64,000 nucleotides of DNA from Clostridiales bacterium (GTDB lineage Bacteria; Bacillota; Dethiobacteria; Dethiobacterales; Dethiobacteraceae). The DNA lies in the NCBI GenBank assembly GCA_018335855.1, contig JAGXRM010000060.1, positions 1 to 64,000 on the forward strand, read 5' to 3'. Position numbers and translations under genes: made by a program. The notes beneath the pieces were generated by a model. That model was given only the letters and a program-made list of their open reading frames with translations. It was not told where the DNA came from and did no database searches. How positions within the stretch are numbered: position 1 is the first letter of the stretch; the number at the start of each line of letters is the position of its first letter. This document shows, piece by piece, positions 1-64,000 of this stretch.

Positions 1-52
1 ATTACGAACCCTACGTTAGTATGTTCTCCGAAATATTTTTTTGTATGTACCA

Positions 53-120
53 GATGCAATAGAAGATTCTGGAATGTCTGAATAAATATTTTTAATTTTC
101 TTGCAATTTAGTGATGCAAA
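53..120. promoter_or_regulatory. GATGCAA half-sites upstream of the sigma-54 regulator
   Basis: GATGCAA occurs at 53-59 and TGATGCAAA at 112-120, just upstream of the chosen start of the regulator gene. The same words recur at 1933-1954 and 6564-6594, next to the sigma-54 promoters. They may be autoregulatory binding sites. This is inference from repeated words only. Confidence 0.4.
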
Positions 121-173
121 AGTCCGGAGACTATGATATGATGTATTTATTCATCGGTAAGGGATGTGGGCGG

Positions 174-1931
174 ATGACTCCTGTCAAAAGCAGTATTAGT
201 TTGCAAATGGTGCTTGATGCAGTATATAACGGCATTGTTGCTTGCGATACTGAAGGGCATATTATTTTAGTGAATGAATCAGCATCACGGGTGGCAGGGC
301 AGTCAAAAGAAGAGCTATTGGGTCAACGGGTCGACCGTATCTTCCCCAATACAGGCCTGTTAGAGATAATCCGTACCGGTGTGTGCAAGGCCCATCAAAA
401 ACTTAAATACGGGGAGCGGACATTGCTGTCCAACCGATCTCCTATATTTGATACAGACGGTAAACTGGTTGGAGCCATCGGAGTCTTTCAGGATAATTCC
501 GAATTGGAAAAGGTTTCTTTGGAATTAATGGAAGAAAAAAAGCTGGCTGAAGAGTTGCAGGAGATTATTGAATCATCCTATGACGGCATGTGGATTACTG
601 ACGGACAGGGAAATTCTTTGCATATTAACAGCGCTTATGAGAGAATTTCAGGAATCAAAAGAGAAGAACTGTTGGGACGAAATATGCGGGAACTGGTCGA
701 CAAAGGGTACTTTTCCGATTCCGTGACACTTCATGTGTTAGAGAAGAAGGAACGGGTGACCATGATGCACGAAATCCGCAATACGGGGAAACGGGTGCTC
801 ATTACCGGCAATCCCATTTTCAACGAGGCGGGTGACATTGAGCGCGTGGTGACCAATGTTCGGGATATCACCGAGTTAATTAAGCTGAAACGGGACTTGG
901 AAGATAAAGAAAAGCAGGCTGCCCGGTACCAGAATGAACTGGCTCAACTCCGTTCGCTGCGGGGGGATGACGACATTGTGGTGGAGAGTGCCCAGATGAG
1001 GCATATCTTTGACTTGGCTACCTGGGTGGGTCAGGTGGATTCAACCGTGCTTGTTCTCGGGGAGTCCGGTGTAGGAAAAGAAGTGGTTGCCCAGACCATT
1101 GTTCGTTCCAGCGAAAGAAGGGACGAAGCGTTTATTAAAGTTAATTGCGGGGCCATTCCGGAAAGTTTGTTGGAATCCGAACTCTTCGGTTATGAAAAAG
1201 GTTCCTTCACCGGCGCTGATAAGAAAGGGAAGCCGGGGATGTTTGAGCTGGCCCATAAGGGGACAATCCTCTTAGATGAGGTTTCTGAGATTCCCCTTAA
1301 CTTACAGGTTAAGTTGCTTCGTGTCATTCAGGAGCAGGAATTCATGCGTGTAGGCGGAACGAAACCTATTCTCCTGGATGTGCGGATTATCGCCGCCAGC
1401 AATAAAAACCTGGAAGAGTTGGTGCATCGGGGAGGTTTTAGGGAAGACCTCTATTACCGTCTCAACGTGATTCCGATAACGGTGCCCCCACTGCGGGACC
1501 GCAGAGATGATGTTCCTCCGCTGATTGATCATTTTCTGCGCAAATTTAATGAAAAATACCATTTAAGCAAGAGCTTCCGCTATGAAGTGGTTGAGCGTTT
1601 GTTGGAGTACAGCTGGCCCGGCAATGTCCGTGAGTTGCAAAATATTGTGGAACGGATGGTGGTGCTAAGCAGGGATGAGGAAATCGGTGTAGACAGTGTG
1701 CCGATGCAGATCAAGCCTTTGTTGGAAACAGAGAGGCATTTTTATGTAGATGTTCCTGATGTCATTCCTCTAAAAGAGGCGCTTTTCCAGGTTGAGAAAA
1801 AACTAATCATTAAGGCACTTCAGAAATACGGCACAACAAGGCGGGCCGCTGACGCGTTGGGGGTAGATCAGTCCACCGTTGTCAGAAAGTATCAGCGCAT
1901 TCGTGAGAGCGGGGATGCGATAATTGAGTAA
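174..1931 (+). CDS. Sigma-54-dependent enhancer-binding regulator, PAS-PAS-AAA+-HTH
   Basis: A 585-residue bacterial enhancer-binding protein that would remodel sigma-54 RNA polymerase using ATP. Two PAS domains (about residues 8-109 and 126-239) form the N-terminal sensor region, and there is no phospho-receiver domain. The AAA+ domain shows Walker A GESGVGKE (about 296-303), the sigma-54 contact loop GSFTGA (about 343-348, a variant of GAFTGA) and Walker B LLDE (about 366-369). A C-terminal helix-turn-helix lies near residues 554-576. The ATG at 174 is chosen because AAGGGA lies 9 bases before it and the first PAS domain begins soon after; a GTG at 111 would add 21 unsupported residues. Three -24/-12 promoters follow within 5 kb, so the downstream transport and acyl-CoA genes are its likely targets. 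The ligand is unknown; a small acid or acyl-CoA is inferred from context. Confidence 0.9.
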   Translation: MTPVKSSISLQMVLDAVYNGIVACDTEGHIILVNESASRVAGQSKEELLGQRVDRIFPNTGLLEIIRTGVCKAHQKLKYGERTLLSNRSPIFDTDGKLVGAIGVFQDNSELEKVSLELMEEKKLAEELQEIIESSYDGMWITDGQGNSLHINSAYERISGIKREELLGRNMRELVDKGYFSDSVTLHVLEKKERVTMMHEIRNTGKRVLITGNPIFNEAGDIERVVTNVRDITELIKLKRDLEDKEKQAARYQNELAQLRSLRGDDDIVVESAQMRHIFDLATWVGQVDSTVLVLGESGVGKEVVAQTIVRSSERRDEAFIKVNCGAIPESLLESELFGYEKGSFTGADKKGKPGMFELAHKGTILLDEVSEIPLNLQVKLLRVIQEQEFMRVGGTKPILLDVRIIAASNKNLEELVHRGGFREDLYYRLNVIPITVPPLRDRRDDVPPLIDHFLRKFNEKYHLSKSFRYEVVERLLEYSWPGNVRELQNIVERMVVLSRDEEIGVDSVPMQIKPLLETERHFYVDVPDVIPLKEALFQVEKKLIIKALQKYGTTRRAADALGVDQSTVVRKYQRIRESGDAIIE

Positions 1932-1932
1932 T

Positions 1933-1954
1933 AAATGCATCGATTGATGCATTT
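1933..1954. promoter_or_regulatory. Candidate enhancer palindrome
   Basis: A perfect inverted repeat: AAATGCATC at 1933-1941 and GATGCATTT at 1946-1954, separated by GATT. It lies about 140 bases upstream of the sigma-54 promoter at 2094, a normal distance for an enhancer-binding protein. There is no T tract, so it is not a terminator. Confidence 0.6.
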
Positions 1955-2093
1955 AAGAATCTATTTTTAATGCTTTCAGCGCTATTCGAAGGGCACATGA
2001 TGACGATTTATGGCAGATTATGGCGCAAGAGATGTACGGTTAGCGTGGCGAAGTGGCTGATATTGCAGGTTTTATGATAGGTGGACGGCTTGG

Positions 2094-2110
2094 TTGGCAT
2101 AGTACTTGCA
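2094..2110 (+). promoter_or_regulatory. Sigma-54 (-24/-12) promoter
   Basis: TTGGCATAGTACTTGCA matches the -24/-12 consensus (TGGCA, then TTGCA, correct GG-to-GC spacing). Transcription should start near 2121 and read the two small membrane protein genes and the symporter. Confidence 0.85.
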
Positions 2111-2215
2111 TAATTGTTTGAATGTTCAAGCATTTTTGCCTCCCCATCCATCCCGTATAAAAGAATAGAAGCTTGCGTATGCTTAGAACAGAAATCTGGA
2201 TAAGGAGGTTTTTCT

Positions 2216-2539
2216 ATGGCTGATAAGAAAGGGCCGAAAGAAGGGGCAACCAACAGTAAAGTTGTGATTGAAGTGCAACAACGGGACAAGGTTAGGAAGA
2301 TGGAGTTTGAATCGGAAGAAGAAAGACTGGGTTGGCAAAAAGCCTATCGTAAAAGTAAGTGGTATACACCGTATTTCTTGCTAGGGGTTTTCTTCAACTA
2401 TCTCCTGTACAGGACAGGGTTTAACCCCGCAAATATAGGTTGGGGTATGCTTATTGGTGTAGGGGTTCCCATGGCGACAATGTTTATTTTTACGGAACTG
2501 CATTACCGCCTGTTTATCATGAAGTCAGTAGAATCTTAG
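2216..2539 (+). CDS. Small membrane protein of the symporter operon, unknown function
   Basis: A 107-residue protein I do not recognise. The first 45 residues are hydrophilic and highly charged. Two probable membrane helices follow (about residues 50-65 and 73-93), and the C-terminus is short. The start is set by a strong AAGGAGG 8-9 bases before the ATG. It is the first gene after a sigma-54 promoter and lies about 120 bases before another small membrane protein and a sodium:solute symporter. It may be an accessory or regulatory subunit of that transporter, which is inference from position. Confidence 0.75.
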   Translation: MADKKGPKEGATNSKVVIEVQQRDKVRKMEFESEEERLGWQKAYRKSKWYTPYFLLGVFFNYLLYRTGFNPANIGWGMLIGVGVPMATMFIFTELHYRLFIMKSVES

Positions 2540-2567
2540 CCTGATTGTGCATTGTCTGTATCAGGCT
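2538..2567 (+). other. Intercistronic hairpin, no T tract
   Basis: AGCCTGAT at 2538-2545 pairs with ATCAGGCT at 2560-2567, overlapping the stop codon of the preceding gene. No U-run follows, so it is more likely an mRNA processing or stability element than a terminator. Confidence 0.4.
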
Positions 2568-2656
2568 GGCGGGGGAGGTGTGCTTAAAAAAGTCAGAACA
2601 TTTATACAATTTAGAACAAGCGTAGCTCAGAAAGAATTGTAAAAAGGAGGAAGGAC

Positions 2657-2914
2657 ATGAAGAAGAGAGCTTTGCCCTCATATTTTTGGCTTGGTCTTTT
2701 ATTGCTGTATGGCTACACGTTTACAATCATGATTTTGGAAATGAACGTCCCTGGAATGACATATTCTCTGACAGTTGGTGGCGCTCCCCTTTCCTTTTTC
2801 TACAACGGTTTCGTCGGGGTTGTTGTCATGAACGTTTTCCTCTCCTGGCTGTGGTCCTACATGCCTGAGCAGGACGACAAGAAAAAAGCAGCAAGTGAAG
2901 GGGGGGTTAAGTAG
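2657..2914 (+). CDS. Small two-helix subunit of an SSS-family transporter
   Basis: An 85-residue protein with two predicted membrane helices (about 9-28 and 50-68), a short glycine-rich connecting segment and a charged C-terminal tail. Small two-helix proteins of this kind (DUF485, DUF4212 or DUF3311 type) often precede solute:sodium symporters such as acetate permeases; which family this belongs to cannot be settled by eye. Its stop codon overlaps the GTG start of the symporter by one base (TAGTG), indicating translational coupling. The RBS is AAAGGAGGAAGG. It probably assembles with or stabilises the symporter. Confidence 0.8.
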   Translation: MKKRALPSYFWLGLLLLYGYTFTIMILEMNVPGMTYSLTVGGAPLSFFYNGFVGVVVMNVFLSWLWSYMPEQDDKKKAASEGGVK

Positions 2915-4533
2915 TGGGAGCTAATCCTATTGTTGTAATTGCAGCGATTGTCTACTTTTTGATTATTATCGGCATTGGTTATACAACGCGGAAAGCATCC
3001 GCCGACCCCATGGATTATTATGTGGCCGGACGTAAAATCGGCCCCGTAGTTAACGGTGCTGCGCTGGCAGCCGCATATTTTAGCCCTGCTTCCTTCCTGG
3101 GAATGCCCGCATTTATCTTCCTGATGGGCTACCCGTTCTGGTGGGTTCTGTCTTCCATTATTGCCGGTTTGCCGTTGGCGTCAATGCTGACAGCGGCCCC
3201 GATGCGGAGATACGCGCCGGTATCATTTACCGATTATTATGCGGATCGTTATGACAGCCCCAAATTGATGCGTATTTTAGCCGGAATTCCCACCATGATG
3301 TCCGGTTGGGCCTATATTGTTCTCTCCATCGTGGGTACCGGACTGTTCATGATGGCCATTCTGCAGGTTAGCTATCCTGTGGCCGTTGTTCTGGCAGCCG
3401 TTGTTATCATGTTTTATGTGTTCATGGGCGGCATGGTGGCCACCACCTTCTCATCCGCCTTCCAGGGCGTGTTGATGACTCTCGCATCCCTGGTTGTTGC
3501 CTTCGTTATCCTGGGCCATTACGGTGGCTTTGGCGGCCTCTCTGAAGCTGTTTATGCCAATAACCCGAACTTCTGGTTAATGCCGGGCGCATCTGCCACA
3601 GGCGCATTTTCTCATCCGATTATGGGTTACTGGACGGGTATTGTCGGTGCCTATTTCGTTTGGCACTTCGGCTTCTCCATGATGCCGTATACTGTCGTTC
3701 GTTTCTTTACCACCATGGACATTAAGTCCGCCCGTCGTTCAGTTTACTGGGCTGTACTCTTTGGCGGACCGATGTACTGGGGTCTGTTAGTGGCCGGTAC
3801 TGCTGCCCGCGTTACCCTGGAGAATCTCCATCCCCTGATGGGCGGAGAGGTTACCAATGCGGTGCAATTGCTGGCAGCGATTAAGGCGAACTTTGGTATT
3901 GGCGGCGCGGCGGTTACGGACTATTCGTATATCGCGCTGGTTGAATCACTGGGTAACCCCTGGGTTCTCGGTATTCTGGTCGCCGGCGGTCTGGCGATTT
4001 CCATGGCGACAGCCGCAGCATGGGTTATGGTGCTTAACGTGTTAATCGGCCGCGACTTTATGGGCAAATGTGCCGGCAACACCTGGGCTATCAACAATCC
4101 TGTCAAGGCGTTGCGTTTCTGGACAGTTATCATTATGGTTTTCTGCACCATCTTCGCTTTCAATCCCCTGGCGTTGGTGCTCGACCTTTCCGGTTGGGCG
4201 TTTATCGTTATCATTTGTACCACAGGGATACCAATGATGGGTGGCCTCTGGTGGAGAAAGGCAAATACGACGGCTACCATTGCCACGATTTGCGTCTTCT
4301 TCCCGCTATCCCTCTACACCTGGCTGTATGCGAAGAACGTTTTGGGCAGCCCCCACTGGTTCTTTGCCAGCAAGATGATCTGGCCGGACGGATTCCGTGG
4401 CCTGCCAGCCTTACCAACATTGCATCAGGTGTGGTTGATTCCCGCCGCAGCTATCTTCTTCGTTGTTGTTTCGCTCTTTACTAAGCCCAACAGCGATGAA
4501 GTTCTCCAAAAGTATTGTGACGATCTTCATTAA
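2914..4533 (+). CDS. Sodium:solute symporter (SSS) family permease
   Basis: A 539-residue polytopic membrane protein with about 13 hydrophobic segments. The N-terminal region has the SSS pattern: an early helix, then TTRKASADPMDYYVAGR and a glycine/alanine-rich helix with AAAYFSPASFLGMP. Proteins of this type import acetate, pyruvate, proline, pantothenate or other carboxylates with sodium. The substrate is probably a monocarboxylic acid, because the regulator and the adjacent acyl-CoA synthetase point to acid use; that is inference. The GTG start is coupled to the preceding small subunit, with a G-rich RBS. A strong terminator follows at 4583. Confidence 0.9.
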   Translation: MGANPIVVIAAIVYFLIIIGIGYTTRKASADPMDYYVAGRKIGPVVNGAALAAAYFSPASFLGMPAFIFLMGYPFWWVLSSIIAGLPLASMLTAAPMRRYAPVSFTDYYADRYDSPKLMRILAGIPTMMSGWAYIVLSIVGTGLFMMAILQVSYPVAVVLAAVVIMFYVFMGGMVATTFSSAFQGVLMTLASLVVAFVILGHYGGFGGLSEAVYANNPNFWLMPGASATGAFSHPIMGYWTGIVGAYFVWHFGFSMMPYTVVRFFTTMDIKSARRSVYWAVLFGGPMYWGLLVAGTAARVTLENLHPLMGGEVTNAVQLLAAIKANFGIGGAAVTDYSYIALVESLGNPWVLGILVAGGLAISMATAAAWVMVLNVLIGRDFMGKCAGNTWAINNPVKALRFWTVIIMVFCTIFAFNPLALVLDLSGWAFIVIICTTGIPMMGGLWWRKANTTATIATICVFFPLSLYTWLYAKNVLGSPHWFFASKMIWPDGFRGLPALPTLHQVWLIPAAAIFFVVVSLFTKPNSDEVLQKYCDDLH

Positions 4534-4582
4534 AAGCTTGCTAACCTCCTTATATACTCTTGCCCCTGCCCCGGGTGGGAGA

Positions 4583-4619
4583 CCGAAGCCGGAGTTTCTC
4601 CGGCTTCGGATTATTTTTT
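4583..4619 (+). terminator. Intrinsic terminator after the symporter
   Basis: A 12-bp perfect stem (CCGAAGCCGGAG / CTCCGGCTTCGG) with a TTT loop, followed by ATTATTTTTT. It separates the symporter operon from the next sigma-54 unit. Confidence 0.95.
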
Positions 4620-4693
4620 GCAGGGAGTTATAGCAAGGCGTGATCCTGGCATATATTTTGTCAGGGATAATCACCTCCCGAATTTTCTTAATA

Positions 4694-4710
4694 TTGGCAC
4701 ATAAATTGCA
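4694..4710 (+). promoter_or_regulatory. Sigma-54 (-24/-12) promoter
   Basis: TTGGCACATAAATTGCA is a near-consensus -24/-12 element 54 bases before the acyl-CoA synthetase start. No GATGCA palindrome lies close upstream; the nearest related word is TTGCATCA at 4420-4427, inside the symporter gene. Confidence 0.85.
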
Positions 4711-4747
4711 AAATAGTTTTGCAAATGCTTTTAAAGGAGGATGATGT

Positions 4748-6412
4748 ATGTTTGAGCCAAAGTTCAATACTACGTTTGGAGCGCTTCTAGATGATGTGGC
4801 AGCTAAATATCCGGATAAAGACGCGTTAGTCAATGTTCAGAAGGGGTTGCGTTATTCTTACAGTGAGTTACAGGATATCGCTAACAAGACAGCCAAAGGA
4901 TTTATGAAAATGGGTGTCAAAAAAGGTGATAATGTAGCTATCTGGGCAACCAATGTGGTGGAGTGGGTATTTGCTTTGTTTGGTGCTGCGAAAATCGGTG
5001 CCGTCGTTGTTACCGTCAACACGAACTACCGCAGCCATGAACTGGAGTATTTATTAAAGCAGTCGGATTCGACAACTCTCTTATTAATTGAAGAATACCG
5101 CGGCATTAACTATGTGGAAACGATCAACGATGTATGTCCGGAATTGGCCGGCGCTGAGGCCGGTAAGCTAAACTGTGAAAAGCTGCCTATGTTAAAAAAT
5201 GTTATTTTTATGGGGGACAAGAAGTTTCCCGGTATGTTTGCCTGGGATGACCTGATGGCCATGGGAGAAGGCGTCAGTGACGAAGAACTGGCAGCCTTGC
5301 AGGCAGCCTGCGATCCTGAGGATGTTATTAATATGCAGTACACCTCAGGCACCACCGGTTTCCCCAAAGGCGTTATGCTGACACACAACAACGTGATTAA
5401 CAACGCCTACTATGTGGGAGAATGCCAAAACTACAGTGAGAATGACCGTCTCTGTATTCCTGTACCGTTTTTCCACTGTTTCGGTCTGACAATGAGTATA
5501 ACAACCTGTGTTGTTTACGGCGCCACCATGGTTCCGGTTGAAGAGTTTAAGCCGGTGTGGGTGCTGGAAGCCATTGATAAGGAAAAATGCACCGCCTTGC
5601 AGGGAGTGCCCACCATGTGGATTGCAGAGCTGGAACACCCGGAATTCAGAAATTATGATATGACCAGTTTGCGTACCGGCATCATGGCCGGAGCACCATG
5701 CCCCATTGAAGTAATGCGCAAAGTGGTGGAAAAAATGGCGCCAGAAGTTACCATTGCCTACGGGCAAACCGAAGCATCCCCGGTGGTTACCCAGACACGC
5801 ACCGACGATGAAATTGAGCGCCGTGTTACCACGGTAGGACGCTCCATTCCCGGTGTGGAAATAAAAATCTTTAACCCGGAAACGGGCGAAGAGTGTGCCC
5901 CAGGGGTGCAGGGTGAAATCTGTATCCGGGGTTACGTAATTATGAAAGGGTATTACAAAATGCCTGAAGCAACGGAGAAAGCCATCGATGAAGAAGGCTG
6001 GCTCCATTCCGGCGACCTGGGAACCAAAGATGAGCACGGCTATGTAAAGATTACCGGTCGGCTCAAAGATATGATTATCCGCGGTGGGGAAAATATTTAC
6101 CCCCGGGAAATCGAAGAATTCCTTTACACCAACCCCAAGGTTTCTGATGTGCAGGTAATCGGCGTGCCCAGTGCCAAATACGGCGAGGAAGTCATGGCGA
6201 TTATTAAGCTGCGGGAAGGCGTAGAGTCCAGTGAAGAAGAAATGCGCGAGTTTTGCCAGGGGAAAATTGCCCGCCATAAAATCCCCAAGTATATTGGCTT
6301 TATGGAAAATTACCCGATGACGGCCAGCGGCAAAATCCAGAAGTATAAACTGCGCGACTGGGCTATTAAAGAACTGAAGTTGGAAGCAGACGCCGGTATT
6401 GTCACTGCTTAA
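4748..6412 (+). CDS. Acyl-CoA synthetase (AMP-forming)
   Basis: A 554-residue ANL-superfamily ligase that would convert a carboxylic acid, ATP and CoA to acyl-CoA, AMP and PPi. The phosphate-binding loop YTSGTTGFPKGVMLTH spans about residues 198-213. The adenylate motif AYGQTEASPV, the hinge with GRLKDMIIRGGENIYPREIE, and the C-terminal PMTASGKIQK with the catalytic lysine are all present, so the enzyme looks intact. Length and motifs fit medium- or long-chain fatty-acyl-CoA ligases, but chain length cannot be read from sequence. It forms its own unit between a sigma-54 promoter and a terminator and activates the acid that the downstream beta-oxidation genes would use. Confidence 0.93.
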   Translation: MFEPKFNTTFGALLDDVAAKYPDKDALVNVQKGLRYSYSELQDIANKTAKGFMKMGVKKGDNVAIWATNVVEWVFALFGAAKIGAVVVTVNTNYRSHELEYLLKQSDSTTLLLIEEYRGINYVETINDVCPELAGAEAGKLNCEKLPMLKNVIFMGDKKFPGMFAWDDLMAMGEGVSDEELAALQAACDPEDVINMQYTSGTTGFPKGVMLTHNNVINNAYYVGECQNYSENDRLCIPVPFFHCFGLTMSITTCVVYGATMVPVEEFKPVWVLEAIDKEKCTALQGVPTMWIAELEHPEFRNYDMTSLRTGIMAGAPCPIEVMRKVVEKMAPEVTIAYGQTEASPVVTQTRTDDEIERRVTTVGRSIPGVEIKIFNPETGEECAPGVQGEICIRGYVIMKGYYKMPEATEKAIDEEGWLHSGDLGTKDEHGYVKITGRLKDMIIRGGENIYPREIEEFLYTNPKVSDVQVIGVPSAKYGEEVMAIIKLREGVESSEEEMREFCQGKIARHKIPKYIGFMENYPMTASGKIQKYKLRDWAIKELKLEADAGIVTA

Positions 6413-6426
6413 ATGATAAGTATCGC

Positions 6427-6456
6427 ATAAAAGACCCGGGCTTCCGGGTCTTTTAT
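6427..6456 (+). terminator. Intrinsic terminator after the acyl-CoA synthetase
   Basis: AAAAGACCCGG / CCGGGTCTTTT stem with a GCTT loop. The A and T flanks make it potentially bidirectional. Confidence 0.93.
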
Positions 6457-6563
6457 CTTGCTTTGAAATTATATCACCTTACATTTGTAAAGTGTCTAAT
6501 AAATAGAGTGCTGAAAAAGAGCGCACTTCTTGTCCGCATGATTTCAAGACAACGTGAAATGCC

Positions 6564-6594
6564 TGATGCAAACATGCAATAAACTTGATGCAAA
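6564..6594. promoter_or_regulatory. Candidate enhancer sites (repeated ATGCAA)
   Basis: In the 355-base gap between terminator and hydratase gene, TGATGCAAA occurs at 6564-6572 and 6586-6594 (22 bases apart, about two helical turns), with another ATGCAA at 6574-6579. The array is about 90-120 bases upstream of the -24 box at 6683. The half-site matches one arm of the palindrome at 1933-1954. Confidence 0.55.
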
Positions 6595-6682
6595 TATCCA
6601 TTTTAGCATGAATCAGCCTGGGGCAGGCTGGGGAGAAAGCCCGTATTTCGGCGGACAAATACAGTTTATGCCCTTTGAAAAA

Positions 6683-6699
6683 TTGGCATTGTTCTTGCG
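6683..6699 (+). promoter_or_regulatory. Sigma-54 (-24/-12) promoter
   Basis: TTGGCATTGTTCTTGCG fits the -24/-12 pattern with one deviation (final W is G). It is 68 bases before the hydratase start and should drive hydratase, lyase and dehydrogenase. Confidence 0.8.
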
Positions 6700-6767
6700 T
6701 AGTTAAGGTGTAGAGTACGGATATTCATTTTCGTAGTACGAATACCCAATGATGAGGAGGTGGGAAT

Positions 6768-7547
6768 ATGTGGGATACGGTAGACGTTATACGGCGGGAT
6801 CATTATGCCATTATCACGCTGAACCGGCCGGATGCTTTAAACGCGCTAAGCACACAGATGGCTCGGGACATGGTTGATGTGATGGCATCATTGGCTGAGG
6901 AAAGGGATGTTTGGGCAGCGGCCCTGACGGGTGCCGGCGACCGCGCTTTCTGTGTGGGAGCCGATTTAAAAGAACGGAAAGATATGACAAAGGATCAAAT
7001 GACAGCTCAGCGGGCGCTTTTTGTCAAAGCATTCGGGGCGGTGTCGCAGTTTCCCAAACCGCTGATTGCGGCGGTAAACGGCTTTGCCATGGGTGGGGGG
7101 TTTGAATTCGCCCTTTGCTGTGACATGATAGTCGCAGCCAATGAAGCGTTTCTCGGCCTGCCTGAGGTTGGCCTGGGGATTATACCGGGAGGCGGCGGTA
7201 CACAAAACCTGCCCCGGATCATTGGCCGGAATAAAGCCAAGGAACTTATTTTTACAGGCCGGAAAATCTCCGGGGAAACCGCGTATGAGTGGGGCATCGC
7301 CAATAAGGCCGCACCCCGGGAAGAATTAATGACGGTTACAGAAGCACTTCTCAAAGAGATTACAAAGAATGCGCCCCTGGCACTGCAGCAGGCCAAACGC
7401 TGCGTGGAGTACGGTTTGGAAACAGATCTGCGCACCGGATTAGCCTACGAAGCGGAAGCGTACAACAAATGCTTGTACAGCGAAGACAGGGATGAGGGTT
7501 TGAAGGCTTTTAATGAGAAAAGAAAGCCTAACTATCAAAACAGATAA
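6768..7547 (+). CDS. Enoyl-CoA hydratase/isomerase family protein
   Basis: A 259-residue crotonase-fold protein. The oxyanion-hole segments are visible (CVGADLKE; FAMGGGFEFALCCD), and both catalytic glutamates of true hydratases are kept, at residues 113 and 133, with the 20-residue spacing of the E144/E164 pair of rat enoyl-CoA hydratase. It should hydrate a 2-enoyl-CoA. Beside an HMG-CoA lyase, a 3-methylglutaconyl-CoA hydratase role is also possible. RBS GAGGAGGTGGG precedes the ATG. First gene of a three-gene unit behind a sigma-54 promoter. Confidence 0.9.
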   Translation: MWDTVDVIRRDHYAIITLNRPDALNALSTQMARDMVDVMASLAEERDVWAAALTGAGDRAFCVGADLKERKDMTKDQMTAQRALFVKAFGAVSQFPKPLIAAVNGFAMGGGFEFALCCDMIVAANEAFLGLPEVGLGIIPGGGGTQNLPRIIGRNKAKELIFTGRKISGETAYEWGIANKAAPREELMTVTEALLKEITKNAPLALQQAKRCVEYGLETDLRTGLAYEAEAYNKCLYSEDRDEGLKAFNEKRKPNYQNR

Positions 7548-7564
7548 AAAGAAGAGGTGATTGT

Positions 7565-8479
7565 ATGACGGTTAGTGTTATCATCAGGGAAGTGGGCTTA
7601 CGGGATGGACTCCAGGCAGAGACCCAGTTTATTCCGACTGAAAAAAAACTAGCTTTAGCGCGGGCGCTGACAGAGGCCGGCGTAACCCAGATTGAAGCCA
7701 CATCCTTTGTTAGCCCCCGGGCCATTCCCCAACTCCGTGACGCTGCTGAACTTGTGGGACTGCTAGAGCAGTCCCCAGGGGTCACATATTCTGCACTGGT
7801 CGTTAATGAGCGGGGTGCCCGGGACGCTCTTGCCGCCGGAATTACCGAGCTACAGTTTGTCGTCTCTTGCAGCGAGACTCACAGCCAGAAGAATGTGCGT
7901 ATGTCTGTCGCTCAGTCATTGGCAGAGGCGGCCGTTATCGCTTCGCTGGCTCAAGAAAATGGGGTCACCATGCGGACAGCGCTGGCCACTGCTTTTGGCT
8001 GTCCCTATGAAGGTAAAATCGTGTATGACCGTATTTACTATTTAATTGATCAGCTATTGGAGACAGGGACAAAACGTTTCTCCCTTGGTGATACCGCAGG
8101 CCTGGGTAATCCGCAACAGGTGTCGGAGATCTGCCAGCAAGTTCTGAAACGCTATCCCAACGTGGAGTTTTCCCTGCATTTACATGATACCAGGGGCCTG
8201 GGATTAGCCTGTGTCCTCGCCGGCGTTTGGGGTGGTATCCGCGTGATTGAAAGCTCCATCGGCGGGTTGGGCGGCTGTCCTTTTATCCCCCGGGCAACGG
8301 GAAATATCGCTACAGAAGATTTGGTATTTATGCTGGAAGAGATGGGCGTAAGAACGGGTCTGGATCAGCAAAAACTACTGGATGCGGCACTGATCGCAGA
8401 AGAAATGGTTGGCAGGGAGCTGCCTAGCAGACATTTGGCGCTGGCAAGAAACCTCCATTGCAATAATAACGAGTTGTAA
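7565..8479 (+). CDS. mvaB: Hydroxymethylglutaryl-CoA lyase family protein
   Basis: A 304-residue TIM-barrel protein of the HMGL-like family. The N-terminal EVGLRDGLQAE carries the catalytic Arg-Asp pair, HLHDTRG is the metal-binding HxH motif, and GGLGGCPFIPRATGN holds the active-site cysteine of HMG-CoA lyase. It would cleave HMG-CoA to acetyl-CoA and acetoacetate, the last step of leucine or isovalerate oxidation. No methylcrotonyl-CoA carboxylase is in the window, so the pathway is incomplete here or the lyase uses a related substrate. It lies 17 bases after the hydratase and 25 before the dehydrogenase. Confidence 0.88.
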   Translation: MTVSVIIREVGLRDGLQAETQFIPTEKKLALARALTEAGVTQIEATSFVSPRAIPQLRDAAELVGLLEQSPGVTYSALVVNERGARDALAAGITELQFVVSCSETHSQKNVRMSVAQSLAEAAVIASLAQENGVTMRTALATAFGCPYEGKIVYDRIYYLIDQLLETGTKRFSLGDTAGLGNPQQVSEICQQVLKRYPNVEFSLHLHDTRGLGLACVLAGVWGGIRVIESSIGGLGGCPFIPRATGNIATEDLVFMLEEMGVRTGLDQQKLLDAALIAEEMVGRELPSRHLALARNLHCNNNEL

Positions 8480-8504
8480 AAGGAAATAGGGAGGAGAGAG
8501 TAAC

Positions 8505-9644
8505 ATGAATTTTTCACTGACTGAAGAACAAGCGATGATACAAAAGGTTGTCCGTGACTTCGCAGAAAAGGAATTGGCACCGATAGCTGCAGAGCTAGAT
8601 GAAAAAGGAGAATTTCCCCATGCAATAACGGCTAAAATGGGGGAGATGGGCTTATTTGGTCTGCCGTTCTCCGAAGAATACGGCGGTTCAGGTGCGGGTT
8701 ATCTTGCGTATGCCATCGCCGTGGAGGAAATTTCCCGGGCATGTGCATCCACAGGTATTACGTACGCAGCACACTGCTCCATCGGTACCGGACCGATCTA
8801 TTTATTCGGTACGGAAGAACAGAAGAAGAAATGGGTTGTTCCCTGTGCTCAGGGTAAAATGTTTGCCGCCTTTGGCCTGACGGAGCCCAATGCAGGCTCT
8901 GATGCCGGCGGTACACAGACCACAGCCGTTTTGGACGGCGATGAGTGGGTCTTAAACGGTAGCAAGTGCTTTATCACCAATGTGGGCGTGGGTAAAGTAG
9001 CGGTAATTACCGCTTTAACGGATAAGAGTAAAGGTACAAGAGGTATTTCTTCCTTTATCGTTCCCACCGATACTCCGGGCTTTACCGTGGGTACGAAATA
9101 TCACAAGCTGGGCCTGCTCGCTTCGGATACCAGAGAAATTATTCTGGAGAATGTCCGCATACCCAAAGAGAACATTCTCGGTAAACCAGGCGAAGGCTTT
9201 AAACAGTTCCTGGTAGCCTTAGACGGTGGACGCATCAGTATCGGTGCCCTTTCTGTGGGGATTGCCCAGGCCTGCCTGGATGCCTCATTGAAATATGCCA
9301 AAGAGCGGGAACAGTTTGGCCAGCCCATCTCCAAATTCCAGGCCATTCAGTTTAAGCTGGCTGATATGGCGATGAAAACAGAACTGGCCCGGATGATGGT
9401 TCATAAAGCTGCCTGGCTCAAAGATCAGGGCAAGCCCTTCTCCAAAGAAGCCGCCTATGCCAAGCTCTACGCTTCAGAAATATGCATGCAAAACGCCAGC
9501 GAAGCCATCCAGATTCACGGCGGCTATGGCTACATGAAAGAATACCCGGTAGAACGCTACTTCCGCGATGCCAAGCTGATGGAAATCGGCGAAGGCACCT
9601 CCGAAGTCCAGCGCCTCGTCATTGCCCGCCTCCTCGGCTGCTAG
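8505..9644 (+). CDS. Acyl-CoA dehydrogenase (short-chain type)
   Basis: A 379-residue FAD-dependent dehydrogenase of full family length. AFGLTEPNAGSDAGG (flavin/acyl contact), the RISIGALSVGIAQACLDAS helix and QIHGGYGYMKEYPVER are typical. The catalytic base is Glu363 in IGEGTSEVQ, the butyryl-CoA dehydrogenase position; isovaleryl-CoA dehydrogenase has its glutamate elsewhere, so a straight or 2-methyl-branched short acyl-CoA is the more likely substrate. RBS GGGAGGAGAG is strong. Electrons would go to an electron-transfer flavoprotein not encoded here. A repeat (GGGGTCAGG) begins at the last base of its stop codon. Confidence 0.92.
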   Translation: MNFSLTEEQAMIQKVVRDFAEKELAPIAAELDEKGEFPHAITAKMGEMGLFGLPFSEEYGGSGAGYLAYAIAVEEISRACASTGITYAAHCSIGTGPIYLFGTEEQKKKWVVPCAQGKMFAAFGLTEPNAGSDAGGTQTTAVLDGDEWVLNGSKCFITNVGVGKVAVITALTDKSKGTRGISSFIVPTDTPGFTVGTKYHKLGLLASDTREIILENVRIPKENILGKPGEGFKQFLVALDGGRISIGALSVGIAQACLDASLKYAKEREQFGQPISKFQAIQFKLADMAMKTELARMMVHKAAWLKDQGKPFSKEAAYAKLYASEICMQNASEAIQIHGGYGYMKEYPVERYFRDAKLMEIGEGTSEVQRLVIARLLGC

Positions 9645-9768
9645 GGGTCAGGTTTAACATTTAACCTAATCCTTTCGCATTATGAAAAACGACCGTGCAT
9701 AGCTATGCGCGGTCTTTTTTTTGCGACATGAGAACCGTCCCCGGTTTGCAATAGCGGGTCAGGTTTAA
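9644..9768. repeat. Dispersed GGGTCAGGTTTAA repeat copies
   Basis: GGGGTCAGGTTTAA starts at 9644 on the dehydrogenase stop codon and is followed by a TTTAACC inverted copy. GAGAACCGTCCCCGG lies at 9730-9743, and a second GGGTCAGGTTTAA at 9756-9768. The same word forms the ends of the element at 48130-48288. Such words resemble the short palindromic repeats mobilised by REP-associated tyrosine transposases; no transposase gene is present here. Confidence 0.6.
9691..9722 (+). terminator. Intrinsic terminator
   Basis: The arms GACCGTGCATAG (9691-9702) and CTATGCGCGGTC (9703-9714) form a near-perfect hairpin with one G-T pair, followed by a run of T. It ends the hydratase-lyase-dehydrogenase unit. 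Confidence 0.9.
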
Positions 9769-9801
9769 CTGACGTAAACCTATCGTATCGTGAATTTTTT
9801 T

Positions 9802-10170
9802 TTAGTTATTTTCTCTTTCCAGCCTGATGGCCTGAAGATAGAGGTTGAGGCTTTGCTTTTCCTGATTAGATAAATCGCCAAGCTGCCGCAGCATGTTGTC
9901 GAGGGAAGGGTCGGCCATTAAACTGTGCCAGTGGCGCGGGATGTCTGCCATGGCGCCGGTAATATAGCCGGCAAAGGCCAGTATCTCATACTCATTAATG
10001 CCAAGCGGGCCGGCAAGCTTAACCAGGGCCGACGGATGGGGGATGTTTCTCTCGCCGCGTTCAATCCGGGACAAATAGGAAGGGCTGACGCCGGATAAGA
10101 CGGCTAGCTGCTTTTGTGACAAGCCGCGCTGCTGGCGCAGCGTTTTTAATTTTTCACCGAATGACTGCAA
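9802..10170 (-). CDS. XRE-family helix-turn-helix regulator
   Basis: A 122-residue DNA-binding protein. Residues 5-60 form a classical Cro/CI-type helix-turn-helix (QKQLAVLSGVSPSYLSRIERGE). The C-terminal half is helical and may dimerise. It is transcribed divergently from another small HTH gene. Its own promoter is readable on the minus strand: TTGCCT (10225-10220), 17-base spacer, TACAAT (10202-10197); the -35 lies in an inverted repeat. It probably represses the shared intergenic region. Targets beyond that are unknown. Confidence 0.88.
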   Translation of the reverse strand: MQSFGEKLKTLRQQRGLSQKQLAVLSGVSPSYLSRIERGERNIPHPSALVKLAGPLGINEYEILAFAGYITGAMADIPRHWHSLMADPSLDNMLRQLGDLSNQEKQSLNLYLQAIRLERENN

Positions 10171-10211
10171 CGGTCTCCCCCCTCGTATTTATTCCTATTG
10201 TAAACTAAAAA

Positions 10212-10285
10212 TTGCCTACAGGCAAGATATAAATAATAAATTGACAATTGGCACTGTTAAAGTTAAAATATTGACAAACAGTCAA
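10212..10285. promoter_or_regulatory. Divergent promoter region with two operator-like palindromes
   Basis: The plus-strand sigma-A promoter is TTGACA 10241-10246, 17-base spacer, TAAAAT 10264-10269. Two related inverted repeats flank it: TTGCC-TACA-GGCAA at 10212-10225 (covering the -35 of the leftward gene) and TTGAC-AAACA-GTCAA at 10271-10285 (covering the rightward start site). They are good candidate operators for the adjacent XRE proteins. Confidence 0.7.
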
Positions 10286-10305
10286 ATACAGGGAGCAGGT
10301 GAAAC

Positions 10306-10548
10306 ATGCTGGTGAGGGTGGAGGAGCTGAGAAAACTTCAGGAGGAGAAAAGTTGGACGATGCCTGAAATGGCTCAAAAAATGGCTTTGGACTATTCATT
10401 TTTGTACCGGGTTATGCAAGGGCAGAGGAACCCCGGGGGGAAATTCCTCAGCGGGTTAATGCTGCTTTGTATGGATGAAGGGCTCGAGTTTGAACAATTT
10501 GTTGACTTCCCTAAGCCGGGAAGCAGGAAAAAAGATGAAAATGTGTAA
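10306..10548 (+). CDS. Small XRE-like HTH protein
   Basis: An 80-residue protein with an HTH-like N-terminal half (WTMPEMAQKMALDYSFLYRVMQG) and a short, partly acidic and basic tail. It is transcribed from a sigma-A promoter overlapping an inverted repeat, divergent from a second XRE regulator, like a two-repressor switch. RBS GGGAGCAGGTG precedes the ATG. There are no phage genes nearby, so a prophage origin is not supported. Function is inferred from fold only. Confidence 0.75.
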   Translation: MLVRVEELRKLQEEKSWTMPEMAQKMALDYSFLYRVMQGQRNPGGKFLSGLMLLCMDEGLEFEQFVDFPKPGSRKKDENV

Positions 10549-10588
10549 TACTGGTAGGAAAGGTTGTTGGGAGCGATGCTAAAATGGG

Positions 10589-11341
10589 GTGAAGACAGCG
10601 CTGTCCGTGGATGGGATCAGAATAGCGGTGGAGGTGTATATCCCGGAGACAGGAACGGCACCTTTTCCCTCTGTAATTGTCTGTCACGGGATTCCCTCGG
10701 GGAGGCCTGTTCAGGGGGGAGACCCGGGTTATCGTCCGCTGGCACGAAAATTCGCGGAAGCAGGGTTGCTCACTGTGCTGTTCAACTTTCGCGGTTGTGG
10801 CGAAAGTGGTGGAAATATTGACTTAGGCGGCTGGCCCCGGGATTTATCTGCAGTTCTCGATTTGCTGGAGGGCAGAGAGGACGTGGATGCAAAGAAGATA
10901 TCTCTGCTGGGGTTTTCCGGTGGGGCTGCTGTGTCCTGCATAACAGCGGCTTCACGGCGGGTGGCTGCTGTTGCCTTGGCCGCGTGCCCGGCTGAATTTA
11001 CCTTTCTTTTTCCTCGGGAAGGATTAACGGAGATGATCGCCAGAGCCAGGGAGATTGGGGCTATTCGTGACCGGGAGTTTCCTGAAGATCCGTGGAAATG
11101 GCTGGAAGGGTTTTACGGTATCCGTCCGGAATATTACATTGAAAAGATAAATGCACCAGTTTTGATAATCCACGGTACGGCGGATGACGTGGTGCCAGTA
11201 TCCCATGCCCATTTGCTTTATTCCCTTGCTGCTGAGCCAAAAGAGCTAGTGCTGCTGGAAGGTGCCGGACACAGGCTGCGGCAGGAAACGGCAGCTGTGG
11301 AGGCGGCCTTAAACTGGTTGCTACAGTTGAACCTATTATAA
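10589..11341 (+). CDS. Alpha/beta hydrolase
   Basis: A 250-residue hydrolase. The nucleophile elbow GFSGG places Ser110; the acid is Asp199 or Asp200 in HGTADDVVP, and His228 lies in GAGHRL, so the triad is complete. An HG-x-P oxyanion segment (CHGIPSG) occurs near residue 33. It resembles dienelactone-hydrolase or acyl-peptidase-like esterases, but the substrate is unknown. The start is a GTG; no ATG is in frame and the RBS is weak (GGGAG 14 bases upstream). A thioesterase gene follows after 23 bases, so an ester/thioester-cleaving pair is possible. Confidence 0.85.
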   Translation: MKTALSVDGIRIAVEVYIPETGTAPFPSVIVCHGIPSGRPVQGGDPGYRPLARKFAEAGLLTVLFNFRGCGESGGNIDLGGWPRDLSAVLDLLEGREDVDAKKISLLGFSGGAAVSCITAASRRVAAVALAACPAEFTFLFPREGLTEMIARAREIGAIRDREFPEDPWKWLEGFYGIRPEYYIEKINAPVLIIHGTADDVVPVSHAHLLYSLAAEPKELVLLEGAGHRLRQETAAVEAALNWLLQLNLL

Positions 11342-11364
11342 AAGATATATAGGAGGAGTATGTT

Positions 11365-11757
11365 ATGTTAAAACCCGGTGTAAGTGGAGAAGCGGTGATG
11401 GTTGTGGCTAAAGGAAATACAGCGATTGAGGTGGGCAGCGGCAGTGTGCCTGTTTTTGCCACACCTATGCTGGTGGCGCTGATGGAGAATGCGGCAATTA
11501 ATGCATTAAAAGAAAAACTGCCCGAAGGGCAGACGACTGTAGGCAGCAAAGTGAATATAGCGCATACGGCGGCCACACCGCTAGGTATGACTGTAACGGC
11601 CCATGCAGAGTTGGTGGAACTGGACGGCAGACGGCTGCTTTTTAATGTTACAGCCGTGGACGACAGTGGTCCGGTAGGAGAAGGTACCCACGAACGGTTT
11701 ATTGTGGACTTAGCCAAGTTCCTGGCAAAAGTTGATCAGAAAAAAGCAGGAGCTTAA
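11365..11757 (+). CDS. FlK-like hotdog-fold thioesterase
   Basis: A 130-residue hotdog protein resembling fluoroacetyl-CoA thioesterase FlK and its relatives. A Thr33, Glu41, His67 set (FATPMLVALME ... IAHTAATPLGM) has exactly the spacing of the FlK triad T42/E50/H76. Most bacterial relatives are not involved with fluoroacetate and probably remove unwanted acyl-CoAs. RBS AGGAGGAG is strong. It sits between an alpha/beta hydrolase and the reverse-strand dipicolinate synthase gene. Substrate specificity cannot be inferred from sequence. Confidence 0.82.
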   Translation: MLKPGVSGEAVMVVAKGNTAIEVGSGSVPVFATPMLVALMENAAINALKEKLPEGQTTVGSKVNIAHTAATPLGMTVTAHAELVELDGRRLLFNVTAVDDSGPVGEGTHERFIVDLAKFLAKVDQKKAGA

Positions 11758-11764
11758 TAACCAA

Positions 11765-12367
11765 TCAGTGGGGCAGCCAAAAGGGTTCCAGATAAACAGG
11801 CTGGAGTTGTCTTTGTGCCAACGCGTAAATCACCGTCTCGCAGAGTAAGTCGAGCCTGGCAAGAAAGACCTGTTTTTCTCCTTGTTCCCGGGGTCCGAAC
11901 GGGACGAGGAAAACCGTTTTTATATTAATAATTTGCTGCACATTTTGTAGTAAACCTTCCGAATCACCGTTTGTAACCAGTGCCAGAACCACGGGCCTGC
12001 CTACCTGCAGATGACGGACGGTTTTAGAGAGCGGCGCTGCCATGGCGCGGGCGTTCACTAACTTAGCAAGAAAGTTTCCCGGACAGGGAGCGACGACCAT
12101 CATGTCAAAGGCAATCTCTTCGTTTCCTGCTTCATCGGCTTCTTCTGCCAGGGATGCCGTCAGCATTTCCCGTCCTGTAATTTCTTCCAGGATGGTTTTT
12201 GTGGCGGTAAATTGTTCATGATTATCGGGGTAATCTGACGCGGCCAGGAAAAGCGGATAAACCTCGGCTCCGGCCGTAACCATTTTTTTAATTTCATCAA
12301 GGATCATCGGCATCAAAAAGTGACCTTCAGGAAGTGCAAACCCGATTTGCTTTCCATGTAAACTCAT
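11765..12367 (-). CDS. spoVFB: Dipicolinate synthase subunit B (flavoprotein)
   Basis: A 200-residue flavoprotein-fold protein with the DpaB/SpoVFB pattern: GKQIGFALPEGHF at the N-terminus, MMVVAPCPGNFLAKLVN in the middle, GRPVVLALVTN, and VFLVPFGP with ARLDLL near the end. DpaB with DpaA makes dipicolinic acid from dihydrodipicolinate in the mother cell during sporulation. Here it follows dapB, which uses the same intermediate, and no dpaA is adjacent. Its strong RBS (GGAGGGGG on the minus strand) is buried in an 11-bp hairpin (12372-12418). Sporulation is inferred from this gene alone. Confidence 0.85.
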   Translation of the reverse strand: MSLHGKQIGFALPEGHFLMPMILDEIKKMVTAGAEVYPLFLAASDYPDNHEQFTATKTILEEITGREMLTASLAEEADEAGNEEIAFDMMVVAPCPGNFLAKLVNARAMAAPLSKTVRHLQVGRPVVLALVTNGDSEGLLQNVQQIINIKTVFLVPFGPREQGEKQVFLARLDLLCETVIYALAQRQLQPVYLEPFWLPH

Positions 12368-12371
12368 AAGA

Positions 12372-12418
12372 AACCCCCTCCGTTAGCGCACTAATATATA
12401 TGCACGGCGGAGGGGGTT
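12372..12418 (-). promoter_or_regulatory. RBS-sequestering hairpin before spoVFB
   Basis: Read on the minus strand, AACCCCCTCCG (12418-12408) pairs perfectly with CGGAGGGGGTT (12382-12372) across a 25-base AT-rich loop. The 3' arm is the Shine-Dalgarno of the dipicolinate gene, 5 bases before its ATG. The fold would block initiation unless opened. No T tract follows. Confidence 0.65.
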
Positions 12419-12438
12419 CGTGCTTGTCCCGATAAGGT

Positions 12439-13239
12439 TTAGAGGTTGAGTAAATTTTCCAGCCCGTAAACAACGTCCTGGCGCCCCATCACTTCTTTTA
12501 CTGCCAGGATGACACCGGGCATGAAAGATGTGCGGCTTAAGCTGTCATGGCGGATAGTCAGTGTCTGGCCAAGACCGCCGAAAATTACTTCCTGGTGAGC
12601 AACCAAGCCGGGCAGACGCACGCTGTGAAGATGAACGCCGTTCATATCGCCGCCCCGGGCACCTTTTACTTTTTCCAGTTCTTCCACTGCCTGTCGGGTG
12701 GAATGTCCTCTTGCTTTGAGGATCATTTCGGCTGTTTTAATCGCTGTTCCGGAGGGAGCATCCATTTTCCTGTCATGATGCAATTCAATAATTTCCGCTT
12801 CCGGTAAGTACCGGGCCGCCTGGGTGGAGAAGAGCATCATAAGTACGGCTCCAATGGCAAAGTTCGGGGCAATGATTGCCGGAACGCCGTACTTTTCAGA
12901 CCAACCGTTTATTTTTTCCAGATCGGCTTCGGTAATTCCCGTTGTCCCGACTACTGCCCGGACACCGGATGAAAGAATGATTTCTATATTTTGCAACACG
13001 GTATACGGAGAGGTAAAGTCAACAACCACATCCGGTTTTACTTCCCGGAGAACGGCAGCAAGATCGGATTTGAGCGGAACATGAATCGTTCCCATACCTG
13101 CCGCTTCTCCTGCGTCACGACCGTCGCCGTTAATATCGATGGCTGCCACCAGTTCCAGGCCAGGTTCCGCATGAACCGCTCGCATTACTTCTTTGCCCAT
13201 ATTCCCTGCAGCGCCGTTTACACCTACTTTTATATTCAT
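12439..13239 (-). CDS. dapB: 4-hydroxy-tetrahydrodipicolinate reductase
   Basis: A 266-residue lysine/diaminopimelate pathway enzyme that reduces 4-hydroxy-tetrahydrodipicolinate with NAD(P)H. The dinucleotide motif GAAGNMGKEV is at the N-terminus, VVGTTG and APNFAIGAVLM lie centrally, and the DapB signature ELHHDRKMDAPSGTA holds the catalytic His pair and Lys. Length is normal. On the minus strand a sigma-A promoter reads TTGACA (13313-13308), 17 bases, GACAAT (13290-13285). It is co-oriented with the dipicolinate synthase B gene, so substrate supply and spore DPA synthesis share one locus. Confidence 0.95.
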   Translation of the reverse strand: MNIKVGVNGAAGNMGKEVMRAVHAEPGLELVAAIDINGDGRDAGEAAGMGTIHVPLKSDLAAVLREVKPDVVVDFTSPYTVLQNIEIILSSGVRAVVGTTGITEADLEKINGWSEKYGVPAIIAPNFAIGAVLMMLFSTQAARYLPEAEIIELHHDRKMDAPSGTAIKTAEMILKARGHSTRQAVEELEKVKGARGGDMNGVHLHSVRLPGLVAHQEVIFGGLGQTLTIRHDSLSRTSFMPGVILAVKEVMGRQDVVYGLENLLNL

Positions 13240-13284
13240 ATGGAAAGTTTCCCCCTTACCGGTTTATCCTGCCAATATATTAGC

Positions 13285-13313
13285 ATTGTCTAACATTGCC
13301 GACTGAATGTCAA
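13285..13313 (-). promoter_or_regulatory. Sigma-A promoter for dapB
   Basis: Minus strand -35 TTGACA (13313-13308), 17-base spacer, -10 GACAAT (13290-13285). The transcript would start about 40 bases before dapB. The rest of the 182-base gap to the divergent GAPDH gene shows no clear element. Confidence 0.6.
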
Positions 13314-13421
13314 GCTGTGCTATGGAATGGTAACTGTTTAGGCAGGGCAAGCTAAACAAGTCTTACACACTATTCTCTCCGGCACAGATAAAATCATGAA
13401 TCAGAGGAGGATGAATACGGC

Positions 13422-14429
13422 ATGACGGTTACCATCGGCATTAATGGTTTTGGGCGTATTGGCCGCAATACTTTCCGTGCTGCTCTGGAAAGTGAAGGTA
13501 CGCAGATTGTGGCAGTGAACGACTTAACGGATAACGCCACGCTGGCGCATCTTTTAAAATATGATTCCCTCTATGGCATATTTAAGCGCGAGGTGAGTAT
13601 TCAAGGGGACAGTTTGATGGTGGACGGCAGGGAAATCAAAGTAACTGCGGAAGTTCATCCGGAGAAAATTCCCTGGAGAGACATGGGTGTGGATGTGGTA
13701 ATCGAAGCAACCGGTAAGTTCCGCACCCACCATGACGCGTCTTTACATCTACAGGGGGGCGCGAAAAAAGTAATTGTCACAACACCGGTAAACGATGCGG
13801 ATATCATTATCGTTATGGGTTTAAATCATAAACAGTATAACCCGGATGAGCACCATATTCTTTCCAATGCCTCCTGTACGACTAACGGTCTGGCACCGGT
13901 AGTGAAAGTACTCCACGAGACATTTGGCATCAATAAAGGTTTAATGAATACAACCCACGCCTACACCAACGACCAGCAACTTCTTGATTTACCCCATCCC
14001 GATATGAGGCGGGCCCGGGCAGCGGCAATCAATATGATACCCACCACCACCGGTGCGGCAAAAATCATCGGTAAGCTTATCCCTGAGCTAAAAGGGAAAA
14101 TTGACGGATTTGCCATCCGCGTGCCTGCCCCCACAGTCTCTATCGTTGATTTTGTTGCAGAATTAAAACAGGATACAACGGCGGCAGAAGTAAACAATGC
14201 ACTGAAGGAGGCTTCAGAAGGGGAACTGAGCGGTTTTCTGGGCTATTCTACCGAACCTCTGGTCTCCATGGACTACAAGGGTTCACCGTACTCCAGTGTG
14301 GTAGACAGCCTGCTAACTATGATGATAGGCGGTAATATGGTCCGTGTTGTCGCCTGGTACGACAACGAGTGGAGCTACTCCCAACGTGTTGCCGATTTGG
14401 CTGTATATGTGGCAAAGCAGGGTTTATAA
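13422..14429 (+). CDS. gap: Glyceraldehyde-3-phosphate dehydrogenase, type I
   Basis: A 335-residue cytosolic enzyme of glycolysis/gluconeogenesis. The NAD-binding INGFGRIGR motif begins at residue 7, the catalytic SNASCTTNGLAP places Cys152, and the C-terminal WYDNEWSYS is intact. The NAD-pocket segment AVNDLTD (Asp at about 34) suggests NAD rather than NADP. It is not followed by phosphoglycerate kinase as in many Firmicutes but by a phosphohexomutase 97 bases downstream. RBS AGAGGAGG lies somewhat far from the ATG. Confidence 0.95.
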   Translation: MTVTIGINGFGRIGRNTFRAALESEGTQIVAVNDLTDNATLAHLLKYDSLYGIFKREVSIQGDSLMVDGREIKVTAEVHPEKIPWRDMGVDVVIEATGKFRTHHDASLHLQGGAKKVIVTTPVNDADIIIVMGLNHKQYNPDEHHILSNASCTTNGLAPVVKVLHETFGINKGLMNTTHAYTNDQQLLDLPHPDMRRARAAAINMIPTTTGAAKIIGKLIPELKGKIDGFAIRVPAPTVSIVDFVAELKQDTTAAEVNNALKEASEGELSGFLGYSTEPLVSMDYKGSPYSSVVDSLLTMMIGGNMVRVVAWYDNEWSYSQRVADLAVYVAKQGL

Positions 14430-14526
14430 ATAAGGAAAACAATGGAAAATAGCAGGAATTACGGATATATCCGAGAAGTATATAGTATTCAGAACAAATG
14501 AATGTACGGTTTAAGGGGGATATTTG

Positions 14527-15978
14527 ATGGCTGAGATAACATTTGGCACCGATGGATGGCGGGCCATTATTGCTGAGGATTTCACGTTTGCCAATGTACG
14601 CTGTGTCACCCAGGCTATTGCGCAGCATCTGCTGGACGAAGGCCTGAGAGACCGGGGAATCGTAGTCGGGTATGATACCCGCTTCCTCGCTGAAAAATTT
14701 GCCTTAGTCGTGGCGGAAGTGATGTCGGGTAATGATATTCCTGTGTTTCTCTGTAAAAAACATACGCCCACACCAGTCGTAGCCCATGCTGTTATGAAAC
14801 GTCAGGCCGGCGGGGCCATTATGCTGACAGCCAGCCACAACCCGGCTGAATACCTGGGCATTAAATTTATTCCCGCATACGCCGGACCTGCCCTGCCTGC
14901 AGACATTAAGCCCATTGTTGCCTGTATGATTGATATTCTCAACACCGGGGCTGTCAACCGCTTTACTCTGGTGCAAGCCTGGGAAAAAGGCTTGGTGGAG
15001 ATAATCGAGCCTATGGCCGATTATGCGGACCATGTGGCAGGAATCATCAACTTCGAAGCGATACACCAGGCAAAGACCCACGTTGTAGTAGACCCGATGT
15101 ACGGAGCAGGAATCGGCTATGTGGAAGAATTGCTGGGCAGCCACGGCTGTACGGTGGATGCCATCCATAACTGGCGTGATCCGCTGTTTGGCGGTTCTAT
15201 GCCTGAGCCAACGTCATTTCACTTAAAATCTCTGGTAAAAAAGGTGCAGGAAACAAAAGCAGCTGTAGGCATTGCGCTGGATGGAGATGCAGACCGGCTC
15301 GGCGTTGTTGACCCCGAAGGCCGCTATTTCAGTCCCAACGAAGTCCTGGTGCTGATGCTGGAGTATCTGGTGCAGACCCGGGGCTGGAAAGGTGCGGTGG
15401 CCCGAACGGTGGCTACCACCCATATGCTGGACCGGATGGCGAAACATTACGGCTTTCCCATCGTGGAGACGCCGGTAGGCTTTAAGTATATCGGCCAGGC
15501 TATGCGTGAACAGGATGCATTTTTGGGCGGAGAAGAAAGCGGCGGTGTCAGTATCCGCGGCCACATCCCCGAAAAAGACGGGATTCTCGCAGGCCTCCTC
15601 TTTGTTGAAATGCTGGCCACCACAGGAAAAACGGCGAAGCAGCTCCTGACGGAAATATCTGACCGTTTCGGCCCACTATATAGTGAACGGATTGACCTGA
15701 AGACCAGTGAAGAAGCAAAAGATGGGATTGTAGACAAGATGGATAACTGGAATCCTGAAACTCTGGCCGGTTCCCCGGTTGTTTCCCTTTCCCGTCTTGA
15801 TGGCCTGAAAATTATTTTAGAGAACGGAAACTGGTGTCTTGTTCGTTCGTCCGGCACAGAACCGGTCTTCCGTATTTACGTGGAAGCAACGTCAGTAGAG
15901 GAAAAGGTAGCCATTCAGCAGGAAGTAAAACGTACACTCTGTTCACAGGACAAGGATGGTGCTCCTTGCCTGGTTTAA
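14527..15978 (+). CDS. Phosphoglucomutase/phosphomannomutase family protein
   Basis: A 483-residue alpha-D-phosphohexomutase. The phosphoserine loop TASHNP places Ser103, the metal-binding DGDADRLG begins near residue 252, the sugar-binding GGEESGG lies near 338, and the phosphate-binding RSSGTEPVFRIY is near the C-terminus, so all four domains are present. It interconverts hexose 1- and 6-phosphates; glucose versus mannose preference is not evident. ATG 14527 is chosen over the adjacent TTG at 14524; AAGGGGG lies about 8 bases before it. Its stop precedes a toxin-antitoxin pair by about 80 bases. Confidence 0.92.
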   Translation: MAEITFGTDGWRAIIAEDFTFANVRCVTQAIAQHLLDEGLRDRGIVVGYDTRFLAEKFALVVAEVMSGNDIPVFLCKKHTPTPVVAHAVMKRQAGGAIMLTASHNPAEYLGIKFIPAYAGPALPADIKPIVACMIDILNTGAVNRFTLVQAWEKGLVEIIEPMADYADHVAGIINFEAIHQAKTHVVVDPMYGAGIGYVEELLGSHGCTVDAIHNWRDPLFGGSMPEPTSFHLKSLVKKVQETKAAVGIALDGDADRLGVVDPEGRYFSPNEVLVLMLEYLVQTRGWKGAVARTVATTHMLDRMAKHYGFPIVETPVGFKYIGQAMREQDAFLGGEESGGVSIRGHIPEKDGILAGLLFVEMLATTGKTAKQLLTEISDRFGPLYSERIDLKTSEEAKDGIVDKMDNWNPETLAGSPVVSLSRLDGLKIILENGNWCLVRSSGTEPVFRIYVEATSVEEKVAIQQEVKRTLCSQDKDGAPCLV

Positions 15979-16008
15979 GGAAGACAAGCATATTCGCCGA
16001 TATCAATA

Positions 16009-16037
16009 TTGACTATGTATAGTGGGTATGATATGCT
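16009..16037 (+). promoter_or_regulatory. Sigma-A promoter for the toxin-antitoxin pair
   Basis: TTGACT (16009-16014), 17-base spacer, TATGCT (16032-16037). The start site would fall just before the antitoxin RBS GAGGTGA (16044-16050). A separate GCCGATAT word at 15996-16003 resembles a sigma-28 -10 box but has only a weak TAAG -35. Confidence 0.65.
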
Positions 16038-16055
16038 ATGGTTGAGGTGATTCTT

Positions 16056-16271
16056 ATGCAACTTAATATTTATATTCCCAAAGATAAAAGCCATGTAATA
16101 AAAGCGCTGGAGGATGTCTCCCAGGCTACCAAGCGTCAGAAGAACGAACTTGTTTTAGAAGCATTGGAGCGTTACCTGCCGAAAATGCACGTGGAACTGG
16201 GAAAGTTTAGTTTGGGACAAGGCGAAATGCCTAAACGCAGCAAACTTTATGAAGGCAGGTTGGATCGTTGA
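16056..16271 (+). CDS. Ribbon-helix-helix-like antitoxin
   Basis: A 71-residue protein. Its N-terminal MQLNIYIPKDKSHVIKALE followed by a helical KNELVLEALERYL fits a ribbon-helix-helix DNA-binding fold. The remaining tail would wrap the toxin. ATG 16056 is chosen because GAGGTGA lies 5 bases upstream; an ATG at 16038 overlaps the promoter -10. Its stop overlaps the toxin TTG start by four bases, a normal TA arrangement. The complex should autorepress the promoter at 16009. Confidence 0.8.
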   Translation: MQLNIYIPKDKSHVIKALEDVSQATKRQKNELVLEALERYLPKMHVELGKFSLGQGEMPKRSKLYEGRLDR

Positions 16272-16702
16272 TTTTGTTCGACACAAATATATTGGTCTAT
16301 GCTGTAAATATAAATTCAGAGCAGCATGCAATGTGCAGGCGGTTAATGGATGTCGCAAGCTCAAAGCAGTTAAACGGAGCTGTTTTCCCTCAGATACTTT
16401 TAGAGTTTTATGCGGTTATTACAGATAAACGACGTTTTGCCCGGCCTCTTAATGTGGAAACCGCATGGCAGCAAATTGATGCCTATCGTTCATTCTTAAC
16501 GGTAATTGACACCGGTTTTAAATCGTTTGAACTGTTAAGGGGGATTAGTGCGAATACAGTAGGCCCCGATATTTTTGATGCAAATATTAAGGCCCAGATG
16601 AAGTATTCCGGAATAACTGTAATATGCACATATAACAAAAAGGACTTCACCGGAGACGGGTGGATTCTCCCCCAGACACCGGAAGAGTTGTTGGAGCGTT
16701 AA
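16268..16702 (+). CDS. PIN-domain toxin (VapC-like)
   Basis: A 144-residue PIN-fold ribonuclease toxin. Acidic metal-binding residues are in the expected places: Asp5 (LFDTN), Glu46 (LLEFY), and Asp101/Asp104 (PDIFDANI). VapC-type toxins cleave tRNA or rRNA. The start is TTG, overlapping the antitoxin stop (TTGA), which implies translational coupling and low toxin yield. The module has its own promoter and ends in a bidirectional terminator shared with the convergent hsp20 gene. Appears intact. Confidence 0.85.
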   Translation: MILFDTNILVYAVNINSEQHAMCRRLMDVASSKQLNGAVFPQILLEFYAVITDKRRFARPLNVETAWQQIDAYRSFLTVIDTGFKSFELLRGISANTVGPDIFDANIKAQMKYSGITVICTYNKKDFTGDGWILPQTPEELLER

Positions 16703-16735
16703 AAATCCGGGACAGTCACACTGTCCCGGATTTTT
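16701..16735. terminator. Bidirectional terminator between PIN toxin and hsp20
   Basis: A 15-bp perfect stem (AAAAATCCGGGACAG / CTGTCCCGGATTTTT) with a TCACA loop serves both converging genes. It overlaps the stop codons. Confidence 0.93.
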
Positions 16736-17187
16736 TAATGAGTATTGTTAATCTTCAGCTTTCTGGAACGGACACGGCCATGTTCCGATTTATTCAGCCG
16801 AATTTCCAGCACACCATTTTTATATTCGGCCCAGGCTTCATCCGGTGTAACTTCCACCGGCAGGGGAATGGTGCGGGTAAACCCGCCGTAACGGCGCTCC
16901 GCCGTCCGGTAGTCTTTGTTTTCCAGATTCGCTGCACGCTTTACTTCACCGCGGAGAATCACTTTCGTTTCATCAACGGTTACATCCAGGTCAGCAGGAT
17001 CAATCCCGGGGATTTCCGCACTAATCAAGATTTCCTTCTCATTTTCATGGACGTCCACCGAAGGGACGGGCAGCCGGTTTAAGGGAAAGCCGCCAAACTG
17101 AACAAGGGCGTCTTCCGGGAATGTGTTCCGGACTTGATCCCTTAGTCGGGAAAATTCGGCAAACGGATTCCATCCTGAGTCGTGCAT
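16735..17187 (-). CDS. Hsp20/alpha-crystallin family small heat-shock protein
   Basis: A 150-residue ATP-independent holdase chaperone. The alpha-crystallin domain covers about residues 40-135 (SVDVHENEKEILISAEIPG start; FTRTIPLPVEV; YKNGVLEIRL) and the tail is short. ATG at 17187 follows GGAGGG on the minus strand; a TTG one codon earlier is ignored. Upstream on the minus strand lies TAAA-N15-GGCGATAA, a sigma-28-like promoter back to back with the flgM promoter, so expression may be tied to motility. This is unusual for an hsp20. Confidence 0.93.
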   Translation of the reverse strand: MHDSGWNPFAEFSRLRDQVRNTFPEDALVQFGGFPLNRLPVPSVDVHENEKEILISAEIPGIDPADLDVTVDETKVILRGEVKRAANLENKDYRTAERRYGGFTRTIPLPVEVTPDEAWAEYKNGVLEIRLNKSEHGRVRSRKLKINNTH

Positions 17188-17234
17188 CAAAATCCCTCCA
17201 TTTTTGTTTTCTACCTATAGACTGCCTGTTTTTT

Positions 17235-17261
17235 TTATCGCCTATGCAATTATTTTTTTTA
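17235..17261 (-). promoter_or_regulatory. Sigma-28-like promoter for hsp20
   Basis: Minus strand: TAAA (17261-17258), exactly 15 bases, GGCGATAA (17242-17235). Consensus is TAAA-N15-GCCGATAW, so there is a single mismatch in the -10. The start site would be about 45 bases before the hsp20 ATG. No good sigma-A promoter was found there. Confidence 0.55.
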
Positions 17262-17265
17262 CGGG

Positions 17266-17292
17266 TAAAGTATTGGTTTAATCGGTCGATAA
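17266..17292 (+). promoter_or_regulatory. Sigma-28 promoter for flgM
   Basis: TAAA (17266-17269), 15-base spacer, GTCGATAA (17285-17292), one mismatch from consensus. It should be read by the FliA homologue encoded at 45968 and controlled by FlgM. Confidence 0.8.
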
Positions 17293-17337
17293 ATATAGTG
17301 AAGCTTTTCTACCCAAGAATGTAAGGTGGTGTTGGCA

Positions 17338-17613
17338 ATGAAAATTTATAATAACAAGGGATTGCCGCCGGAGCAAATTTACCGGCGCCAGCAGGAAGAT
17401 AAAAGGACGGATGCGGAACGTCCCGGCGGACAGGCGGGTACCGACTCCCTGTCTATCTCAGGACAGGCCGCTAAAATGCGGGATGCGGCGAAAGCCTCTG
17501 ATGAGGTCAGGGCTGAGAAAGTGGAACAAATTCAAAAAGCGCTGGCAGAGGGAACATATGCGGTTGACAGCAAAAAGCTGGCAGACGCTATGCTGAGAAA
17601 ACATGATAACTAG
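17338..17613 (+). CDS. flgM: Anti-sigma-28 factor FlgM
   Basis: A 91-residue FlgM. The C-terminal sigma-binding region is recognisable (EKVEQIQKALAEGTY then KKLADAMLRKH); the N-terminal half is polar and probably unfolded for export. FlgM binds FliA until hook completion allows its secretion. ATG 17338 is chosen because AAGGTGG lies 8 bases upstream, rather than the GTG codons at 17326 and 17329. Its own sigma-28 promoter gives negative feedback. It overlaps no gene; flgN starts 10 bases later. Confidence 0.93.
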   Translation: MKIYNNKGLPPEQIYRRQQEDKRTDAERPGGQAGTDSLSISGQAAKMRDAAKASDEVRAEKVEQIQKALAEGTYAVDSKKLADAMLRKHDN

Positions 17614-17623
17614 GAGCGAGCAG

Positions 17624-18079
17624 ATGGATTACGCAGCATTAACCGATGTACTGACTCAGCAGGAAGAGGCTCTGCAAGCACTGCTGCAACTGCTGGAGCG
17701 GGAAGGGGATGCCCTGGCGGCAAACCGGCCGCAGGAACTGGGTCAACTCTTACAAAGGAAAGCTGATCTTCAGGAGAGAGTGACCGGTTTGGAAAAGGCA
17801 CGGCTTTCCTTCTGTCCGCAGGAGCAGACACTGAGTCATATTGTTGCGCAATCACCTGCCGCCTATCAACCTGAACTCACCCGTCTGCAGCGCAGTATGC
17901 TGTCTCTGGCCGAACATATGCAGGAAGCGAATGAAAAGAACTGCCTGCTGATAAAACAGTCTCTGGATTATGCTCAGTTTATGCTCAATGTGTTTGGTTC
18001 GGTTAAAAACTGCCTTTACGGGCCGGATGGCCAACTGGCGGGATCTATCCGGCTTAGAACAGTTAACGAAACCGCTTAG
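17624..18079 (+). CDS. flgN: Flagellar export chaperone FlgN
   Basis: A 151-residue all-helical protein with heptad-like leucine repeats (QQEEALQALLQLLEREGDAL), fitting FlgN, the export chaperone of the hook-filament junction proteins FlgK and FlgL encoded next. ATG 17624 follows AGGAGCG by 5 bases; an ATG at 17603 inside flgM would only add seven residues. Sequence conservation of FlgN is low, so position after flgM and before flgK is the main support. Confidence 0.85.
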   Translation: MDYAALTDVLTQQEEALQALLQLLEREGDALAANRPQELGQLLQRKADLQERVTGLEKARLSFCPQEQTLSHIVAQSPAAYQPELTRLQRSMLSLAEHMQEANEKNCLLIKQSLDYAQFMLNVFGSVKNCLYGPDGQLAGSIRLRTVNETA

Positions 18080-18102
18080 CGGAAGATACGGAGGAATTCC
18101 CG

Positions 18103-19557
18103 ATGTCAGCATTTTTCGGTTTGTATATTGCGAGAAGCGGAATGATGGCTCACCAGCGAGCCATGGAAGTTACAGGACACAATATTGCCAATGCGAATAC
18201 GCCGGGCTTCTCCCGCCAGCAAGCCATTATGCAAGCGGGAACACCATTTCCTTACCCTTCGGCAAACGCGCCGGCCGGCGCACCGGGCCAGTTGGGGACA
18301 GGAGTACAGGTTGCCATGATTCGCCGCGTCCGGGACTCCTTTTTAGATCATCAGTTGCGCAATGAATACGGTACTTTGAATTACTGGGATGCGCGGCGCG
18401 ATGTGTTGTCACAGATTGAAACAATCTTCATGGAACCTTCGGAGTTCGGCCTGAGTAATCTGCTTAACGAGTTTTGGGATGCCTGGCATGAAATGAGTAA
18501 GAACCCTGAAAGTTTGCCGGTACGTATTTCTCTGCGGGAGAAAGCCCAAGCGCTTACCGATACGGTTCAGTTGATGTATAACAACCTGGGAAGCCTAAAA
18601 GAGGGTATTGCTCTTGACATCTCCTCCCGGGTCAGTGAGATAAATTCCATGGCCGTTCAGATCCGGGACTTAAACGAACAAATTGTAAAGGTCACCGCAT
18701 TGGGTCAGCAACCCAACGACCTGGCAGATCAGCGGGATTTGATTTTGGATAAATTAAGCCAGTATATCGATATCACAGTGTCACACACACCCAGCGGCAC
18801 AGTTTCTGTGTTTACCAACAGCAGGCCGTTGGTTCAGGACAGCCAAATCTTTGCGCTGAAAGCCATTGTAAATACAAACAATGCCGAGGTGGTATGGGAA
18901 AGGAACGATTATGCCGTAACCCTGCGCAGCGGCGAACTCAACGCTCTTCTCAAAGCCTATAACGATTTTATCCCTTCGTACCAGGGGAATCTGGATACAC
19001 TGGTCACTGCCCTGGTAGAGAAGGTGAATGAAGTGCACCAGGGAGGGGTTAACCTGAATGACTTAATTAACGAAGTTGACCCGGCTATATTCTCTTCCTA
19101 CAACTTCTTTGCGCCGATTGACCCGACTGAGTTCCCGGCAAGTCTGTTTTTCCGGCTCTCCGAGGAAGTGGCCGCCGATGTGAATAATATTGCAGCCGCG
19201 TCTTTTGACCCGGGCAATCCGGAAGAAATCGGTCCGGCAGATGGCAGTAACGCACTGAATATTGCCAGGCTTCGTACTAACTTGACAATGCATGGAAACT
19301 CTACCACATTTGAAGGGTACTACCAGAACATTATCGCCCGCCTGGGTGTTGAAGGTGAAGAGGCCGGCCGTATACAAAACCTGCAGAATCAGATTGTCAG
19401 CGCTCTGGAATACCGCAAGGAGCAAGCATCAGGAGTATCCCTCGATGAAGAAATGATTAATCTCGTGCAGTTTCAGTACTCCTACCAGGCTGCCGCCAAA
19501 CTGGTGGCTACCATGGATGAGATGCTGGATGTGCTGATTAACCGTACCGGCCGTTAG
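18103..19557 (+). CDS. flgK: Flagellar hook-associated protein 1 FlgK
   Basis: A 484-residue hook-filament junction protein. The N-terminal rod/hook family motif HNIANANTPGFSRQQA starts near residue 26, and the C-terminal NLVQFQYSYQAAAKLVATMDEMLD coiled segment is typical. It is exported and forms the first junction ring. RBS GGAGGAATTC precedes the ATG. Second structural gene of the flgM-flgN-flgK-flgL group. Confidence 0.95.
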   Translation: MSAFFGLYIARSGMMAHQRAMEVTGHNIANANTPGFSRQQAIMQAGTPFPYPSANAPAGAPGQLGTGVQVAMIRRVRDSFLDHQLRNEYGTLNYWDARRDVLSQIETIFMEPSEFGLSNLLNEFWDAWHEMSKNPESLPVRISLREKAQALTDTVQLMYNNLGSLKEGIALDISSRVSEINSMAVQIRDLNEQIVKVTALGQQPNDLADQRDLILDKLSQYIDITVSHTPSGTVSVFTNSRPLVQDSQIFALKAIVNTNNAEVVWERNDYAVTLRSGELNALLKAYNDFIPSYQGNLDTLVTALVEKVNEVHQGGVNLNDLINEVDPAIFSSYNFFAPIDPTEFPASLFFRLSEEVAADVNNIAAASFDPGNPEEIGPADGSNALNIARLRTNLTMHGNSTTFEGYYQNIIARLGVEGEEAGRIQNLQNQIVSALEYRKEQASGVSLDEEMINLVQFQYSYQAAAKLVATMDEMLDVLINRTGR

Positions 19558-19599
19558 AATACAAAGGCAGCATTTCAGTTAAAGCGGGAGGAAATAGAT

Positions 19600-20490
19600 A
19601 TGCGTGTAACAAACCGGATGCTCGCAATTACGGTAGAGCGGAATATGAGTGCAAATCTTCAGCGAATGAGCCGGCTCCATGACCAGCTTTCCTCGGGAAA
19701 GACGGCGGCCAGGCCATCGGACGGTGCAGTCATCGCCACTCGGAGTATGGCTGTGGCAGCGACTCTCAGCCGGAATCAGCAGTTTGACAAGAATATTAAT
19801 GATGCCCTGAGCTGGATGCAGACCACGGATTTGGCCCTGGCAGATATCACCGGCGCATTGCACCGCATACGGGAGACCGTATTGTATGCGGCAAATGACG
19901 CGCATACCATCGACGAGCGTACCGCATTGGCAGAAGAAGTGGATCAGTTAATCAATTTTATGCTGGAAACAGCCAATTCAGAGTATAACGGACGCCATGT
20001 TTTTGCAGGTTTCAATACGACGAAAGCACCGTACTCAAGGGACGGTGATGCCTTTGATTTTGCCGGGAATAACGGCCGTATGGTTTATGAAGTATCTCCA
20101 TTTGCCAAGGTGGACCTTAATATCACAGGACCCGCAATTTTCGGCGAAAACGGGACACAACTTTTCGAACAGTTGATAGAAATTCGCGATGCTATTCTTA
20201 GCGGTGATACAGATACATTATCTAACAGTACGCTGTCTAAAATGGATGACAGCATCAGTAATATACTGGCACAGCGCACATCCCTGGGTGCAAAAATAAA
20301 CCGCCTGGAAGCGGGGCAGCAACGGCTGCAGGCAGAAGGATATAATTTAAAAGACATCCGATCTAAGTTTGAAGATATTGATTATGCACAGAAGATAACG
20401 GAATTTAAAATGCAGGAAAACATCTACCAGGCTTCCCTGGCAACGGCAGCTAAAATCATCTCACCGACCTTACTGCAGTTCTTACGATAA
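19600..20490 (+). CDS. flgL: Flagellar hook-associated protein 3 FlgL
   Basis: A 296-residue junction protein. It shares flagellin-like coiled-coil ends (RMSRLHDQLSSGK at the N-terminus and YAQKITEFKMQENIYQASLATAAKI at the C-terminus). FlgL is the second junction ring onto which the filament grows. RBS GGGAGGAAA. The central domain is short. Confidence 0.95.
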   Translation: MRVTNRMLAITVERNMSANLQRMSRLHDQLSSGKTAARPSDGAVIATRSMAVAATLSRNQQFDKNINDALSWMQTTDLALADITGALHRIRETVLYAANDAHTIDERTALAEEVDQLINFMLETANSEYNGRHVFAGFNTTKAPYSRDGDAFDFAGNNGRMVYEVSPFAKVDLNITGPAIFGENGTQLFEQLIEIRDAILSGDTDTLSNSTLSKMDDSISNILAQRTSLGAKINRLEAGQQRLQAEGYNLKDIRSKFEDIDYAQKITEFKMQENIYQASLATAAKIISPTLLQFLR

Positions 20491-20509
20491 ATAATAGAAA
20501 CGGGGTGCT

Positions 20510-20944
20510 ATGATGAAATTGGTCAATGACAGCGAACTCATGGAAGACATTATCATCACCTTTCCGTCGGGACTTATCGGCTTTGAGAATCAGAAAGAGT
20601 ATTCTCTTTGCGAAGTTCCCGGACAAAGCCAGTTCTGCCGGCTTTTTTCAAAGGATAAAGAATTAACTCTTTTGCTCCTGAACCCGTTTGCCGTATTTCC
20701 AGATTATGATATTACAATAACCGATGAGGACAGGGCAGAGTTATCTCTGACCGAACCGGAAAACGCTTTTGTGCTAAACACAGTTACGATTCCAGCCGAT
20801 GATGCAGAACAGATTACCATAAACCTTGCCGCACCAATCATTATCAATATAAAAAACCGGATAGGCCGTCAGGTGATTCTCCTTGGTGACTACCCGGTCA
20901 AACAACCGCTGGTTGCGCAGAGAAAGAGGGCCTGCTGCGGTTAG
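20510..20944 (+). CDS. fliW: Flagellar assembly factor FliW
   Basis: A 144-residue FliW-family protein (FPSGLIGFENQKEYSL; LLNPFAVFPDYDITI; INIKNRIGRQVIL). FliW binds either flagellin or CsrA; when flagellin is exported it releases and sequesters CsrA, relieving repression of hag translation. Two ATG codons, 20510 and 20513, are equally plausible. The stop codon sits in the loop of a 10-bp hairpin that also covers the csrA ribosome-binding site. Confidence 0.94.
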   Translation: MMKLVNDSELMEDIIITFPSGLIGFENQKEYSLCEVPGQSQFCRLFSKDKELTLLLLNPFAVFPDYDITITDEDRAELSLTEPENAFVLNTVTIPADDAEQITINLAAPIIINIKNRIGRQVILLGDYPVKQPLVAQRKRACCG

Positions 20945-20954
20945 CCGCAGCAGG
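20931..20954 (+). promoter_or_regulatory. fliW-csrA coupling hairpin
   Basis: CCTGCTGCGG (20931-20940) pairs perfectly with CCGCAGCAGG (20945-20954), loop TTAG. The loop holds the fliW stop and the 3' arm covers the upstream part of the csrA Shine-Dalgarno (CAGGGA). Ribosomes finishing fliW would melt it and expose csrA. Confidence 0.7.
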
Positions 20955-20961
20955 GAAAAAT

Positions 20962-21213
20962 ATGCTGGTTCTAACACGGAAAAAAGACCAAAGTATCATG
21001 ATTGACGGAAACATAGAGGTGGTTATTCTTGATGTTTCCGGGGAAACGGTCAAGGTGGGCATCCGTGCCCCCCGGGAGATATCTATTTACCGTCAAGAAC
21101 TTTACGAAGCTATCCGGGATGAAAACATTAAAGCCGCCCGTTCCGGGAGGGGTATTCCGGAAAAATTAAAGCAATTCGTAACAGAAGAAGATAACGGGTC
21201 TGAGAAAGGCTAA
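20962..21213 (+). CDS. csrA: Carbon storage regulator CsrA
   Basis: An 83-residue RNA-binding translational repressor. MLVLTRKKDQSIMI and the C-terminal VGIRAPREISIYRQELYEAI carry the conserved RNA-contact arginine (in RAPREI). In Firmicutes it represses flagellin translation. The usual length is 61-75, so the tail is slightly long. The start is 18 bases after fliW. A candidate binding hairpin lies in the hag leader at 21306-21321. The hag sigma-28 promoter begins at the csrA stop codon. Confidence 0.95.
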   Translation: MLVLTRKKDQSIMIDGNIEVVILDVSGETVKVGIRAPREISIYRQELYEAIRDENIKAARSGRGIPEKLKQFVTEEDNGSEKG

Positions 21214-21237
21214 AGTCCAGACAATTCCTGCCGATAT
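21211..21237 (+). promoter_or_regulatory. Sigma-28 promoter for flagellin
   Basis: A perfect TAAA (21211-21214), N15, GCCGATAT (21230-21237). TAAA overlaps the csrA stop. The transcript would have a leader of about 100 bases. Confidence 0.92.
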
Positions 21238-21305
21238 AAAGGTTGCCGTATACTTTCAGGTTTTAGGTCCCAATCAAGCGGCCGCGAAAGAGGGATTTAA
21301 AAAAA

Positions 21306-21340
21306 GGGGTAAGGATACCCCGATATAATTTCAAGGAGGA
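21306..21340 (+). promoter_or_regulatory. CsrA-type binding sites in the hag leader
   Basis: GGGGTA (21306-21311) pairs with TACCCC (21316-21321), presenting AGGA in a four-base loop, the classical high-affinity CsrA target. A second GGA is in the Shine-Dalgarno AAGGAGGA (21333-21340), and a third, GAGGGA, lies about 15 bases before the hairpin. CsrA bridging these would block hag initiation at 21348. Confidence 0.75.
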
Positions 21341-21347
21341 ATATACA

Positions 21348-22748
21348 ATGAGAATTAACCAAAACATGTCCGCATTATCCGCCTATCGTAACCTGACCCA
21401 GATTGACGGACAACTGAGCAAGTCCCTGGAAAGACTGTCATCCGGCCTGCGCATCAACCGCGCCGCCGATGACGCCGCCGGTCTGGCCATCTCCGAAAAG
21501 ATGACCGGCCAGGTCAGAGGTTTAGGGCAAGCCATGCGTAACGCCCAGGACGGCATCTCGCTGATTCAGACCGCAGAAGGCGCGCTGATTGAAACCCACG
21601 CCATCCTGCAGCGGATGCGTGAACTGGCTGTTCAATCAGCCAACGACACGCAAACCGACACCGACCGGATTGAGATCCAAAAAGAAGTGGATGCTCTGTC
21701 TGCCGAGATCACCCGTATCGGCAACACCACAGAATTTAACACCAAAGAATTGCTCAACGGCAAATTTGAAGGTTTGTTCCACATTGGTGCCAATGAAGGA
21801 CAAAACATTTCACTGTCGGTAGCCGACATGAGAGCAGACGCCCTGGGCGTTGCCGGTAATCAAGGCGCAACGTTTGGTATGGAAGTAGCTGTAACTCTAG
21901 GAGCTGCTGACAGAATCACTGATGGTACTTACTCTGTTATCGCTGTCGCGGATTATACGGGAACTGCTCTTGACGATGCTAATGTTGAAGGGCTTGCTGC
22001 GGACGTTACCCATGTAATGGTTGACGCGGACGGAGAAGCGATCGCAACCAGTGCCGACGGTTTAGCCTTTCATCAGGTTCATGCAACAGCATTAAACCGT
22101 GACAGCTTTGAATTTGCCGTAGAAGTTTCAAGTGTGACAATCGGCGGAACTGGCACAACAGCAGCCGGTGAAGCTGTGATTACCGACCATTCCCTGGACA
22201 CCGGAACATACACACTGGTAGATTTGTCGACCCATGCAGTGTATGGCGGGACATGGAACGTTGGACTCCAGAACGGCAGTGGTGAAGTTGTCGCATTAGG
22301 CGCGGCTGATCTCGCCGGTACTGCGGCCGCCGCAGGCGCTGAACTTCATTGGGTGGATGTCAATGATACCTCTGTTTCGTTACTGAGTTTTGATAATGCA
22401 AATGCCGGCTTAACTGTGGGTGAGCAAATCACCGTCTCCGGCGCCGGGATCAACGTTTCTTCGCAGTCTGATGCCAACACAGCCATCACCACCATCCAGA
22501 CCGCCCTGGACAACGTTTCCAGCGAGCGCTCTAAGCTGGGTGCCATCCAGAACCGCCTTGAGCATACCATCGCCAACCTGGGTGTGGCAGCCGAGAACAT
22601 TACCGCTGCCCGTTCCCGGATCCAGGATGTGGACATGGCTCACGAAATGATGAACTACACCAAGAACCAAATTCTCAGCCAGGCCGGTACAGCGATGCTG
22701 GCCCAGGCCAACCAGAAGCCGCAGACAGTTCTGCAACTTCTCAGGTAA
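21348..22748 (+). CDS. hag: Flagellin
   Basis: A 466-residue filament protein. The conserved D0/D1 ends are clear: MRINQNMSALSAYRNL with SLERLSSGLRINRAADDAAG at the N-terminus and SRIQDVDMAHEMMNYTKNQIL plus AGTAMLAQANQ at the C-terminus. The central variable region (about 175-375) is rich in Ala, Gly, Thr and Asp. Exported with help from FliS. Driven by a perfect sigma-28 promoter with a CsrA-type hairpin in its leader. Confidence 0.97.
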   Translation: MRINQNMSALSAYRNLTQIDGQLSKSLERLSSGLRINRAADDAAGLAISEKMTGQVRGLGQAMRNAQDGISLIQTAEGALIETHAILQRMRELAVQSANDTQTDTDRIEIQKEVDALSAEITRIGNTTEFNTKELLNGKFEGLFHIGANEGQNISLSVADMRADALGVAGNQGATFGMEVAVTLGAADRITDGTYSVIAVADYTGTALDDANVEGLAADVTHVMVDADGEAIATSADGLAFHQVHATALNRDSFEFAVEVSSVTIGGTGTTAAGEAVITDHSLDTGTYTLVDLSTHAVYGGTWNVGLQNGSGEVVALGAADLAGTAAAAGAELHWVDVNDTSVSLLSFDNANAGLTVGEQITVSGAGINVSSQSDANTAITTIQTALDNVSSERSKLGAIQNRLEHTIANLGVAAENITAARSRIQDVDMAHEMMNYTKNQILSQAGTAMLAQANQKPQTVLQLLR

Positions 22749-22758
22749 GCCTTTTTGC

Positions 22759-22794
22759 GGGGAGGGCCGGCTTGACCGGCCCGCTCCCCATTTT
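22759..22794 (+). terminator. Hairpin terminator after flagellin
   Basis: GGGGAG-GGCCGG, loop CTTGA, CCGGCC-CG-CTCCCC, then ATTTT. The stem is strong but the U-run short, so partial read-through into flaG is likely, reducing its level relative to flagellin. Confidence 0.75.
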
Positions 22795-22815
22795 AAATGA
22801 GCGGGGTGAAAAATT

Positions 22816-23178
22816 GTGAAAGTACAAGGCGTTGACCCCATGATCTTAAACCGCATACAGGATCAAACAAACAAGCAAGCCGTGCAGGAAACGAAGCAGA
22901 CTAAGATTTCTAATGAGCAGGAACCCAAGAAAGAAACACGGCAAGAAGCGGTAGATCAGGATACACTGGTAGAATCTGTACAAAAGCTTAATAAGGCTGC
23001 GGAAGCTTTTAACATTCAGCTGCGCTTTAGTATCGACAAAGAAGATAACCAAGTTGTGGTTTTGGTTATAGATAAAGTCAACCAAAAAGTGATTCGACAG
23101 ATTCCACCGACAAAAGTAATGGACATGCTTACCCAGATGCAGTATATGGTGGGTGTTTTGGTTGATCAGATGATTTAG
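22816..23178 (+). CDS. flaG: FlaG family protein
   Basis: A 120-residue protein. The N-terminal half is polar and low-complexity; the C-terminal half is the FlaG domain (LNKAAEAFNIQLRFSIDKEDNQ and VINQ-like QKVIRQIPPTKVMDML). FlaG affects filament length and is usually next to hag and fliD, as here. GTG start behind GGGGTG. Four bases separate it from the fliD RBS region. Confidence 0.88.
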   Translation: MKVQGVDPMILNRIQDQTNKQAVQETKQTKISNEQEPKKETRQEAVDQDTLVESVQKLNKAAEAFNIQLRFSIDKEDNQVVVLVIDKVNQKVIRQIPPTKVMDMLTQMQYMVGVLVDQMI

Positions 23179-23190
23179 GAGGTGACTGCC

Positions 23191-24549
23191 GTGAGTGGAA
23201 TGAGAATATACGGGCTGTCTTCCGGTCTGGATACAGAACTGATTATTAAGCAGCTTATGGACCTGGAGCGGGCTCCTATCCGGAAACTGCAGACAAGGCA
23301 GGGGCTGGTCCAGGTGCAGAAGGATGTCTGGAAGGATATTAATCGCCGGCTGGTCGCTTTAGACAGTAAGTTGATAGACTTAAAGTTGTCAGGAACCTAT
23401 TTTTCTATGAAAGCTAGCTCCTCCCAGCAGGGAGTTTTTACGGCAAAAGCGACAAATGCCGCAATCGAGGCTTCCTATGAGGTTAAAGTCCTTGATTTGG
23501 CTCAATCTCACAGAGTCGCTTCCACAGCTGGGGAGGTAAATTTCCCGTTAAGCGGTACTTTTTTAATCAATGATATTGAAATTAACGTAGAGAATGCAGC
23601 TTCAATGACGGATATTCGCAATGCCATAAATAATACTGATAACCTCGAGGCCAGGGCTGAGGTTGTGGATGGACGTTTAATCTTAACCCACAATCTTACC
23701 GGAAGTGAGAATGCGTTTACCTTTGAGCATCTTGGGGGAGACGACATCCTGCTTGAACTGCAAATCTATGATTCTATACAGGGGACACCCTTATACCAGG
23801 AATTAAGGGCGCCTCTGAATGCCAGAGCAGAAATTAACGGATTGATTGTTGAACGGTCCACAAATGTGCTAAAAGATGTGATTAGTGGCGTAGAAATTAC
23901 GCTAGTTGGCAAAAGCGATACTCCGGGTCGGTTGGATATATCCAAAGACTCTGCCAGAGCCCTAAATGCAGTCAAAACGTTTATTGAGCAGTACAATTCA
24001 GTCATGGATTTTGTAAGCGGTAAGCTGGCCGCAAACGGTGATTTACGCGGGGATCCCACATTGATAAGGATTCAGGGTGCATTACGATCGGTAATATTTG
24101 AAAAGTATGTTGACGGTGGCGCTCTTAGCAATTTGTTGGATGTGGGAATCAGCGTAAACGATGAAGGTGGAGCGCTTTCTTTTAGCCGTTCCGGCAAGTT
24201 GGTTCTAAATGAAAGCACGTTTCTGAATGTTCATCAAAACAACCCGGAAGCCGTAAAAGATATTTTTTCCGGTGCAGGTAAATTTTCTGACAAACTAAGT
24301 ACGTACGTGAAATCCCTCGTTACAAATAATACTGGGCTTATTTCTTCACGGGAGAAGGGTCTTGAATCGACAATTAAAACATTCACCGGTCAGATTGAAC
24401 GGTACACGCAAAGACTGGAGCTACGGGAAAAACAACTGAACAGGCAATTTACAGCACTGGAGAGATCGCTTTCTCAAATTCAGAACCAGAGTAACTGGCT
24501 GGCAAGCCAGGTTAATAACCTGGCCGGCTTTGACAGTTTACTGAGGTAG
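23191..24549 (+). CDS. fliD: Flagellar filament cap protein FliD
   Basis: A 452-residue filament cap. N-terminal MRIYGLSSGLDTELIIKQLM and the C-terminal coiled region (LNRQFTALERSLSQIQNQSNWL) are FliD hallmarks. It guides flagellin folding at the filament tip. GTG 23191 is chosen: AGGAGG at 23177-23182 is 8 bases upstream; the GTG at 23182 overlaps this RBS. Confidence 0.95.
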   Translation: MSGMRIYGLSSGLDTELIIKQLMDLERAPIRKLQTRQGLVQVQKDVWKDINRRLVALDSKLIDLKLSGTYFSMKASSSQQGVFTAKATNAAIEASYEVKVLDLAQSHRVASTAGEVNFPLSGTFLINDIEINVENAASMTDIRNAINNTDNLEARAEVVDGRLILTHNLTGSENAFTFEHLGGDDILLELQIYDSIQGTPLYQELRAPLNARAEINGLIVERSTNVLKDVISGVEITLVGKSDTPGRLDISKDSARALNAVKTFIEQYNSVMDFVSGKLAANGDLRGDPTLIRIQGALRSVIFEKYVDGGALSNLLDVGISVNDEGGALSFSRSGKLVLNESTFLNVHQNNPEAVKDIFSGAGKFSDKLSTYVKSLVTNNTGLISSREKGLESTIKTFTGQIERYTQRLELREKQLNRQFTALERSLSQIQNQSNWLASQVNNLAGFDSLLR

Positions 24550-24562
24550 GGGGATTATAACA

Positions 24563-24955
24563 ATGGCAGTTACAAACCCGTATCAACATTATCGCCAGAC
24601 GCAAGTTTCCACTTCAAATGGTCTTACGTTGGTGGTTTTGCTTTATGACGGTGCTATTACCTTTATAAGAAAGGCAAAAGATGCGAAGGCAAACGGGCAG
24701 ACTGAGGAAATGAAACGATTTGCAGCTCGGGCCCAGGATATTGTTTTTGAACTTTGGGCAACGCTGGATCTGGATGCCGGGGAAGTGGCAGGCAATTTGT
24801 ACAGACTGTACGAATACATCAGTGACCGGCTCAGTGCGGCTATGCGCGGAGATGACGAGGCTCTTGAAGACTCAATGTTGATTCTGAATGGTTTGCGGGA
24901 AGCCTGGTCGGGCATTTCAGGACAAACTCCGGGAGGAGTGAAGGACATTGAATAG
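24563..24955 (+). CDS. fliS: Flagellin chaperone FliS
   Basis: A 130-residue helical export chaperone that binds the flagellin C-terminus in the cytosol. NPYQHYRQTQVSTSNGLTLV and LLYDGAITFIRKAKDA are the FliS signatures. Its stop overlaps the TTG start of the next gene by eight bases. Confidence 0.94.
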   Translation: MAVTNPYQHYRQTQVSTSNGLTLVVLLYDGAITFIRKAKDAKANGQTEEMKRFAARAQDIVFELWATLDLDAGEVAGNLYRLYEYISDRLSAAMRGDDEALEDSMLILNGLREAWSGISGQTPGGVKDIE

Positions 24956-25439
24956 CCAGGTGAATGAACTCTTAACCGGAATGGTCATGGGTTACCAGCA
25001 GCAGTTATGTTTTTATGAACATCTTCACCGTGTGACCGAGGAAGAGTGCAGTACCATTGCCGCCGGTGACCTGTTAACCCTTTCTGAACTGCTACGGTAT
25101 GAAGATGAGCTTGTGGAGCAGGTGAAAAAGCTGGAGGAAGGGCAGAGCCGAATGAGAATGATTCTGCGGCAGATGCTCCCCGGGAACAGTTTGGCGCTGG
25201 ATCAATTGGCTTGTCTGTGCGAACCGGATGTTTACATAAAATTTAAGCAGGTCGTTGGAGAAATAAAACTATTACTTTCGAAAATCGAAGTACAAAAAAA
25301 CACGAATGTTGTTGCACTTGCGGAGAAATTGCAGGAATGCCAGGATGAAATTTCTTTATTCCGACGGGTTAAGAATACAGTTGGTGTTTACACCGATACC
25401 CGGGACCGGGAAGCCAAAGTGTTCGATGTAAAGCAATAA
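24948..25439 (+). CDS. FlgN/FliT-like flagellar chaperone candidate
   Basis: A 163-residue, mostly helical, Leu- and Glu-rich protein with no clear family signature by eye. Its place directly after fliS suggests a FliT- or FlgN-type export chaperone, which is inference. TTG 24948 is preferred because GGAGGAG (24932-24938) is 9 bases upstream; GTG 24960 is an alternative. It ends the late flagellar block; a terminator follows at 25452. Confidence 0.7.
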   Translation: MNSQVNELLTGMVMGYQQQLCFYEHLHRVTEEECSTIAAGDLLTLSELLRYEDELVEQVKKLEEGQSRMRMILRQMLPGNSLALDQLACLCEPDVYIKFKQVVGEIKLLLSKIEVQKNTNVVALAEKLQECQDEISLFRRVKNTVGVYTDTRDREAKVFDVKQ

Positions 25440-25451
25440 AATAGCTATTTT

Positions 25452-25478
25452 AAAAGGCAGTGGACACTGTCTTTTTTT
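25452..25478 (+). terminator. Intrinsic terminator of the late flagellar block
   Basis: AAAAGGCAGTG and CACTGTCTTTT with a GA turn and one G-T pair, followed by T residues. The next 130 bases are AT-rich with no clear element. Confidence 0.85.
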
Positions 25479-25621
25479 GTTTTTAAGGCTGTTAGTTATG
25501 TTAAGTATTTCTACTTTTATTGCGATATTTTTTTTAATTTATTGCAGGAATTATTCCATATTTAGCGAAAAGTAAGGGAAGGTAACTGAAATAACTGGAA
25601 AATCAGGATATATTGTCGAAT

Positions 25622-25702
25622 AAAGGCAAACTTGTCTAAAGACAGGGACGCAAAGCTACAGGCCTACGGTCAAATGTTGATTATGGCGGCTGGGTTGCCT
25701 AC
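25622..25702 (+). ncRNA. Cyclic-di-GMP-I (GEMM-I) riboswitch aptamer
   Basis: The conserved blocks occur in order: GGCAAAC, a GTC-TAAA-GAC tetraloop helix, GGGACGCAAAGC, an internal hairpin beginning with GGCCTA, then ATGGCGGCTGGGTTGCC. GGCAA (25625-25629) and TTGCC (25695-25699) close the main stem. It lies in the leader of the flgB operon and would couple basal-body expression to cyclic-di-GMP. Confidence 0.93.
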
Positions 25703-25715
25703 GAGAGATTGTCGA

Positions 25716-25746
25716 AACTCTAGGCGAACAACCTAGAGTTTTCTTT
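25716..25746 (+). terminator. Riboswitch-associated terminator
   Basis: AACTCTAGG (25716-25724) pairs with CCTAGAGTT (25732-25740), then TTCTTT. It immediately follows the aptamer and precedes the flgB RBS, so it is the expected expression platform. ATTGTCGAA occurs on both sides of the aptamer (25612 and 25708). Confidence 0.85.
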
Positions 25747-25787
25747 AGGAGGGGATTACGTTTAACGGATTATGGACCGATACGACC

Positions 25788-26174
25788 ATGTTGTCACTGC
25801 ATAAAGGACTGGATGCTGCCGCAGAACGGCACCGTGTTACTGTACATAACGCGGCCAACGTGAATACACCTAACTTTAAACGTAAAGAAGTTTCTTTCGA
25901 GGAAGATCTGCGGACGGCGCTGCAGAAAACAGGGAAGCTGCCGCTTGCCACAACCCGTCCGGGCCATATGGGTGGCCGTACCGGTTTTCATGAGGTGCGG
26001 CATACGGTCAATACGGATAACCGGACAAGCATGCGGACAGATGGAAATAATGTGGATATTGACAGAGAGATGGCAGTAATGGCTGCCAACCAGTTAAACT
26101 ACAACGCCTTGACACAGGTCATGAATGAACGATATAGCCTGATGCGTTATGTAATTCATGAAGGGAAGCGATAG
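25788..26174 (+). CDS. flgB: Flagellar basal-body rod protein FlgB
   Basis: A proximal rod protein, at least 128 residues. HNAANVNTPNFKRKEVSF is the rod-family motif and NLNYNALTQV-like NQLNYNALTQVMNERYSLM is near the C-terminus. The first canonical start is ATG 25788, but the strong RBS AGGAGGGG (25747-25754) is over 30 bases upstream. The same frame is open from 25749 and encodes FNGLWTDTT, similar to normal FlgB N-termini, without any ATG, GTG or TTG. A non-canonical start (ATT 25755 or ACG 25758) or a base error is possible. First gene of the main operon. Confidence 0.9.
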   Translation: MLSLHKGLDAAAERHRVTVHNAANVNTPNFKRKEVSFEEDLRTALQKTGKLPLATTRPGHMGGRTGFHEVRHTVNTDNRTSMRTDGNNVDIDREMAVMAANQLNYNALTQVMNERYSLMRYVIHEGKR

Positions 26175-26177
26175 ATT

Positions 26178-26588
26178 ATGCAAATATTTAAAGCGATGCA
26201 AATCTCAGCATCCGGATTGACGGCGGAACGTTTTCGTTTGGACTTAATTGCTAACAATATCGCCAATGTGAATACGACCAGAACGGAAGACGGCGGCCCT
26301 TACCGGCGCAGGTCTGCAGTTTTTTCAGAAGCGCTGGACCAGGCCAGGAAATCCGGTGCCGGTGTGCGGGTTGTCGGTATCAGTCGTGATAATTCGGAGC
26401 CGCGCTTAGTGTATGAACCGGAACATCCGGATGCAAATGCTGAAGGGTATGTGGCGTATCCCAATGTTAATATTGTCCAGGAGATGGTAGATATGATCAC
26501 CGCCACCCGGGCGTATGAAGCAAATGTAACGGCATTGAACGCCTCGAAAAGTATGTTCCTTAAGGCACTGGAAATTGGCAGAGGGTAG
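26178..26588 (+). CDS. flgC: Flagellar basal-body rod protein FlgC
   Basis: A 136-residue proximal rod protein. [21 protein letters not shown] and the C-terminal [29 protein letters not shown] are FlgC signatures. It begins 4 bases after flgB, so translation is probably coupled. Confidence 0.95.
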
Positions 26589-26598
26589 GTGAATATCT

Positions 26599-26898
26599 AT
26601 GAAAATGCTGCCCATTAATCCATTTATTCCTTTGGGGTCGCAAAGGATTGCAGAGCAGAAGCCTGTGCAAAGCGGCGGCGCTGATTTTGCCGGTGTGCTG
26701 AAGCGGACTCTGGGAGAAGTAAATGAACTGCAGGTAAAAGCCGACCAAGCGGCAACAAGCTTGGTGCTGGGAGAAGCAGCCGATATTCATCAGGTCATGA
26801 TAGCGATGGAGCAAGCGAAGCTTTCCATGCAAATGACGGTGCAGATTAGAAATAAATTCATAGAGGCGTATCAGGAAATATCCCGCATGCAGATTTAA
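26599..26898 (+). CDS. fliE: Flagellar hook-basal body protein FliE
   Basis: A 99-residue MS-ring/rod junction protein. FAGVLKRTLGEVNELQVKAD and IHQVMIAMEQAKLSMQMTVQIRNKFIEAYQEI are typical and cover nearly the full family length. It is needed early for export of rod proteins. Confidence 0.95.
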   Translation: MKMLPINPFIPLGSQRIAEQKPVQSGGADFAGVLKRTLGEVNELQVKADQAATSLVLGEAADIHQVMIAMEQAKLSMQMTVQIRNKFIEAYQEISRMQI

Positions 26899-26928
26899 CG
26901 GCTTGACAGCCTGAAGGGGGGGTGACAA

Positions 26929-28485
26929 TTGGCGGAAGAGTCCCGGACACCTTGGAATTTGCGTGAACTGCCGGCTAAATGGCAGGCATTAAGCAACCCT
27001 AAAAAAATTTCTGCCGTAGTGTTAGTTACGGCATTATTCCTTACCCTCTTTTTCCTGGGACAGGTGATAACGAGGCCAAGGATGGCACCGCTTTTCTCAG
27101 GGCTGGAGCCTGCGGATGCAGGCAAAATTGCCGGTAAACTGCAGGAAATGGGTGTTCCTTATTCGCTGGCAAATGAGGGGCGGACAATCTTGGTTGGCCA
27201 GGACCGTGTTTACGATGTAAGGATTCAGCTGGCAAGCGATGGATCGCTTATTGGGGGCGGAGTAGGGTTTGAAATTTTTGACCAGACAAAGCTGGGCGCA
27301 ACTGACTTTAACCGGCGCTTAGACTACCAGAGAGCCCTCCAGGAAGAACTTCGCCGGACAATTGTGCAATTGGATGAGGTAGAGCAGGCAAGGGTACATC
27401 TTGCTATGCCTGAACCAAGCATTTTTATCCAGGATGCGGCGAATCCTTCTGCGTCTATTGTGCTGAAACTGAGTCCTTTTTCTCGTTTAAAGAAAGAACA
27501 AATCCGTGGCATTGTTTATCTTGTGGCTGGCAGTGTGGAGCATTTACAGGCGGACGATGTGACAATTATTGATACTCAGGGTAACATCCTCAGTGATATG
27601 GTTGATGTTCTGGATCCGTCGGCGCAGTTGGCAGAGTCCACGCTGCGTCAGTTGGACGTCAAACGGACATTTGAGAAGGAATTGGAACAGCGTGTGCAAA
27701 GAGTGCTGGAGAGGGTGTTGGGTCCGGGACAAGCTGTTGCTATGATGACGGCAGAACTTGATTTTGACGCCCGGGAAACGACGGTAATTACTTTCGGCAA
27801 TGAAGGGGTTCTCCGCAGTCAGTCGTTACTGGAAGAATCGTTCGAAGGAACAGGGGGCGCTCTGCCCGCTGAGGCGGGGACCGACAGCAATATACCCGGC
27901 TACGTATTTGCTCAGGCAGTCGGTGACACTCAGTACGAGAAGCGTGACGAGACAGCAAATTATGAAATCAACGAGACGACGGAACGGCAGATACGGGCAC
28001 CGGGGCACTTGCTCCGACTTCATGCCGCCGTGGTCGTTAATGACAAAGGTGGCAATCTGACAAATGCCCAACTGCAGCAAATCCGTGAGACAGTGGTATC
28101 TGCCGTAGGTTTTCAGCAGGAACGGGGCGACAGTATCAGCGTGCAGGGCATGAATTTTGATACGTCCCACGTGGAAGAGGCCCGGCAAGCGTTTGACGAG
28201 GCAAGACAGCAGGAAATGATTCGTCAGTATGCCACCGCGGGAGCCCTTCTTCTCGCCAGCATGATTGTTCTTTTTGCGCTGCTGCGCATGGTCAGAAAAC
28301 GGCGGGAAGCCGATCTGGATGCCCAACTGGCCGGGCTGCCGGTGGCAGCGAATATTCAGAGTAAACCCCTGGCAGAACAGGAACTCACCGAAGATCAACA
28401 AATGCACCAGCGAGTCCGTCAGATGGCGGAGAAGGAACCGGAATCTGTGGCTTATTTGCTCAGAGCCTGGTTGGCTGATGAATAG
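26929..28485 (+). CDS. fliF: Flagellar MS-ring protein FliF
   Basis: A 518-residue inner-membrane ring protein. A first membrane helix lies at about 28-48, ring-building domains follow (YSLANEGRTILV; RARVHLAMPEP-like QARVHLAMPEPSIF), and a second helix is near 430-450. The cytoplasmic tail ends with MAEKEPESVAYLLRAWLADE, the FliG-binding segment. TTG start preceded by AGGGGGGGTGAC. Confidence 0.95.
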   Translation: MAEESRTPWNLRELPAKWQALSNPKKISAVVLVTALFLTLFFLGQVITRPRMAPLFSGLEPADAGKIAGKLQEMGVPYSLANEGRTILVGQDRVYDVRIQLASDGSLIGGGVGFEIFDQTKLGATDFNRRLDYQRALQEELRRTIVQLDEVEQARVHLAMPEPSIFIQDAANPSASIVLKLSPFSRLKKEQIRGIVYLVAGSVEHLQADDVTIIDTQGNILSDMVDVLDPSAQLAESTLRQLDVKRTFEKELEQRVQRVLERVLGPGQAVAMMTAELDFDARETTVITFGNEGVLRSQSLLEESFEGTGGALPAEAGTDSNIPGYVFAQAVGDTQYEKRDETANYEINETTERQIRAPGHLLRLHAAVVVNDKGGNLTNAQLQQIRETVVSAVGFQQERGDSISVQGMNFDTSHVEEARQAFDEARQQEMIRQYATAGALLLASMIVLFALLRMVRKRREADLDAQLAGLPVAANIQSKPLAEQELTEDQQMHQRVRQMAEKEPESVAYLLRAWLADE

Positions 28486-28499
28486 AGGTGAAACAGCCG

Positions 28500-29507
28500 A
28501 TGTCACGAGAAAAAGTAAGCGGAATTAAAAAGTCAGCCATTTTATTAATGACTCTGGGCCCATCTTTGTCCGCAAAAATCCTGAAACATTTCAATGAAAC
28601 GGATATCGAGCGGATTTCTCTGGAAATCGCCAACACAACCAAGGTGGAAGTAAATACTATTCAAGGTGTCTTGGAAGAATTCGTGCTGTTAAACCAGGCC
28701 CAGAAATATATGCTGGACGGCGGACTGGAATATGCCCGTAAATTGCTGGAACAGACATTGGGCGACAAAAAGGCTAATGATATTATCAAAAAGCTCATGG
28801 ATGCATCGCAGATTAAACCGTTCATGTTCGTACGGAAAGCTGATCCTAAGCAATTAACCAACCTGATTGCACAGGAGCATCCGCAAACGATTGCCTTAAT
28901 TCTTGCCTACCTCGATCCCCAGCAGGCGTCACAGGTAATTTCAGCACTGCCGGAGGAACAGCAGTCAGATATAGCCCGGCGAATTGCTGTAATGGACCGG
29001 ACATCCCCCGAAATACTCAGAGAGGTGGAGGGTGTTCTTAAAGAAAAGCTGTCCAGTGTTGTCCAGCAGGACTTTGCTTCGGCTGGTGGGATTCAGGCCT
29101 TGGTTGATATTTTAAACAATGTGGATCGGGGTACGGAAAAGCTGATTTTAGAAGAACTGGAGAAAGACGACGCTAAGCTGGCGGATGAAATCAGAAAACG
29201 GATGTTTATCTTTGAAGATGTCATTTCTCTGGATAATGCTTCGATTCAACGGATTATCCGGGAGGTGGACTCCAAGGATCTGGCTCTGGCTCTTAAAGGA
29301 TCCAGTGAAGAAGTCAGAGACCGGTTGTTCAAAAATGTTTCCAAACGTGCTGCAGAAATGTTGCGTGAAGATATTGAATTTATGGGCCCTGTCCGGTTAC
29401 GTGAAGTGGAAGATGCACAGCAGCGGATTGTCGGTATTATCCGCAAGCTGGATGAGACCGGGGAAATAATTATTTCCAGGGGTGGTGAGGATGCAATCAT
29501 TGTCTAG
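28500..29507 (+). CDS. fliG: Flagellar motor switch protein FliG
   Basis: A 335-residue C-ring protein that links FliF to FliM and contacts the stator. The EHPQTIALILAYLDP motif lies in the middle domain and the charged torque helix is DVISLDNASIQRIIREVDSKDLALALKG. ATG 28500 is chosen over GTG 28488, which overlaps the RBS GAGGTGA. Confidence 0.96.
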   Translation: MSREKVSGIKKSAILLMTLGPSLSAKILKHFNETDIERISLEIANTTKVEVNTIQGVLEEFVLLNQAQKYMLDGGLEYARKLLEQTLGDKKANDIIKKLMDASQIKPFMFVRKADPKQLTNLIAQEHPQTIALILAYLDPQQASQVISALPEEQQSDIARRIAVMDRTSPEILREVEGVLKEKLSSVVQQDFASAGGIQALVDILNNVDRGTEKLILEELEKDDAKLADEIRKRMFIFEDVISLDNASIQRIIREVDSKDLALALKGSSEEVRDRLFKNVSKRAAEMLREDIEFMGPVRLREVEDAQQRIVGIIRKLDETGEIIISRGGEDAIIV

Positions 29508-30267
29508 CATAATTAAGGCTCAGCAAATTACAGTAAACGGCAGTGAACGTCATCTGCCCAAACGTCCTCCAGTGAACGGTGCTTCGTCTGTTGCGGGTGA
29601 AAGTGCTGCAACAGCAGGGGTTCAAACTGATGGGTCCCGTTCACTGGCTCAACAAGCCGCAGATATTGTCGCCGAAGCGGAGCAGAGGTTTGCGGAAATT
29701 CTGGCCGCTGCGGAACAGGAGCGGGAAAAAATATTGAAGCAGGCAGAAATGAATGCTTTGACTATAGGAGAACAGGCACAAAAAGAAGGGTATCAGGCCG
29801 GGTATCTGGAGGGGTTGTCCGTGGGACGGCGAGAGGCCGATGAACTTCGCTGCCAGGCGTTGGAAGAGTTGTCTGATGCTCAAAAACTGCGGACCGAGAT
29901 GTTAAAGCAGGTCGAACCCCAGGTTGTGGCACTGGCTTTGTCAGTGGCGGAGAAAATGATTGGGGAGCAACTGGCTGTTGTGCCGGAGTTTATATTAACC
30001 TCTGTAAAGGAAGGGTTAGCCCAAATCAGTGAAACGGGTGAAATTCTTGTCCGCCTGCACCCGGAAGATATCCCTGTTTGTAAAACGTATCACAGTGATT
30101 TGCAGGCTGGTCTCCGGGAACACAGTACATTAAGCTTCATCTCAGATGCCTCCATGGGAAAAGGCAATTGTCGTATTGAGACCAACGGCGCCGTTGTAGA
30201 ATGTTTACTCGACGAGCGCATGACGGAACTGCGTAACATGTTGGCGGAGGCCGCCGGTCATGTATAA
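29491..30267 (+). CDS. fliH: Flagellar export regulator FliH
   Basis: A 258-residue FliI-binding protein. A long Ala/Glu/Gln-rich helical stretch (AADIVAEAEQRFAEILAAAEQEREKI) precedes a V-ATPase subunit E-like C-terminal domain (VALALSVAEKMIGEQL; GNCRIETNGAVVE). ATG 29491 overlaps the end of fliG by 17 bases and is chosen over upstream GTG codons. It regulates the export ATPase. Confidence 0.9.
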   Translation: MQSLSSIIKAQQITVNGSERHLPKRPPVNGASSVAGESAATAGVQTDGSRSLAQQAADIVAEAEQRFAEILAAAEQEREKILKQAEMNALTIGEQAQKEGYQAGYLEGLSVGRREADELRCQALEELSDAQKLRTEMLKQVEPQVVALALSVAEKMIGEQLAVVPEFILTSVKEGLAQISETGEILVRLHPEDIPVCKTYHSDLQAGLREHSTLSFISDASMGKGNCRIETNGAVVECLLDERMTELRNMLAEAAGHV

Positions 30268-31576
30268 TCTCGATCTTACCCCTTACATTGATGTTGTGGG
30301 GAAGTTTTCCCGGGTAAAGTTGATTGGCCGTGTTACCCAAGTCATTGGGTTAACCATAGAAGTAAGAGGCCTGCATGCTTTTGTCGGCGAAGTTTGTCTC
30401 GTTTATGCCAAGCCAGATGAGCCGCCCGTTGCGGCAGAAGTCGTTGGTTTTCGTGATTCCCATGTGTTAATGATGCCACTTGGCAATCTTAGCGGTATCG
30501 GTCCGGGATGTCAGGTTTTACCGACAGGAAAAGTGTTTAGTGTTTCTGTGGGGCCGCATTTATTGGGCCAGGTATTGGACGGTTTGGGTAAGCCGCTAAA
30601 TGGAGATGCTGCCAACGGCGGGGATTGCTGTCCCGTGGATAACGACCCTCCCAATCCAATGGAGCGGCAGCGGATTAAAGAGGTTCTCCCAACAGGTATC
30701 CGCGCTATAGATATGTTTTTAACATGCGGTCAGGGCCAGCGGATTGGGATTTTTTCCGGCAGTGGCGTAGGAAAGTCGACGATGTTGGGCATGATTGCCC
30801 GAAACAGTGAAGCAGATGTTAATGTCATCGGCTTGGTGGGTGAACGGGGCCGGGAAGTGAAGGACTTTTTAGAAAAAGATTTGGGCCCGGAGGGGCTCTC
30901 CCGGTCTGTTGTTGTCGCCGTCACATCGGACAGGCCGCCCCTGATGCGTATTAAAGGGGCACTGGTGGCAACCACCATTGCTGAATATTTTCGGGACCAG
31001 GGCAAGAAAGTGATGCTGATGATGGACTCGGTAACACGACTGGCCATGGCACAGCGAGAGGTAGGGCTGGCCATCGGTGAACCGCCGACGACAAAAGGCT
31101 ATACCCCTTCGGTGTTTGCCTTGCTTCCCCGGCTTCTGGAGCGGGCGGGCACTGCCAAAACCGGTTCTATCACCGGGCTTTATACCGTTCTGGTAGACGG
31201 AGATGATTTTAACGAACCGGTGGCCGATGCCGTCCGCGGAATTCTGGATGGACATATTGTTTTATCCCGGGACTTAGCCGCGAAAAACCATTTTCCGGCC
31301 ATTGATGTGCTGCAGAGCGTCAGCCGGTTAATGCCTGACCTGGCAAACCGGGAGCAGCAGGATTTAGCCGGATCTTTCAGGGATTATCTCTCAGCGTATA
31401 AAGATGCGGAAGATCTGATTAATATCGGTGCTTATGTACCGGGGAGCAATCCCCGTGTGGACCGGGCCAGGGAATATATTGACGGAATGAAGGCGTTCCT
31501 CCGGCAGGGTATTGATGAAAATGATACATACATGGCATCATTGGAACGGCTAGGTAATTTGCTAAGAGGGGAGTGA
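30260..31576 (+). CDS. fliI: Flagellum-specific ATPase FliI
   Basis: A 438-residue F1-beta-like hexameric ATPase of the type III export apparatus. Walker A GIFSGSGVGKSTML, Walker B VMLMMDSVTRLA and the family motif EPPTTKGYTPSVFALLPRLLERAG are intact. It overlaps fliH and fliJ by a few bases, as is usual. Confidence 0.97.
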   Translation: MYNLDLTPYIDVVGKFSRVKLIGRVTQVIGLTIEVRGLHAFVGEVCLVYAKPDEPPVAAEVVGFRDSHVLMMPLGNLSGIGPGCQVLPTGKVFSVSVGPHLLGQVLDGLGKPLNGDAANGGDCCPVDNDPPNPMERQRIKEVLPTGIRAIDMFLTCGQGQRIGIFSGSGVGKSTMLGMIARNSEADVNVIGLVGERGREVKDFLEKDLGPEGLSRSVVVAVTSDRPPLMRIKGALVATTIAEYFRDQGKKVMLMMDSVTRLAMAQREVGLAIGEPPTTKGYTPSVFALLPRLLERAGTAKTGSITGLYTVLVDGDDFNEPVADAVRGILDGHIVLSRDLAAKNHFPAIDVLQSVSRLMPDLANREQQDLAGSFRDYLSAYKDAEDLINIGAYVPGSNPRVDRAREYIDGMKAFLRQGIDENDTYMASLERLGNLLRGE

Positions 31577-32019
31577 TCTTTCTGGCGTACGCATTTTCTC
31601 TACAAAAGGTTCTTGACTATCGCATCAAAGCGGAAGAAGAGCAGCAGCGCAATCTTGCCAAAGCTTTTCACGATGTGGAGAGCGCCCGTAGGGAGCAGGA
31701 ACGGCTCACTTCTTACATGGACAAGGTTCAGGATGAGTATTCTACCCGTCAGTCCGAACAGATGGATGTTCCCAAAGTACTTCTTTCCTGCGACTATGTT
31801 GCCTATCTTGCCAATTGTGTCAAAGAGCAGGAGAAAATGGTTGCGCTCTGTGAGCAACAGCTTGCAGAACAGTTGAGGCTTACTGAAAAGGCGATGCAGG
31901 ATCGGAAAACAATGGACGTTCTAAGAGAAAAAGACTTTCTCAAGCACCGGCACGAGTTGAATCTGGCGGAACAACGATTCAATGATGAAATGGCCCGTTT
32001 CGCCTTTCTCAGAAAATAA
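31573..32019 (+). CDS. fliJ: Flagellar export protein FliJ
   Basis: A 148-residue coiled-coil protein, rich in Glu, Lys, Gln and Arg, beginning AFSLQKVLDYRIKAEEEQQRNLAKA, as in FliJ. It acts as the stalk of the FliI hexamer and escorts chaperones. GTG start overlaps the fliI stop (GTGA). Confidence 0.9.
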   Translation: MIFLAYAFSLQKVLDYRIKAEEEQQRNLAKAFHDVESARREQERLTSYMDKVQDEYSTRQSEQMDVPKVLLSCDYVAYLANCVKEQEKMVALCEQQLAEQLRLTEKAMQDRKTMDVLREKDFLKHRHELNLAEQRFNDEMARFAFLRK

Positions 32020-32059
32020 AAAGACGCACTAAAAAATCCCACGGAAAGGAGGTGATGAT

Positions 32060-33154
32060 ATGCAAATACAAGCAATCCCTTTTTTAACCAAGGCGCTACA
32101 GCCGCAAAACAACAAGCAGTCCCCCGGGAAGACCGGATTCCCTCCATCACCGTTTTTAGCACTGCTGGCCAGTATGTTGCAGCAGACCGATGCGCCCCTG
32201 AACGGTTTGATAACTACGCCGGATACTTCACTTGGTGACAATCCGCTCGCTCTTGAATTAAACATGATGAATCACGATGAGGAGCAGGAAGCGGAAATGG
32301 AGAGTAATTTACAGATACCACCGCTCTATACCCCCATAGTTCCGGTAGAGTTGACGAACGCTCAGGAAAAAACAGAGCAAGTGGCTCAGGTAAGCGTGAT
32401 GCCGGGTGATTCAACCAGACAGTTGGAGATGACCGGGCCGTTACAGCAGCAAATGACCGGACAGGAAGTGGCCGTGGATGAAGGGAGTGAAGAAACTCCG
32501 GAACGCAAGGTAGCGGGGAAACCAAATGAAGCAGGAAAGAGCGCAAAACAGTTTCCACCGGAAGCAGAACGACCCATTCAGGCTGCAGGGCGCGGACAGT
32601 CGCTCAGATTTCAGGCGGAACAGGTAAAAGAGCTGCCAAACCGGGAGAAGACGGAGCAAACTACGCTAAATAATACGGGTTTTTCCGCCCGGATAGCAAT
32701 GGAGACTCCGGCCGCCCTTTACGGCAAAGTGAATGTGGAGAGAGCGGCAGTTCTGGAACAAGTCCTGGAGAAGATGGTACTCAACAAAGATGAGAATGGT
32801 GAGTCCAGGATTTTTATCCGGTTAAAGCCGGCGGTTCTTGGCGAAGTGGAAATCAGGCTACGCATGGAAAACGGGCAGCTAAGCGGCAGTATTTTGGCAC
32901 AGAATTCTCAGGTGAAGGAAGTGCTGGAAACGGCAATGGCACAATTAAGGCAGCGTTTGGAAGCGCAGCAGATTCAGGTGGCTGAGCTGACGGTTACAGT
33001 AGGTCAGGAGCAGGGATTTCAGCAAGACAGAGGCTTTACAGGGCTGCCCTGGGAACAGGGTATGGCAAAGAAGTTCGGTGTCCCCAATGCTGACCTGGAC
33101 GAGATGCCTTTACCGGCAGGGATTTTACAAGGATTGATTGACGCAAGGGCGTAG
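32060..33154 (+). CDS. fliK: Flagellar hook-length control protein FliK
   Basis: A 364-residue protein. The N-terminal two-thirds is polar, Gln/Pro/Glu-rich and low in order (ruler region); the C-terminal Flg_hook domain contains RIFIRLKPAVLGEVEIRLRMENGQLSGSI-type sequence followed by LRQRLEAQQIQVAELTVTV. It measures hook length and switches FlhB specificity. RBS AAAGGAGGTG. Confidence 0.9.
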   Translation: MQIQAIPFLTKALQPQNNKQSPGKTGFPPSPFLALLASMLQQTDAPLNGLITTPDTSLGDNPLALELNMMNHDEEQEAEMESNLQIPPLYTPIVPVELTNAQEKTEQVAQVSVMPGDSTRQLEMTGPLQQQMTGQEVAVDEGSEETPERKVAGKPNEAGKSAKQFPPEAERPIQAAGRGQSLRFQAEQVKELPNREKTEQTTLNNTGFSARIAMETPAALYGKVNVERAAVLEQVLEKMVLNKDENGESRIFIRLKPAVLGEVEIRLRMENGQLSGSILAQNSQVKEVLETAMAQLRQRLEAQQIQVAELTVTVGQEQGFQQDRGFTGLPWEQGMAKKFGVPNADLDEMPLPAGILQGLIDARA

Positions 33155-33172
33155 CAGAAGGAGGTGTAGATT

Positions 33173-33598
33173 ATGACCACAGTGAATGCTACAGGTTCCG
33201 GAACGTACAACACAGGGACTGCGGAGAAAAAAACGGGTGCCATGCAGGAACTGGGTAAGGATGTTTTTCTTCAGCTGATGGTGACCCAGCTTAAGTACCA
33301 GGATCCATTGAATCCCCAGGATAACAGCGCGTTTGTAGCGCAGATGGCCCAATTTACATCACTTGAGCAGATGCAAAACCTGAATGCCACCGTTACGAAA
33401 CTTCTTGAGGCCCAGAACAGCATGTATGCAGGGGCACCGGCACTCTTAGGCAGACAGGTGGAAGTCTTCGGAGAAGCGGGTTTACGGACCGGGAGAGTAG
33501 ATGCCATCGTTTTTGATTTAGGCAAACCCAAGCTGATGGTGGATGGATTGAAGTACGGTATGGAAGCATTACAAAAAGTCTTTGGCGGTGACGAATAA
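33173..33598 (+). CDS. flgD: Flagellar hook assembly (cap) protein FlgD
   Basis: A 141-residue hook scaffolding protein. LGKDVFLQLMVTQLKYQDPLNPQDNSAFVAQMAQFTSLEQM is the FlgD signature. It is short, ending soon after the N-terminal region and one beta segment, as in many Firmicutes; the FlnI-like C-terminal domains of long FlgD are missing. Stop and next start overlap (TAATG). Confidence 0.95.
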   Translation: MTTVNATGSGTYNTGTAEKKTGAMQELGKDVFLQLMVTQLKYQDPLNPQDNSAFVAQMAQFTSLEQMQNLNATVTKLLEAQNSMYAGAPALLGRQVEVFGEAGLRTGRVDAIVFDLGKPKLMVDGLKYGMEALQKVFGGDE

Positions 33599-33990
33599 TG
33601 GATTCTAACGTGCGTTTCCCAAACCAACCGATACAGCCGTCCGCACCGGCGAGACAGCCTGCGAAACAGCCGATTAAGACAGGAACTCAGCCGGCATTTT
33701 CCCAGGTATGGCAGCAGGAATTACAAAAAGGTGAGGCAGTCATGTTTTCCTCTCACGCACTGCAGCGGTTGCAGACACGGAGCATAGAGCTAGATGCAGG
33801 CGACCTGGCAAAAATCAATGATGCAGTGGCGGCGGCAGAACGAAAAGGGGCGCGATCATCTTTACTCCTATACGATGATATCGCCATGGTAGCCAGCATC
33901 AGGAATAAGACCATTATTACAGCGATGAACGGCGAGGAACTGCGTGAACACATCTTTACCAACATTGATAGTGCGGTAATTATTAAGTAG
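33598..33990 (+). CDS. TIGR02530-type flagellar operon protein
   Basis: A 130-residue protein. The N-terminus is Pro/Gln-rich and the C-terminal domain (FSSHALQRLQTRSIELDAGDLAKINDAV ... VASIRNKTIITAMNG) is the conserved flagellar operon protein found between flgD and flgE in Firmicutes. It may contribute to hook assembly; its precise role is not established. Its start overlaps the flgD stop. Confidence 0.88.
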   Translation: MDSNVRFPNQPIQPSAPARQPAKQPIKTGTQPAFSQVWQQELQKGEAVMFSSHALQRLQTRSIELDAGDLAKINDAVAAAERKGARSSLLLYDDIAMVASIRNKTIITAMNGEELREHIFTNIDSAVIIK

Positions 33991-34067
33991 TGGCTGGACC
34001 TCAGCGAGGGAGCCACGGCCGTGGAACGATTGAAGCGGCTTATTCGCAATTAAAGGAGGTCATTCTT

Positions 34068-35333
34068 ATGATGAGATCGCTTTTTACAGCGGTTACCGGT
34101 CTGCGCAACCATCAGGTTAAGATGGATGTCATCGGTAACAATATCGCCAACGTTAACACCACCGCATATAAGAGCGGGCGGGTTCGGTTTCAGGATATCC
34201 TCAGTCAAAATATTCGTGGTGCCAGTGCACCTCAGTTGGGACGGGGGGGAATTAACCCCGCCCAGGTTGGCTTAGGGATGAGTATTGCCGGCATAGATAC
34301 TATCCATACTCAGGGCAGCTTGCAAAACACCGGCCGGGCGACAGACCTGGCCATCCAGGGGAATGGCTTTTTCGTCGTCAGTGACGGCATCAATTTGCTC
34401 TTTACCAGGGACGGCGCTTTTTCCCTCGGTGCCGATGGTGATCTGGTAAACGCCGGTAACGGGTACAAGCCTTTGGGCTGGCCGGCGGACGAGTTTGGCA
34501 ATATCAACACCAACGCGCCGCTGGGGCCTGTGAATATCCCCATCGGGGAAAGGGTGACAACACGCGCCACAGAAAACCTGCTTTTTAGCGCCAATCTGAA
34601 CGCTAATGCTGAGGCAGGCGAAGAACATACTGTGGAAGTGTTAGTCTACGACTCCCAGGGGCGGGTGCATATGGTTGAAATAACATTTACAAAACTGGCG
34701 GCTGTTAATCAGTGGGACTATGAGGTGGGTGACATTCAACTGCCAGGTGACCCTCCTCCTGCTCCTATTCCTGCTACGACTAACACCGGCACCCTGGTGT
34801 TTGACAACTTTGGAAACTTTGATGCGGATCACCTTAGTACTTCTGTACAGGCTTTTGGCTTTAACCTGTCCGCGCTTGGTGCTGAAAATCTCGAGATTAC
34901 TCCTCACTTCAATAACATGAGCCAGGTTGTAGGCTTAAGTAACGCCTTGGTTCGCTACCAGGACGGGTTCCCGGTGGGAGAGCTGGAGAGCTTCACCATC
35001 GGCAAATCCGGCGTTATCAGTGGTATTTACACCAACGGTCTGGTCCGGGAACTGGGGCAGATGGCTGTAGCCGGGTTCCCAAACCCAGAGGGTTTAATGA
35101 AAGCGGCAGCTAATATGTACCAGATTTCGTCGAACTCCGGTCAACCCCGGATTGGCGGTGCCGGTCTTGAAGGCCGCGGCATTATTGAGACGGCCACCCT
35201 GGAAATGTCTAATGTGGACCTTTCTTATGAGTTTACAGAAATGATTACCACATCCCGCGCATTTCAGGCCAATTCCCGGGTGATAACTTCATCCGATGAC
35301 CTGCTGCAGGAAGTGGTTAACCTAAAGCGGTAG
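34068..35333 (+). CDS. flgE: Flagellar hook protein FlgE
   Basis: A 421-residue hook subunit. [30 protein letters not shown] is the rod/hook N-terminal motif; the C-terminal SNVDLSYEFTEMITTSRAFQANSRVI is typical. ATG 34068 is chosen because AAAGGAGG lies about 10 bases upstream; an open frame back to 33990 encodes unrelated residues over a small hairpin (33991-34015). No flbD/swrD-like gene follows; motA comes next. Confidence 0.96.
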   Translation: MMRSLFTAVTGLRNHQVKMDVIGNNIANVNTTAYKSGRVRFQDILSQNIRGASAPQLGRGGINPAQVGLGMSIAGIDTIHTQGSLQNTGRATDLAIQGNGFFVVSDGINLLFTRDGAFSLGADGDLVNAGNGYKPLGWPADEFGNINTNAPLGPVNIPIGERVTTRATENLLFSANLNANAEAGEEHTVEVLVYDSQGRVHMVEITFTKLAAVNQWDYEVGDIQLPGDPPPAPIPATTNTGTLVFDNFGNFDADHLSTSVQAFGFNLSALGAENLEITPHFNNMSQVVGLSNALVRYQDGFPVGELESFTIGKSGVISGIYTNGLVRELGQMAVAGFPNPEGLMKAAANMYQISSNSGQPRIGGAGLEGRGIIETATLEMSNVDLSYEFTEMITTSRAFQANSRVITSSDDLLQEVVNLKR

Positions 35334-35351
35334 AGTTGTGAGGTGACAGAT

Positions 35352-36182
35352 TTGCAACAGCGTATGGATTTTATGACTATTCTGGGGATTGGCCTTGGCA
35401 TATCTCTGGTCTTTGGTGCAATTGCCATGGGCGGCAGCATGATGGTGTTTTGGAGCATGTCCTCCGTCATGATTACCGTCGGCGGTTCCTTTGCAGCGCT
35501 ACTGATTAATTTTCAACTGCCCCAAATTACCATGGTTTACCGGGTGACTAAAAACGCCTTTGTCAATGAGATGAAGGAAGTCAGTGAACTGATCGAGCTT
35601 TTTGTCCGTCTCGGACAAAAAGCTCGGCGGGAGGGGCTGTTAGCTCTGGAGGATGAACTGGCGGATATGGACGATACATTTTTGGCCAACGGGCTGCAAA
35701 TGGTAATCGACGGGTTGGAGCCGGAGTTAATCCGCGATATCATGGATACTGAAATTTCTGCCACGGAATCGCGGCACAAGATGGGGCAGGATGTGTTTCG
35801 TGCCTGGGGTGCACTGGCACCTGCCTTCGGTATGATTGGTACGCTGATTGGCTTGATTCAGATGTTAACGAATCTGAATGATCCCAGTAAAATCGGCCCC
35901 GGTATGGCTGTGGCTCTTTTAACGACGTTTTACGGGGCGTTGCTGGCTAACTTACTCTTTATCCCCCTGGCAGGTAAACTGGCCATTCGCAGTGAAGCTG
36001 AAATTACCCTGAAGGAAGCGGTCATTGAGGGAATTCTCTCTATCCAGGCAGGTACAAACCCCCGTATACTCCAGGAAAAAATGAAGGCGTTTGCTTCACC
36101 GAAACAACGTGAAGATATGGAGCGGCAGAGTCAGGAGCGGCAGTCGCAGAGCGGCGAGGAAGTGATCTTTGACAATGCCTAG
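35352..36182 (+). CDS. motA: Flagellar motor stator protein MotA
   Basis: A 276-residue stator subunit with four membrane helices (about 9-28, 31-52, 150-172, 185-206). WGALAPAFGMIGTLIGLIQML and KIGPGMAVALLTTFYGALLANL are the MotA/TolQ signatures; the cytoplasmic loop carries the charged torque residues. TTG 35352 is preferred (GAGGTGA 5 bases before); ATG 35364 is an alternative. Confidence 0.95.
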   Translation: MQQRMDFMTILGIGLGISLVFGAIAMGGSMMVFWSMSSVMITVGGSFAALLINFQLPQITMVYRVTKNAFVNEMKEVSELIELFVRLGQKARREGLLALEDELADMDDTFLANGLQMVIDGLEPELIRDIMDTEISATESRHKMGQDVFRAWGALAPAFGMIGTLIGLIQMLTNLNDPSKIGPGMAVALLTTFYGALLANLLFIPLAGKLAIRSEAEITLKEAVIEGILSIQAGTNPRILQEKMKAFASPKQREDMERQSQERQSQSGEEVIFDNA

Positions 36183-36873
36183 AAAACGTAAGCCCCCGGT
36201 TCAGCCTGCCGGTTCACCAGAATGGATGACCACATATGGTGATATGGTGACTCTGCTTCTATGTTTCTTTATTCTGCTCTACTCGTACTCCGTGATTGAT
36301 GTGCAGAAGTTCGCCCAGATTATCTCTTCTATCCAGGTTTCATTTCTCGGTGAGAAGGGGATTATGGAACAGTCCATTGAGCCGTCCAAAGGGGAAATGA
36401 TCGAACTCAGTCTGGATCATAAATTCCAGGATGTTCTTGTTACCTACCAGACGGTGAAAGAGTACTTAAAAGAAGAAGGACTGGAGCAGGACGTTAAGAT
36501 TCGGATTGAAGACCGGGGAGTTGTGCTGGAAATCGAAGACAGGATACTTTTTGATTCTGCCAGGGCCGATATAAGGCGGGAGGCAGAACAGATGCTTGTC
36601 AAGGTCGCCGGTATTCTGGCAAAGCTGCCAAACAAGATTCTTGTAGAGGGACATACAGATAATATCCCGATTAATACAGTTTTCTTTCCGTCAAACTGGG
36701 AGTTGTCGGTGGCCAGGGCTGTACGGGTCGTTCGTTTCCTCAGTGAAGCAGTAAATTTGCCGTCAGAACGTTTTATTGCCACGGGCTACGGCCAATACCA
36801 GCCCATTGCCAGCAATGAAACGGCAGAGGGCCGGGCAAAAAACCGCCGTGTTAATATCGTAATATCTCAGTAA
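36175..36873 (+). CDS. motB: Flagellar motor stator protein MotB
   Basis: A 232-residue stator subunit. One membrane helix near residues 18-40 holds the ion-carrying Asp (TTYGDMVTLLLCFFILLYS). The C-terminal OmpA-like peptidoglycan-binding domain has VEGHTDNIPI and NWELSVARAVRVVRFL. ATG 36175 overlaps motA by eight bases. Whether protons or sodium are used is not evident. Confidence 0.95.
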   Translation: MPRKRKPPVQPAGSPEWMTTYGDMVTLLLCFFILLYSYSVIDVQKFAQIISSIQVSFLGEKGIMEQSIEPSKGEMIELSLDHKFQDVLVTYQTVKEYLKEEGLEQDVKIRIEDRGVVLEIEDRILFDSARADIRREAEQMLVKVAGILAKLPNKILVEGHTDNIPINTVFFPSNWELSVARAVRVVRFLSEAVNLPSERFIATGYGQYQPIASNETAEGRAKNRRVNIVISQ

Positions 36874-36896
36874 TCAGTGCGCCTAGGAGGTTAGGT

Positions 36897-37409
36897 ATGA
36901 GTAAGGAAACAAAGGAAACTAATGAAACAAAAAAAGAAAAAAAAGGCGGCATGAAGAAGCTACTTATAGTATTTGTCGTTATCATCGCGGTTGTAGCGCT
37001 GGTTATTGCCATTTCCACTGTTGTCAGTGCCTTATACCTGCGCGATGCAGGGGGACGGCAACAGGAACAGGAACAGCAAGTGAGTACGCCTAAAGACGCA
37101 AACCCTCTTTACAAGATGTACGGGCCGCAGGATTTTACTGTTAATTTGCTGGACACCGACACTCGCCGCTACCTTAAAGTGACTCTCACATTAGGCTATG
37201 AGGAACGGGCATTGACAAAGGAATTAGAACAGCGAAAAGCGCAGGTCAGAGATGTGATTATTAATGTGCTGCGCAATCAAACAGTGGAAGATATTTTAGA
37301 CGCAGAAGGCACAAACAAACTACGTAGGGTAATGATTACTGAACTTAACACGATACTCTCCCGCGGTGAAATTAAGGATATTTATTTCACCGATTTTCTC
37401 ATACAGTAA
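36897..37409 (+). CDS. fliL: Flagellar basal-body associated protein FliL
   Basis: A 170-residue protein with a lysine-rich cytoplasmic start, one membrane helix (about 20-45) and a C-terminal FliL domain (DFTVNLLDTDTRRYLKVTLTLGYE; GEIKDIYFTDFLIQ). It supports stator function. In most Firmicutes fliM follows; here a FliN-like gene does. Confidence 0.92.
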   Translation: MSKETKETNETKKEKKGGMKKLLIVFVVIIAVVALVIAISTVVSALYLRDAGGRQQEQEQQVSTPKDANPLYKMYGPQDFTVNLLDTDTRRYLKVTLTLGYEERALTKELEQRKAQVRDVIINVLRNQTVEDILDAEGTNKLRRVMITELNTILSRGEIKDIYFTDFLIQ

Positions 37410-37454
37410 CCCATTACCTAAAGAAAGAGCTTATGTAAAAAAGGCGGTGAAACC

Positions 37455-37928
37455 ATGTCTTCCTTTCTGTCACAAAAAGAAATAGAGCAATTAATGAACA
37501 AGCTGAACTCTGATGTGGTGGATGCCGTAAAGAGTGAGCGGATGACCTCAGAAGCAATAGAGTCTTCAGTCGGGGCTGGAGGAAAAACGGTTGCAAAGGA
37601 AATACCAATACAGGAAATTGAGATTGTTCGTTTTCCCGAGCTGGAAATAATAAAGGCCCGCCCGGAAAAGCGGGATTTGACTGCATTCCGGTCTGTCCCC
37701 GTCAGATTGAGTCTGGATCTTGGGGCAGCGGTTCTTACCATTCGCGATGTGCTCTCTTTGCAGAAAGGTTCTATAGTCAAGCTTAACAAGTTAGCCGGTG
37801 AAAATGTTACTCTCCGTGTCAACGGCAGGTCCATGGCTTTAGGGGAAGTCGTGGTTATTAACGATAATTTCGGTTTCAGAGTAACCGGCATGGGCACGAC
37901 GGCTGAGAAGGAAAAGGAGCAAGAATAA
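37455..37928 (+). CDS. fliN: FliN-like motor switch protein (first copy)
   Basis: A 157-residue C-ring protein. The N-terminal SFLSQKEIEQLMNKL resembles the CheY-binding peptide of FliM/FliY (consensus LSQxEIDxLL). A linker is followed by one SpoA (FliN) domain (SVPVRLSLDLGAAVLTIRDVL; RVNGRSMALGEVVVINDNFGFRV). It occupies the place between fliL and fliO where fliM-fliY or fliM-fliN are usual. A second FliN is at 52280. It may build a distinct part of the switch. Confidence 0.85.
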   Translation: MSSFLSQKEIEQLMNKLNSDVVDAVKSERMTSEAIESSVGAGGKTVAKEIPIQEIEIVRFPELEIIKARPEKRDLTAFRSVPVRLSLDLGAAVLTIRDVLSLQKGSIVKLNKLAGENVTLRVNGRSMALGEVVVINDNFGFRVTGMGTTAEKEKEQE

Positions 37929-38347
37929 TGCTTGAAACATTACGTATTCTTGTCTCTCTCAGCCTTGTCCTGTTGCTGGCGTACTGGTCGCTACGGGTTT
38001 TGTTGCCCCGCCTCCAGACGGGCCGTGCCGACCTCGGCGGTTCCATGCGGATCCTGGATCGATTACCGCTGGGTATGCGAAGCTACCTGTGTGTAGTTAA
38101 AGTGGGTGAGAAAATCTTTTTAATCAGTGTATCACCCGGTAGTGTGCAGTTCCTGGCTGAAATTCCTTCAGACGGAATCGGGGAGCTAGGCGCTGACCCG
38201 CCGGTTCCGCCCAGTTTCAGCGAAATATTACAATCGAGTCGGGGAGCGGCGGAAAATGCCTGGGAACAAGTTCTTGAGCGGGCATCGCTATTTAAAGAGA
38301 AAAAGCGGGGAAGCAGTCATGACAAAAAAGATCATAACGACGATTAG
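37928..38347 (+). CDS. fliO: Flagellar biosynthetic protein FliO/FliZ
   Basis: A 139-residue protein with one N-terminal membrane helix (about 4-22) and a FliO-type domain (LDRLPLGMRSYLCVVKVGEKIFLISVSPGSVQFLAEI). FliO helps assemble the FliP ring. ATG overlaps the last base of the preceding stop (TAATG). It overlaps fliP by 29 bases. Confidence 0.88.
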   Translation: MLETLRILVSLSLVLLLAYWSLRVLLPRLQTGRADLGGSMRILDRLPLGMRSYLCVVKVGEKIFLISVSPGSVQFLAEIPSDGIGELGADPPVPPSFSEILQSSRGAAENAWEQVLERASLFKEKKRGSSHDKKDHNDD

Positions 38348-39086
38348 TTTCGGCCTGTTTCTCCTTTTATTGGCAGTTCTTTTTTCTTCCCGTGCAGGAG
38401 CCCAGCCCCTGCCTTTCCCTAATCTAAATCTGGAAGTCAACACATCATCTGAGCCCGAACAGGTAGTTGGCTCCCTGCAATTACTACTTTTGCTTACCGT
38501 GTTAACGCTGGTGCCGGCTATTTTAGCGTTAATGACTTCTTTTACGCGCATTGTGGTTGTTCTGTCTTTTATCCGCAACGCATTGGCAACACAGCAAACA
38601 CCACCCAACCAGGTGTTAATAGGCTTAGCTTTGTTTCTCACCTTCTTTGTGATGGCTCCGGTGTACAGGCAAATTAATGAAACCGCAATTCAGCCGTACC
38701 TGGCCGGGGAAATGGAGCAGGATGACGCATTGGCCGTTGGTGCGGCGCCGCTCCGTGAGTTTATGTTTGCCCAGACCAGGGAGAAAGATCTGGCGCTCTT
38801 TGTGAATATTGCCGGTGCCGACCGTCCGCGGACGAAGGATGATGTGGCTATGCATGTTCTGGTCCCGGCCTTCGTAATCTCGGAGTTAAAGACGGCTTTC
38901 CAGATGGGTTTCATGATTTTTGTTCCCTTTTTAATTATCGATATGGTGGTGGCCAGTACCCTGATGTCCATGGGTATGTTTATGCTCCCGCCGGTTATGG
39001 TTTCCTTGCCGTTTAAGCTGCTGCTTTTCGTCATGGTGGACGGATGGCATATGGTCGTTAAATCTTTGGTGGAAAGCTTCTTCTAG
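38319..39086 (+). CDS. fliP: Flagellar biosynthetic protein FliP
   Basis: A 255-residue core component of the export gate. A cleavable-type signal region (residues 1-28) precedes SFTRIVVVLSFIRNALATQQTPPNQVLIGLALFLTF, the FliP signature; FVISELKTAFQMGFMIFVPFLIIDMVVAS lies near the end. ATG 38319 is chosen because upstream residues in that frame are not FliP-like. Confidence 0.95.
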   Translation: MTKKIITTISFGLFLLLLAVLFSSRAGAQPLPFPNLNLEVNTSSEPEQVVGSLQLLLLLTVLTLVPAILALMTSFTRIVVVLSFIRNALATQQTPPNQVLIGLALFLTFFVMAPVYRQINETAIQPYLAGEMEQDDALAVGAAPLREFMFAQTREKDLALFVNIAGADRPRTKDDVAMHVLVPAFVISELKTAFQMGFMIFVPFLIIDMVVASTLMSMGMFMLPPVMVSLPFKLLLFVMVDGWHMVVKSLVESFF

Positions 39087-39104
39087 TAACCGGGGGGTGT
39101 AGAA

Positions 39105-39374
39105 ATGTCCCATGATTTTGTCCTGTCCCTGGCCAGGGACGCCATCTGGACAACCTTAATGATTGCCGCGCCACTTCTGATATTAAGCCTTACGGTGGGC
39201 CTTGGCATCAGTATTTTTCAGGCTACAACGCAAATTCAGGAACAGACACTGACATTTGTGCCTAAAATTGTTGCTGTTTTTCTCGGCATTCTCATTTTTG
39301 GCAGTTGGATGCTGACAATGATTGTCCAATTTACGAATCAGGTCTTTGCCCAACTTGGCTCATTCGGGCTGTAA
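39105..39374 (+). CDS. fliQ: Flagellar biosynthetic protein FliQ
   Basis: An 89-residue export-gate subunit with two membrane helices. LILSLTVGLGISIFQATTQIQEQTLTFVPKI is diagnostic. RBS GGGGGGTG. fliR starts 5 bases after its stop. Confidence 0.96.
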   Translation: MSHDFVLSLARDAIWTTLMIAAPLLILSLTVGLGISIFQATTQIQEQTLTFVPKIVAVFLGILIFGSWMLTMIVQFTNQVFAQLGSFGL

Positions 39375-39379
39375 GAGGG

Positions 39380-40141
39380 ATGAGTGCGGAACAATGGTCT
39401 GTACTATTTCTGATGTTCGTCCGTATTACTGCACTGGTCACAGTTTTGCCGTTTTTCTCCTGGCGCGGTGTGCCGGCGCTGGCCAAAATTGGATTTTCCG
39501 CATTACTGGCATATTTACTGTTTTTAGTACAAAATCCGGCGCCGCAACCGCTGCAAGCCCACTTTTTTCTTCATGTCCTGTCGGCGGGTTCGGAAGTGCT
39601 CTTTGGTCTGGCGTTAGGATTTGCTGTGATGTTGATATTTGCAGCAATCCGTATCGGAGGACAGTTGATCGACATGCAAGCCGGGTTAATTATGTCCTCG
39701 ATATTTGACCCGCAGGCCGGGAGCCACGTTACCCTTTTTGGTCAGTTTTACTATCTGTTCGCTATCGTATTTTATCTGTCACTGAACGGACATCATATGT
39801 TATTTGCCGCGTTAGCCCGTTCATTTGTCCTGGTGCCGCCCGGTGGTGCCGTTTTTCAGGCCTCTTTAGTTCCCCATTTTATGCACTTTTTCTTTCAGAT
39901 GTTTGTAATCGCGTTCCAGTTAGCTGCACCCGTTGTCATGGTGCTGATTTTTAGTGACCTGGCGCTGGGCTTGATCTCCAAAACGGTTCCCCAATTACAT
40001 GTGTTCATGGTGGGGATGCCGTTGAAGGCAGGGGTTGCTTTATTTATCATCTACATAATCTTTCCTTACTTTGCCCAGGTCCTGGAGACGGTTTTCAACC
40101 AGCTTCATGGCAACCTGTCTCAGATCATCGGCCTCTTGTAA
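39380..40141 (+). CDS. fliR: Flagellar biosynthetic protein FliR
   Basis: A 253-residue export-gate subunit with about six membrane helices. FVRITALVTVLPFFSWRGVPALAKIG and LGLISKTVPQLHVFMVGMPLKAGVAL are FliR signatures. ATG 39380 directly abuts AGAGGG, so the RBS spacing is poor. Its stop (TTG TAA) is followed without gap, in the -1 frame, by codons for the conserved FlhB N-terminus. Confidence 0.94.
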   Translation: MSAEQWSVLFLMFVRITALVTVLPFFSWRGVPALAKIGFSALLAYLLFLVQNPAPQPLQAHFFLHVLSAGSEVLFGLALGFAVMLIFAAIRIGGQLIDMQAGLIMSSIFDPQAGSHVTLFGQFYYLFAIVFYLSLNGHHMLFAALARSFVLVPPGGAVFQASLVPHFMHFFFQMFVIAFQLAAPVVMVLIFSDLALGLISKTVPQLHVFMVGMPLKAGVALFIIYIIFPYFAQVLETVFNQLHGNLSQIIGLL

Positions 40142-40167
40142 AAGCGAAGAGTCCCTTTGACCTGCAG

Positions 40168-41217
40168 TTGTTTGCTGAAGGGGAAAAGACGGAACAAGCT
40201 ACCCCACGGCGTCAGCAGGAAGCACGGAAAAAGGGACAGGTTGTTAAGTCGGGCGAACTTACTTCTGCCGTTAATCTACTGGCAATGACGATGCTTTTTT
40301 TAGCCGCAGGCCAGCTTATCTTCGGGTACTTAGGCAATATGACCGTCCGGTTTTTAGGGATGAACGGGTCGTTTCTCACGGCAGGTAACATGGATGCCTT
40401 GGTCTTAATGGCACTGGGAGATTTCTTTGTGCTGATGTCACCGATTTTTCTGACTGCCATTTTAGCTGGACTGGCCATCAACTATTTACAGGTGGGCTTT
40501 CTGTTTACCACCGAACCGTTAAATCCTCAGTTCAATCGTTTGAACCCGGCAGAGGGATTCAAAAAAATTGTCTCTAAACGGGCAATTTTTGAGCTGGTTA
40601 AGTCACTGCTGAAAATTTGTCTTGTGGGCCTTGTTGCCTTTCTCTTTGTCCGGGGACAGTTGGAGACGTTGCTTCTAACGTTATACCAGGATATTAACGG
40701 TGTCTGGCAAACATTGAGCAGTTTGGCCTTATCCTTATCCCTGCGCATTGTTGTTATTTTTCTTTCCCTGTCGGTGCTGGATTATATCTATCAACGCTAT
40801 GAGCACAATCAAAACCTGAAGATGTCCAAACAGGAAGTGAAGGAAGAGTTTAAGCAGATGGAAGGGGATCCGCAGTTAAAAGCAAGATTGCGGGAACGTC
40901 AGCGCAAAATGTCGATGCAGCGGATGATGCAGGATGTCCCCAGTGCGACGGTGGTTATTACCAACCCTACAGAATTGGCGGTAGCACTGCGTTACCGGGA
41001 CGGAGCAGACCAGGCTCCCACTGTCGTTGCCAAAGGAGCGGCGCTCATGGCTAAACGGATAAGGGATTTGGCGGGAGAGCACGATGTGCCCATCATTGAA
41101 AATAAACCTGTGGCCCGCATGATTTATGATCAGGTGGAAGTGGGGCAGGAAATTCCGGTGGATCTGTACCAGGCTGTGGCAGAGATATTGGCCATTGTCT
41201 ATCGTATAAAACAGTAA
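40168..41217 (+). CDS. flhB: Flagellar export switch protein FlhB
   Basis: An export-gate protein, 349 residues from TTG 40168. EKTEQATPRRQQEARKKGQVVKSGEL is the FlhB N-terminus; four membrane helices and a cytoplasmic domain follow. The autocleavage loop reads NPTE instead of the usual NPTH. The residues FDLQ just before TTG 40168 belong to the conserved FlhB start (compare xDLQFFAGEKTE), so the true start is upstream, yet that frame has no ATG, GTG or TTG and reaches back to GTA 40138 at the fliR stop. A natural FliR-FlhB fusion is known in some clostridia. Confidence 0.93.
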   Translation: MFAEGEKTEQATPRRQQEARKKGQVVKSGELTSAVNLLAMTMLFLAAGQLIFGYLGNMTVRFLGMNGSFLTAGNMDALVLMALGDFFVLMSPIFLTAILAGLAINYLQVGFLFTTEPLNPQFNRLNPAEGFKKIVSKRAIFELVKSLLKICLVGLVAFLFVRGQLETLLLTLYQDINGVWQTLSSLALSLSLRIVVIFLSLSVLDYIYQRYEHNQNLKMSKQEVKEEFKQMEGDPQLKARLRERQRKMSMQRMMQDVPSATVVITNPTELAVALRYRDGADQAPTVVAKGAALMAKRIRDLAGEHDVPIIENKPVARMIYDQVEVGQEIPVDLYQAVAEILAIVYRIKQ

Positions 41218-41250
41218 ACTGAGTTTATCTAAAAACTGGGGGAGGCACAC

Positions 41251-43332
41251 ATGGCAAGGACGGTTACCGCCCGTAGAGGCTTAGCTAATATATTGCAATA
41301 CGCAGACATGTTTGTGGCTGTAGCGGTTATTGCCATTGTGATGATTATTATCATCCCGGTTCCCCCGCGGCTTTTAGATGTGCTCATTGTCTTTTCCATT
41401 ACCTTCGCTCTGATTACCATGTTGATGACGCTTTTTACCACGGAAACGTTGCAATTTAGTGTTTTTCCCTCTCTGCTGCTGGTGGTGACACTGTTTCGGC
41501 TGGCGCTCAATATTTCGTCTACCCGGCTGATTCTCAGCCAGGCGAAGGCGGGGGATGTTATTGCCGCATTTGGTAATTTTGTGGCGGGAAGCAACTACGT
41601 GGTGGGGCTTGTCATATTTATCATTATTACCGTAATTCAGTTCGTGGTAATTACTAACGGTGCCGGTCGGGTAGCCGAGGTGGCAGCCCGGTTTACACTG
41701 GATGCCATGCCCGGCAAGCAAATGAGTATCGACGCCGACTTTAATGCCGGCTTGATTGACGAAGATACGGCACGGAGCCGCCGCTCCAAAATTCAGGCCG
41801 AAGCGGATTTTTACGGAGCAATGGACGGTGCCAGCAAATTCGTCCGCGGAGACGCCATTGCCGGCATTGTGATTGTGCTGATAAATATCCTTGGTGGATT
41901 TGCCATCGGTATGTTGCAAATGGGCATGACAGTTGAAGGGGCGATCCAAACCTATATCCTGCTTACTGTGGGGGACGGGCTTGTTACGCAGATACCAGCT
42001 CTTTTGGTTTCCACCGCAGCGGGTATGCTAGTGACGAGGAGCGCTTCGGAGGGAAGTTTTGGGCAGGATCTTTCCCGGCAAGTGCTGGCTTTCCCGCGGG
42101 TAATGTTGTTAACCAGCGGTATTCTCTTCTTACTGGGTGCTGTCCCCGGCATTCCTTTTCTTCCTTTTTTCGTTCTTTCATCGGCCACCGGATTCGCGGC
42201 CTACACCCTCTTTGATGAGCAGAAGCGGGAAGCACGTCGGCAGTTAGACACGTCAGCACGCCGGGAAGAGCGGCCGGCACCGCCGGAAAATGTATTAACA
42301 CTGCTGGCGGTGGAACCGCTGGAAATTGAAATCGGGTACAATCTAATTCCGTTGACAGACAGCGGTCAGGGTGGAGACTTACTTGAGCGGATTACGGCCA
42401 GCCGACGTCAGTGTGCTTTAGAACTGGGAATTGTTGTCCAGCCCATCCGCATCCGTGATAATTTACAGCTTCCGCCCAGTACGTATATCTTTAAACTAAA
42501 GGGTAACGAAATAGCCCGGGGTGAGTTGCGGGCCGGGCACTTCCTGGCGATGAACCCTCTGGAAGGTGAAGGGGGCGAGCCGTTGGAAGGTATCCCTACC
42601 AGAGAGCCCACATTTGGCTTGCCGGCTGTTTGGGTATCTCAGGATAGGAAAGATATGGCGGAGATGATGGGCCATACCGTAGTGGATGTTACAACCGTAC
42701 TGATTACCCATCTGACGGAGACCATCAAAGCGTACGCCCACGAGTTGCTGGGCCGGCAGGAAGTAAAAGCGCTGATTGATTTGGTGAAAGAAAAGCAACC
42801 CGCCGTTATTGAAGAATTACTGCCTGAACTGCTGACGATAGGGGAAATACAAAAAGTTTTGCAGAATTTACTGCGAGAGCGGGTGCCAATCCGGGATTTG
42901 GTTACGATTTTTGAGACATTGGCCGACCATGCAAGGTCATCAAGGGAAGCGGATCTGCTGACGGAATATGTACGCCAGGCGCTGAGCCGTACGATCTGCA
43001 ATCAGTATGTCGAAGATGACGGTAAGCTCCATGTTATTACGCTGGAGCCGCGGCTGGAACAAAAAATTGCTGACTCCGTTCAAGTTTCGGTCCATGGATC
43101 GTATCCGGTGATGGATCCCCAGTTGACGCAGAAAATCTTTTCCCTGTTGGCCACATTGGCAGACCAGGAAACGATGAGGGGGCGGCAACCGCTGGTACTT
43201 ACTTCTTCCCGAATCCGCCTGCCGTTTAAGCGTTTGACGGAGAGGTTTTTACCCGCCCTGGTCGTCCTGTCATTTAATGAAATTGTCCCCGGCGTGGAAG
43301 TAGAATCAGTTGGGATGGTGAGCGAAGGATGA
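41251..43332 (+). CDS. flhA: Flagellar biosynthesis protein FlhA
   Basis: A 693-residue export-gate protein. Eight membrane helices occupy the first 310 residues, with the FHIPEP-family segment RFTLDAMPGKQMSIDADFNAGLIDE between them. The C-terminal half is the cytoplasmic substrate-docking domain (NEIVPGVEVESVG at the end). RBS GGGGGAGG. It overlaps flhF by four bases. Confidence 0.97.
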   Translation: MARTVTARRGLANILQYADMFVAVAVIAIVMIIIIPVPPRLLDVLIVFSITFALITMLMTLFTTETLQFSVFPSLLLVVTLFRLALNISSTRLILSQAKAGDVIAAFGNFVAGSNYVVGLVIFIIITVIQFVVITNGAGRVAEVAARFTLDAMPGKQMSIDADFNAGLIDEDTARSRRSKIQAEADFYGAMDGASKFVRGDAIAGIVIVLINILGGFAIGMLQMGMTVEGAIQTYILLTVGDGLVTQIPALLVSTAAGMLVTRSASEGSFGQDLSRQVLAFPRVMLLTSGILFLLGAVPGIPFLPFFVLSSATGFAAYTLFDEQKREARRQLDTSARREERPAPPENVLTLLAVEPLEIEIGYNLIPLTDSGQGGDLLERITASRRQCALELGIVVQPIRIRDNLQLPPSTYIFKLKGNEIARGELRAGHFLAMNPLEGEGGEPLEGIPTREPTFGLPAVWVSQDRKDMAEMMGHTVVDVTTVLITHLTETIKAYAHELLGRQEVKALIDLVKEKQPAVIEELLPELLTIGEIQKVLQNLLRERVPIRDLVTIFETLADHARSSREADLLTEYVRQALSRTICNQYVEDDGKLHVITLEPRLEQKIADSVQVSVHGSYPVMDPQLTQKIFSLLATLADQETMRGRQPLVLTSSRIRLPFKRLTERFLPALVVLSFNEIVPGVEVESVGMVSEG

Positions 43333-44414
43333 GAATCAAAAAGTATTGTGTGGAAAACGTCCAGGAAGGAATGCTCCAGATCAAAAGAGAGCTGGGGCCT
43401 GAAGCCATTATTATTGAGAGCCGGAAAGTCAGGGAGAAAGGCCTGCGCGGCCTGTTTGCGCCTTTGAAGGTGGAGATTACCGCTGCCGTGGATACTTCAA
43501 TGCAACAGTCTGCGGTTGCCCGTGAACCTGTGCTTCGGCCCCAGGAGCATAAAATGGAACGGGAAATTACCGAGTTGAAGCAGATGGTTAACCAATTGGT
43601 AAGCCGTCAGCAAAAACAAAGTATTGAGGAAAAGGGCCCGTTCTACCGCTGGATGCAACGCCTGATTGATAATGATGTGGATCCGGCGTTAGCTCAGGCA
43701 ATACTGACGGAAATTCATGAAGACTTTGCTGCTGAAAATGCACTCTCCGATGAAGTCATTGAGCTGATTCTCCTTAAAAAGGTCAGGGAACGGGTACGTA
43801 CTGCAGAACTGACGGAAGGAGCCAGAATCCTGTCATTTATTGGCCCCACCGGTGTAGGCAAGACAACGACACTAGCCAAGCTGGCCGCCCGGTATGCTCT
43901 GTACCATAACAAACAGGTAGGCATGATTACGATAGACACCTACCGGATTGGTGCTGTGGAGCAATTGCGTACCTATGCTGATATTACCGGCATGCCTATT
44001 GAGGTGGTCATGACACCGAAAGATATGCCCCGCGCCCTGGAGAAACTGGCCGATCGGGAGTTAATCCTTGTAGACACTGCCGGTAGAAATTCAAAAAATT
44101 CAATGCAAATTTCTGAGCTTTCTTCTTACCTTTCAGCTATGCCGGGATCGGAGACATTTCTCGTTTTGAGCGCGACTACCAAGACAAAAGATCTTCTGCA
44201 GATTATTGAGAACTTCCGCAAAGTGAATTTCAACCGGATGATTTTCACCAAGCTGGATGAAACGGAAACCTATGGCGCCCTTTTAAACATTGTCCACAGC
44301 ACGAAACTCCCTCTTACGTTTGTGACAACGGGACAAAATGTTCCCGATGATATTGAGGCAGCCAATGCCGAAAAACTGTCTAAACTGATACTGGGGGTAG
44401 AGCAGCATGCATGA
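43329..44414 (+). CDS. flhF: Flagellar GTPase FlhF
   Basis: A 361-residue SRP-like GTPase that sets flagellar location or number. MRIKKYCVENVQEGMLQIKRELGPEAIIIESRKV is the FlhF N-terminus. The G domain has GPTGVGKTTTLAKLAA, DTYRIGAVEQLRTYA and LVDTAGR, and TKLDET near the end. ATG overlaps the flhA stop (ATGA). Confidence 0.95.
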   Translation: MRIKKYCVENVQEGMLQIKRELGPEAIIIESRKVREKGLRGLFAPLKVEITAAVDTSMQQSAVAREPVLRPQEHKMEREITELKQMVNQLVSRQQKQSIEEKGPFYRWMQRLIDNDVDPALAQAILTEIHEDFAAENALSDEVIELILLKKVRERVRTAELTEGARILSFIGPTGVGKTTTLAKLAARYALYHNKQVGMITIDTYRIGAVEQLRTYADITGMPIEVVMTPKDMPRALEKLADRELILVDTAGRNSKNSMQISELSSYLSAMPGSETFLVLSATTKTKDLLQIIENFRKVNFNRMIFTKLDETETYGALLNIVHSTKLPLTFVTTGQNVPDDIEAANAEKLSKLILGVEQHA

Positions 44415-45285
44415 CCAGGCTGAACGTCTCCGGCAGTTAACGCTGGCCGCTGATGCCCAGCGCGGAATTATCAAACAGAAAAAAAACCTCCGCGTTATTA
44501 CCGTTGCCAGCGGTAAAGGGGGGGTCGGCAAAACAAATTTGGTTGTTAACCTCGCGATTGCTTTGTCACGTTTGGGTAAGCGCGTAATCGTCATGGACGC
44601 AGACCTGGGGCTGGCCAACGTGGATATCATCCTCGGATTATTGCCAATGCACAATTTGCTTGACGTTGTCAGGGGCATTAAGACCATGGAGGAGATCATG
44701 GTCTCCGGTCCTGAAGGAATGAAATTGATTCCGGGGGGGTCAGGGCTTGTTGAACTGGCTAATTTAGCTATGGACCAGCGTGATCGGCTGATGACAAATT
44801 TAATGCGCCTGGAACATACAGCCGACATTTTATTAATCGACACAGGAGCAGGGCTTTCCCGGGCGGTGCTTTCATTTATCTCCGCCGCTGACGAACTGAT
44901 CGTGATTACAACCCCGGAACCTACCGCGATTACAGATGCGTACGGGATTATCAAAGTCGTGTCTAAATATAATATTCACCAGGAAGTGAAACTGGTTGTA
45001 AACCAAGTCAGAGACCATCGGGAAGGATGCGATATTGCCAAGCGTTTTTCCGATGTTTCACATAAATTCATCCAGGTTAATATCCAGTTTTTGGGCGAAA
45101 TCTGCAGCGACCAGCAGGTCGTACGCGCCGTAAAGCAACAGCAGCCATTTATGACTTTATTTCCCCGGGCCAGAGCCTCGTACGATGTACAGAATATTGC
45201 TGAAAAATTATTAGATATCGCTCCCGAAAAAACCAGGGGTGTCAGCGGTTTTATCAGCCGTTTGTCGCGCATGATGGAAAAATAA
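44407..45285 (+). CDS. flhG: FlhG/YlxH MinD-like ATPase
   Basis: A 292-residue ParA/MinD-family ATPase. The deviant Walker A SGKGGVGKTNLVVNLA and DADLGLANVDIILGL are intact, and the N-terminal DQAERLRQL resembles the FlhF-activating peptide of FlhG. It limits flagellar number together with FlhF and interacts with C-ring proteins. ATG overlaps the flhF end. Confidence 0.95.
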   Translation: MHDQAERLRQLTLAADAQRGIIKQKKNLRVITVASGKGGVGKTNLVVNLAIALSRLGKRVIVMDADLGLANVDIILGLLPMHNLLDVVRGIKTMEEIMVSGPEGMKLIPGGSGLVELANLAMDQRDRLMTNLMRLEHTADILLIDTGAGLSRAVLSFISAADELIVITTPEPTAITDAYGIIKVVSKYNIHQEVKLVVNQVRDHREGCDIAKRFSDVSHKFIQVNIQFLGEICSDQQVVRAVKQQQPFMTLFPRARASYDVQNIAEKLLDIAPEKTRGVSGFISRLSRMMEK

Positions 45286-45300
45286 AAGTCGGAGGGTGCC

Positions 45301-45954
45301 ATGGCGAAAAAAAATTTATTTGAAATCAATCAAAAAATAAATGTTGTGTTGGTACCGGACGGGGAGTATCATCTAAGTTCTATTCAGGAAATCGATGAAA
45401 AAACGTTATCGATAACCATGCCGATCCGTAGAGGAATGTATCTCCTGTTAAAGACAAGAGATACGGTCAGGGTAGAGTATGCCGTTCAGGATGCTGTTTA
45501 TTCCTTTCAGGCCAATGTACTGGACAGGAAGAGGTCAAATGAGGTCATGCTTATCGTTCTGGAACGGCCAAGCGCTATCTCAAGAACACAGAGACGTAAT
45601 TATGTGCGCTTTCCCGTTAATCTGCCGATCTTCTTTCAGGTCGTAGGACCGGATGGTTATCCGTTACCAGATGATGTGGTGCGTCAGGGCAAAACGGTGG
45701 ATATTTCAGGCGGTGGCCTTCAAATAGTGACGATGAGCCCTCCGGACCGGGAAGATACGGTATTTATTAAGCTGAAGCTTGATGACAATAATCCCCGGGA
45801 ACTTCAGTTGTCCGGCGATGTATCCTGGGTAGTGCAGGACGACTGGTCAAAAAACACCCGCTTTGGTGTTAGTTTTACTGATATTTCAGAAGTTGAGCGA
45901 GAGAGAATTATTTCATATATTTTTTTAAAAATGCGCACGCGTACACAAATATAG
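45301..45954 (+). CDS. PilZ-domain flagellar brake protein (YcgR-like)
   Basis: A 217-residue protein with an N-terminal YcgR-type beta domain and a C-terminal PilZ domain. The cyclic-di-GMP-binding motif is visible: RTQRRNYVRFPVNLP followed by VDISGGGLQIV. Such proteins slow the motor or act on the stator when cyclic-di-GMP is high. With the riboswitch at 25622 this gives the operon two cyclic-di-GMP inputs. RBS GGAGGGTG. Confidence 0.92.
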   Translation: MAKKNLFEINQKINVVLVPDGEYHLSSIQEIDEKTLSITMPIRRGMYLLLKTRDTVRVEYAVQDAVYSFQANVLDRKRSNEVMLIVLERPSAISRTQRRNYVRFPVNLPIFFQVVGPDGYPLPDDVVRQGKTVDISGGGLQIVTMSPPDREDTVFIKLKLDDNNPRELQLSGDVSWVVQDDWSKNTRFGVSFTDISEVERERIISYIFLKMRTRTQI

Positions 45955-45967
45955 TTAGGGAGAGCGT

Positions 45968-46678
45968 ATGAGTAACCAACTTTGGCTCAAATACAAGGAG
46001 ACAAAGGATGATGGAGTACAGAGCGAACTGATAAGCCATTATCTGCCGCTGGTCGGGCTGCACGCCGGGCGTCTGGCAATCAGCCTGCCGCCCCATGTCA
46101 GCCGGGAAGATCTTTCCCAGGCGGGCGTACTTGGCTTGCTGGAGGCACTGCAGCGTTTTGATCCGCTTCGTGGTGTTAAGTTTGAAACCTTTGCCTCCCA
46201 GCGTATTCGCGGAGCCATGCTGGACGAACTGCGCCGCCTGTGTTGGCTTCCCCGTTCCCTGGTCCGTCAAATGCGGGAACTGGACAGTGCAACACAAGCG
46301 CTGGCTACCAAGCTGGGCAGGGAACCGGAAGAGGGCGAACTGGCCGAAGAACTGGGAGTCCCGGTTACAGAACTGCAAAAAACAATGAGCCAGATTAATG
46401 GTAGTTCTCTGCTGTCCCTGGAAGACACTCTTTTTGCCCATCCCGCTGTGGAAGGGCCGGAGTCAGACACGTTGGGGCAGATGATTGAAGAGGAAGAAAA
46501 GGAGCAATTGGCTGCCGCGCTGGAAAGGCTGCCGGAGCGCCAAAGGCTTCTACTGGCTTTATATTACCAGGAAGAACTGACACTAAAGGAGATCGGTCTG
46601 GTACTTGGTGTCTCGGAATCCAGGGTGTGCCAGCTTCACGCACAGGTAATCGCCCGTTTGCGTGAACTGCTTACCTAG
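45968..46678 (+). CDS. fliA: RNA polymerase sigma-28 factor FliA/SigD
   Basis: A 236-residue sigma factor. Region 2 (GVLGLLEALQRFDPLRGVKFETFASQRIRGAMLDELR), region 3 (LGREPEEGELAEELGV) and region 4 (LTLKEIGLVLGVSESRVCQLHAQVIARLRE) are all present. It reads TAAA-N15-GCCGATAW promoters such as those at 17266 and 21211 and is held by FlgM. Confidence 0.95.
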   Translation: MSNQLWLKYKETKDDGVQSELISHYLPLVGLHAGRLAISLPPHVSREDLSQAGVLGLLEALQRFDPLRGVKFETFASQRIRGAMLDELRRLCWLPRSLVRQMRELDSATQALATKLGREPEEGELAEELGVPVTELQKTMSQINGSSLLSLEDTLFAHPAVEGPESDTLGQMIEEEEKEQLAAALERLPERQRLLLALYYQEELTLKEIGLVLGVSESRVCQLHAQVIARLRELLT

Positions 46679-46711
46679 AATTTCGGGTTACGGTAAGGAT
46701 GGTGTTCAAGA

Positions 46712-47170
46712 ATGGTTTATCTGCTGTTTTTTACCGGGTTGGGTATGACACTGTTTGCGGCCCGGGAACTGGCTAAAATAAAAAAAGAGCCTTTTGACGA
46801 CGCTCTGCGCGCTGAAGTAGATCGGCCCCTAAATCGGGAGTTGGTTGTTTTGTATCAGTTGCAGGAGTCGGTGGAGGCAAATCTTGCCGAACTGGATGAA
46901 AAAAACCAGGTATTTCATCATCTGGTAACCCGGCTGGAAAAACAGCGGGAGACAGTGGATTTCCGTATGCAGCAACTGGAACGGCTGATTAGTCGTGCTG
47001 AAGCCGTGCTAAACAATCCGGCGGGCCGGACAGTTTCCGATAGTACCCATCGATTTCAGCACCAACAGGTATACCAGTTATACGACCGGGGCTTGGATGT
47101 GACCGATGTGGCCGTGCAACTGGGACTGGGAAGAGGTGAGGTCGAATTAATACTCGGCTTACGAAGATAG
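46712..47170 (+). CDS. SwrB-like membrane-anchored coiled-coil protein
   Basis: A 152-residue protein with an N-terminal membrane helix (about 2-18), a central coiled coil (40-95) and a C-terminal helix-turn-helix-like module (VYQLYDRGLDVTDVAVQLGLGRGEVELILGL). This architecture and the place after the sigma-28 gene match Bacillus SwrB, which promotes FliP-gate and basal-body completion. Family assignment is by layout and the C-terminal motif; identity is probably low. Confidence 0.75.
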   Translation: MVYLLFFTGLGMTLFAARELAKIKKEPFDDALRAEVDRPLNRELVVLYQLQESVEANLAELDEKNQVFHHLVTRLEKQRETVDFRMQQLERLISRAEAVLNNPAGRTVSDSTHRFQHQQVYQLYDRGLDVTDVAVQLGLGRGEVELILGLRR

Positions 47171-47175
47171 GAGAC

Positions 47176-47364
47176 ATGGATTGGCGCTTTATCCTTGGGC
47201 TGGGGCTCGGATTGCTTCTTGCTTCAGTAGTGATGTTTGCGCAAAACGCACGGCCTGTATCTGCAGATAAGGTGGAGAGGCTGGCGCGTCAGATGGGGAT
47301 GGTATATCCGCAAGAGGTTGTTACTTTTAGGGAAGAGAATGAGAATGGGAAAGGAGACCGGTAG
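47176..47364 (+). CDS. Small single-helix membrane protein
   Basis: A 62-residue protein with one N-terminal membrane helix (about 5-22) and a hydrophilic tail. I do not recognise the family. RBS AGGAGA is placed well before the ATG, it begins 5 bases after the SwrB-like gene and ends 2 bases before flgF, so it is a genuine operon member of unknown function. Confidence 0.7.
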   Translation: MDWRFILGLGLGLLLASVVMFAQNARPVSADKVERLARQMGMVYPQEVVTFREENENGKGDR

Positions 47365-47366
47365 CT

Positions 47367-48122
47367 ATGATACGGGGATTATATACGGCGGCAAGCGGCA
47401 TGATGGTAGAGGCGGCCCGTCAGGAGCAAATCACCAATAACCTGGCAAACAGTGAGACAACCGGTTTTAAAAAGGACTTGGCACTGCAACGGGCCCGCCC
47501 GGAATATCAGGTGATCCGTATTGGCAACGGGCCAGGCATGCCCCATAATCCAGTTATCGGTTCCCTTGGTGTGGGTGCGCTCCTTGACCGGATCCATACT
47601 TCCTACGAGCAGGGGAATCTTTTACAGACAGACAGAAACCTGGATTTGGCTGTGGCCGGAAACGGTTTCTTTGCTGTGGATACTCCGCAGGGAATACGGT
47701 ACACCAGAAACGGCTCTTTTTCACTGGATGCAGACCGGTTCCTTGTTACTGACCAGGGATACCGGGTGTTGGGACAAAACGGACCGCTGCAACTGGGCGA
47801 AGGGGATGTCCGCATCGATGCCGGGGGAGCTGTCTTTCTTGGCGAAACGTTTCAGGATAGCCTGCGCCTGGTCAATTTCACGGATAACAGCCAACTGCGT
47901 AAAGCCGGAGACGCGCTGTTTGCCACCGGGGAGAACGCAGAGGAAGCGCCTTTTAACGGTCAGGTAAGATCGGGTTTTCTCGAGTCTTCTAATGTAGAGG
48001 TGTTACAAGAGATGATCCGCATGATGGCCGCCATGAGAGCATACGAGACAAACCAAAGGGCTATACAAGCACAGGATGATATTCTGGGAAAAGCCGTTAA
48101 CGAGATAGGCACTCTCCGCTAA
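47367..48122 (+). CDS. flgF: Flagellar basal-body rod protein FlgF/FlhO
   Basis: A 251-residue rod protein. MIRGLYTAASGMMVEAARQEQITNNLANSETTGFKKD and the C-terminal GFLESSNVEVLQEMIRMMAAMRAYETNQRAIQAQD are typical of FlgF/FlgG-like distal-rod proteins (FlhO in Bacillus). Stop at 48122 is followed after 7 bases by a repeat element. Confidence 0.93.
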   Translation: MIRGLYTAASGMMVEAARQEQITNNLANSETTGFKKDLALQRARPEYQVIRIGNGPGMPHNPVIGSLGVGALLDRIHTSYEQGNLLQTDRNLDLAVAGNGFFAVDTPQGIRYTRNGSFSLDADRFLVTDQGYRVLGQNGPLQLGEGDVRIDAGGAVFLGETFQDSLRLVNFTDNSQLRKAGDALFATGENAEEAPFNGQVRSGFLESSNVEVLQEMIRMMAAMRAYETNQRAIQAQDDILGKAVNEIGTLR

Positions 48123-48129
48123 ACTACAT

Positions 48130-48288
48130 GGGGTCAGGTTTGACAATTAACCTAACTCCAGCCGGGATATTTTGTAAACAGTTAGGTTAATTATTAAACC
48201 AGACCCCGAGAGGTGCGAAAGTCAAATTGTTAAACCAGGCAATTAAGTTAAGCAAGTATAGTTATATCAATAAAGCAAACCTGACCCC
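48130..48288. mobile_element. 159-bp non-coding repeat element with terminal inverted repeats
   Basis: GGGGTCAGGTTTG at 48130-48142 and its exact complement CAAACCTGACCCC at 48276-48288 bound the element. Inside, 48130-48157 and 48180-48207 form a 28-base inverted repeat with three mismatches. The same GGGTCAGGTTT word occurs at 9644 and 9756. No coding capacity. It resembles palindromic elements moved in trans by REP-associated tyrosine transposases, or a MITE. Confidence 0.7.
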
Positions 48289-48316
48289 GGTGGGGAAATT
48301 TGAGAGGGGTGGAACG

Positions 48317-49093
48317 ATGCTCAGGGGATTGTGGAATGCGGCGACTGGAATGAGGGCGCAGCAGACAAAGATTGATGTGGTTGCTAATAATATTGCAAAT
48401 GTGAATACGAACGGGTATAAAAAGAAGGATGTTTCCTTTCAGGATTTAGTTTACCAGTCGATAGAGCGGAAGGGAAATGCGGTGATGCCTGCGGCCCAGG
48501 GTGAGAAGAAAGCGGTGGTGGGAGTCGGCAGCCGGGTTTCCGGGATTCGCAGCAATATGCGGCCAGGGATGTATCTGCAGACAGACAGCCCGCTTGATTT
48601 GGCTATTGTGGGGGATGGATACTTTCGAGTGCTGCTTCCTGATGGTAGGGAAGGTTACACCCGGGACGGGAATTTTCGCTTTGATGGAGACGGGAATGTA
48701 GTTACTTCTCAGGGATACCGCGTGTTTTTTCCGGAATTGCCTGCGGGCGGTGAGTACAAAATCAGTACGTCGCCTGACGGAACGGTTACGGTAACTAACG
48801 GAGAGGAAACATTCCTGGCCGGACAGATTTCCCTGGCATATTTTAATAACGTAAACGGGTTGGAGCAGTTGGGCGAAAATCTTCTGGTAGCGACACCGGC
48901 AGCCGGAGAAGCGGTAATTTCACCGGTCCGCAATGATACGCAGCTAATGCAGGGCTACCTGGAGAGTTCCAACGTCGATTTGGCCGAGGAGATGGTGCAG
49001 CTTATGATTAGCCAGCGCGCGTATGAGTTGAGTTCACGGGCGCTGCGAACGGCAGATGAAATGTGGGGAATGGCTAACCAGATGCGCAGATAA
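48317..49093 (+). CDS. flgG: Flagellar basal-body rod protein FlgG/FlhP
   Basis: A 258-residue distal-rod protein. [47 protein letters not shown] is the FlgG N-terminus and YLESSNVDLAEEMVQLMISQRAYELSSRALRTADEMW the C-terminus. ATG 48317 (RBS GAGAGGGGTGG) is chosen: an open frame back to 48227 lies inside the repeat element and is not FlgG-like. Paralogue of flgF; the two are normally adjacent. Confidence 0.94.
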   Translation: MLRGLWNAATGMRAQQTKIDVVANNIANVNTNGYKKKDVSFQDLVYQSIERKGNAVMPAAQGEKKAVVGVGSRVSGIRSNMRPGMYLQTDSPLDLAIVGDGYFRVLLPDGREGYTRDGNFRFDGDGNVVTSQGYRVFFPELPAGGEYKISTSPDGTVTVTNGEETFLAGQISLAYFNNVNGLEQLGENLLVATPAAGEAVISPVRNDTQLMQGYLESSNVDLAEEMVQLMISQRAYELSSRALRTADEMWGMANQMRR

Positions 49094-49106
49094 AACGCAT
49101 AAAGAT

Positions 49107-49155
49107 AACCCCTCAGGTATATACTTCCCATGAAGGGAATAATTACCGGGGGGTT
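49107..49155 (+). promoter_or_regulatory. Leader hairpin covering the TPR gene RBS
   Basis: AACCCC (49107-49112) can pair with GGGGTT (49150-49155), GGTA with TACC, and TTCCC with GGGAA inside, giving a nested hairpin that sequesters the Shine-Dalgarno of the gene at 49160. It may limit translation; no T tract. Confidence 0.45.
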
Positions 49156-49159
49156 TCTT

Positions 49160-49666
49160 ATGCGACAGATTAATTTTAAGCTTGATCGAGGCAAAACTGC
49201 TGTACAGTACAACCGGCAGGGTGTGGAAGCTATGTTGAGTGGGTCTTACCGTGAAGCATCTTACTACCTGCTTTCTGCTGTGGTATGTGACCCGGACTAT
49301 TGGCCGGCATTTTTTAATTTGGGTAACAGTTGGGCAAAGCTGGAAGATTCTGAAGCAGCAATCTGGGCATATGAACAGGCTGTACGCGGTTCTGACGATT
49401 ACGCACCGCTGTTTTTAAATCTGGGCCTTCTTTACTGCCGTCAGGGCCGATATCGTGATTCTGTTCCTTATCTGGAACATGCCTGGCGATTGGCACCGGG
49501 CAGGCCCACATATGCGGTGGCTCTGGGGTACGCCTGCTATAAGCTGGAGGAATACGGCTTGTCCTGGCACTGGTATCGAAAAGCACTGCGTCTGGACAGT
49601 GGAAACGAGCGCATTCGTGAGAGTATGCAGATGGTTGGTGAGAAAATATTAGCTACGGTGGAGTAG
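49160..49666 (+). CDS. Tetratricopeptide-repeat protein
   Basis: A 168-residue protein made mostly of TPR units, with spaced patterns such as WPAFFNLGNSWAKLEDSEAAIWAYEQAV, APLFLNLGLLYCRQGRYRDSVPYLEHAW and YAVALGYACYKLEEYGLSWHWYRKAL. No signal peptide. It is probably a protein-interaction factor; its partner is unknown. ATG 49160 is chosen with the G-run RBS before it rather than ATG 49130. It overlaps the convergent FapA gene by 18 bases. Confidence 0.82.
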   Translation: MRQINFKLDRGKTAVQYNRQGVEAMLSGSYREASYYLLSAVVCDPDYWPAFFNLGNSWAKLEDSEAAIWAYEQAVRGSDDYAPLFLNLGLLYCRQGRYRDSVPYLEHAWRLAPGRPTYAVALGYACYKLEEYGLSWHWYRKALRLDSGNERIRESMQMVGEKILATVE

Positions 49667-51127
49667 GTAGAGATGGCCGTCTTCGTTAAATGCAGTACGG
49701 CTGCGGCCTGCCGTTTCTGACAGTTTATACGTAAAGTTGCCTACGGAAAAAATGGTGTTTTCATAAGCTTTGTCAACTTCAATACGGCCTTTTGAAGATA
49801 CGCTTAACGAGGTGACGGCTCCAGCTTCAGAGCCGACTTCCCGTGCATAGAGGAGGCGATTGGTGATTACCTCTCCGCCGCGGAGTCTGCCTTCAATACG
49901 GACCTCATCCCCTGCTTCCAGATGGGAATGCATACATCCCTGTCCCCGAACCAGGATATTTCTGCCGGCCGTTAATTTAGAGTTTAGTGCGTAAGAGACT
50001 TTGATATCTCCACCCGTTCCGACGGTTTCTTCAAAGTTGCGCCGCACCTCTCTGACTCCGGCAACGGCACTGCTAAATGAACTGATATCATGCCAGGCGA
50101 TATCTGTCAGGTTTTGAATAATTTTACGTGTATTCTTAACTTCATCGGCCAAGGCCGGTGGTTTTATTTTTTCTGTCACCGCTGTCAGTTTTTTTAACGT
50201 TTCATCCCAGGGCAGGTTTCGCATTGTTATAACATGCCTTACGATATGTGAAAAAGGCAATTTTGCAAGGTGAGGAGAGGATGAAAGCTGATTGAGCATA
50301 TTTAACAATTCAATGAACAGGGCATTAAATTCATCTAATACCGACAATATCTCAGCAACCAGCAAATAATGTTTTCCTGCTTCCAGGTTGCCTTGAATTA
50401 TGTTCCCGGAAACGGATACGGATTGTCCTGCAGAAACGTTTGCTCCGACTACATTGCCGTAAATCTCAATACTGCCCAGGGCCGAAACCAACGTTCCTTC
50501 TGTGACGTTCCCCATAATTGTAATATCTCCCTGGAAGGAAATATGCCCGTGCACAACGGTAACATCGCCGCTGTGGACAAAACAGGGAATAACCTGAAAG
50601 CTATACAGGTATTTTTTCTTTTCCAATCTTGGACGGCCGTTGACAGCAGCGGTTACCTGTAGTCCATCTTCAGACAGGGTTACACCTTTGAGCGCTCTTA
50701 GATACATTTTTTCTTCGGCAGGAGGTGGAAGTTCTTTCCCATAGATGCTTAAGCCGGATATGCCGGGCTCAGACGGGGTCATCTTAGCCAGAGCCTGTCC
50801 GGGCTCCACGGAAGGAACGACCAATTCCTGGCGCAGATTATCTGCTACGCTGGAGTTTGCTTCAGAGGTAAGAAGATCTTCATCCAAAAAAAGTGTTATT
50901 TCGGCAGGACGGCCGGGTTGTGGCGCCTTTCCTTCGGCGATTATAATGGTAGCACCGCGTTGCTGTAGCGCTTGTTCTACCGCATCAGGTTTGCGGCCAA
51001 AGATGATACCCGCAGTTTGAATTTCATAGTCAATCTCTTCGGCTGTGAGCTCACAGTCCGGCTCTATAACGAGTTTTGCCATCAACCCGTCCGGAGTAGA
51101 AATTATCGACCATAATTTGTCGTCCAA
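49649..51127 (-). CDS. FapA (DUF342) family protein
   Basis: A 492-residue DUF342/flagellar assembly protein A family member. An N-terminal domain is followed by a repetitive beta-helix-like region with strand repeats (VVHGHISFQGDITIMGNVTEGTLVSALGSIEIYGNVVGANV). A helical insertion (about 270-360) interrupts it, and a second beta-helix part (GRNILVRGQGCMHSHLEAGDEVRIEGRLRGGEVI) follows. Members occur beside flagellar and chemotaxis genes, but their role is poorly known. It is the only reverse-strand gene inside the flagellar region. Confidence 0.85.
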   Translation of the reverse strand: MDDKLWSIISTPDGLMAKLVIEPDCELTAEEIDYEIQTAGIIFGRKPDAVEQALQQRGATIIIAEGKAPQPGRPAEITLFLDEDLLTSEANSSVADNLRQELVVPSVEPGQALAKMTPSEPGISGLSIYGKELPPPAEEKMYLRALKGVTLSEDGLQVTAAVNGRPRLEKKKYLYSFQVIPCFVHSGDVTVVHGHISFQGDITIMGNVTEGTLVSALGSIEIYGNVVGANVSAGQSVSVSGNIIQGNLEAGKHYLLVAEILSVLDEFNALFIELLNMLNQLSSSPHLAKLPFSHIVRHVITMRNLPWDETLKKLTAVTEKIKPPALADEVKNTRKIIQNLTDIAWHDISSFSSAVAGVREVRRNFEETVGTGGDIKVSYALNSKLTAGRNILVRGQGCMHSHLEAGDEVRIEGRLRGGEVITNRLLYAREVGSEAGAVTSLSVSSKGRIEVDKAYENTIFSVGNFTYKLSETAGRSRTAFNEDGHLYLLHRS

Positions 51128-51303
51128 CCCGACTCCTCCTCCTACTGACTCTTATGTCATATTTCTACAAATAACTGAATTTACCTGCCAATTTAAACAG
51201 GATTTTGAATTATACGAATTTATCGGAAGTTCAAAAGGAAATTTTCACCTGTCTGTCGAATCTCACACAAGAATATGTTTTTCTGAAATAGGTGGTGGAA
51301 AGA

Positions 51304-52287
51304 TTGAAAGAAGTATTATCCCAGACAGAAATTGACTCGCTGATCCACGCCTTGTCCACGGGACAGATTAATCCTGATGAAAAAGATGCGGCGATGACGG
51401 ATACGTCAGTCCGTGTCTATGATTTCCGCCGTCCCAATAAATTTTCGAAAGAACAGATGCGTACGTTACAGGTTGTCCATGAAAACTTTGCACGTATCTT
51501 AGCTAACTTCTTGTCGGCATATCTGCGTACACCGGTGCAGATTCGACTGGCTTCTGTTTCACAGGTGACGTTTGAAGAGTTTATTTTTTCCCTGCCGACA
51601 CCGACACTCATGACAATCTTTAGCGCATCATCTGACTTGGGAAGCGCCATGCTTGAAACAAATCCCCAGTTTGTCTTTCCCATCATTGATTTGCTCTTTG
51701 GCGGTGAGGGCGAGACACCGAGAAAGATTAGGGAACTGACGGAAATAGAACTGACAGTGATGAAAAGAATAATCCTGAAAATCATGGAGAATCTTCGTTA
51801 TGCCTGGGAAGATATTGTGGAGATAAATCCTGTCATTGAAAATATGGATACGAACCCCCAGTTTAATCAAATGATTGCTTCCAACGAGACGGTAGCCTTA
51901 ATCACTCTCTCTACACAGATTTGTAAATCAGAGGGTTTGATTAATGTTTGCTTCCCCTATATGACCCTGGAGAAAGTTATCGGTAACCTGACAGCACAGC
52001 ACTGGTTCTCAACGTCCCAGCCCCTTTCCAAACACAGTAAGCAGTTGGTAGAAAATTCGCTAGAGCAAGTTGAGGTGGAAGTATCGGCGATTTTGGGCAG
52101 CGCGACAATCTGTGTAGAGGACTTTCTCCAATTTGAAGTAGGTGATGTCATCCTCTTTGAACAAAAAGTGGACACTCCCATGACATTACTGGTGGAGGGT
52201 GATCCTATGTACGATGTGCAGCTCGGAGTGTTCCAGGGGAACCGTGCCGTTCAACTTCTTGCTCCTAAGGAGGATAAAGATGAGTGA
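51304..52287 (+). CDS. fliM: Flagellar motor switch protein FliM
   Basis: A 327-residue C-ring protein. The N-terminal CheY-P-binding peptide is LSQTEIDSLI, the middle CheC-like domain includes YDFRRPNKFSKEQMRTLQVVHENFARIL, and a SpoA-type C-terminal domain ends the protein. TTG 51304 is chosen because AGGTGG is 8 bases upstream; the GTG codons at 51292/51295 lie in the RBS. The 176-base gap to the divergent FapA gene shows no confident promoter. Confidence 0.95.
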   Translation: MKEVLSQTEIDSLIHALSTGQINPDEKDAAMTDTSVRVYDFRRPNKFSKEQMRTLQVVHENFARILANFLSAYLRTPVQIRLASVSQVTFEEFIFSLPTPTLMTIFSASSDLGSAMLETNPQFVFPIIDLLFGGEGETPRKIRELTEIELTVMKRIILKIMENLRYAWEDIVEINPVIENMDTNPQFNQMIASNETVALITLSTQICKSEGLINVCFPYMTLEKVIGNLTAQHWFSTSQPLSKHSKQLVENSLEQVEVEVSAILGSATICVEDFLQFEVGDVILFEQKVDTPMTLLVEGDPMYDVQLGVFQGNRAVQLLAPKEDKDE

Positions 52288-52699
52288 TGCCCTTCTTTCC
52301 CAAGCCGAAATTGATGCACTGCTCTGCCAACTCTCCGAGCCGGAGCCAGCCAAGCCTGCCTTCGATGAAGCAATAGCGGTAAATGCAACAGAGATCCAGC
52401 CGGCTAAAGCTGTCCAGGGGAAAACGGCCAGGAAAGATCATCCCAATCTTGAGCGGATTCTTGATATACCTTTGAATGTGATGGTAAGCCTGGGAGAAAT
52501 CCGAAAGGAAGTACAGGATATCCTTGCACTACACCCCGGTACAATCGTGGAGCTGGAACGTATTGCCAATGAACCGGTGGATATTTTCATTAACGGCAAA
52601 TTAATTGCCCGGGGTGAAGTGGTGGTCGTCGATGAGCGCTTTGGTGTCCGGGTAACACATATTATTAGCCCGCATGAGCGTATAAAAAGATTAGTATAG
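52280..52699 (+). CDS. fliN: Flagellar motor switch protein FliN (second copy)
   Basis: A 139-residue FliN. MSDALLSQAEIDALLCQL is a FliM/FliY-like CheY-binding peptide, then a linker and a full SpoA domain (DIPLNVMVSLGEIRKEVQDILAL; INGKLIARGEVVVVDERFGVRV). ATG 52280, after AAGGAGG, overlaps the fliM end by eight bases. Upstream codons in this frame are not conserved. Confidence 0.93.
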   Translation: MSDALLSQAEIDALLCQLSEPEPAKPAFDEAIAVNATEIQPAKAVQGKTARKDHPNLERILDIPLNVMVSLGEIRKEVQDILALHPGTIVELERIANEPVDIFINGKLIARGEVVVVDERFGVRVTHIISPHERIKRLV

Positions 52700-52706
52700 T
52701 ATTTTG

Positions 52707-52736
52707 AAATAACAGGTCTTTACGGGCCTGTTATTT
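52707..52736 (+). terminator. Hairpin between fliN and fliY-like gene
   Basis: AAATAACAGG (52707-52716) pairs with CCTGTTATTT (52727-52736). The U-run is interrupted, so termination is probably partial. Confidence 0.55.
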
Positions 52737-52815
52737 ACTGTTTATAACCAGTATAGGAAGGAATATGTAAGCAATCGTCGAAATAAGTCTAAAACGTACC
52801 GGAAGGCGGTTGACC

Positions 52816-54495
52816 GTGAAAGAATTAACTCCTATGCAACTTGATGCCATTGCAGAAAGCGGCAATATATCTATGGGATCTGCCGCCACTGCCCTGTCCA
52901 ATTTGCTTGGACAGAAAGTCGGTATAACGACTCCCCGTCTTACCTATACCACTGTAGGCAAGGTCAGGGCAAAGTATCCTTTGCCCTGTGTCCTTGTGCG
53001 TGTTAACTATACAAAAGGTTTGAGCGGGAGCAATCTCTTTGTTCTCACCGATCGGGACGCCGGCGTGATTGCTAATATGATGATGGGTGATCCCGACCTT
53101 CCTGTGCCGGAAACGCTGGATGAAATGTATCTTAGTGCCGTCAGTGAAGCGATGAACCAGATGATGGGGTCTTCCGCCACAGCATTGGCGGATATGTTTG
53201 GTCGGCCTATTGATATTACACCGCCGGAATTGGAATACATTGACTTGGGAAATGAACAGGTTGGCATAAACGGCCTGGGCGATGAGACAAGTATGATTGA
53301 AGTGGCTTTTGATTTAACTGTCGGAGAATATATCAGCAGTACTATGCTTCAACTCTTACCGCCTGATTTTGCTGAACAGATGGTTGCCGAACTTTTCGGC
53401 AGCGTGGGTATATCAGAAGAAACGGAGTCTGTGGCTGAAGCTGTAGTGGAGGCCGTAGATACGTCCCAAAAGCCTGAACATGGGGATACATTGAATATGG
53501 AGCCTCTGGAAGAGGATGCAATCTCTGAAATAGGCAATATTTCCATGGGAGCGGCAGCGACTGCTTTATCCATGCTGTTGGACAAGAGGGTTACTATAAC
53601 GACTCCCCGGGTTTCCATTACCACTTTTCAGGAAGTTAGGGATCAGTTCCCTGTGCCTTGTGTGGTCGTAAAAGTCCGGTATCGGAGCGGGCTGGAGGGT
53701 GACAATGTTTTAATTATCCGGGAGCATGATGCGGCAGTAATCGGCAATTTAATGATGGGTGATCCAGACTTGCCGGTTCCTGAAACGTTAGATGAAATAT
53801 ATTTAAGTGCTGTCAGTGAAGCAATGAATCAAATGATTGGTTCATCAGCCACGGCTCTTTCTGACATGTTTAACCGTCCTGTTGATATTTCCCCCCCCGA
53901 AACCGAGTACCGTGACCTGGGCGGAGAAAATATCAAGATTGATAAGCTTATTGAAGAGGACCCACTGGTTCAGATTTCTTTTCGGATGGAAGTTGCCGGC
54001 ATAATAGATAGTGAATTGATTCAACTTGTACCGCTAAATTTCGCCCGTGAAATGATTAAAGAACTTTTAAGTGCAATTCACGGGTCAGTTGCGGTTCCTG
54101 CTACTGTTGAGGCCAAGATGGAAGCAGTTGCGGAGCCAAAACCGTTTCCAATCCCCGCCCCAGTCCCTGCCCCGGTTGCTGCTCCTTTTCCAGTTGAACC
54201 GGAGCAGGCGACAATGATGGAAGGTGCGGCTTGTGAGATTCTACAGGGAGTACAGATAGATTTAATTCGTGATATACCCGTTCAGATTACCGGCCTGCTT
54301 GGCAGCAGAACGCTCCCCCTTAAAATATTGATGGAAATGGCTGCTGGCTATGTGGTTGATTTGAACTGCGTTGCTGATACGCCACTGGATGTTCTGGCCA
54401 ACGGGAAATTGGTGGCCCGGGGTGAAATTGTTTTGGTGAATGATCAGTTCGGGGTGAAAATTACTGAGATTATTCAGCCTTGGTCTTTTAATTAA
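52816..54495 (+). CDS. fliY: FliY-like switch protein with two tandem CheC domains and a SpoA domain
   Basis: A 559-residue protein. Two CheC phosphatase modules (about 1-200 and 225-425) are followed by a Pro/Ala-rich linker and a C-terminal SpoA (FliN) domain (INGLL-type VLANGKLVARGEIVLVNDQFGVKI). All four D/S-x3-E-x2-N active-site motifs are kept (DAIAESGN, SAVSEAMN, DAISEIGN, SAVSEAMN). Over a 57-residue block the modules are identical at 49 positions. Normal FliY has a single CheC domain and about 380-400 residues. It would dephosphorylate CheY-P at the C-ring. GTG 52816 follows GGAAGGCGG. Confidence 0.9.
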   Translation: MKELTPMQLDAIAESGNISMGSAATALSNLLGQKVGITTPRLTYTTVGKVRAKYPLPCVLVRVNYTKGLSGSNLFVLTDRDAGVIANMMMGDPDLPVPETLDEMYLSAVSEAMNQMMGSSATALADMFGRPIDITPPELEYIDLGNEQVGINGLGDETSMIEVAFDLTVGEYISSTMLQLLPPDFAEQMVAELFGSVGISEETESVAEAVVEAVDTSQKPEHGDTLNMEPLEEDAISEIGNISMGAAATALSMLLDKRVTITTPRVSITTFQEVRDQFPVPCVVVKVRYRSGLEGDNVLIIREHDAAVIGNLMMGDPDLPVPETLDEIYLSAVSEAMNQMIGSSATALSDMFNRPVDISPPETEYRDLGGENIKIDKLIEEDPLVQISFRMEVAGIIDSELIQLVPLNFAREMIKELLSAIHGSVAVPATVEAKMEAVAEPKPFPIPAPVPAPVAAPFPVEPEQATMMEGAACEILQGVQIDLIRDIPVQITGLLGSRTLPLKILMEMAAGYVVDLNCVADTPLDVLANGKLVARGEIVLVNDQFGVKITEIIQPWSFN

Positions 54496-54514
54496 TACAG
54501 AAGGAGGATGCAGT

Positions 54515-55045
54515 ATGAGTGAATTGGTTAAAAAAACAGGAGAACAGGTAGCGCAAGAGCTGCAACTGGTCGCTTTCCGTCTCAGGGGTGAAGAATTTGC
54601 CGTTGATATTCAAAGGGTGCGGGAAGTACTAAAAATTACACAAATTACACCGCTTCCCCAAGCTTTGAGTTTTATTGAAGGCGTAATCAACCTGCGGGGT
54701 GAGGTTATTCCTGTTATTGACTTGCGCAAACGGTTTAATATCATCAATGTCCAACAGACTGGTGAATCTCGAATTATTATTGTGGAAATTGACGAGAATC
54801 TGGTTGGACTGATTGTAGATTCAGTAACCGAAGTGTTGCATTTATTGACTTCCGCTGTGGAGCCACCTCCGAGGCGCTTGGTGGGAACCCGTACAGAATT
54901 TATTAAGGGAGTTGGCAAACTTGGTGACCGGCTCTTAATCATTCTGGACTTAGAACAGATTCTTTCTACGGAAGAGCATGGGGAATTAGAGCAACTGATG
55001 ATTGACGAACATCCAAGACAGACTTTGACCGGGGGTGCAAATTGA
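54515..55045 (+). CDS. cheW: Chemotaxis coupling protein CheW
   Basis: A 176-residue coupling protein linking MCPs to Che[40 protein letters not shown] and [10 protein letters not shown] are the CheW signatures. The C-terminus is about 20 residues longer than usual. Strong RBS GAAGGAGG. Its stop overlaps the MCP TTG start. Confidence 0.96.
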
Positions 55046-56247
55046 ACTTGCTACAGAAAGCTTTCGGAAATCTTAAGTTGGGCATAAAAGCAAAGTTGGG
55101 AATCCTCATCGGTGTGCTTACCTTTTTTATTCTTTTTATGATGTTTGTCATTGTTCAGCAGGGTCTGATTTCTGCTGATGCTATGCAAACGGCCGAGATG
55201 CAGGTTGCCGTGGCTGCCATCATGCGGAAACTGATGATATTTTCGGTCATCATTTTTGTTGTTGGTGTGACCGGGGCTGTAACAGTGACTCAATTTGTCG
55301 TTATCCGCCCTCTCCGTTCTTTAAGGGATGCGATGAAGATTGTTGGGACAGGTGATCTTACGGCCAGGGTAGAAGTGATGTCTCAGGATGAACTGGGACT
55401 GGTGGCAGAGGCTTGTAACAAAGAGTACCATAACTTGGCCAAGGCAATGAAAATTATTAGAGACTCTTCTGAACAGCTTGCCGCTTCTTCGCAGCAGATT
55501 GCCGCTTCTTCACAGGAAATAGCTGCCGGAAACCAAAGTCAGTCCTGTGAAATCCAGAGTGCCGTCGCTACCATACAAAAAGCCACCGAAGCGATCCAAC
55601 AGGTGGCTGACAGCGCGACACGGGCAGCCCGCTCGGCGGCTGAGGCAACAGAATTGGCCAAAGGCGGCGGACAGTCGGTAATGGAAGCGGTAGGCAGCAT
55701 GCAACAGATTCAATCATCGGTGAAAGAATTAGGGGACAGTTCACTGCAAATCGGTGAGATTATTAAAGTAATTAATGAGATTGCCGAGCAGACCAACCTG
55801 CTTGCTTTAAACGCCGCCATTGAAGCGGCCCGGGCCGGAGAACACGGCAAGGGATTCGCCGTAGTGGCCGATGAAGTAAGAAAATTGGCGGAGAGATCTG
55901 GTGGAGCGACAAAAGAAATTGAACAATTAATTGTTGGTATTCAGAAAGGGACATCGGCAGCAGTAAAAGCGGTGGAGAAAGGTTCCGTCGTCGCAGGAAA
56001 AGCCGGGGAAGCACTGGATGCCATTATTCGCGGCGCCAATGATGTGGCTACCATGGTTGAAAGCATCTCCAACGCATCCCGTTTACAGTTGGCGGGTAAT
56101 AGTGAAGTGGTTCGTTCTGTCGAGGCGGTTGCGGATATTACACAAGAGACAGCTGCAGGCGCGCAGGAAACTGCGGCTGCGTCGCAGGAACTGGCGAACA
56201 TGGCTGATAAGATGCAAAGATTAACGGAGCGGTACAAACTGTCTTGA
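55042..56247 (+). CDS. Methyl-accepting chemotaxis protein without extracellular sensor domain
   Basis: A 401-residue receptor. Two membrane helices (about 19-42 and 63-89) are separated by only about 20 residues, leaving no room for a ligand-binding domain. A HAMP segment ([28 protein letters not shown]) and the signalling tip [34 protein letters not shown] follow. TTG start overlaps the cheW stop (TTGA). It may respond to membrane energy state or to partner proteins. Confidence 0.93.
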
Positions 56248-56265
56248 ACTAAGTGAGGTGAAACG

Positions 56266-58260
56266 ATGGACACCAACGAATACAAAGACTTATTTCTGGC
56301 TGAAGCCCGGGAGTATTTGCAGGTTTTAAACACGGCGCTCCTTGAACTGGAGCATGAGCCGTCCAACCGAGAAACGCTGCAGGAGATGTTTCGTTCCGCC
56401 CACAGCTTAAAAGGCATGTCTGCTACCATGGGTTACCAAAGTCTTGCCAACCTTACCCATCAGATGGAAAATGTCCTGGACGTTCTCCGTCAGGATGGGA
56501 TGCAGATTCAGATCGGTGTTGCCAATTTACTGTTTGAATCACTGGATCTTCTGGATACGATGCTGGAGCGGTTGGATGAGCCGGACGCATGCTGCAACCA
56601 GGTGGAACAGTTAGTAGATCGGCTTCGTTGTGCGTGTGAAGCGCCTTTGGACGATGAGACTGAACGTGTGGATACTGTAGAGCGCCCCTTTGACCTGGAT
56701 GAGTTCGAAAAGGAAATGATCCGAGAGGCATCCACACGGGGAGAAAGGGCACGATTAATAGAGGTTGTCCTTGACGCGGCGTGTCTGTTAAAATCAGTCC
56801 GGGCGTATATGATTTTTAAAGCTCTGGAGAAATACGGCCAACTTGTGAAGTCGGTTCCGTCTATGCAGGAGCTGGAAGAGGAGCTGTTTGATGACCGTTT
56901 TTCACTGGTGCTTCTAACGACGGCCGACGATGAAATTCTAAAGACTGAACTGAAGAAAATTACTGAAGTAGCGGATGTCATGGTGCTGGATGTAGCTGAA
57001 CTTCTGGAAACAGCGGTCATTACCACTTCTAACGCAGATGTCGTGAATGTGGTGTTGCAGGAGGAAAACGGGGAAGAAACACTGGGAAGTGATCGTAGAT
57101 CGGTTAAACGGAATGCCGAAAAGACAATTCGTGTGGAAACAGATAAACTGGACAAGCTGATAAATCTGGTCGGCGAATTGGTGGTTAACCGGACCAGAGT
57201 TGTGGAACTGGGCAAGAGTTGTGCCGCGGCGGCGGATTTAGGAAGCGCTGTGGAGCAGCTTGACAGAATTACGACAGATTTGCAGAGCGCGGTTATGAAG
57301 CTGCGAATGGTTCCCATCAAACAAGTATTTGACCGCTTTCCCCGGATGGTGCGGGATTTAAGTCAGGAAAAGGGCAAAAAAGTGAACTTGGAGATTCATG
57401 GCGAGGATACAGAATTGGATCGCTCCATCGTCAACCAAATCGGTGATCCTTTGGTCCATCTGCTGCGCAACTGCGTGGACCACGGAATCGAATCCCCCGG
57501 CGAGCGTGTCGCGCTCGGTAAAACAGAAACGGCTACTGTTCGTTTGGATGCGCGCCACGAAGGTTCTTATGTGCTAATCCGGGTGGGCGACGACGGGCGC
57601 GGTGTCGATGTGGACGTTTTGCGGAAAAAAGCTACGGAAAAAGGACTTATATCTTCAGCGGAGTCAGTGCGGCTCAGTGATGACGAAGCCCTTCAACTCA
57701 TCTTCCGCAATGGATTTTCCACAGCGGAGCAGGTTACAGATATTTCCGGCCGCGGTGTAGGTATGGACGCGGTAAAAACTGTGATTGAAAGTATGAACGG
57801 CAGTGTCGATGTAAAGACCGTTCCTGGCACAGGCACCCGTTTTTATGTAAGGCTGCCATTGACGCTGGCAATTATTAAGGCACTGTTAGTCCAGGTTTCG
57901 AGGGAGATATACGCCATTCCTATTGAAGCTATTCGAGAAAATCTCTATGTGACACCGGATGAGATTAAGACTATCCATGGAGATAAGGTTATTAACCTGC
58001 GTAATGAAGTGCTGCCCCTGATATATCTCGATGAAGTACTGGGCGTTCCCTCAACCGACAGAGAAGAGATCCTCTCTGTCGTCGTGGTGGAAGCGGCAGA
58101 GCGAAAAGTAGGTTTAGTTGTTGATGTACTGCTTGGTCAGCAGGAAATTGTCATCAAGTCTCTCAGTAAAGTGGTGGAAGATATCCGCGGCGTGGCAGGT
58201 GCCACGGTTTTGGGTAACGGCAAGGTTGCGCTGATTCTTGATGTAACTGGATTGGTATAA
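56266..58260 (+). CDS. cheA: Chemotaxis histidine kinase CheA
   Basis: A 664-residue kinase. P1 Hpt phosphorylation site is His46 (RSAHSLKGMSATMG), a CheY/CheB-binding region follows, P3 dimerisation starts with LINLVGELVVNRTRVVELG, and the P4 ATPase domain has LLRNCVDHGIESP, DDGRGVD and GRGVGMDAVK. The P5 CheW-like domain is C-terminal. All boxes are intact. RBS GTGAGGTGA. Confidence 0.97.
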   Translation: MDTNEYKDLFLAEAREYLQVLNTALLELEHEPSNRETLQEMFRSAHSLKGMSATMGYQSLANLTHQMENVLDVLRQDGMQIQIGVANLLFESLDLLDTMLERLDEPDACCNQVEQLVDRLRCACEAPLDDETERVDTVERPFDLDEFEKEMIREASTRGERARLIEVVLDAACLLKSVRAYMIFKALEKYGQLVKSVPSMQELEEELFDDRFSLVLLTTADDEILKTELKKITEVADVMVLDVAELLETAVITTSNADVVNVVLQEENGEETLGSDRRSVKRNAEKTIRVETDKLDKLINLVGELVVNRTRVVELGKSCAAAADLGSAVEQLDRITTDLQSAVMKLRMVPIKQVFDRFPRMVRDLSQEKGKKVNLEIHGEDTELDRSIVNQIGDPLVHLLRNCVDHGIESPGERVALGKTETATVRLDARHEGSYVLIRVGDDGRGVDVDVLRKKATEKGLISSAESVRLSDDEALQLIFRNGFSTAEQVTDISGRGVGMDAVKTVIESMNGSVDVKTVPGTGTRFYVRLPLTLAIIKALLVQVSREIYAIPIEAIRENLYVTPDEIKTIHGDKVINLRNEVLPLIYLDEVLGVPSTDREEILSVVVVEAAERKVGLVVDVLLGQQEIVIKSLSKVVEDIRGVAGATVLGNGKVALILDVTGLV

Positions 58261-58359
58261 CGGCTTCGGATTCGCTGGAAGCAAGAGTCAATGGTGGGAA
58301 GAGAAACTGACTGTGTGTAGGGATTTTAACAGATTTAATCGGCTAAAGGAGGAACGATT

Positions 58360-58722
58360 GTGGGAAGAAAGGTTTTAATTACTGATGATACAGCATTTAT
58401 GCGAATGACTCTGCGCAACATTCTGGAGAAGAATGGTTATGAGGTGGTAGGGGAGGCAGAGGACGGACAGGTTGCGGTGGATAAGTATTCAGAGCTGCGA
58501 CCGGACCTCGTTACTATGGATATTACTATGCCGAGAATGGACGGAATTACAGCGATTAAGAAGATCATGGAAGTGGACCCGCAAGCGAAGATTGTCGTCT
58601 GCAGTGCTATGGGTCAAAAAGCATTAGTTATTGAGGCACTGAACGCCGGCGCCCGCGATTTTATTGTTAAGCCTTTTCAGGCGGAGCGGATTATTAATGC
58701 CATCCAGAAGATTATGAGTTAA
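58360..58722 (+). CDS. cheY: Chemotaxis response regulator CheY
   Basis: A 120-residue single receiver domain. Phospho-acceptor Asp54 (VTMDITMPRMDG), acid pair Asp9/Asp10, the Ser of VVCSAMGQ and Lys of IVKPF are present. CheY-P binds FliM and FliY N-terminal peptides. GTG start preceded by AAAGGAGG. The 100-base gap after cheA shows no clear promoter or terminator. Confidence 0.96.
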   Translation: MGRKVLITDDTAFMRMTLRNILEKNGYEVVGEAEDGQVAVDKYSELRPDLVTMDITMPRMDGITAIKKIMEVDPQAKIVVCSAMGQKALVIEALNAGARDFIVKPFQAERIINAIQKIMS

Positions 58723-58744
58723 GGTGAAATGAGGTGGGAAAAGC

Positions 58745-59362
58745 GTGCCTGAATTACCGTTATGTGATGAGTTTAAATTAGACGTTTTAAAAGAGATGGG
58801 CAACATTGGTGTCGGCAACGCTGCCAATGCTCTATCTCAAATGCTGAATTTTGAAAAAGTGGATATGTACATTCCTGAAGTGGCGATGTGCCCGCTAAAT
58901 GAGATCCCTGATATGATGGGCGGAGCGGAAAATACAGTAATCGGCATTTATATTAAGGCGCCAGGAGAAGTGTGCTTCTATACAGTCTTTCTTTTAAGCC
59001 TGGAAAGTGCGGATTCTTTGATTATCAACTTGACGGGAGAAACGCATTCTTCTCAAGACGCCATGGGCCAATCGGTATTGCGGGAAGTTGGCAATATTAT
59101 TACGGCGGCTTACCTGAACGCACTGTCATTTATGACTGACCTGACCTTCCTCCCGACGCCGCCGGTACTGGCCGTTGACATGGCCGGCGCTATACTCGGT
59201 ACAATTCTGGCCGAGGCGAATATTGCCGAGGACTATGTTCTCGTGTTAAAAACGGCACTTGCCACAGCAGCTGGAGCAATTGAGGGCAGTTTTTTAATCA
59301 TCCCCGATGTAGATTCATTAGACACGGTTGTGAACCTGCTTGTAAACGGAGCGTGTCGATGA
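58745..59362 (+). CDS. cheC: CheY-P phosphatase CheC
   Basis: A 205-residue CheC. Two active-site helices are LDVLKEMGNIGVGNAANALSQML and SVLREVGNIITAAYLNALSFM, both with the Glu and Asn pair. CheC binds CheD and dephosphorylates CheY-P. GTG start after AGGTGGG. Overlaps cheD by four bases. Confidence 0.95.
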   Translation: MPELPLCDEFKLDVLKEMGNIGVGNAANALSQMLNFEKVDMYIPEVAMCPLNEIPDMMGGAENTVIGIYIKAPGEVCFYTVFLLSLESADSLIINLTGETHSSQDAMGQSVLREVGNIITAAYLNALSFMTDLTFLPTPPVLAVDMAGAILGTILAEANIAEDYVLVLKTALATAAGAIEGSFLIIPDVDSLDTVVNLLVNGACR

Positions 59363-59838
59363 ACGATTTTATCCGTGTTAAAATTGCCGATTTAGCTGTG
59401 AGTAAGAATGACGGGGTGATTATTACAGTCGGGCTAGGATCCTGTGTAGGGATTGCTTTGTATGATCCGGCAGTAAAAGCGGCAGGGTTAGCCCATATCC
59501 TGCTGGCTGACAGCACAATGTTTAAGAACCAGTCGAATCCGGCAAAGTTTGCCGATACGGCCATTCCTTTGCTTGTTCAACAAATGGTCCATCTTGGGGC
59601 GCGACCCAGTCGATTACAGGCTAAAATTGCGGGCGGGAGCCAGCTTTTTTCATTTGAAAACAGTTTAATTTCTGTAGGGGAAAAGAATATTCGCATGGTG
59701 CGCAGTGTGCTGGAGAGTTTGCGGATACCTGTAATAGGTGAGGACTTGGGGGGTAGCGTGGGGAGGACAATGAAACTGTTTGTCCCTGACGGCAAGGTAC
59801 TAATATCCACAGTTGGCACCGGAGAGAAACAGCTGTAG
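59359..59838 (+). CDS. cheD: Chemoreceptor glutamine deamidase CheD
   Basis: A 159-residue deamidase that also activates CheC. The catalytic Cys29 (VGLGSCVGIALYD) and His46 (GLAHILL) are in place. ATG 59359 is preferred (GGAG 8 bases upstream) over GTG 59353. Confidence 0.95.
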   Translation: MNDFIRVKIADLAVSKNDGVIITVGLGSCVGIALYDPAVKAAGLAHILLADSTMFKNQSNPAKFADTAIPLLVQQMVHLGARPSRLQAKIAGGSQLFSFENSLISVGEKNIRMVRSVLESLRIPVIGEDLGGSVGRTMKLFVPDGKVLISTVGTGEKQL

Positions 59839-59850
59839 CGGGAGGATGCC

Positions 59851-60891
59851 ATGAAGCCGGTAAAAGTATTAATTGTAGATGATTCTGCGCTGATGCGTCG
59901 TATTATTCATGATATCATGGCAGGTGACCCCCGGTTTATAGTCGTAGGAACTGCCCGGGACGGTGTGGATGCTCTGGAGAAAATGGAGCGGTTGAGCCCC
60001 GATTTGGTTACCCTTGATGTGGAAATGCCTCGGATGGACGGGCTAGATACTTTAAAGGAAATTATGCGTCGTTATGGCACGCCTGTTATAATGCTTTCCA
60101 GCCTGACTCTCCATGGCAGCAGTGTAACAATGGAGGCACTGGCTTTAGGTGCTGTTGATTTTTTACCTAAGCCGCAAAATCTAGGTGTTGAAACCAGTAA
60201 GGATCTGGCGAGAGAACTGCTGGCAAAAGCTGCGGCTGCCGCTAAGATTAAAACTGTTACCCCATCTCCGTTACGCGTCGCCGTCAAAGTACCCAAAAAG
60301 TCGTCTGCACACGCTGTTGCTCCGAAGGTTGTGGCGATTGGCGCCTCAACTGGTGGCCCAAGAGCGCTGGAGGCGCTTGTGACAGAACTGCCCCATAACC
60401 TGTCTGCAGCTGTGTTGATTACACAACATATGCCTCCGAAATTCACATATGCACTGGCGAACCGATTGAATAATATTGCGGCGATTCGCATTAAAGAGGC
60501 GGAAAACGGCGAGCCAATTCTGACGGGTGTAGTCTATATCGCACCGGGAGATTACCATTTGACGGTGGACGGCAAACATTGTGTCCGGCTGACCCAGGAT
60601 TTGCCTGTGGAACATGTAAGGCCTTCAGCAACGGTGATGATGTTGTCCGTCGCAGAAATTTACCATGGAAATACTATCGGAGTTATTCTTACCGGTATGG
60701 GTAAAGATGGCGCGGATGGAATGATGGAAATTAAACGTCTGGGTGGTCGAACCTTGGCACAGGACGAAGAAAGCTCTGTCATCTTCAGTATGCCGCGGGC
60801 GTCCATCACTGCCGGGATCGTCGATTATGTATTACCATTGTCTCAGATAGCTGGAAAAATAAGCGAACTTTGCGGGAGGAACAGCAAATGA
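59851..60891 (+). CDS. cheB: Chemotaxis methylesterase CheB
   Basis: A 346-residue protein: receiver domain (VTLDVEMPRMDG phospho-Asp) and C-terminal methylesterase domain with the triad Ser in GASTGGPRALE, His in TQHMPPKF and Asp in GMGKDGADGM. It removes methyl groups from the MCP. RBS GGGAGGATG. Overlaps cheR. Confidence 0.96.
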   Translation: MKPVKVLIVDDSALMRRIIHDIMAGDPRFIVVGTARDGVDALEKMERLSPDLVTLDVEMPRMDGLDTLKEIMRRYGTPVIMLSSLTLHGSSVTMEALALGAVDFLPKPQNLGVETSKDLARELLAKAAAAAKIKTVTPSPLRVAVKVPKKSSAHAVAPKVVAIGASTGGPRALEALVTELPHNLSAAVLITQHMPPKFTYALANRLNNIAAIRIKEAENGEPILTGVVYIAPGDYHLTVDGKHCVRLTQDLPVEHVRPSATVMMLSVAEIYHGNTIGVILTGMGKDGADGMMEIKRLGGRTLAQDEESSVIFSMPRASITAGIVDYVLPLSQIAGKISELCGRNSK

Positions 60892-61670
60892 CCGCGATCA
60901 TGGATTACGAAATCTTTAAACAAAAAGTAAAGATAAAAGTCGGTCTTGATCTGGGCAGTTACAAAGAGCAGCAAATGCGCAGGCGGATTAATCAACTGAT
61001 GCAGCGTTATAATATATCGGCCTATGCTGAGTTTCTCGAACTGCTTGACAAGGATCCATCGATTTTAAAACACTTTACCGACTATCTGACGATTAATACC
61101 TCACAGTTTTTTCGGGACCCCGCGGTATATCAGGCACTGGAAACGGAATTACTTCCGAATGTGCTGAAAAAGGGTGAACCCGTTAAAATCTGGAGTGCCG
61201 GTTGTTCTATCGGCGCTGAACCATATTCCATTGCTATTTTGCTTCAGGAGAAGGCGCCGGGGGGAAATTGGCGCATTATGGCCACAGACTTTGATCTGAG
61301 TATCCTGGCTAAAGCAAAGGCAGGGATATATCCCGACAACACTTTGAGCAATGTGCCACAACGTTTTCGGCAGCGCCACTTTACAGAGCAGGACGGAAAT
61401 TTTATTCTCGATGAGAGAACAAAGTCCCTGATTCAGTTCAAGCAGCAAAATCTGCTGACCGACCGCTTTGAACCAAATTGTGACATTATTTTATGCCGTA
61501 ATGTATTTATCTACTTTACCGTGGAAACACAAGACGCTCTCATTACCCGGTTTACCCAAAGCCTGAAGCCCGATGGGTACTTTATTATTGGCTGCTCGGA
61601 AATGATTAGTGATCCTGCCCGCTTTAGACTGAGAAAGGTAAGGCCAGCCATATATCAGAAAATAAGCTAA
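60888..61670 (+). CDS. cheR: Chemotaxis methyltransferase CheR
   Basis: A 260-residue SAM-dependent methyltransferase acting on MCP glutamates. The SAM motif is KIWSAGCSIGAEPYSIAI; DIILCRNVFIYF is the post-I motif. ATG 60888 overlaps the cheB stop (ATGA) and follows GGGAGGAAC. It closes the chemotaxis operon; the following 96 bases hold no convincing terminator. Confidence 0.96.
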   Translation: MTAIMDYEIFKQKVKIKVGLDLGSYKEQQMRRRINQLMQRYNISAYAEFLELLDKDPSILKHFTDYLTINTSQFFRDPAVYQALETELLPNVLKKGEPVKIWSAGCSIGAEPYSIAILLQEKAPGGNWRIMATDFDLSILAKAKAGIYPDNTLSNVPQRFRQRHFTEQDGNFILDERTKSLIQFKQQNLLTDRFEPNCDIILCRNVFIYFTVETQDALITRFTQSLKPDGYFIIGCSEMISDPARFRLRKVRPAIYQKIS

Positions 61671-61766
61671 ATAATCGCTCAATCAATAAAAAAACAGCGT
61701 GTAAGCAGGAATGAAAGACGTTATGTAGAATTAATGTCAGACAGCGCCTGACAAGGGGGAAAACTC

Positions 61767-62198
61767 ATGAAAGTAAAGCAAATTTCGATTTTTTTGGAAA
61801 ATAAATCAGGCCGGCTCGCTGATGTGACGCGGACACTGGGTAGAGAAGATATCAATATCCGTGCATTATCTATCGCCGATACCACCGATTTTGGCATCCT
61901 TCGCCTCATTGTCAATCGGCCCGAAGAAGCGAACCGTGCTCTGAAAGAAGAGGGCTTTATGGTGAGTGAAACGGAAGTAATTGCGGTGGACGTTCCTGAC
62001 AGACCGGGCGGTTTGGCTCATGTTCTGGAAGTTCTCGGCGAAGCCGGTATTAATATTGAGTACCTCTACGCCTTTATCGGTAAAACATCGGACGAGGCTC
62101 TGGTCATCTTCCGGGTGGAAAATTGTGACGGCGCTATGCATGCGCTGCAAGCCAAAAATATCAAGGTTCTTGACGGTAATGAAGTCTACGCGCTTTAA
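61767..62198 (+). CDS. Double ACT-domain protein
   Basis: A 143-residue protein of two ACT domains (about 3-68 and 70-140; ENKSGRLADVTRTLGREDINI and DRPGGLAHVLEVLGEAGINI). ACT pairs bind amino acids and usually regulate enzymes. Such proteins are commonly encoded with phenylacetate-CoA ligase and indolepyruvate oxidoreductase, as here, suggesting aromatic amino acid sensing. RBS AAGGGGG. Confidence 0.9.
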   Translation: MKVKQISIFLENKSGRLADVTRTLGREDINIRALSIADTTDFGILRLIVNRPEEANRALKEEGFMVSETEVIAVDVPDRPGGLAHVLEVLGEAGINIEYLYAFIGKTSDEALVIFRVENCDGAMHALQAKNIKVLDGNEVYAL

Positions 62199-62207
62199 TA
62201 AAGTGTT

Positions 62208-62239
62208 ATGGCAGTATGGCAGTATGGTAGTGCGGTAGT
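62208..62239 (+). repeat. Four tandem 8-base repeats
   Basis: ATGGCAGT twice, then ATGGTAGT and GCGGTAGT, in the gap between the ACT gene and the ligase gene. Too short for CRISPR; probably slippage. Confidence 0.7.
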
Positions 62240-62252
62240 GTTTGGGGTTTTT

Positions 62253-62281
62253 CGGCACCGCATCTTTTTGTGGTGCCGTTT
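62253..62281 (+). terminator. Intrinsic terminator
   Basis: CGGCACCGCA and TGTGGTGCCG (one mismatch) around a TCTTTT loop, then TTTATTGTGTTTT. It may partly separate the ACT gene from the ligase. Confidence 0.7.
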
Positions 62282-62305
62282 ATTGTGTTTTAAAGGGGTG
62301 TAATT

Positions 62306-63610
62306 ATGATTTGGGAAAAAGAAATGGAAACGGCAGGCAGGGATGAACTGCGTACCGCCCAACTGCTTCGGTTGAAGCAGGTTGTGCACACGGTATATGA
62401 ATCTGTCCCTTATTATAAAGAACAGTTTGACAGTCACGGGATACATCCCGATGCATTAACGTCCCTGGATGACCTTGCGAAGTTTCCGTTCACCACGAAA
62501 GATGCGTTGCGCGATAATTACCCTTTTGGACTTTTCGCCAAACCCATGAAGGATATCATTAGACTGCACGCTTCTTCGGGGACCACAGGTAAGCCCATTG
62601 TGGTTGGATACACGGAAAACGACCTGCAGACCTGGTCCGGCTTAATTGCCCGGATTGCCACTATGGCCGGGGTTACCCGGGAAGATGTAGCTCAGATATG
62701 TTTTTCCTACGGTCTGTTTACCGGCGGGTTCGGCCTGCATTACGGTCTGGAAAAAGTAGGTGCCACTGTTGTGCCCGCATCTGTGGGAAACACAGAAAAA
62801 CAAATCATGCTCATCAAGGACTTTAACGTCACCGTATTGGTCTGTACTCCGTCTTATGCTCTGTACATGGCGGAAGTCGCCGGAGATATGGGCGTGGATC
62901 CGCGCACACTGCCACTAAAAACAGGGTTGTTTGGTGCCGAACCGTGGACGGAGAATATGAGGGTGCAGATTGAGGAGCGACTTAACCTGGTTGCCACCGA
63001 TAATTACGGACTCAGTGAAATTATGGGTCCCGGCGTTGCCGGTGAATGCCGGGAACGGGCGGGCCTGCATATTAACGAAGATCACTTTCTGGTGGAAGTG
63101 ATTGACCCCAATACCGGGGAGGTGCTCCCGGATGGCTCGGAGGGCGAACTGGTTTTTACGACATTGACGAAGGAAGGCTTCCCGGTTATCCGCTACCGGA
63201 CCAAAGATATATCCGTGATTAACAGAGAGCGGTGCGCCTGTGGGCGTACCACGGCCAGGATGCGCAAAGTATCAGGCCGCACCGACGATATGCTGATTAT
63301 CCGCGGGGTCAATGTCTTTCCGTCACAAATTGAAAGTGTCTTGATGGAAGTAGCCGAAGTGGCGCCCCATTATCTCATCGTTGTTGATAAGAAAAAAGGA
63401 TACCTGGACGACCTGGAAGTACACGTAGAGCTGAATCGCGAAAAATTTACCGGTTCTTTCCGGGATCTGGAGGACGTAGAGAAAAAAATCAGCCGAAAGC
63501 TGGCCAATGTCCTCACAGTCAGCGCCCGGGTTAAGCTCGTTGAACCAAAATCACTGGAACGTACCATGGGCAAAGCAAAACGGGTTATTGACAGACGAAA
63601 TGATGCGTAA
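62306..63610 (+). CDS. paaK: Phenylacetate-CoA ligase family protein
   Basis: A 434-residue adenylate-forming ligase of the PaaK family. The phosphate loop [16 protein letters not shown], the C-x-C segment ERCACGRT, the hinge [20 protein letters not shown] and the C-terminal [11 protein letters not shown] are visible. It converts an arylacetate (phenylacetate, indoleacetate) to its CoA ester, or the reverse with energy gain. It sits directly before the indolepyruvate oxidoreductase gene, which makes arylacetyl-CoA from arylpyruvates. RBS AAAGGGGTG. Confidence 0.93.
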
Positions 63611-63623
63611 AGGAGGACATGCA

Positions 63624-64000
63624 ATGAAAAAAGAATTAATGAGTGGTAATGAAGCCATAGCTCGCGGTGCCTTTGAAGCAGGAGTTCGATTTGCTGCCGC
63701 TTATCCCGGCACGCCCAGTACAGAAATTCTGGAGAATGTGGCCTTGTACAAAGAGATGGATGCACAATGGTCCGCTAATGAGAAAGTGGCACTGGAAGTG
63801 GGGATTGGAGCGTCTTTGGCCGGCTCCCGGGTACTGGTGGCAATGAAGCATGTGGGTGTAAATGTTGCTGCCGACCCGTTGCTGACGTTTGCTTATACCG
63901 GCGTAAACGGCGGGCTGGTGTTAGTGGCTGCCGACGACCCCGGCATGCACAGTTCTCAGAATGAGCAGGACAGCCGGCACTACGCCCGGTTGGCTAAAGT
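63624..64000 (+). CDS. iorA: Indolepyruvate:ferredoxin oxidoreductase alpha subunit, 5' part
   Basis: The first 125 codons of a gene cut by the window end. MKKELMSGNEAIARGAFEAG and AAAYPGTPSTEILENVA are the IorA N-terminus (pyrimidine-binding TPP region), followed by EKVALEVGIGASLAGSRVLVAMKHVGVNVAADPL. The enzyme oxidatively decarboxylates aryl-2-oxoacids to aryl-acetyl-CoA, reducing ferredoxin. RBS AAAGGAGG 13 bases after the ligase stop. Completeness cannot be judged. Confidence 0.92.
   Translation, partial: MKKELMSGNEAIARGAFEAGVRFAAAYPGTPSTEILENVALYKEMDAQWSANEKVALEVGIGASLAGSRVLVAMKHVGVNVAADPLLTFAYTGVNGGLVLVAADDPGMHSSQNEQDSRHYARLAK

Follow-up and report, generated by a model that had tools for sequence, protein, structure and literature searches.

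A FliY protein with two CheC modules and no N-terminal docking peptide in a flagellar and chemotaxis gene cluster

Results

The fliY locus and the phosphatases of the genome

The window, the whole stretch of 64,000 nucleotides that was analysed, carries flagellar and chemotaxis genes in the order fliM (51292-52287), fliN' (52280-52699), fliY (52816-54495), cheW (54515), cheA (56266) and cheY (58360). The features used below are the following.

37455-37928, plus strand: FliN2, a second FliN (157 aa), N-terminal FLSQKEIEQLM and SpoA, directly before fliO/fliP
51292-52287, plus strand: FliM, N-terminal docking peptide LSQTEIDSL
52280-52699, plus strand: FliN', a small FliN-like protein (139 aa), N-terminal docking peptide LLSQAEIDALL and SpoA; ATG start with AGGAGG; directly upstream of fliY
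52804-52809, plus strand: AGGCGG, ribosome-binding site of fliY
52816-54495, plus strand: fliY, 559 aa from a GTG start; in order, CheC module 1, a linker, CheC module 2, a long Pro/Glu linker and SpoA
52816-53400, plus strand: CheC module 1 (residues 1-195), active sites ESGN (residues 14-17) and EAMN (111-114); AlphaFold2 pLDDT mostly 80-94
53080-53250, plus strand: block of 57 residues in module 1 that shares 49/57 with module 2; it probably donated sequence in a partial gene conversion in the genus ancestor
53401-53490, plus strand: inter-module linker (residues 196-225), predicted by AlphaFold2 to be disordered
53491-54075, plus strand: CheC module 2 (residues about 226-420), active sites EIGN (238-241) and EAMN (335-338); close to Thermotoga maritima FliY 4hyn
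53752-53922, plus strand: the corresponding 57 residues of module 2, which probably received the converted sequence
54076-54267, plus strand: Pro/Glu-rich linker of about 64 residues (421-484), predicted by AlphaFold2 to be disordered
54268-54480, plus strand: SpoA/FliMN_C domain (residues 485-555), Pfam 2e-19, PDB 1o6a 2e-17
58360-58722, plus strand: CheY, the expected substrate
58745-59362, plus strand: separate CheC (205 aa), both E-x2-N sites present (EMGN, EVGN)

The fliY frame is open to the TAA at 54495 from either TTG 52810, at which the mechanical call begins, or GTG 52816, and the GTG is preferred because AGGCGG lies upstream of it at 52804-52809. The product is a true FliY, scoring 551 bits against the FliY equivalog NF005995 (NCBIfam), whose cut-off is 218. 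The best-matching stretch is residues 214-557, that is, module 2 and SpoA, and by this measure module 1 is therefore the extra piece. Pfam gave two CheC matches in each module, four altogether (E 9e-53 overall), together with FliMN_C, and placed a CheX match inside module 1. The SpoA domain is the part expected to build into the C-ring. An AlphaFold2 model built on a 17-sequence alignment contains two CheC domains, mostly above pLDDT 80, disordered linkers of 30 and about 65 residues, and a SpoA domain of poor model quality; the top PDB match found by Foldseek is Thermotoga maritima FliY (4hyn), with a TM score of 0.91 by target.

Searches of the whole genome found no CheZ, no stand-alone CheX and no CheV, the only CheW-domain frames being two of CheW size and CheA. 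The lack of CheZ and CheV that an earlier note on this DNA had reported for the window thus extends to the genome. CheC is the only other recognised CheY-P phosphatase family present and, with both its sites kept, it stands as the further phosphatase module that the same note had proposed.

Both CheC modules are old and conserved

At the DNA level, positions 53031-53249 of fliY repeat at 53703-53921 with 71% identity and a spacing of 672, and over their full length the two modules share 118/213 residues. The tandem duplication of a CheC module within a FliY-like protein, first noticed from the letters alone, is therefore borne out by the four CheC matches, the FliMN_C match and the NF005995 score. 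The earlier figure of about 224 residues per module describes the repeat unit, which is about 224 codons long, and not the folded CheC domain of about 195 residues, the rest being linker. The E-x2-N motif is present at 4/4 positions (ESGN, EAMN, EIGN and EAMN), as the note had stated, and on sequence grounds both modules look catalytically intact. Similarity between the two copies is highest in the catalytic block, and their C-terminal parts differ strongly (30% identity).

The reported identity of 49/57 residues between 53080-53250 and 53752-53922 was reproduced exactly. Within this block pS is 0.77 and pN is 0.11, in agreement with the view that the DNA differences are mostly silent and that both copies are selected, and over codons 1-150 of the modules the values are 0.71 and 0.26. 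Given that silent sites are saturated and pN is low, both copies are old and under purifying selection.

The most similar block probably reflects gene conversion

The 49/57 block is not typical of the duplication and stands out in the genus of the window. Module 2 was compared with module 2 of L009, a FliY of another genus. Over the module's N-terminal 86 and C-terminal 57 residues, module 2 of the window is 70% and 55% identical to that of L009 and 52% and 30% identical to its own module 1; inside the 57-residue block the order flips, with 86% identity to its own module 1 and 63% to module 2 of L009. Among the diagnostic residues of window module 2, 15 are module-1-like and 4 module-2-like inside the block, against 8 and 17 outside it (Fisher p 0.0027, for a block that had been picked by the earlier note for its identity). 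The genus mate L008 has the same pattern (p 0.02), and module 2 of L009 also leans to module 1 inside the block, by 10 to 6. In a tree of the block only, module 2 of both genus members nests among the module 1s of the family; outside the block it does not. AU tests on these short stretches did not reject the alternative, and AU tests on the placement of the family's module 2 did not decide between positions. It is suggested that the 49/57 identity probably goes back to an old gene conversion that was partial and covered the region of the second active site in the genus ancestor. A recent duplication as the source of the block is ruled out by the saturated silent sites and by the flanks of module 2, which resemble module 2 of other genera more than they do module 1.

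The docking peptide lies on FliM and FliN' and not on FliY

The EIDALL motif of FliM and FliY is the binding site of CheY-P, and the peptide is stated to be carried by FliM and FliY of all motile bacteria (PMC9126983). The FliY of the window has no N-terminal peptide of this type and starts directly with CheC module 1. Docking peptides are found on FliM and on FliN' (52280-52699), whose N-terminal sequence is MSDALLSQAEIDALL..., and FliN2 carries a docking-like peptide (FLSQKEIEQLM) in a weaker form than that of FliN'. In the window's class a small SpoA protein just upstream of FliY is the rule, most with an EIDALL or EEMNALL-type peptide. The class therefore breaks the stated rule, in that FliY lacks the peptide, which is usually on FliN' instead. 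The number of SpoA proteins per genome is four here, two in five and three in another five tethered-FliY genomes, and four in the Bacillus cereus-like genomes with double FliYs.

A pattern search of 122 FliYs found the docking peptide to be absent in 31/31 multi-CheC FliYs, and present in 79 single-CheC FliYs and absent in 12, a few of which could still be misses, since a first, stricter pattern had overlooked variants such as LSQEEIDALT. Eleven of these 12 come from the window's class. When ancestry was allowed for, the association of missing peptide and extra modules gave a median sign test p of 0.25 with only two or three informative pairs; the evolutionary link is not significant and is suggestive at most.

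Module number has changed repeatedly

FliYs of the window's class, among whose members are soda-lake MAGs labelled Syntrophomonadaceae, have one, two or three CheC modules, in open frames of 319-390, 536-622 and 805-821 aa respectively. An even sample of 397 genomes of a large phylum-level group gave only five full-length double matches, all from the window's own class (these sample genomes were equated with genomes already in hand by matching contig coordinates: G705=G004, G753=G032, G554=G024, G861=G010 and G800=G022). In Bacillales, double FliYs occur in 2/397 genomes, both B. cereus-like (L131/L132), and one further case is a Ruminococcus-labelled genome (L047). Double FliYs are thus rare outside the class. 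The domain search for CheC-CheC-SpoA that the earlier note had proposed therefore gives a divided answer: the layout is not unique, being found in NF005275, in B. cereus-like Bacillus and in many family relatives, and it is rare elsewhere. In the open library, no paper was found on the CheC-CheC-SpoA layout or on the variation from one to three modules. The double layout already has a database model, and the wider pattern, in which the number of CheC modules evolves in FliYs that lack the docking peptide, is more interesting than the layout itself.

A maximum likelihood tree built from 95 modules groups the two copies with each other in the Bacillus pair (100/99), and likewise in L047 (100/100) and L035 (100/98); group f3 contributes twelve modules, which make up a single clade (99/98). 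These groupings require at least four independent duplications and rule out a single duplication at the base of all double FliYs. Losses are also indicated: the single-module relatives in the window's family (L023, L028, L029 and L031) have modules of the module 1 type, suggesting that module 2 was lost. The E-x2-N sites are kept at 4/4 positions in 22/28 two-module proteins. Module 2 is present without its sites in L015 and L016 of the window's family (LRES and LQES instead of ENEN). Their genus mate G018 has a FliY gene divided between two contigs (L024, L137), and its module 2 appears degenerate too. Module 1 has degenerate sites in the two-module L117, L121 and L124 and also in L018, as does the first module of the three-CheC FliYs L017, L019 and L022 (805-821 aa).

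Three further loci were observed during the survey. A second FliY-like gene at G003:C91:73105-74082 is 54% identical to module 2 and SpoA and has an in-frame TAA; it may be a pseudogene or contamination. The Ruminococcus-labelled genome G099 has two FliM-size SpoA frames (L138, L162), of which one lies beside the double-CheC FliY and the other adjoins a SpoA protein of 360 aa that yielded no CheC motif. In L068, from a Halobacteroidaceae MAG, an interruption within the CheC module splits the FliY frame into two ORFs, perhaps through a sequencing error.

Discussion

FliY acts as a CheY-P phosphatase at the switch of Bacillus subtilis (PMC340952; PMC9126983). The FliY of the window shares with the B. 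subtilis type (EIDALL-CheC-SpoA; NF005995/PRK08119) the CheC fold, two E-x2-N sites per module, a C-terminal SpoA domain and a gene beside fliM, but has two modules instead of one, no N-terminal docking peptide and, unlike that type, a separate FliN' encoded beside it. Thermotoga maritima also combines a CheC-type FliY (4hyn) with a separate FliN (1o6a/1yab); its FliY is 40% identical to one module of the window protein (TM 0.91 by target), the solved CheC region being a single module, and homodimerises via its N-terminal domain (PMC7355467). Two CheC domains also occur in CheC3 of Halobacterium salinarum (PMC3579733). That protein and the other CheC/CheX phosphatases have the same fold and E-x2-N sites but no SpoA domain, and so are not C-ring subunits.

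The closest counterpart in domain order is NF005275 (PRK06782, 'flagellar motor switch protein'), to which the window FliY aligns over its full length (protein 4-555 on profile 5-516) with 449 bits, below the curated cut-off of 681 bits. FliYs of the ordinary single-CheC type cover either the first 206 or the last 330 positions of this profile, and its best matches are the Bacillus doubles L131/L132, which match end to end with about 650 bits. The B. cereus-like doubles also lack the EIDALL peptide. They differ from the window in that the gene comes after cheY-cheA rather than after fliM-fliN', and their modules are sisters of each other, so that the duplication was independent of the one described here. 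The Bc1627-Bc1629 genes of B. cereus have the same layout as the Bacillus double locus, and Bc1629 is called only 'CheC/FliN' (PMC12848376); the NF005275 model and the gene layout suggest that it too has two CheC modules.

It is proposed, with moderate confidence, that the protein is a genuine C-ring FliY whose two CheC modules hydrolyse CheY-P and whose extra module offsets the lost docking. The SpoA domain would incorporate FliY, together with FliM and FliN', into the C-ring base; the two CheC domains, on flexible linkers, would hydrolyse CheY-P docked on the EIDALL-type peptides of neighbouring FliM and FliN'. Given that FliY lacks the peptide, the receiving of the signal (FliM, FliN') and its erasing (FliY) would be split between subunits. 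FliN' would furthermore compete for SpoA positions that FliY fills alone in B. subtilis, and under such a split, with a diluted share of the ring, extra CheC modules could restore the phosphatase dose per motor. The catalytic activity of each module, the C-ring position and the compensation of dose are what we infer from these comparisons. Compensation is opposed by the 12 FliYs that have no recognised peptide and one module, so that splitting off the peptide does not require more modules; moreover, one module has lost its sites in some relatives, and the extra module would therefore sometimes be decaying or used otherwise.

The earlier note had suggested that the motor may drain CheY-P unusually fast; on this reading the second module would raise total hydrolysis above normal, and the cell would respond or adapt faster. 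The four intact sites in FliY and two in CheC, and the purifying selection on both modules, fit this proposal. It is nevertheless unlikely, given that FliY has lost the docking peptide that brings CheY-P, that FliN' and FliN2 may dilute FliY in the ring, that total activity depends on the FliY copy number per motor and on kinetics, and that one module is lost or inactivated in relatives. The missing peptide favours compensation no less than extra speed. The same relatives raise the possibility that labour is divided, with one module hydrolysing CheY-P and the other serving mainly as a dimerisation or binding domain or acting on another receiver domain: a site-less module is kept in L015/L016 (module 2) and in L017, L019, L022, L117, L121 and L124 (module 1), the C-terminal parts of the modules are only 30% identical, and dimerisation through the N-terminal domain has the precedent of T. 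maritima FliY (PMC7355467). For the window protein this too is improbable, because none of the four sites is damaged and the copies are most alike in the catalytic block.

It could also be argued that chemotaxis is little affected when the modules of a peptide-less FliY duplicate, convert or disappear, since copy number drifts from one to three within one class and at least four independent gains and several degenerations are seen overall. This near-neutral course is a good deal harder to accept, as silent sites are saturated while, throughout the depth of the family, both copies strongly conserve their replacement sites, those of the four active sites included. A false duplication of the stretch in the draft assembly, for which only the division of the genome into 60 contigs speaks, can be ruled out with near certainty: even where the two copies match best, 29% of bases differ, and genomes of the genus, the family and the class that were assembled independently show this layout as well.

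A broader form of the compensation proposal is more speculative and is put forward tentatively, as possible though not probable. The C-ring of the whole class would be split into a receiver, FliN' with the peptide, and an eraser, FliY without it, the latter bearing one to three CheC modules as an evolvable array, and the lifetime of CheY-P at the motor would be set by their number. If this is true, the repeated independent duplications, which include those in the peptide-less FliYs of Bacillus and the Ruminococcus-labelled genome, would form a natural series relating phosphatase dose to motor behaviour. The many changes of module number in related genomes in any case provide natural variants for studying the amount of CheY-P hydrolysis that a motor requires and whether one subunit has to carry both docking peptide and phosphatase.

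A minor observation concerns translation. An S/T-P-P motif occurs once per FliY module, as ITPP and ISPP (residues 135-137 and 359-361), and SPP at Ser164 of B. subtilis FliY is an EF-P dependent ribosome pause site (PMC6613710); with one such motif in each module, the double FliY may therefore depend more on EF-P.
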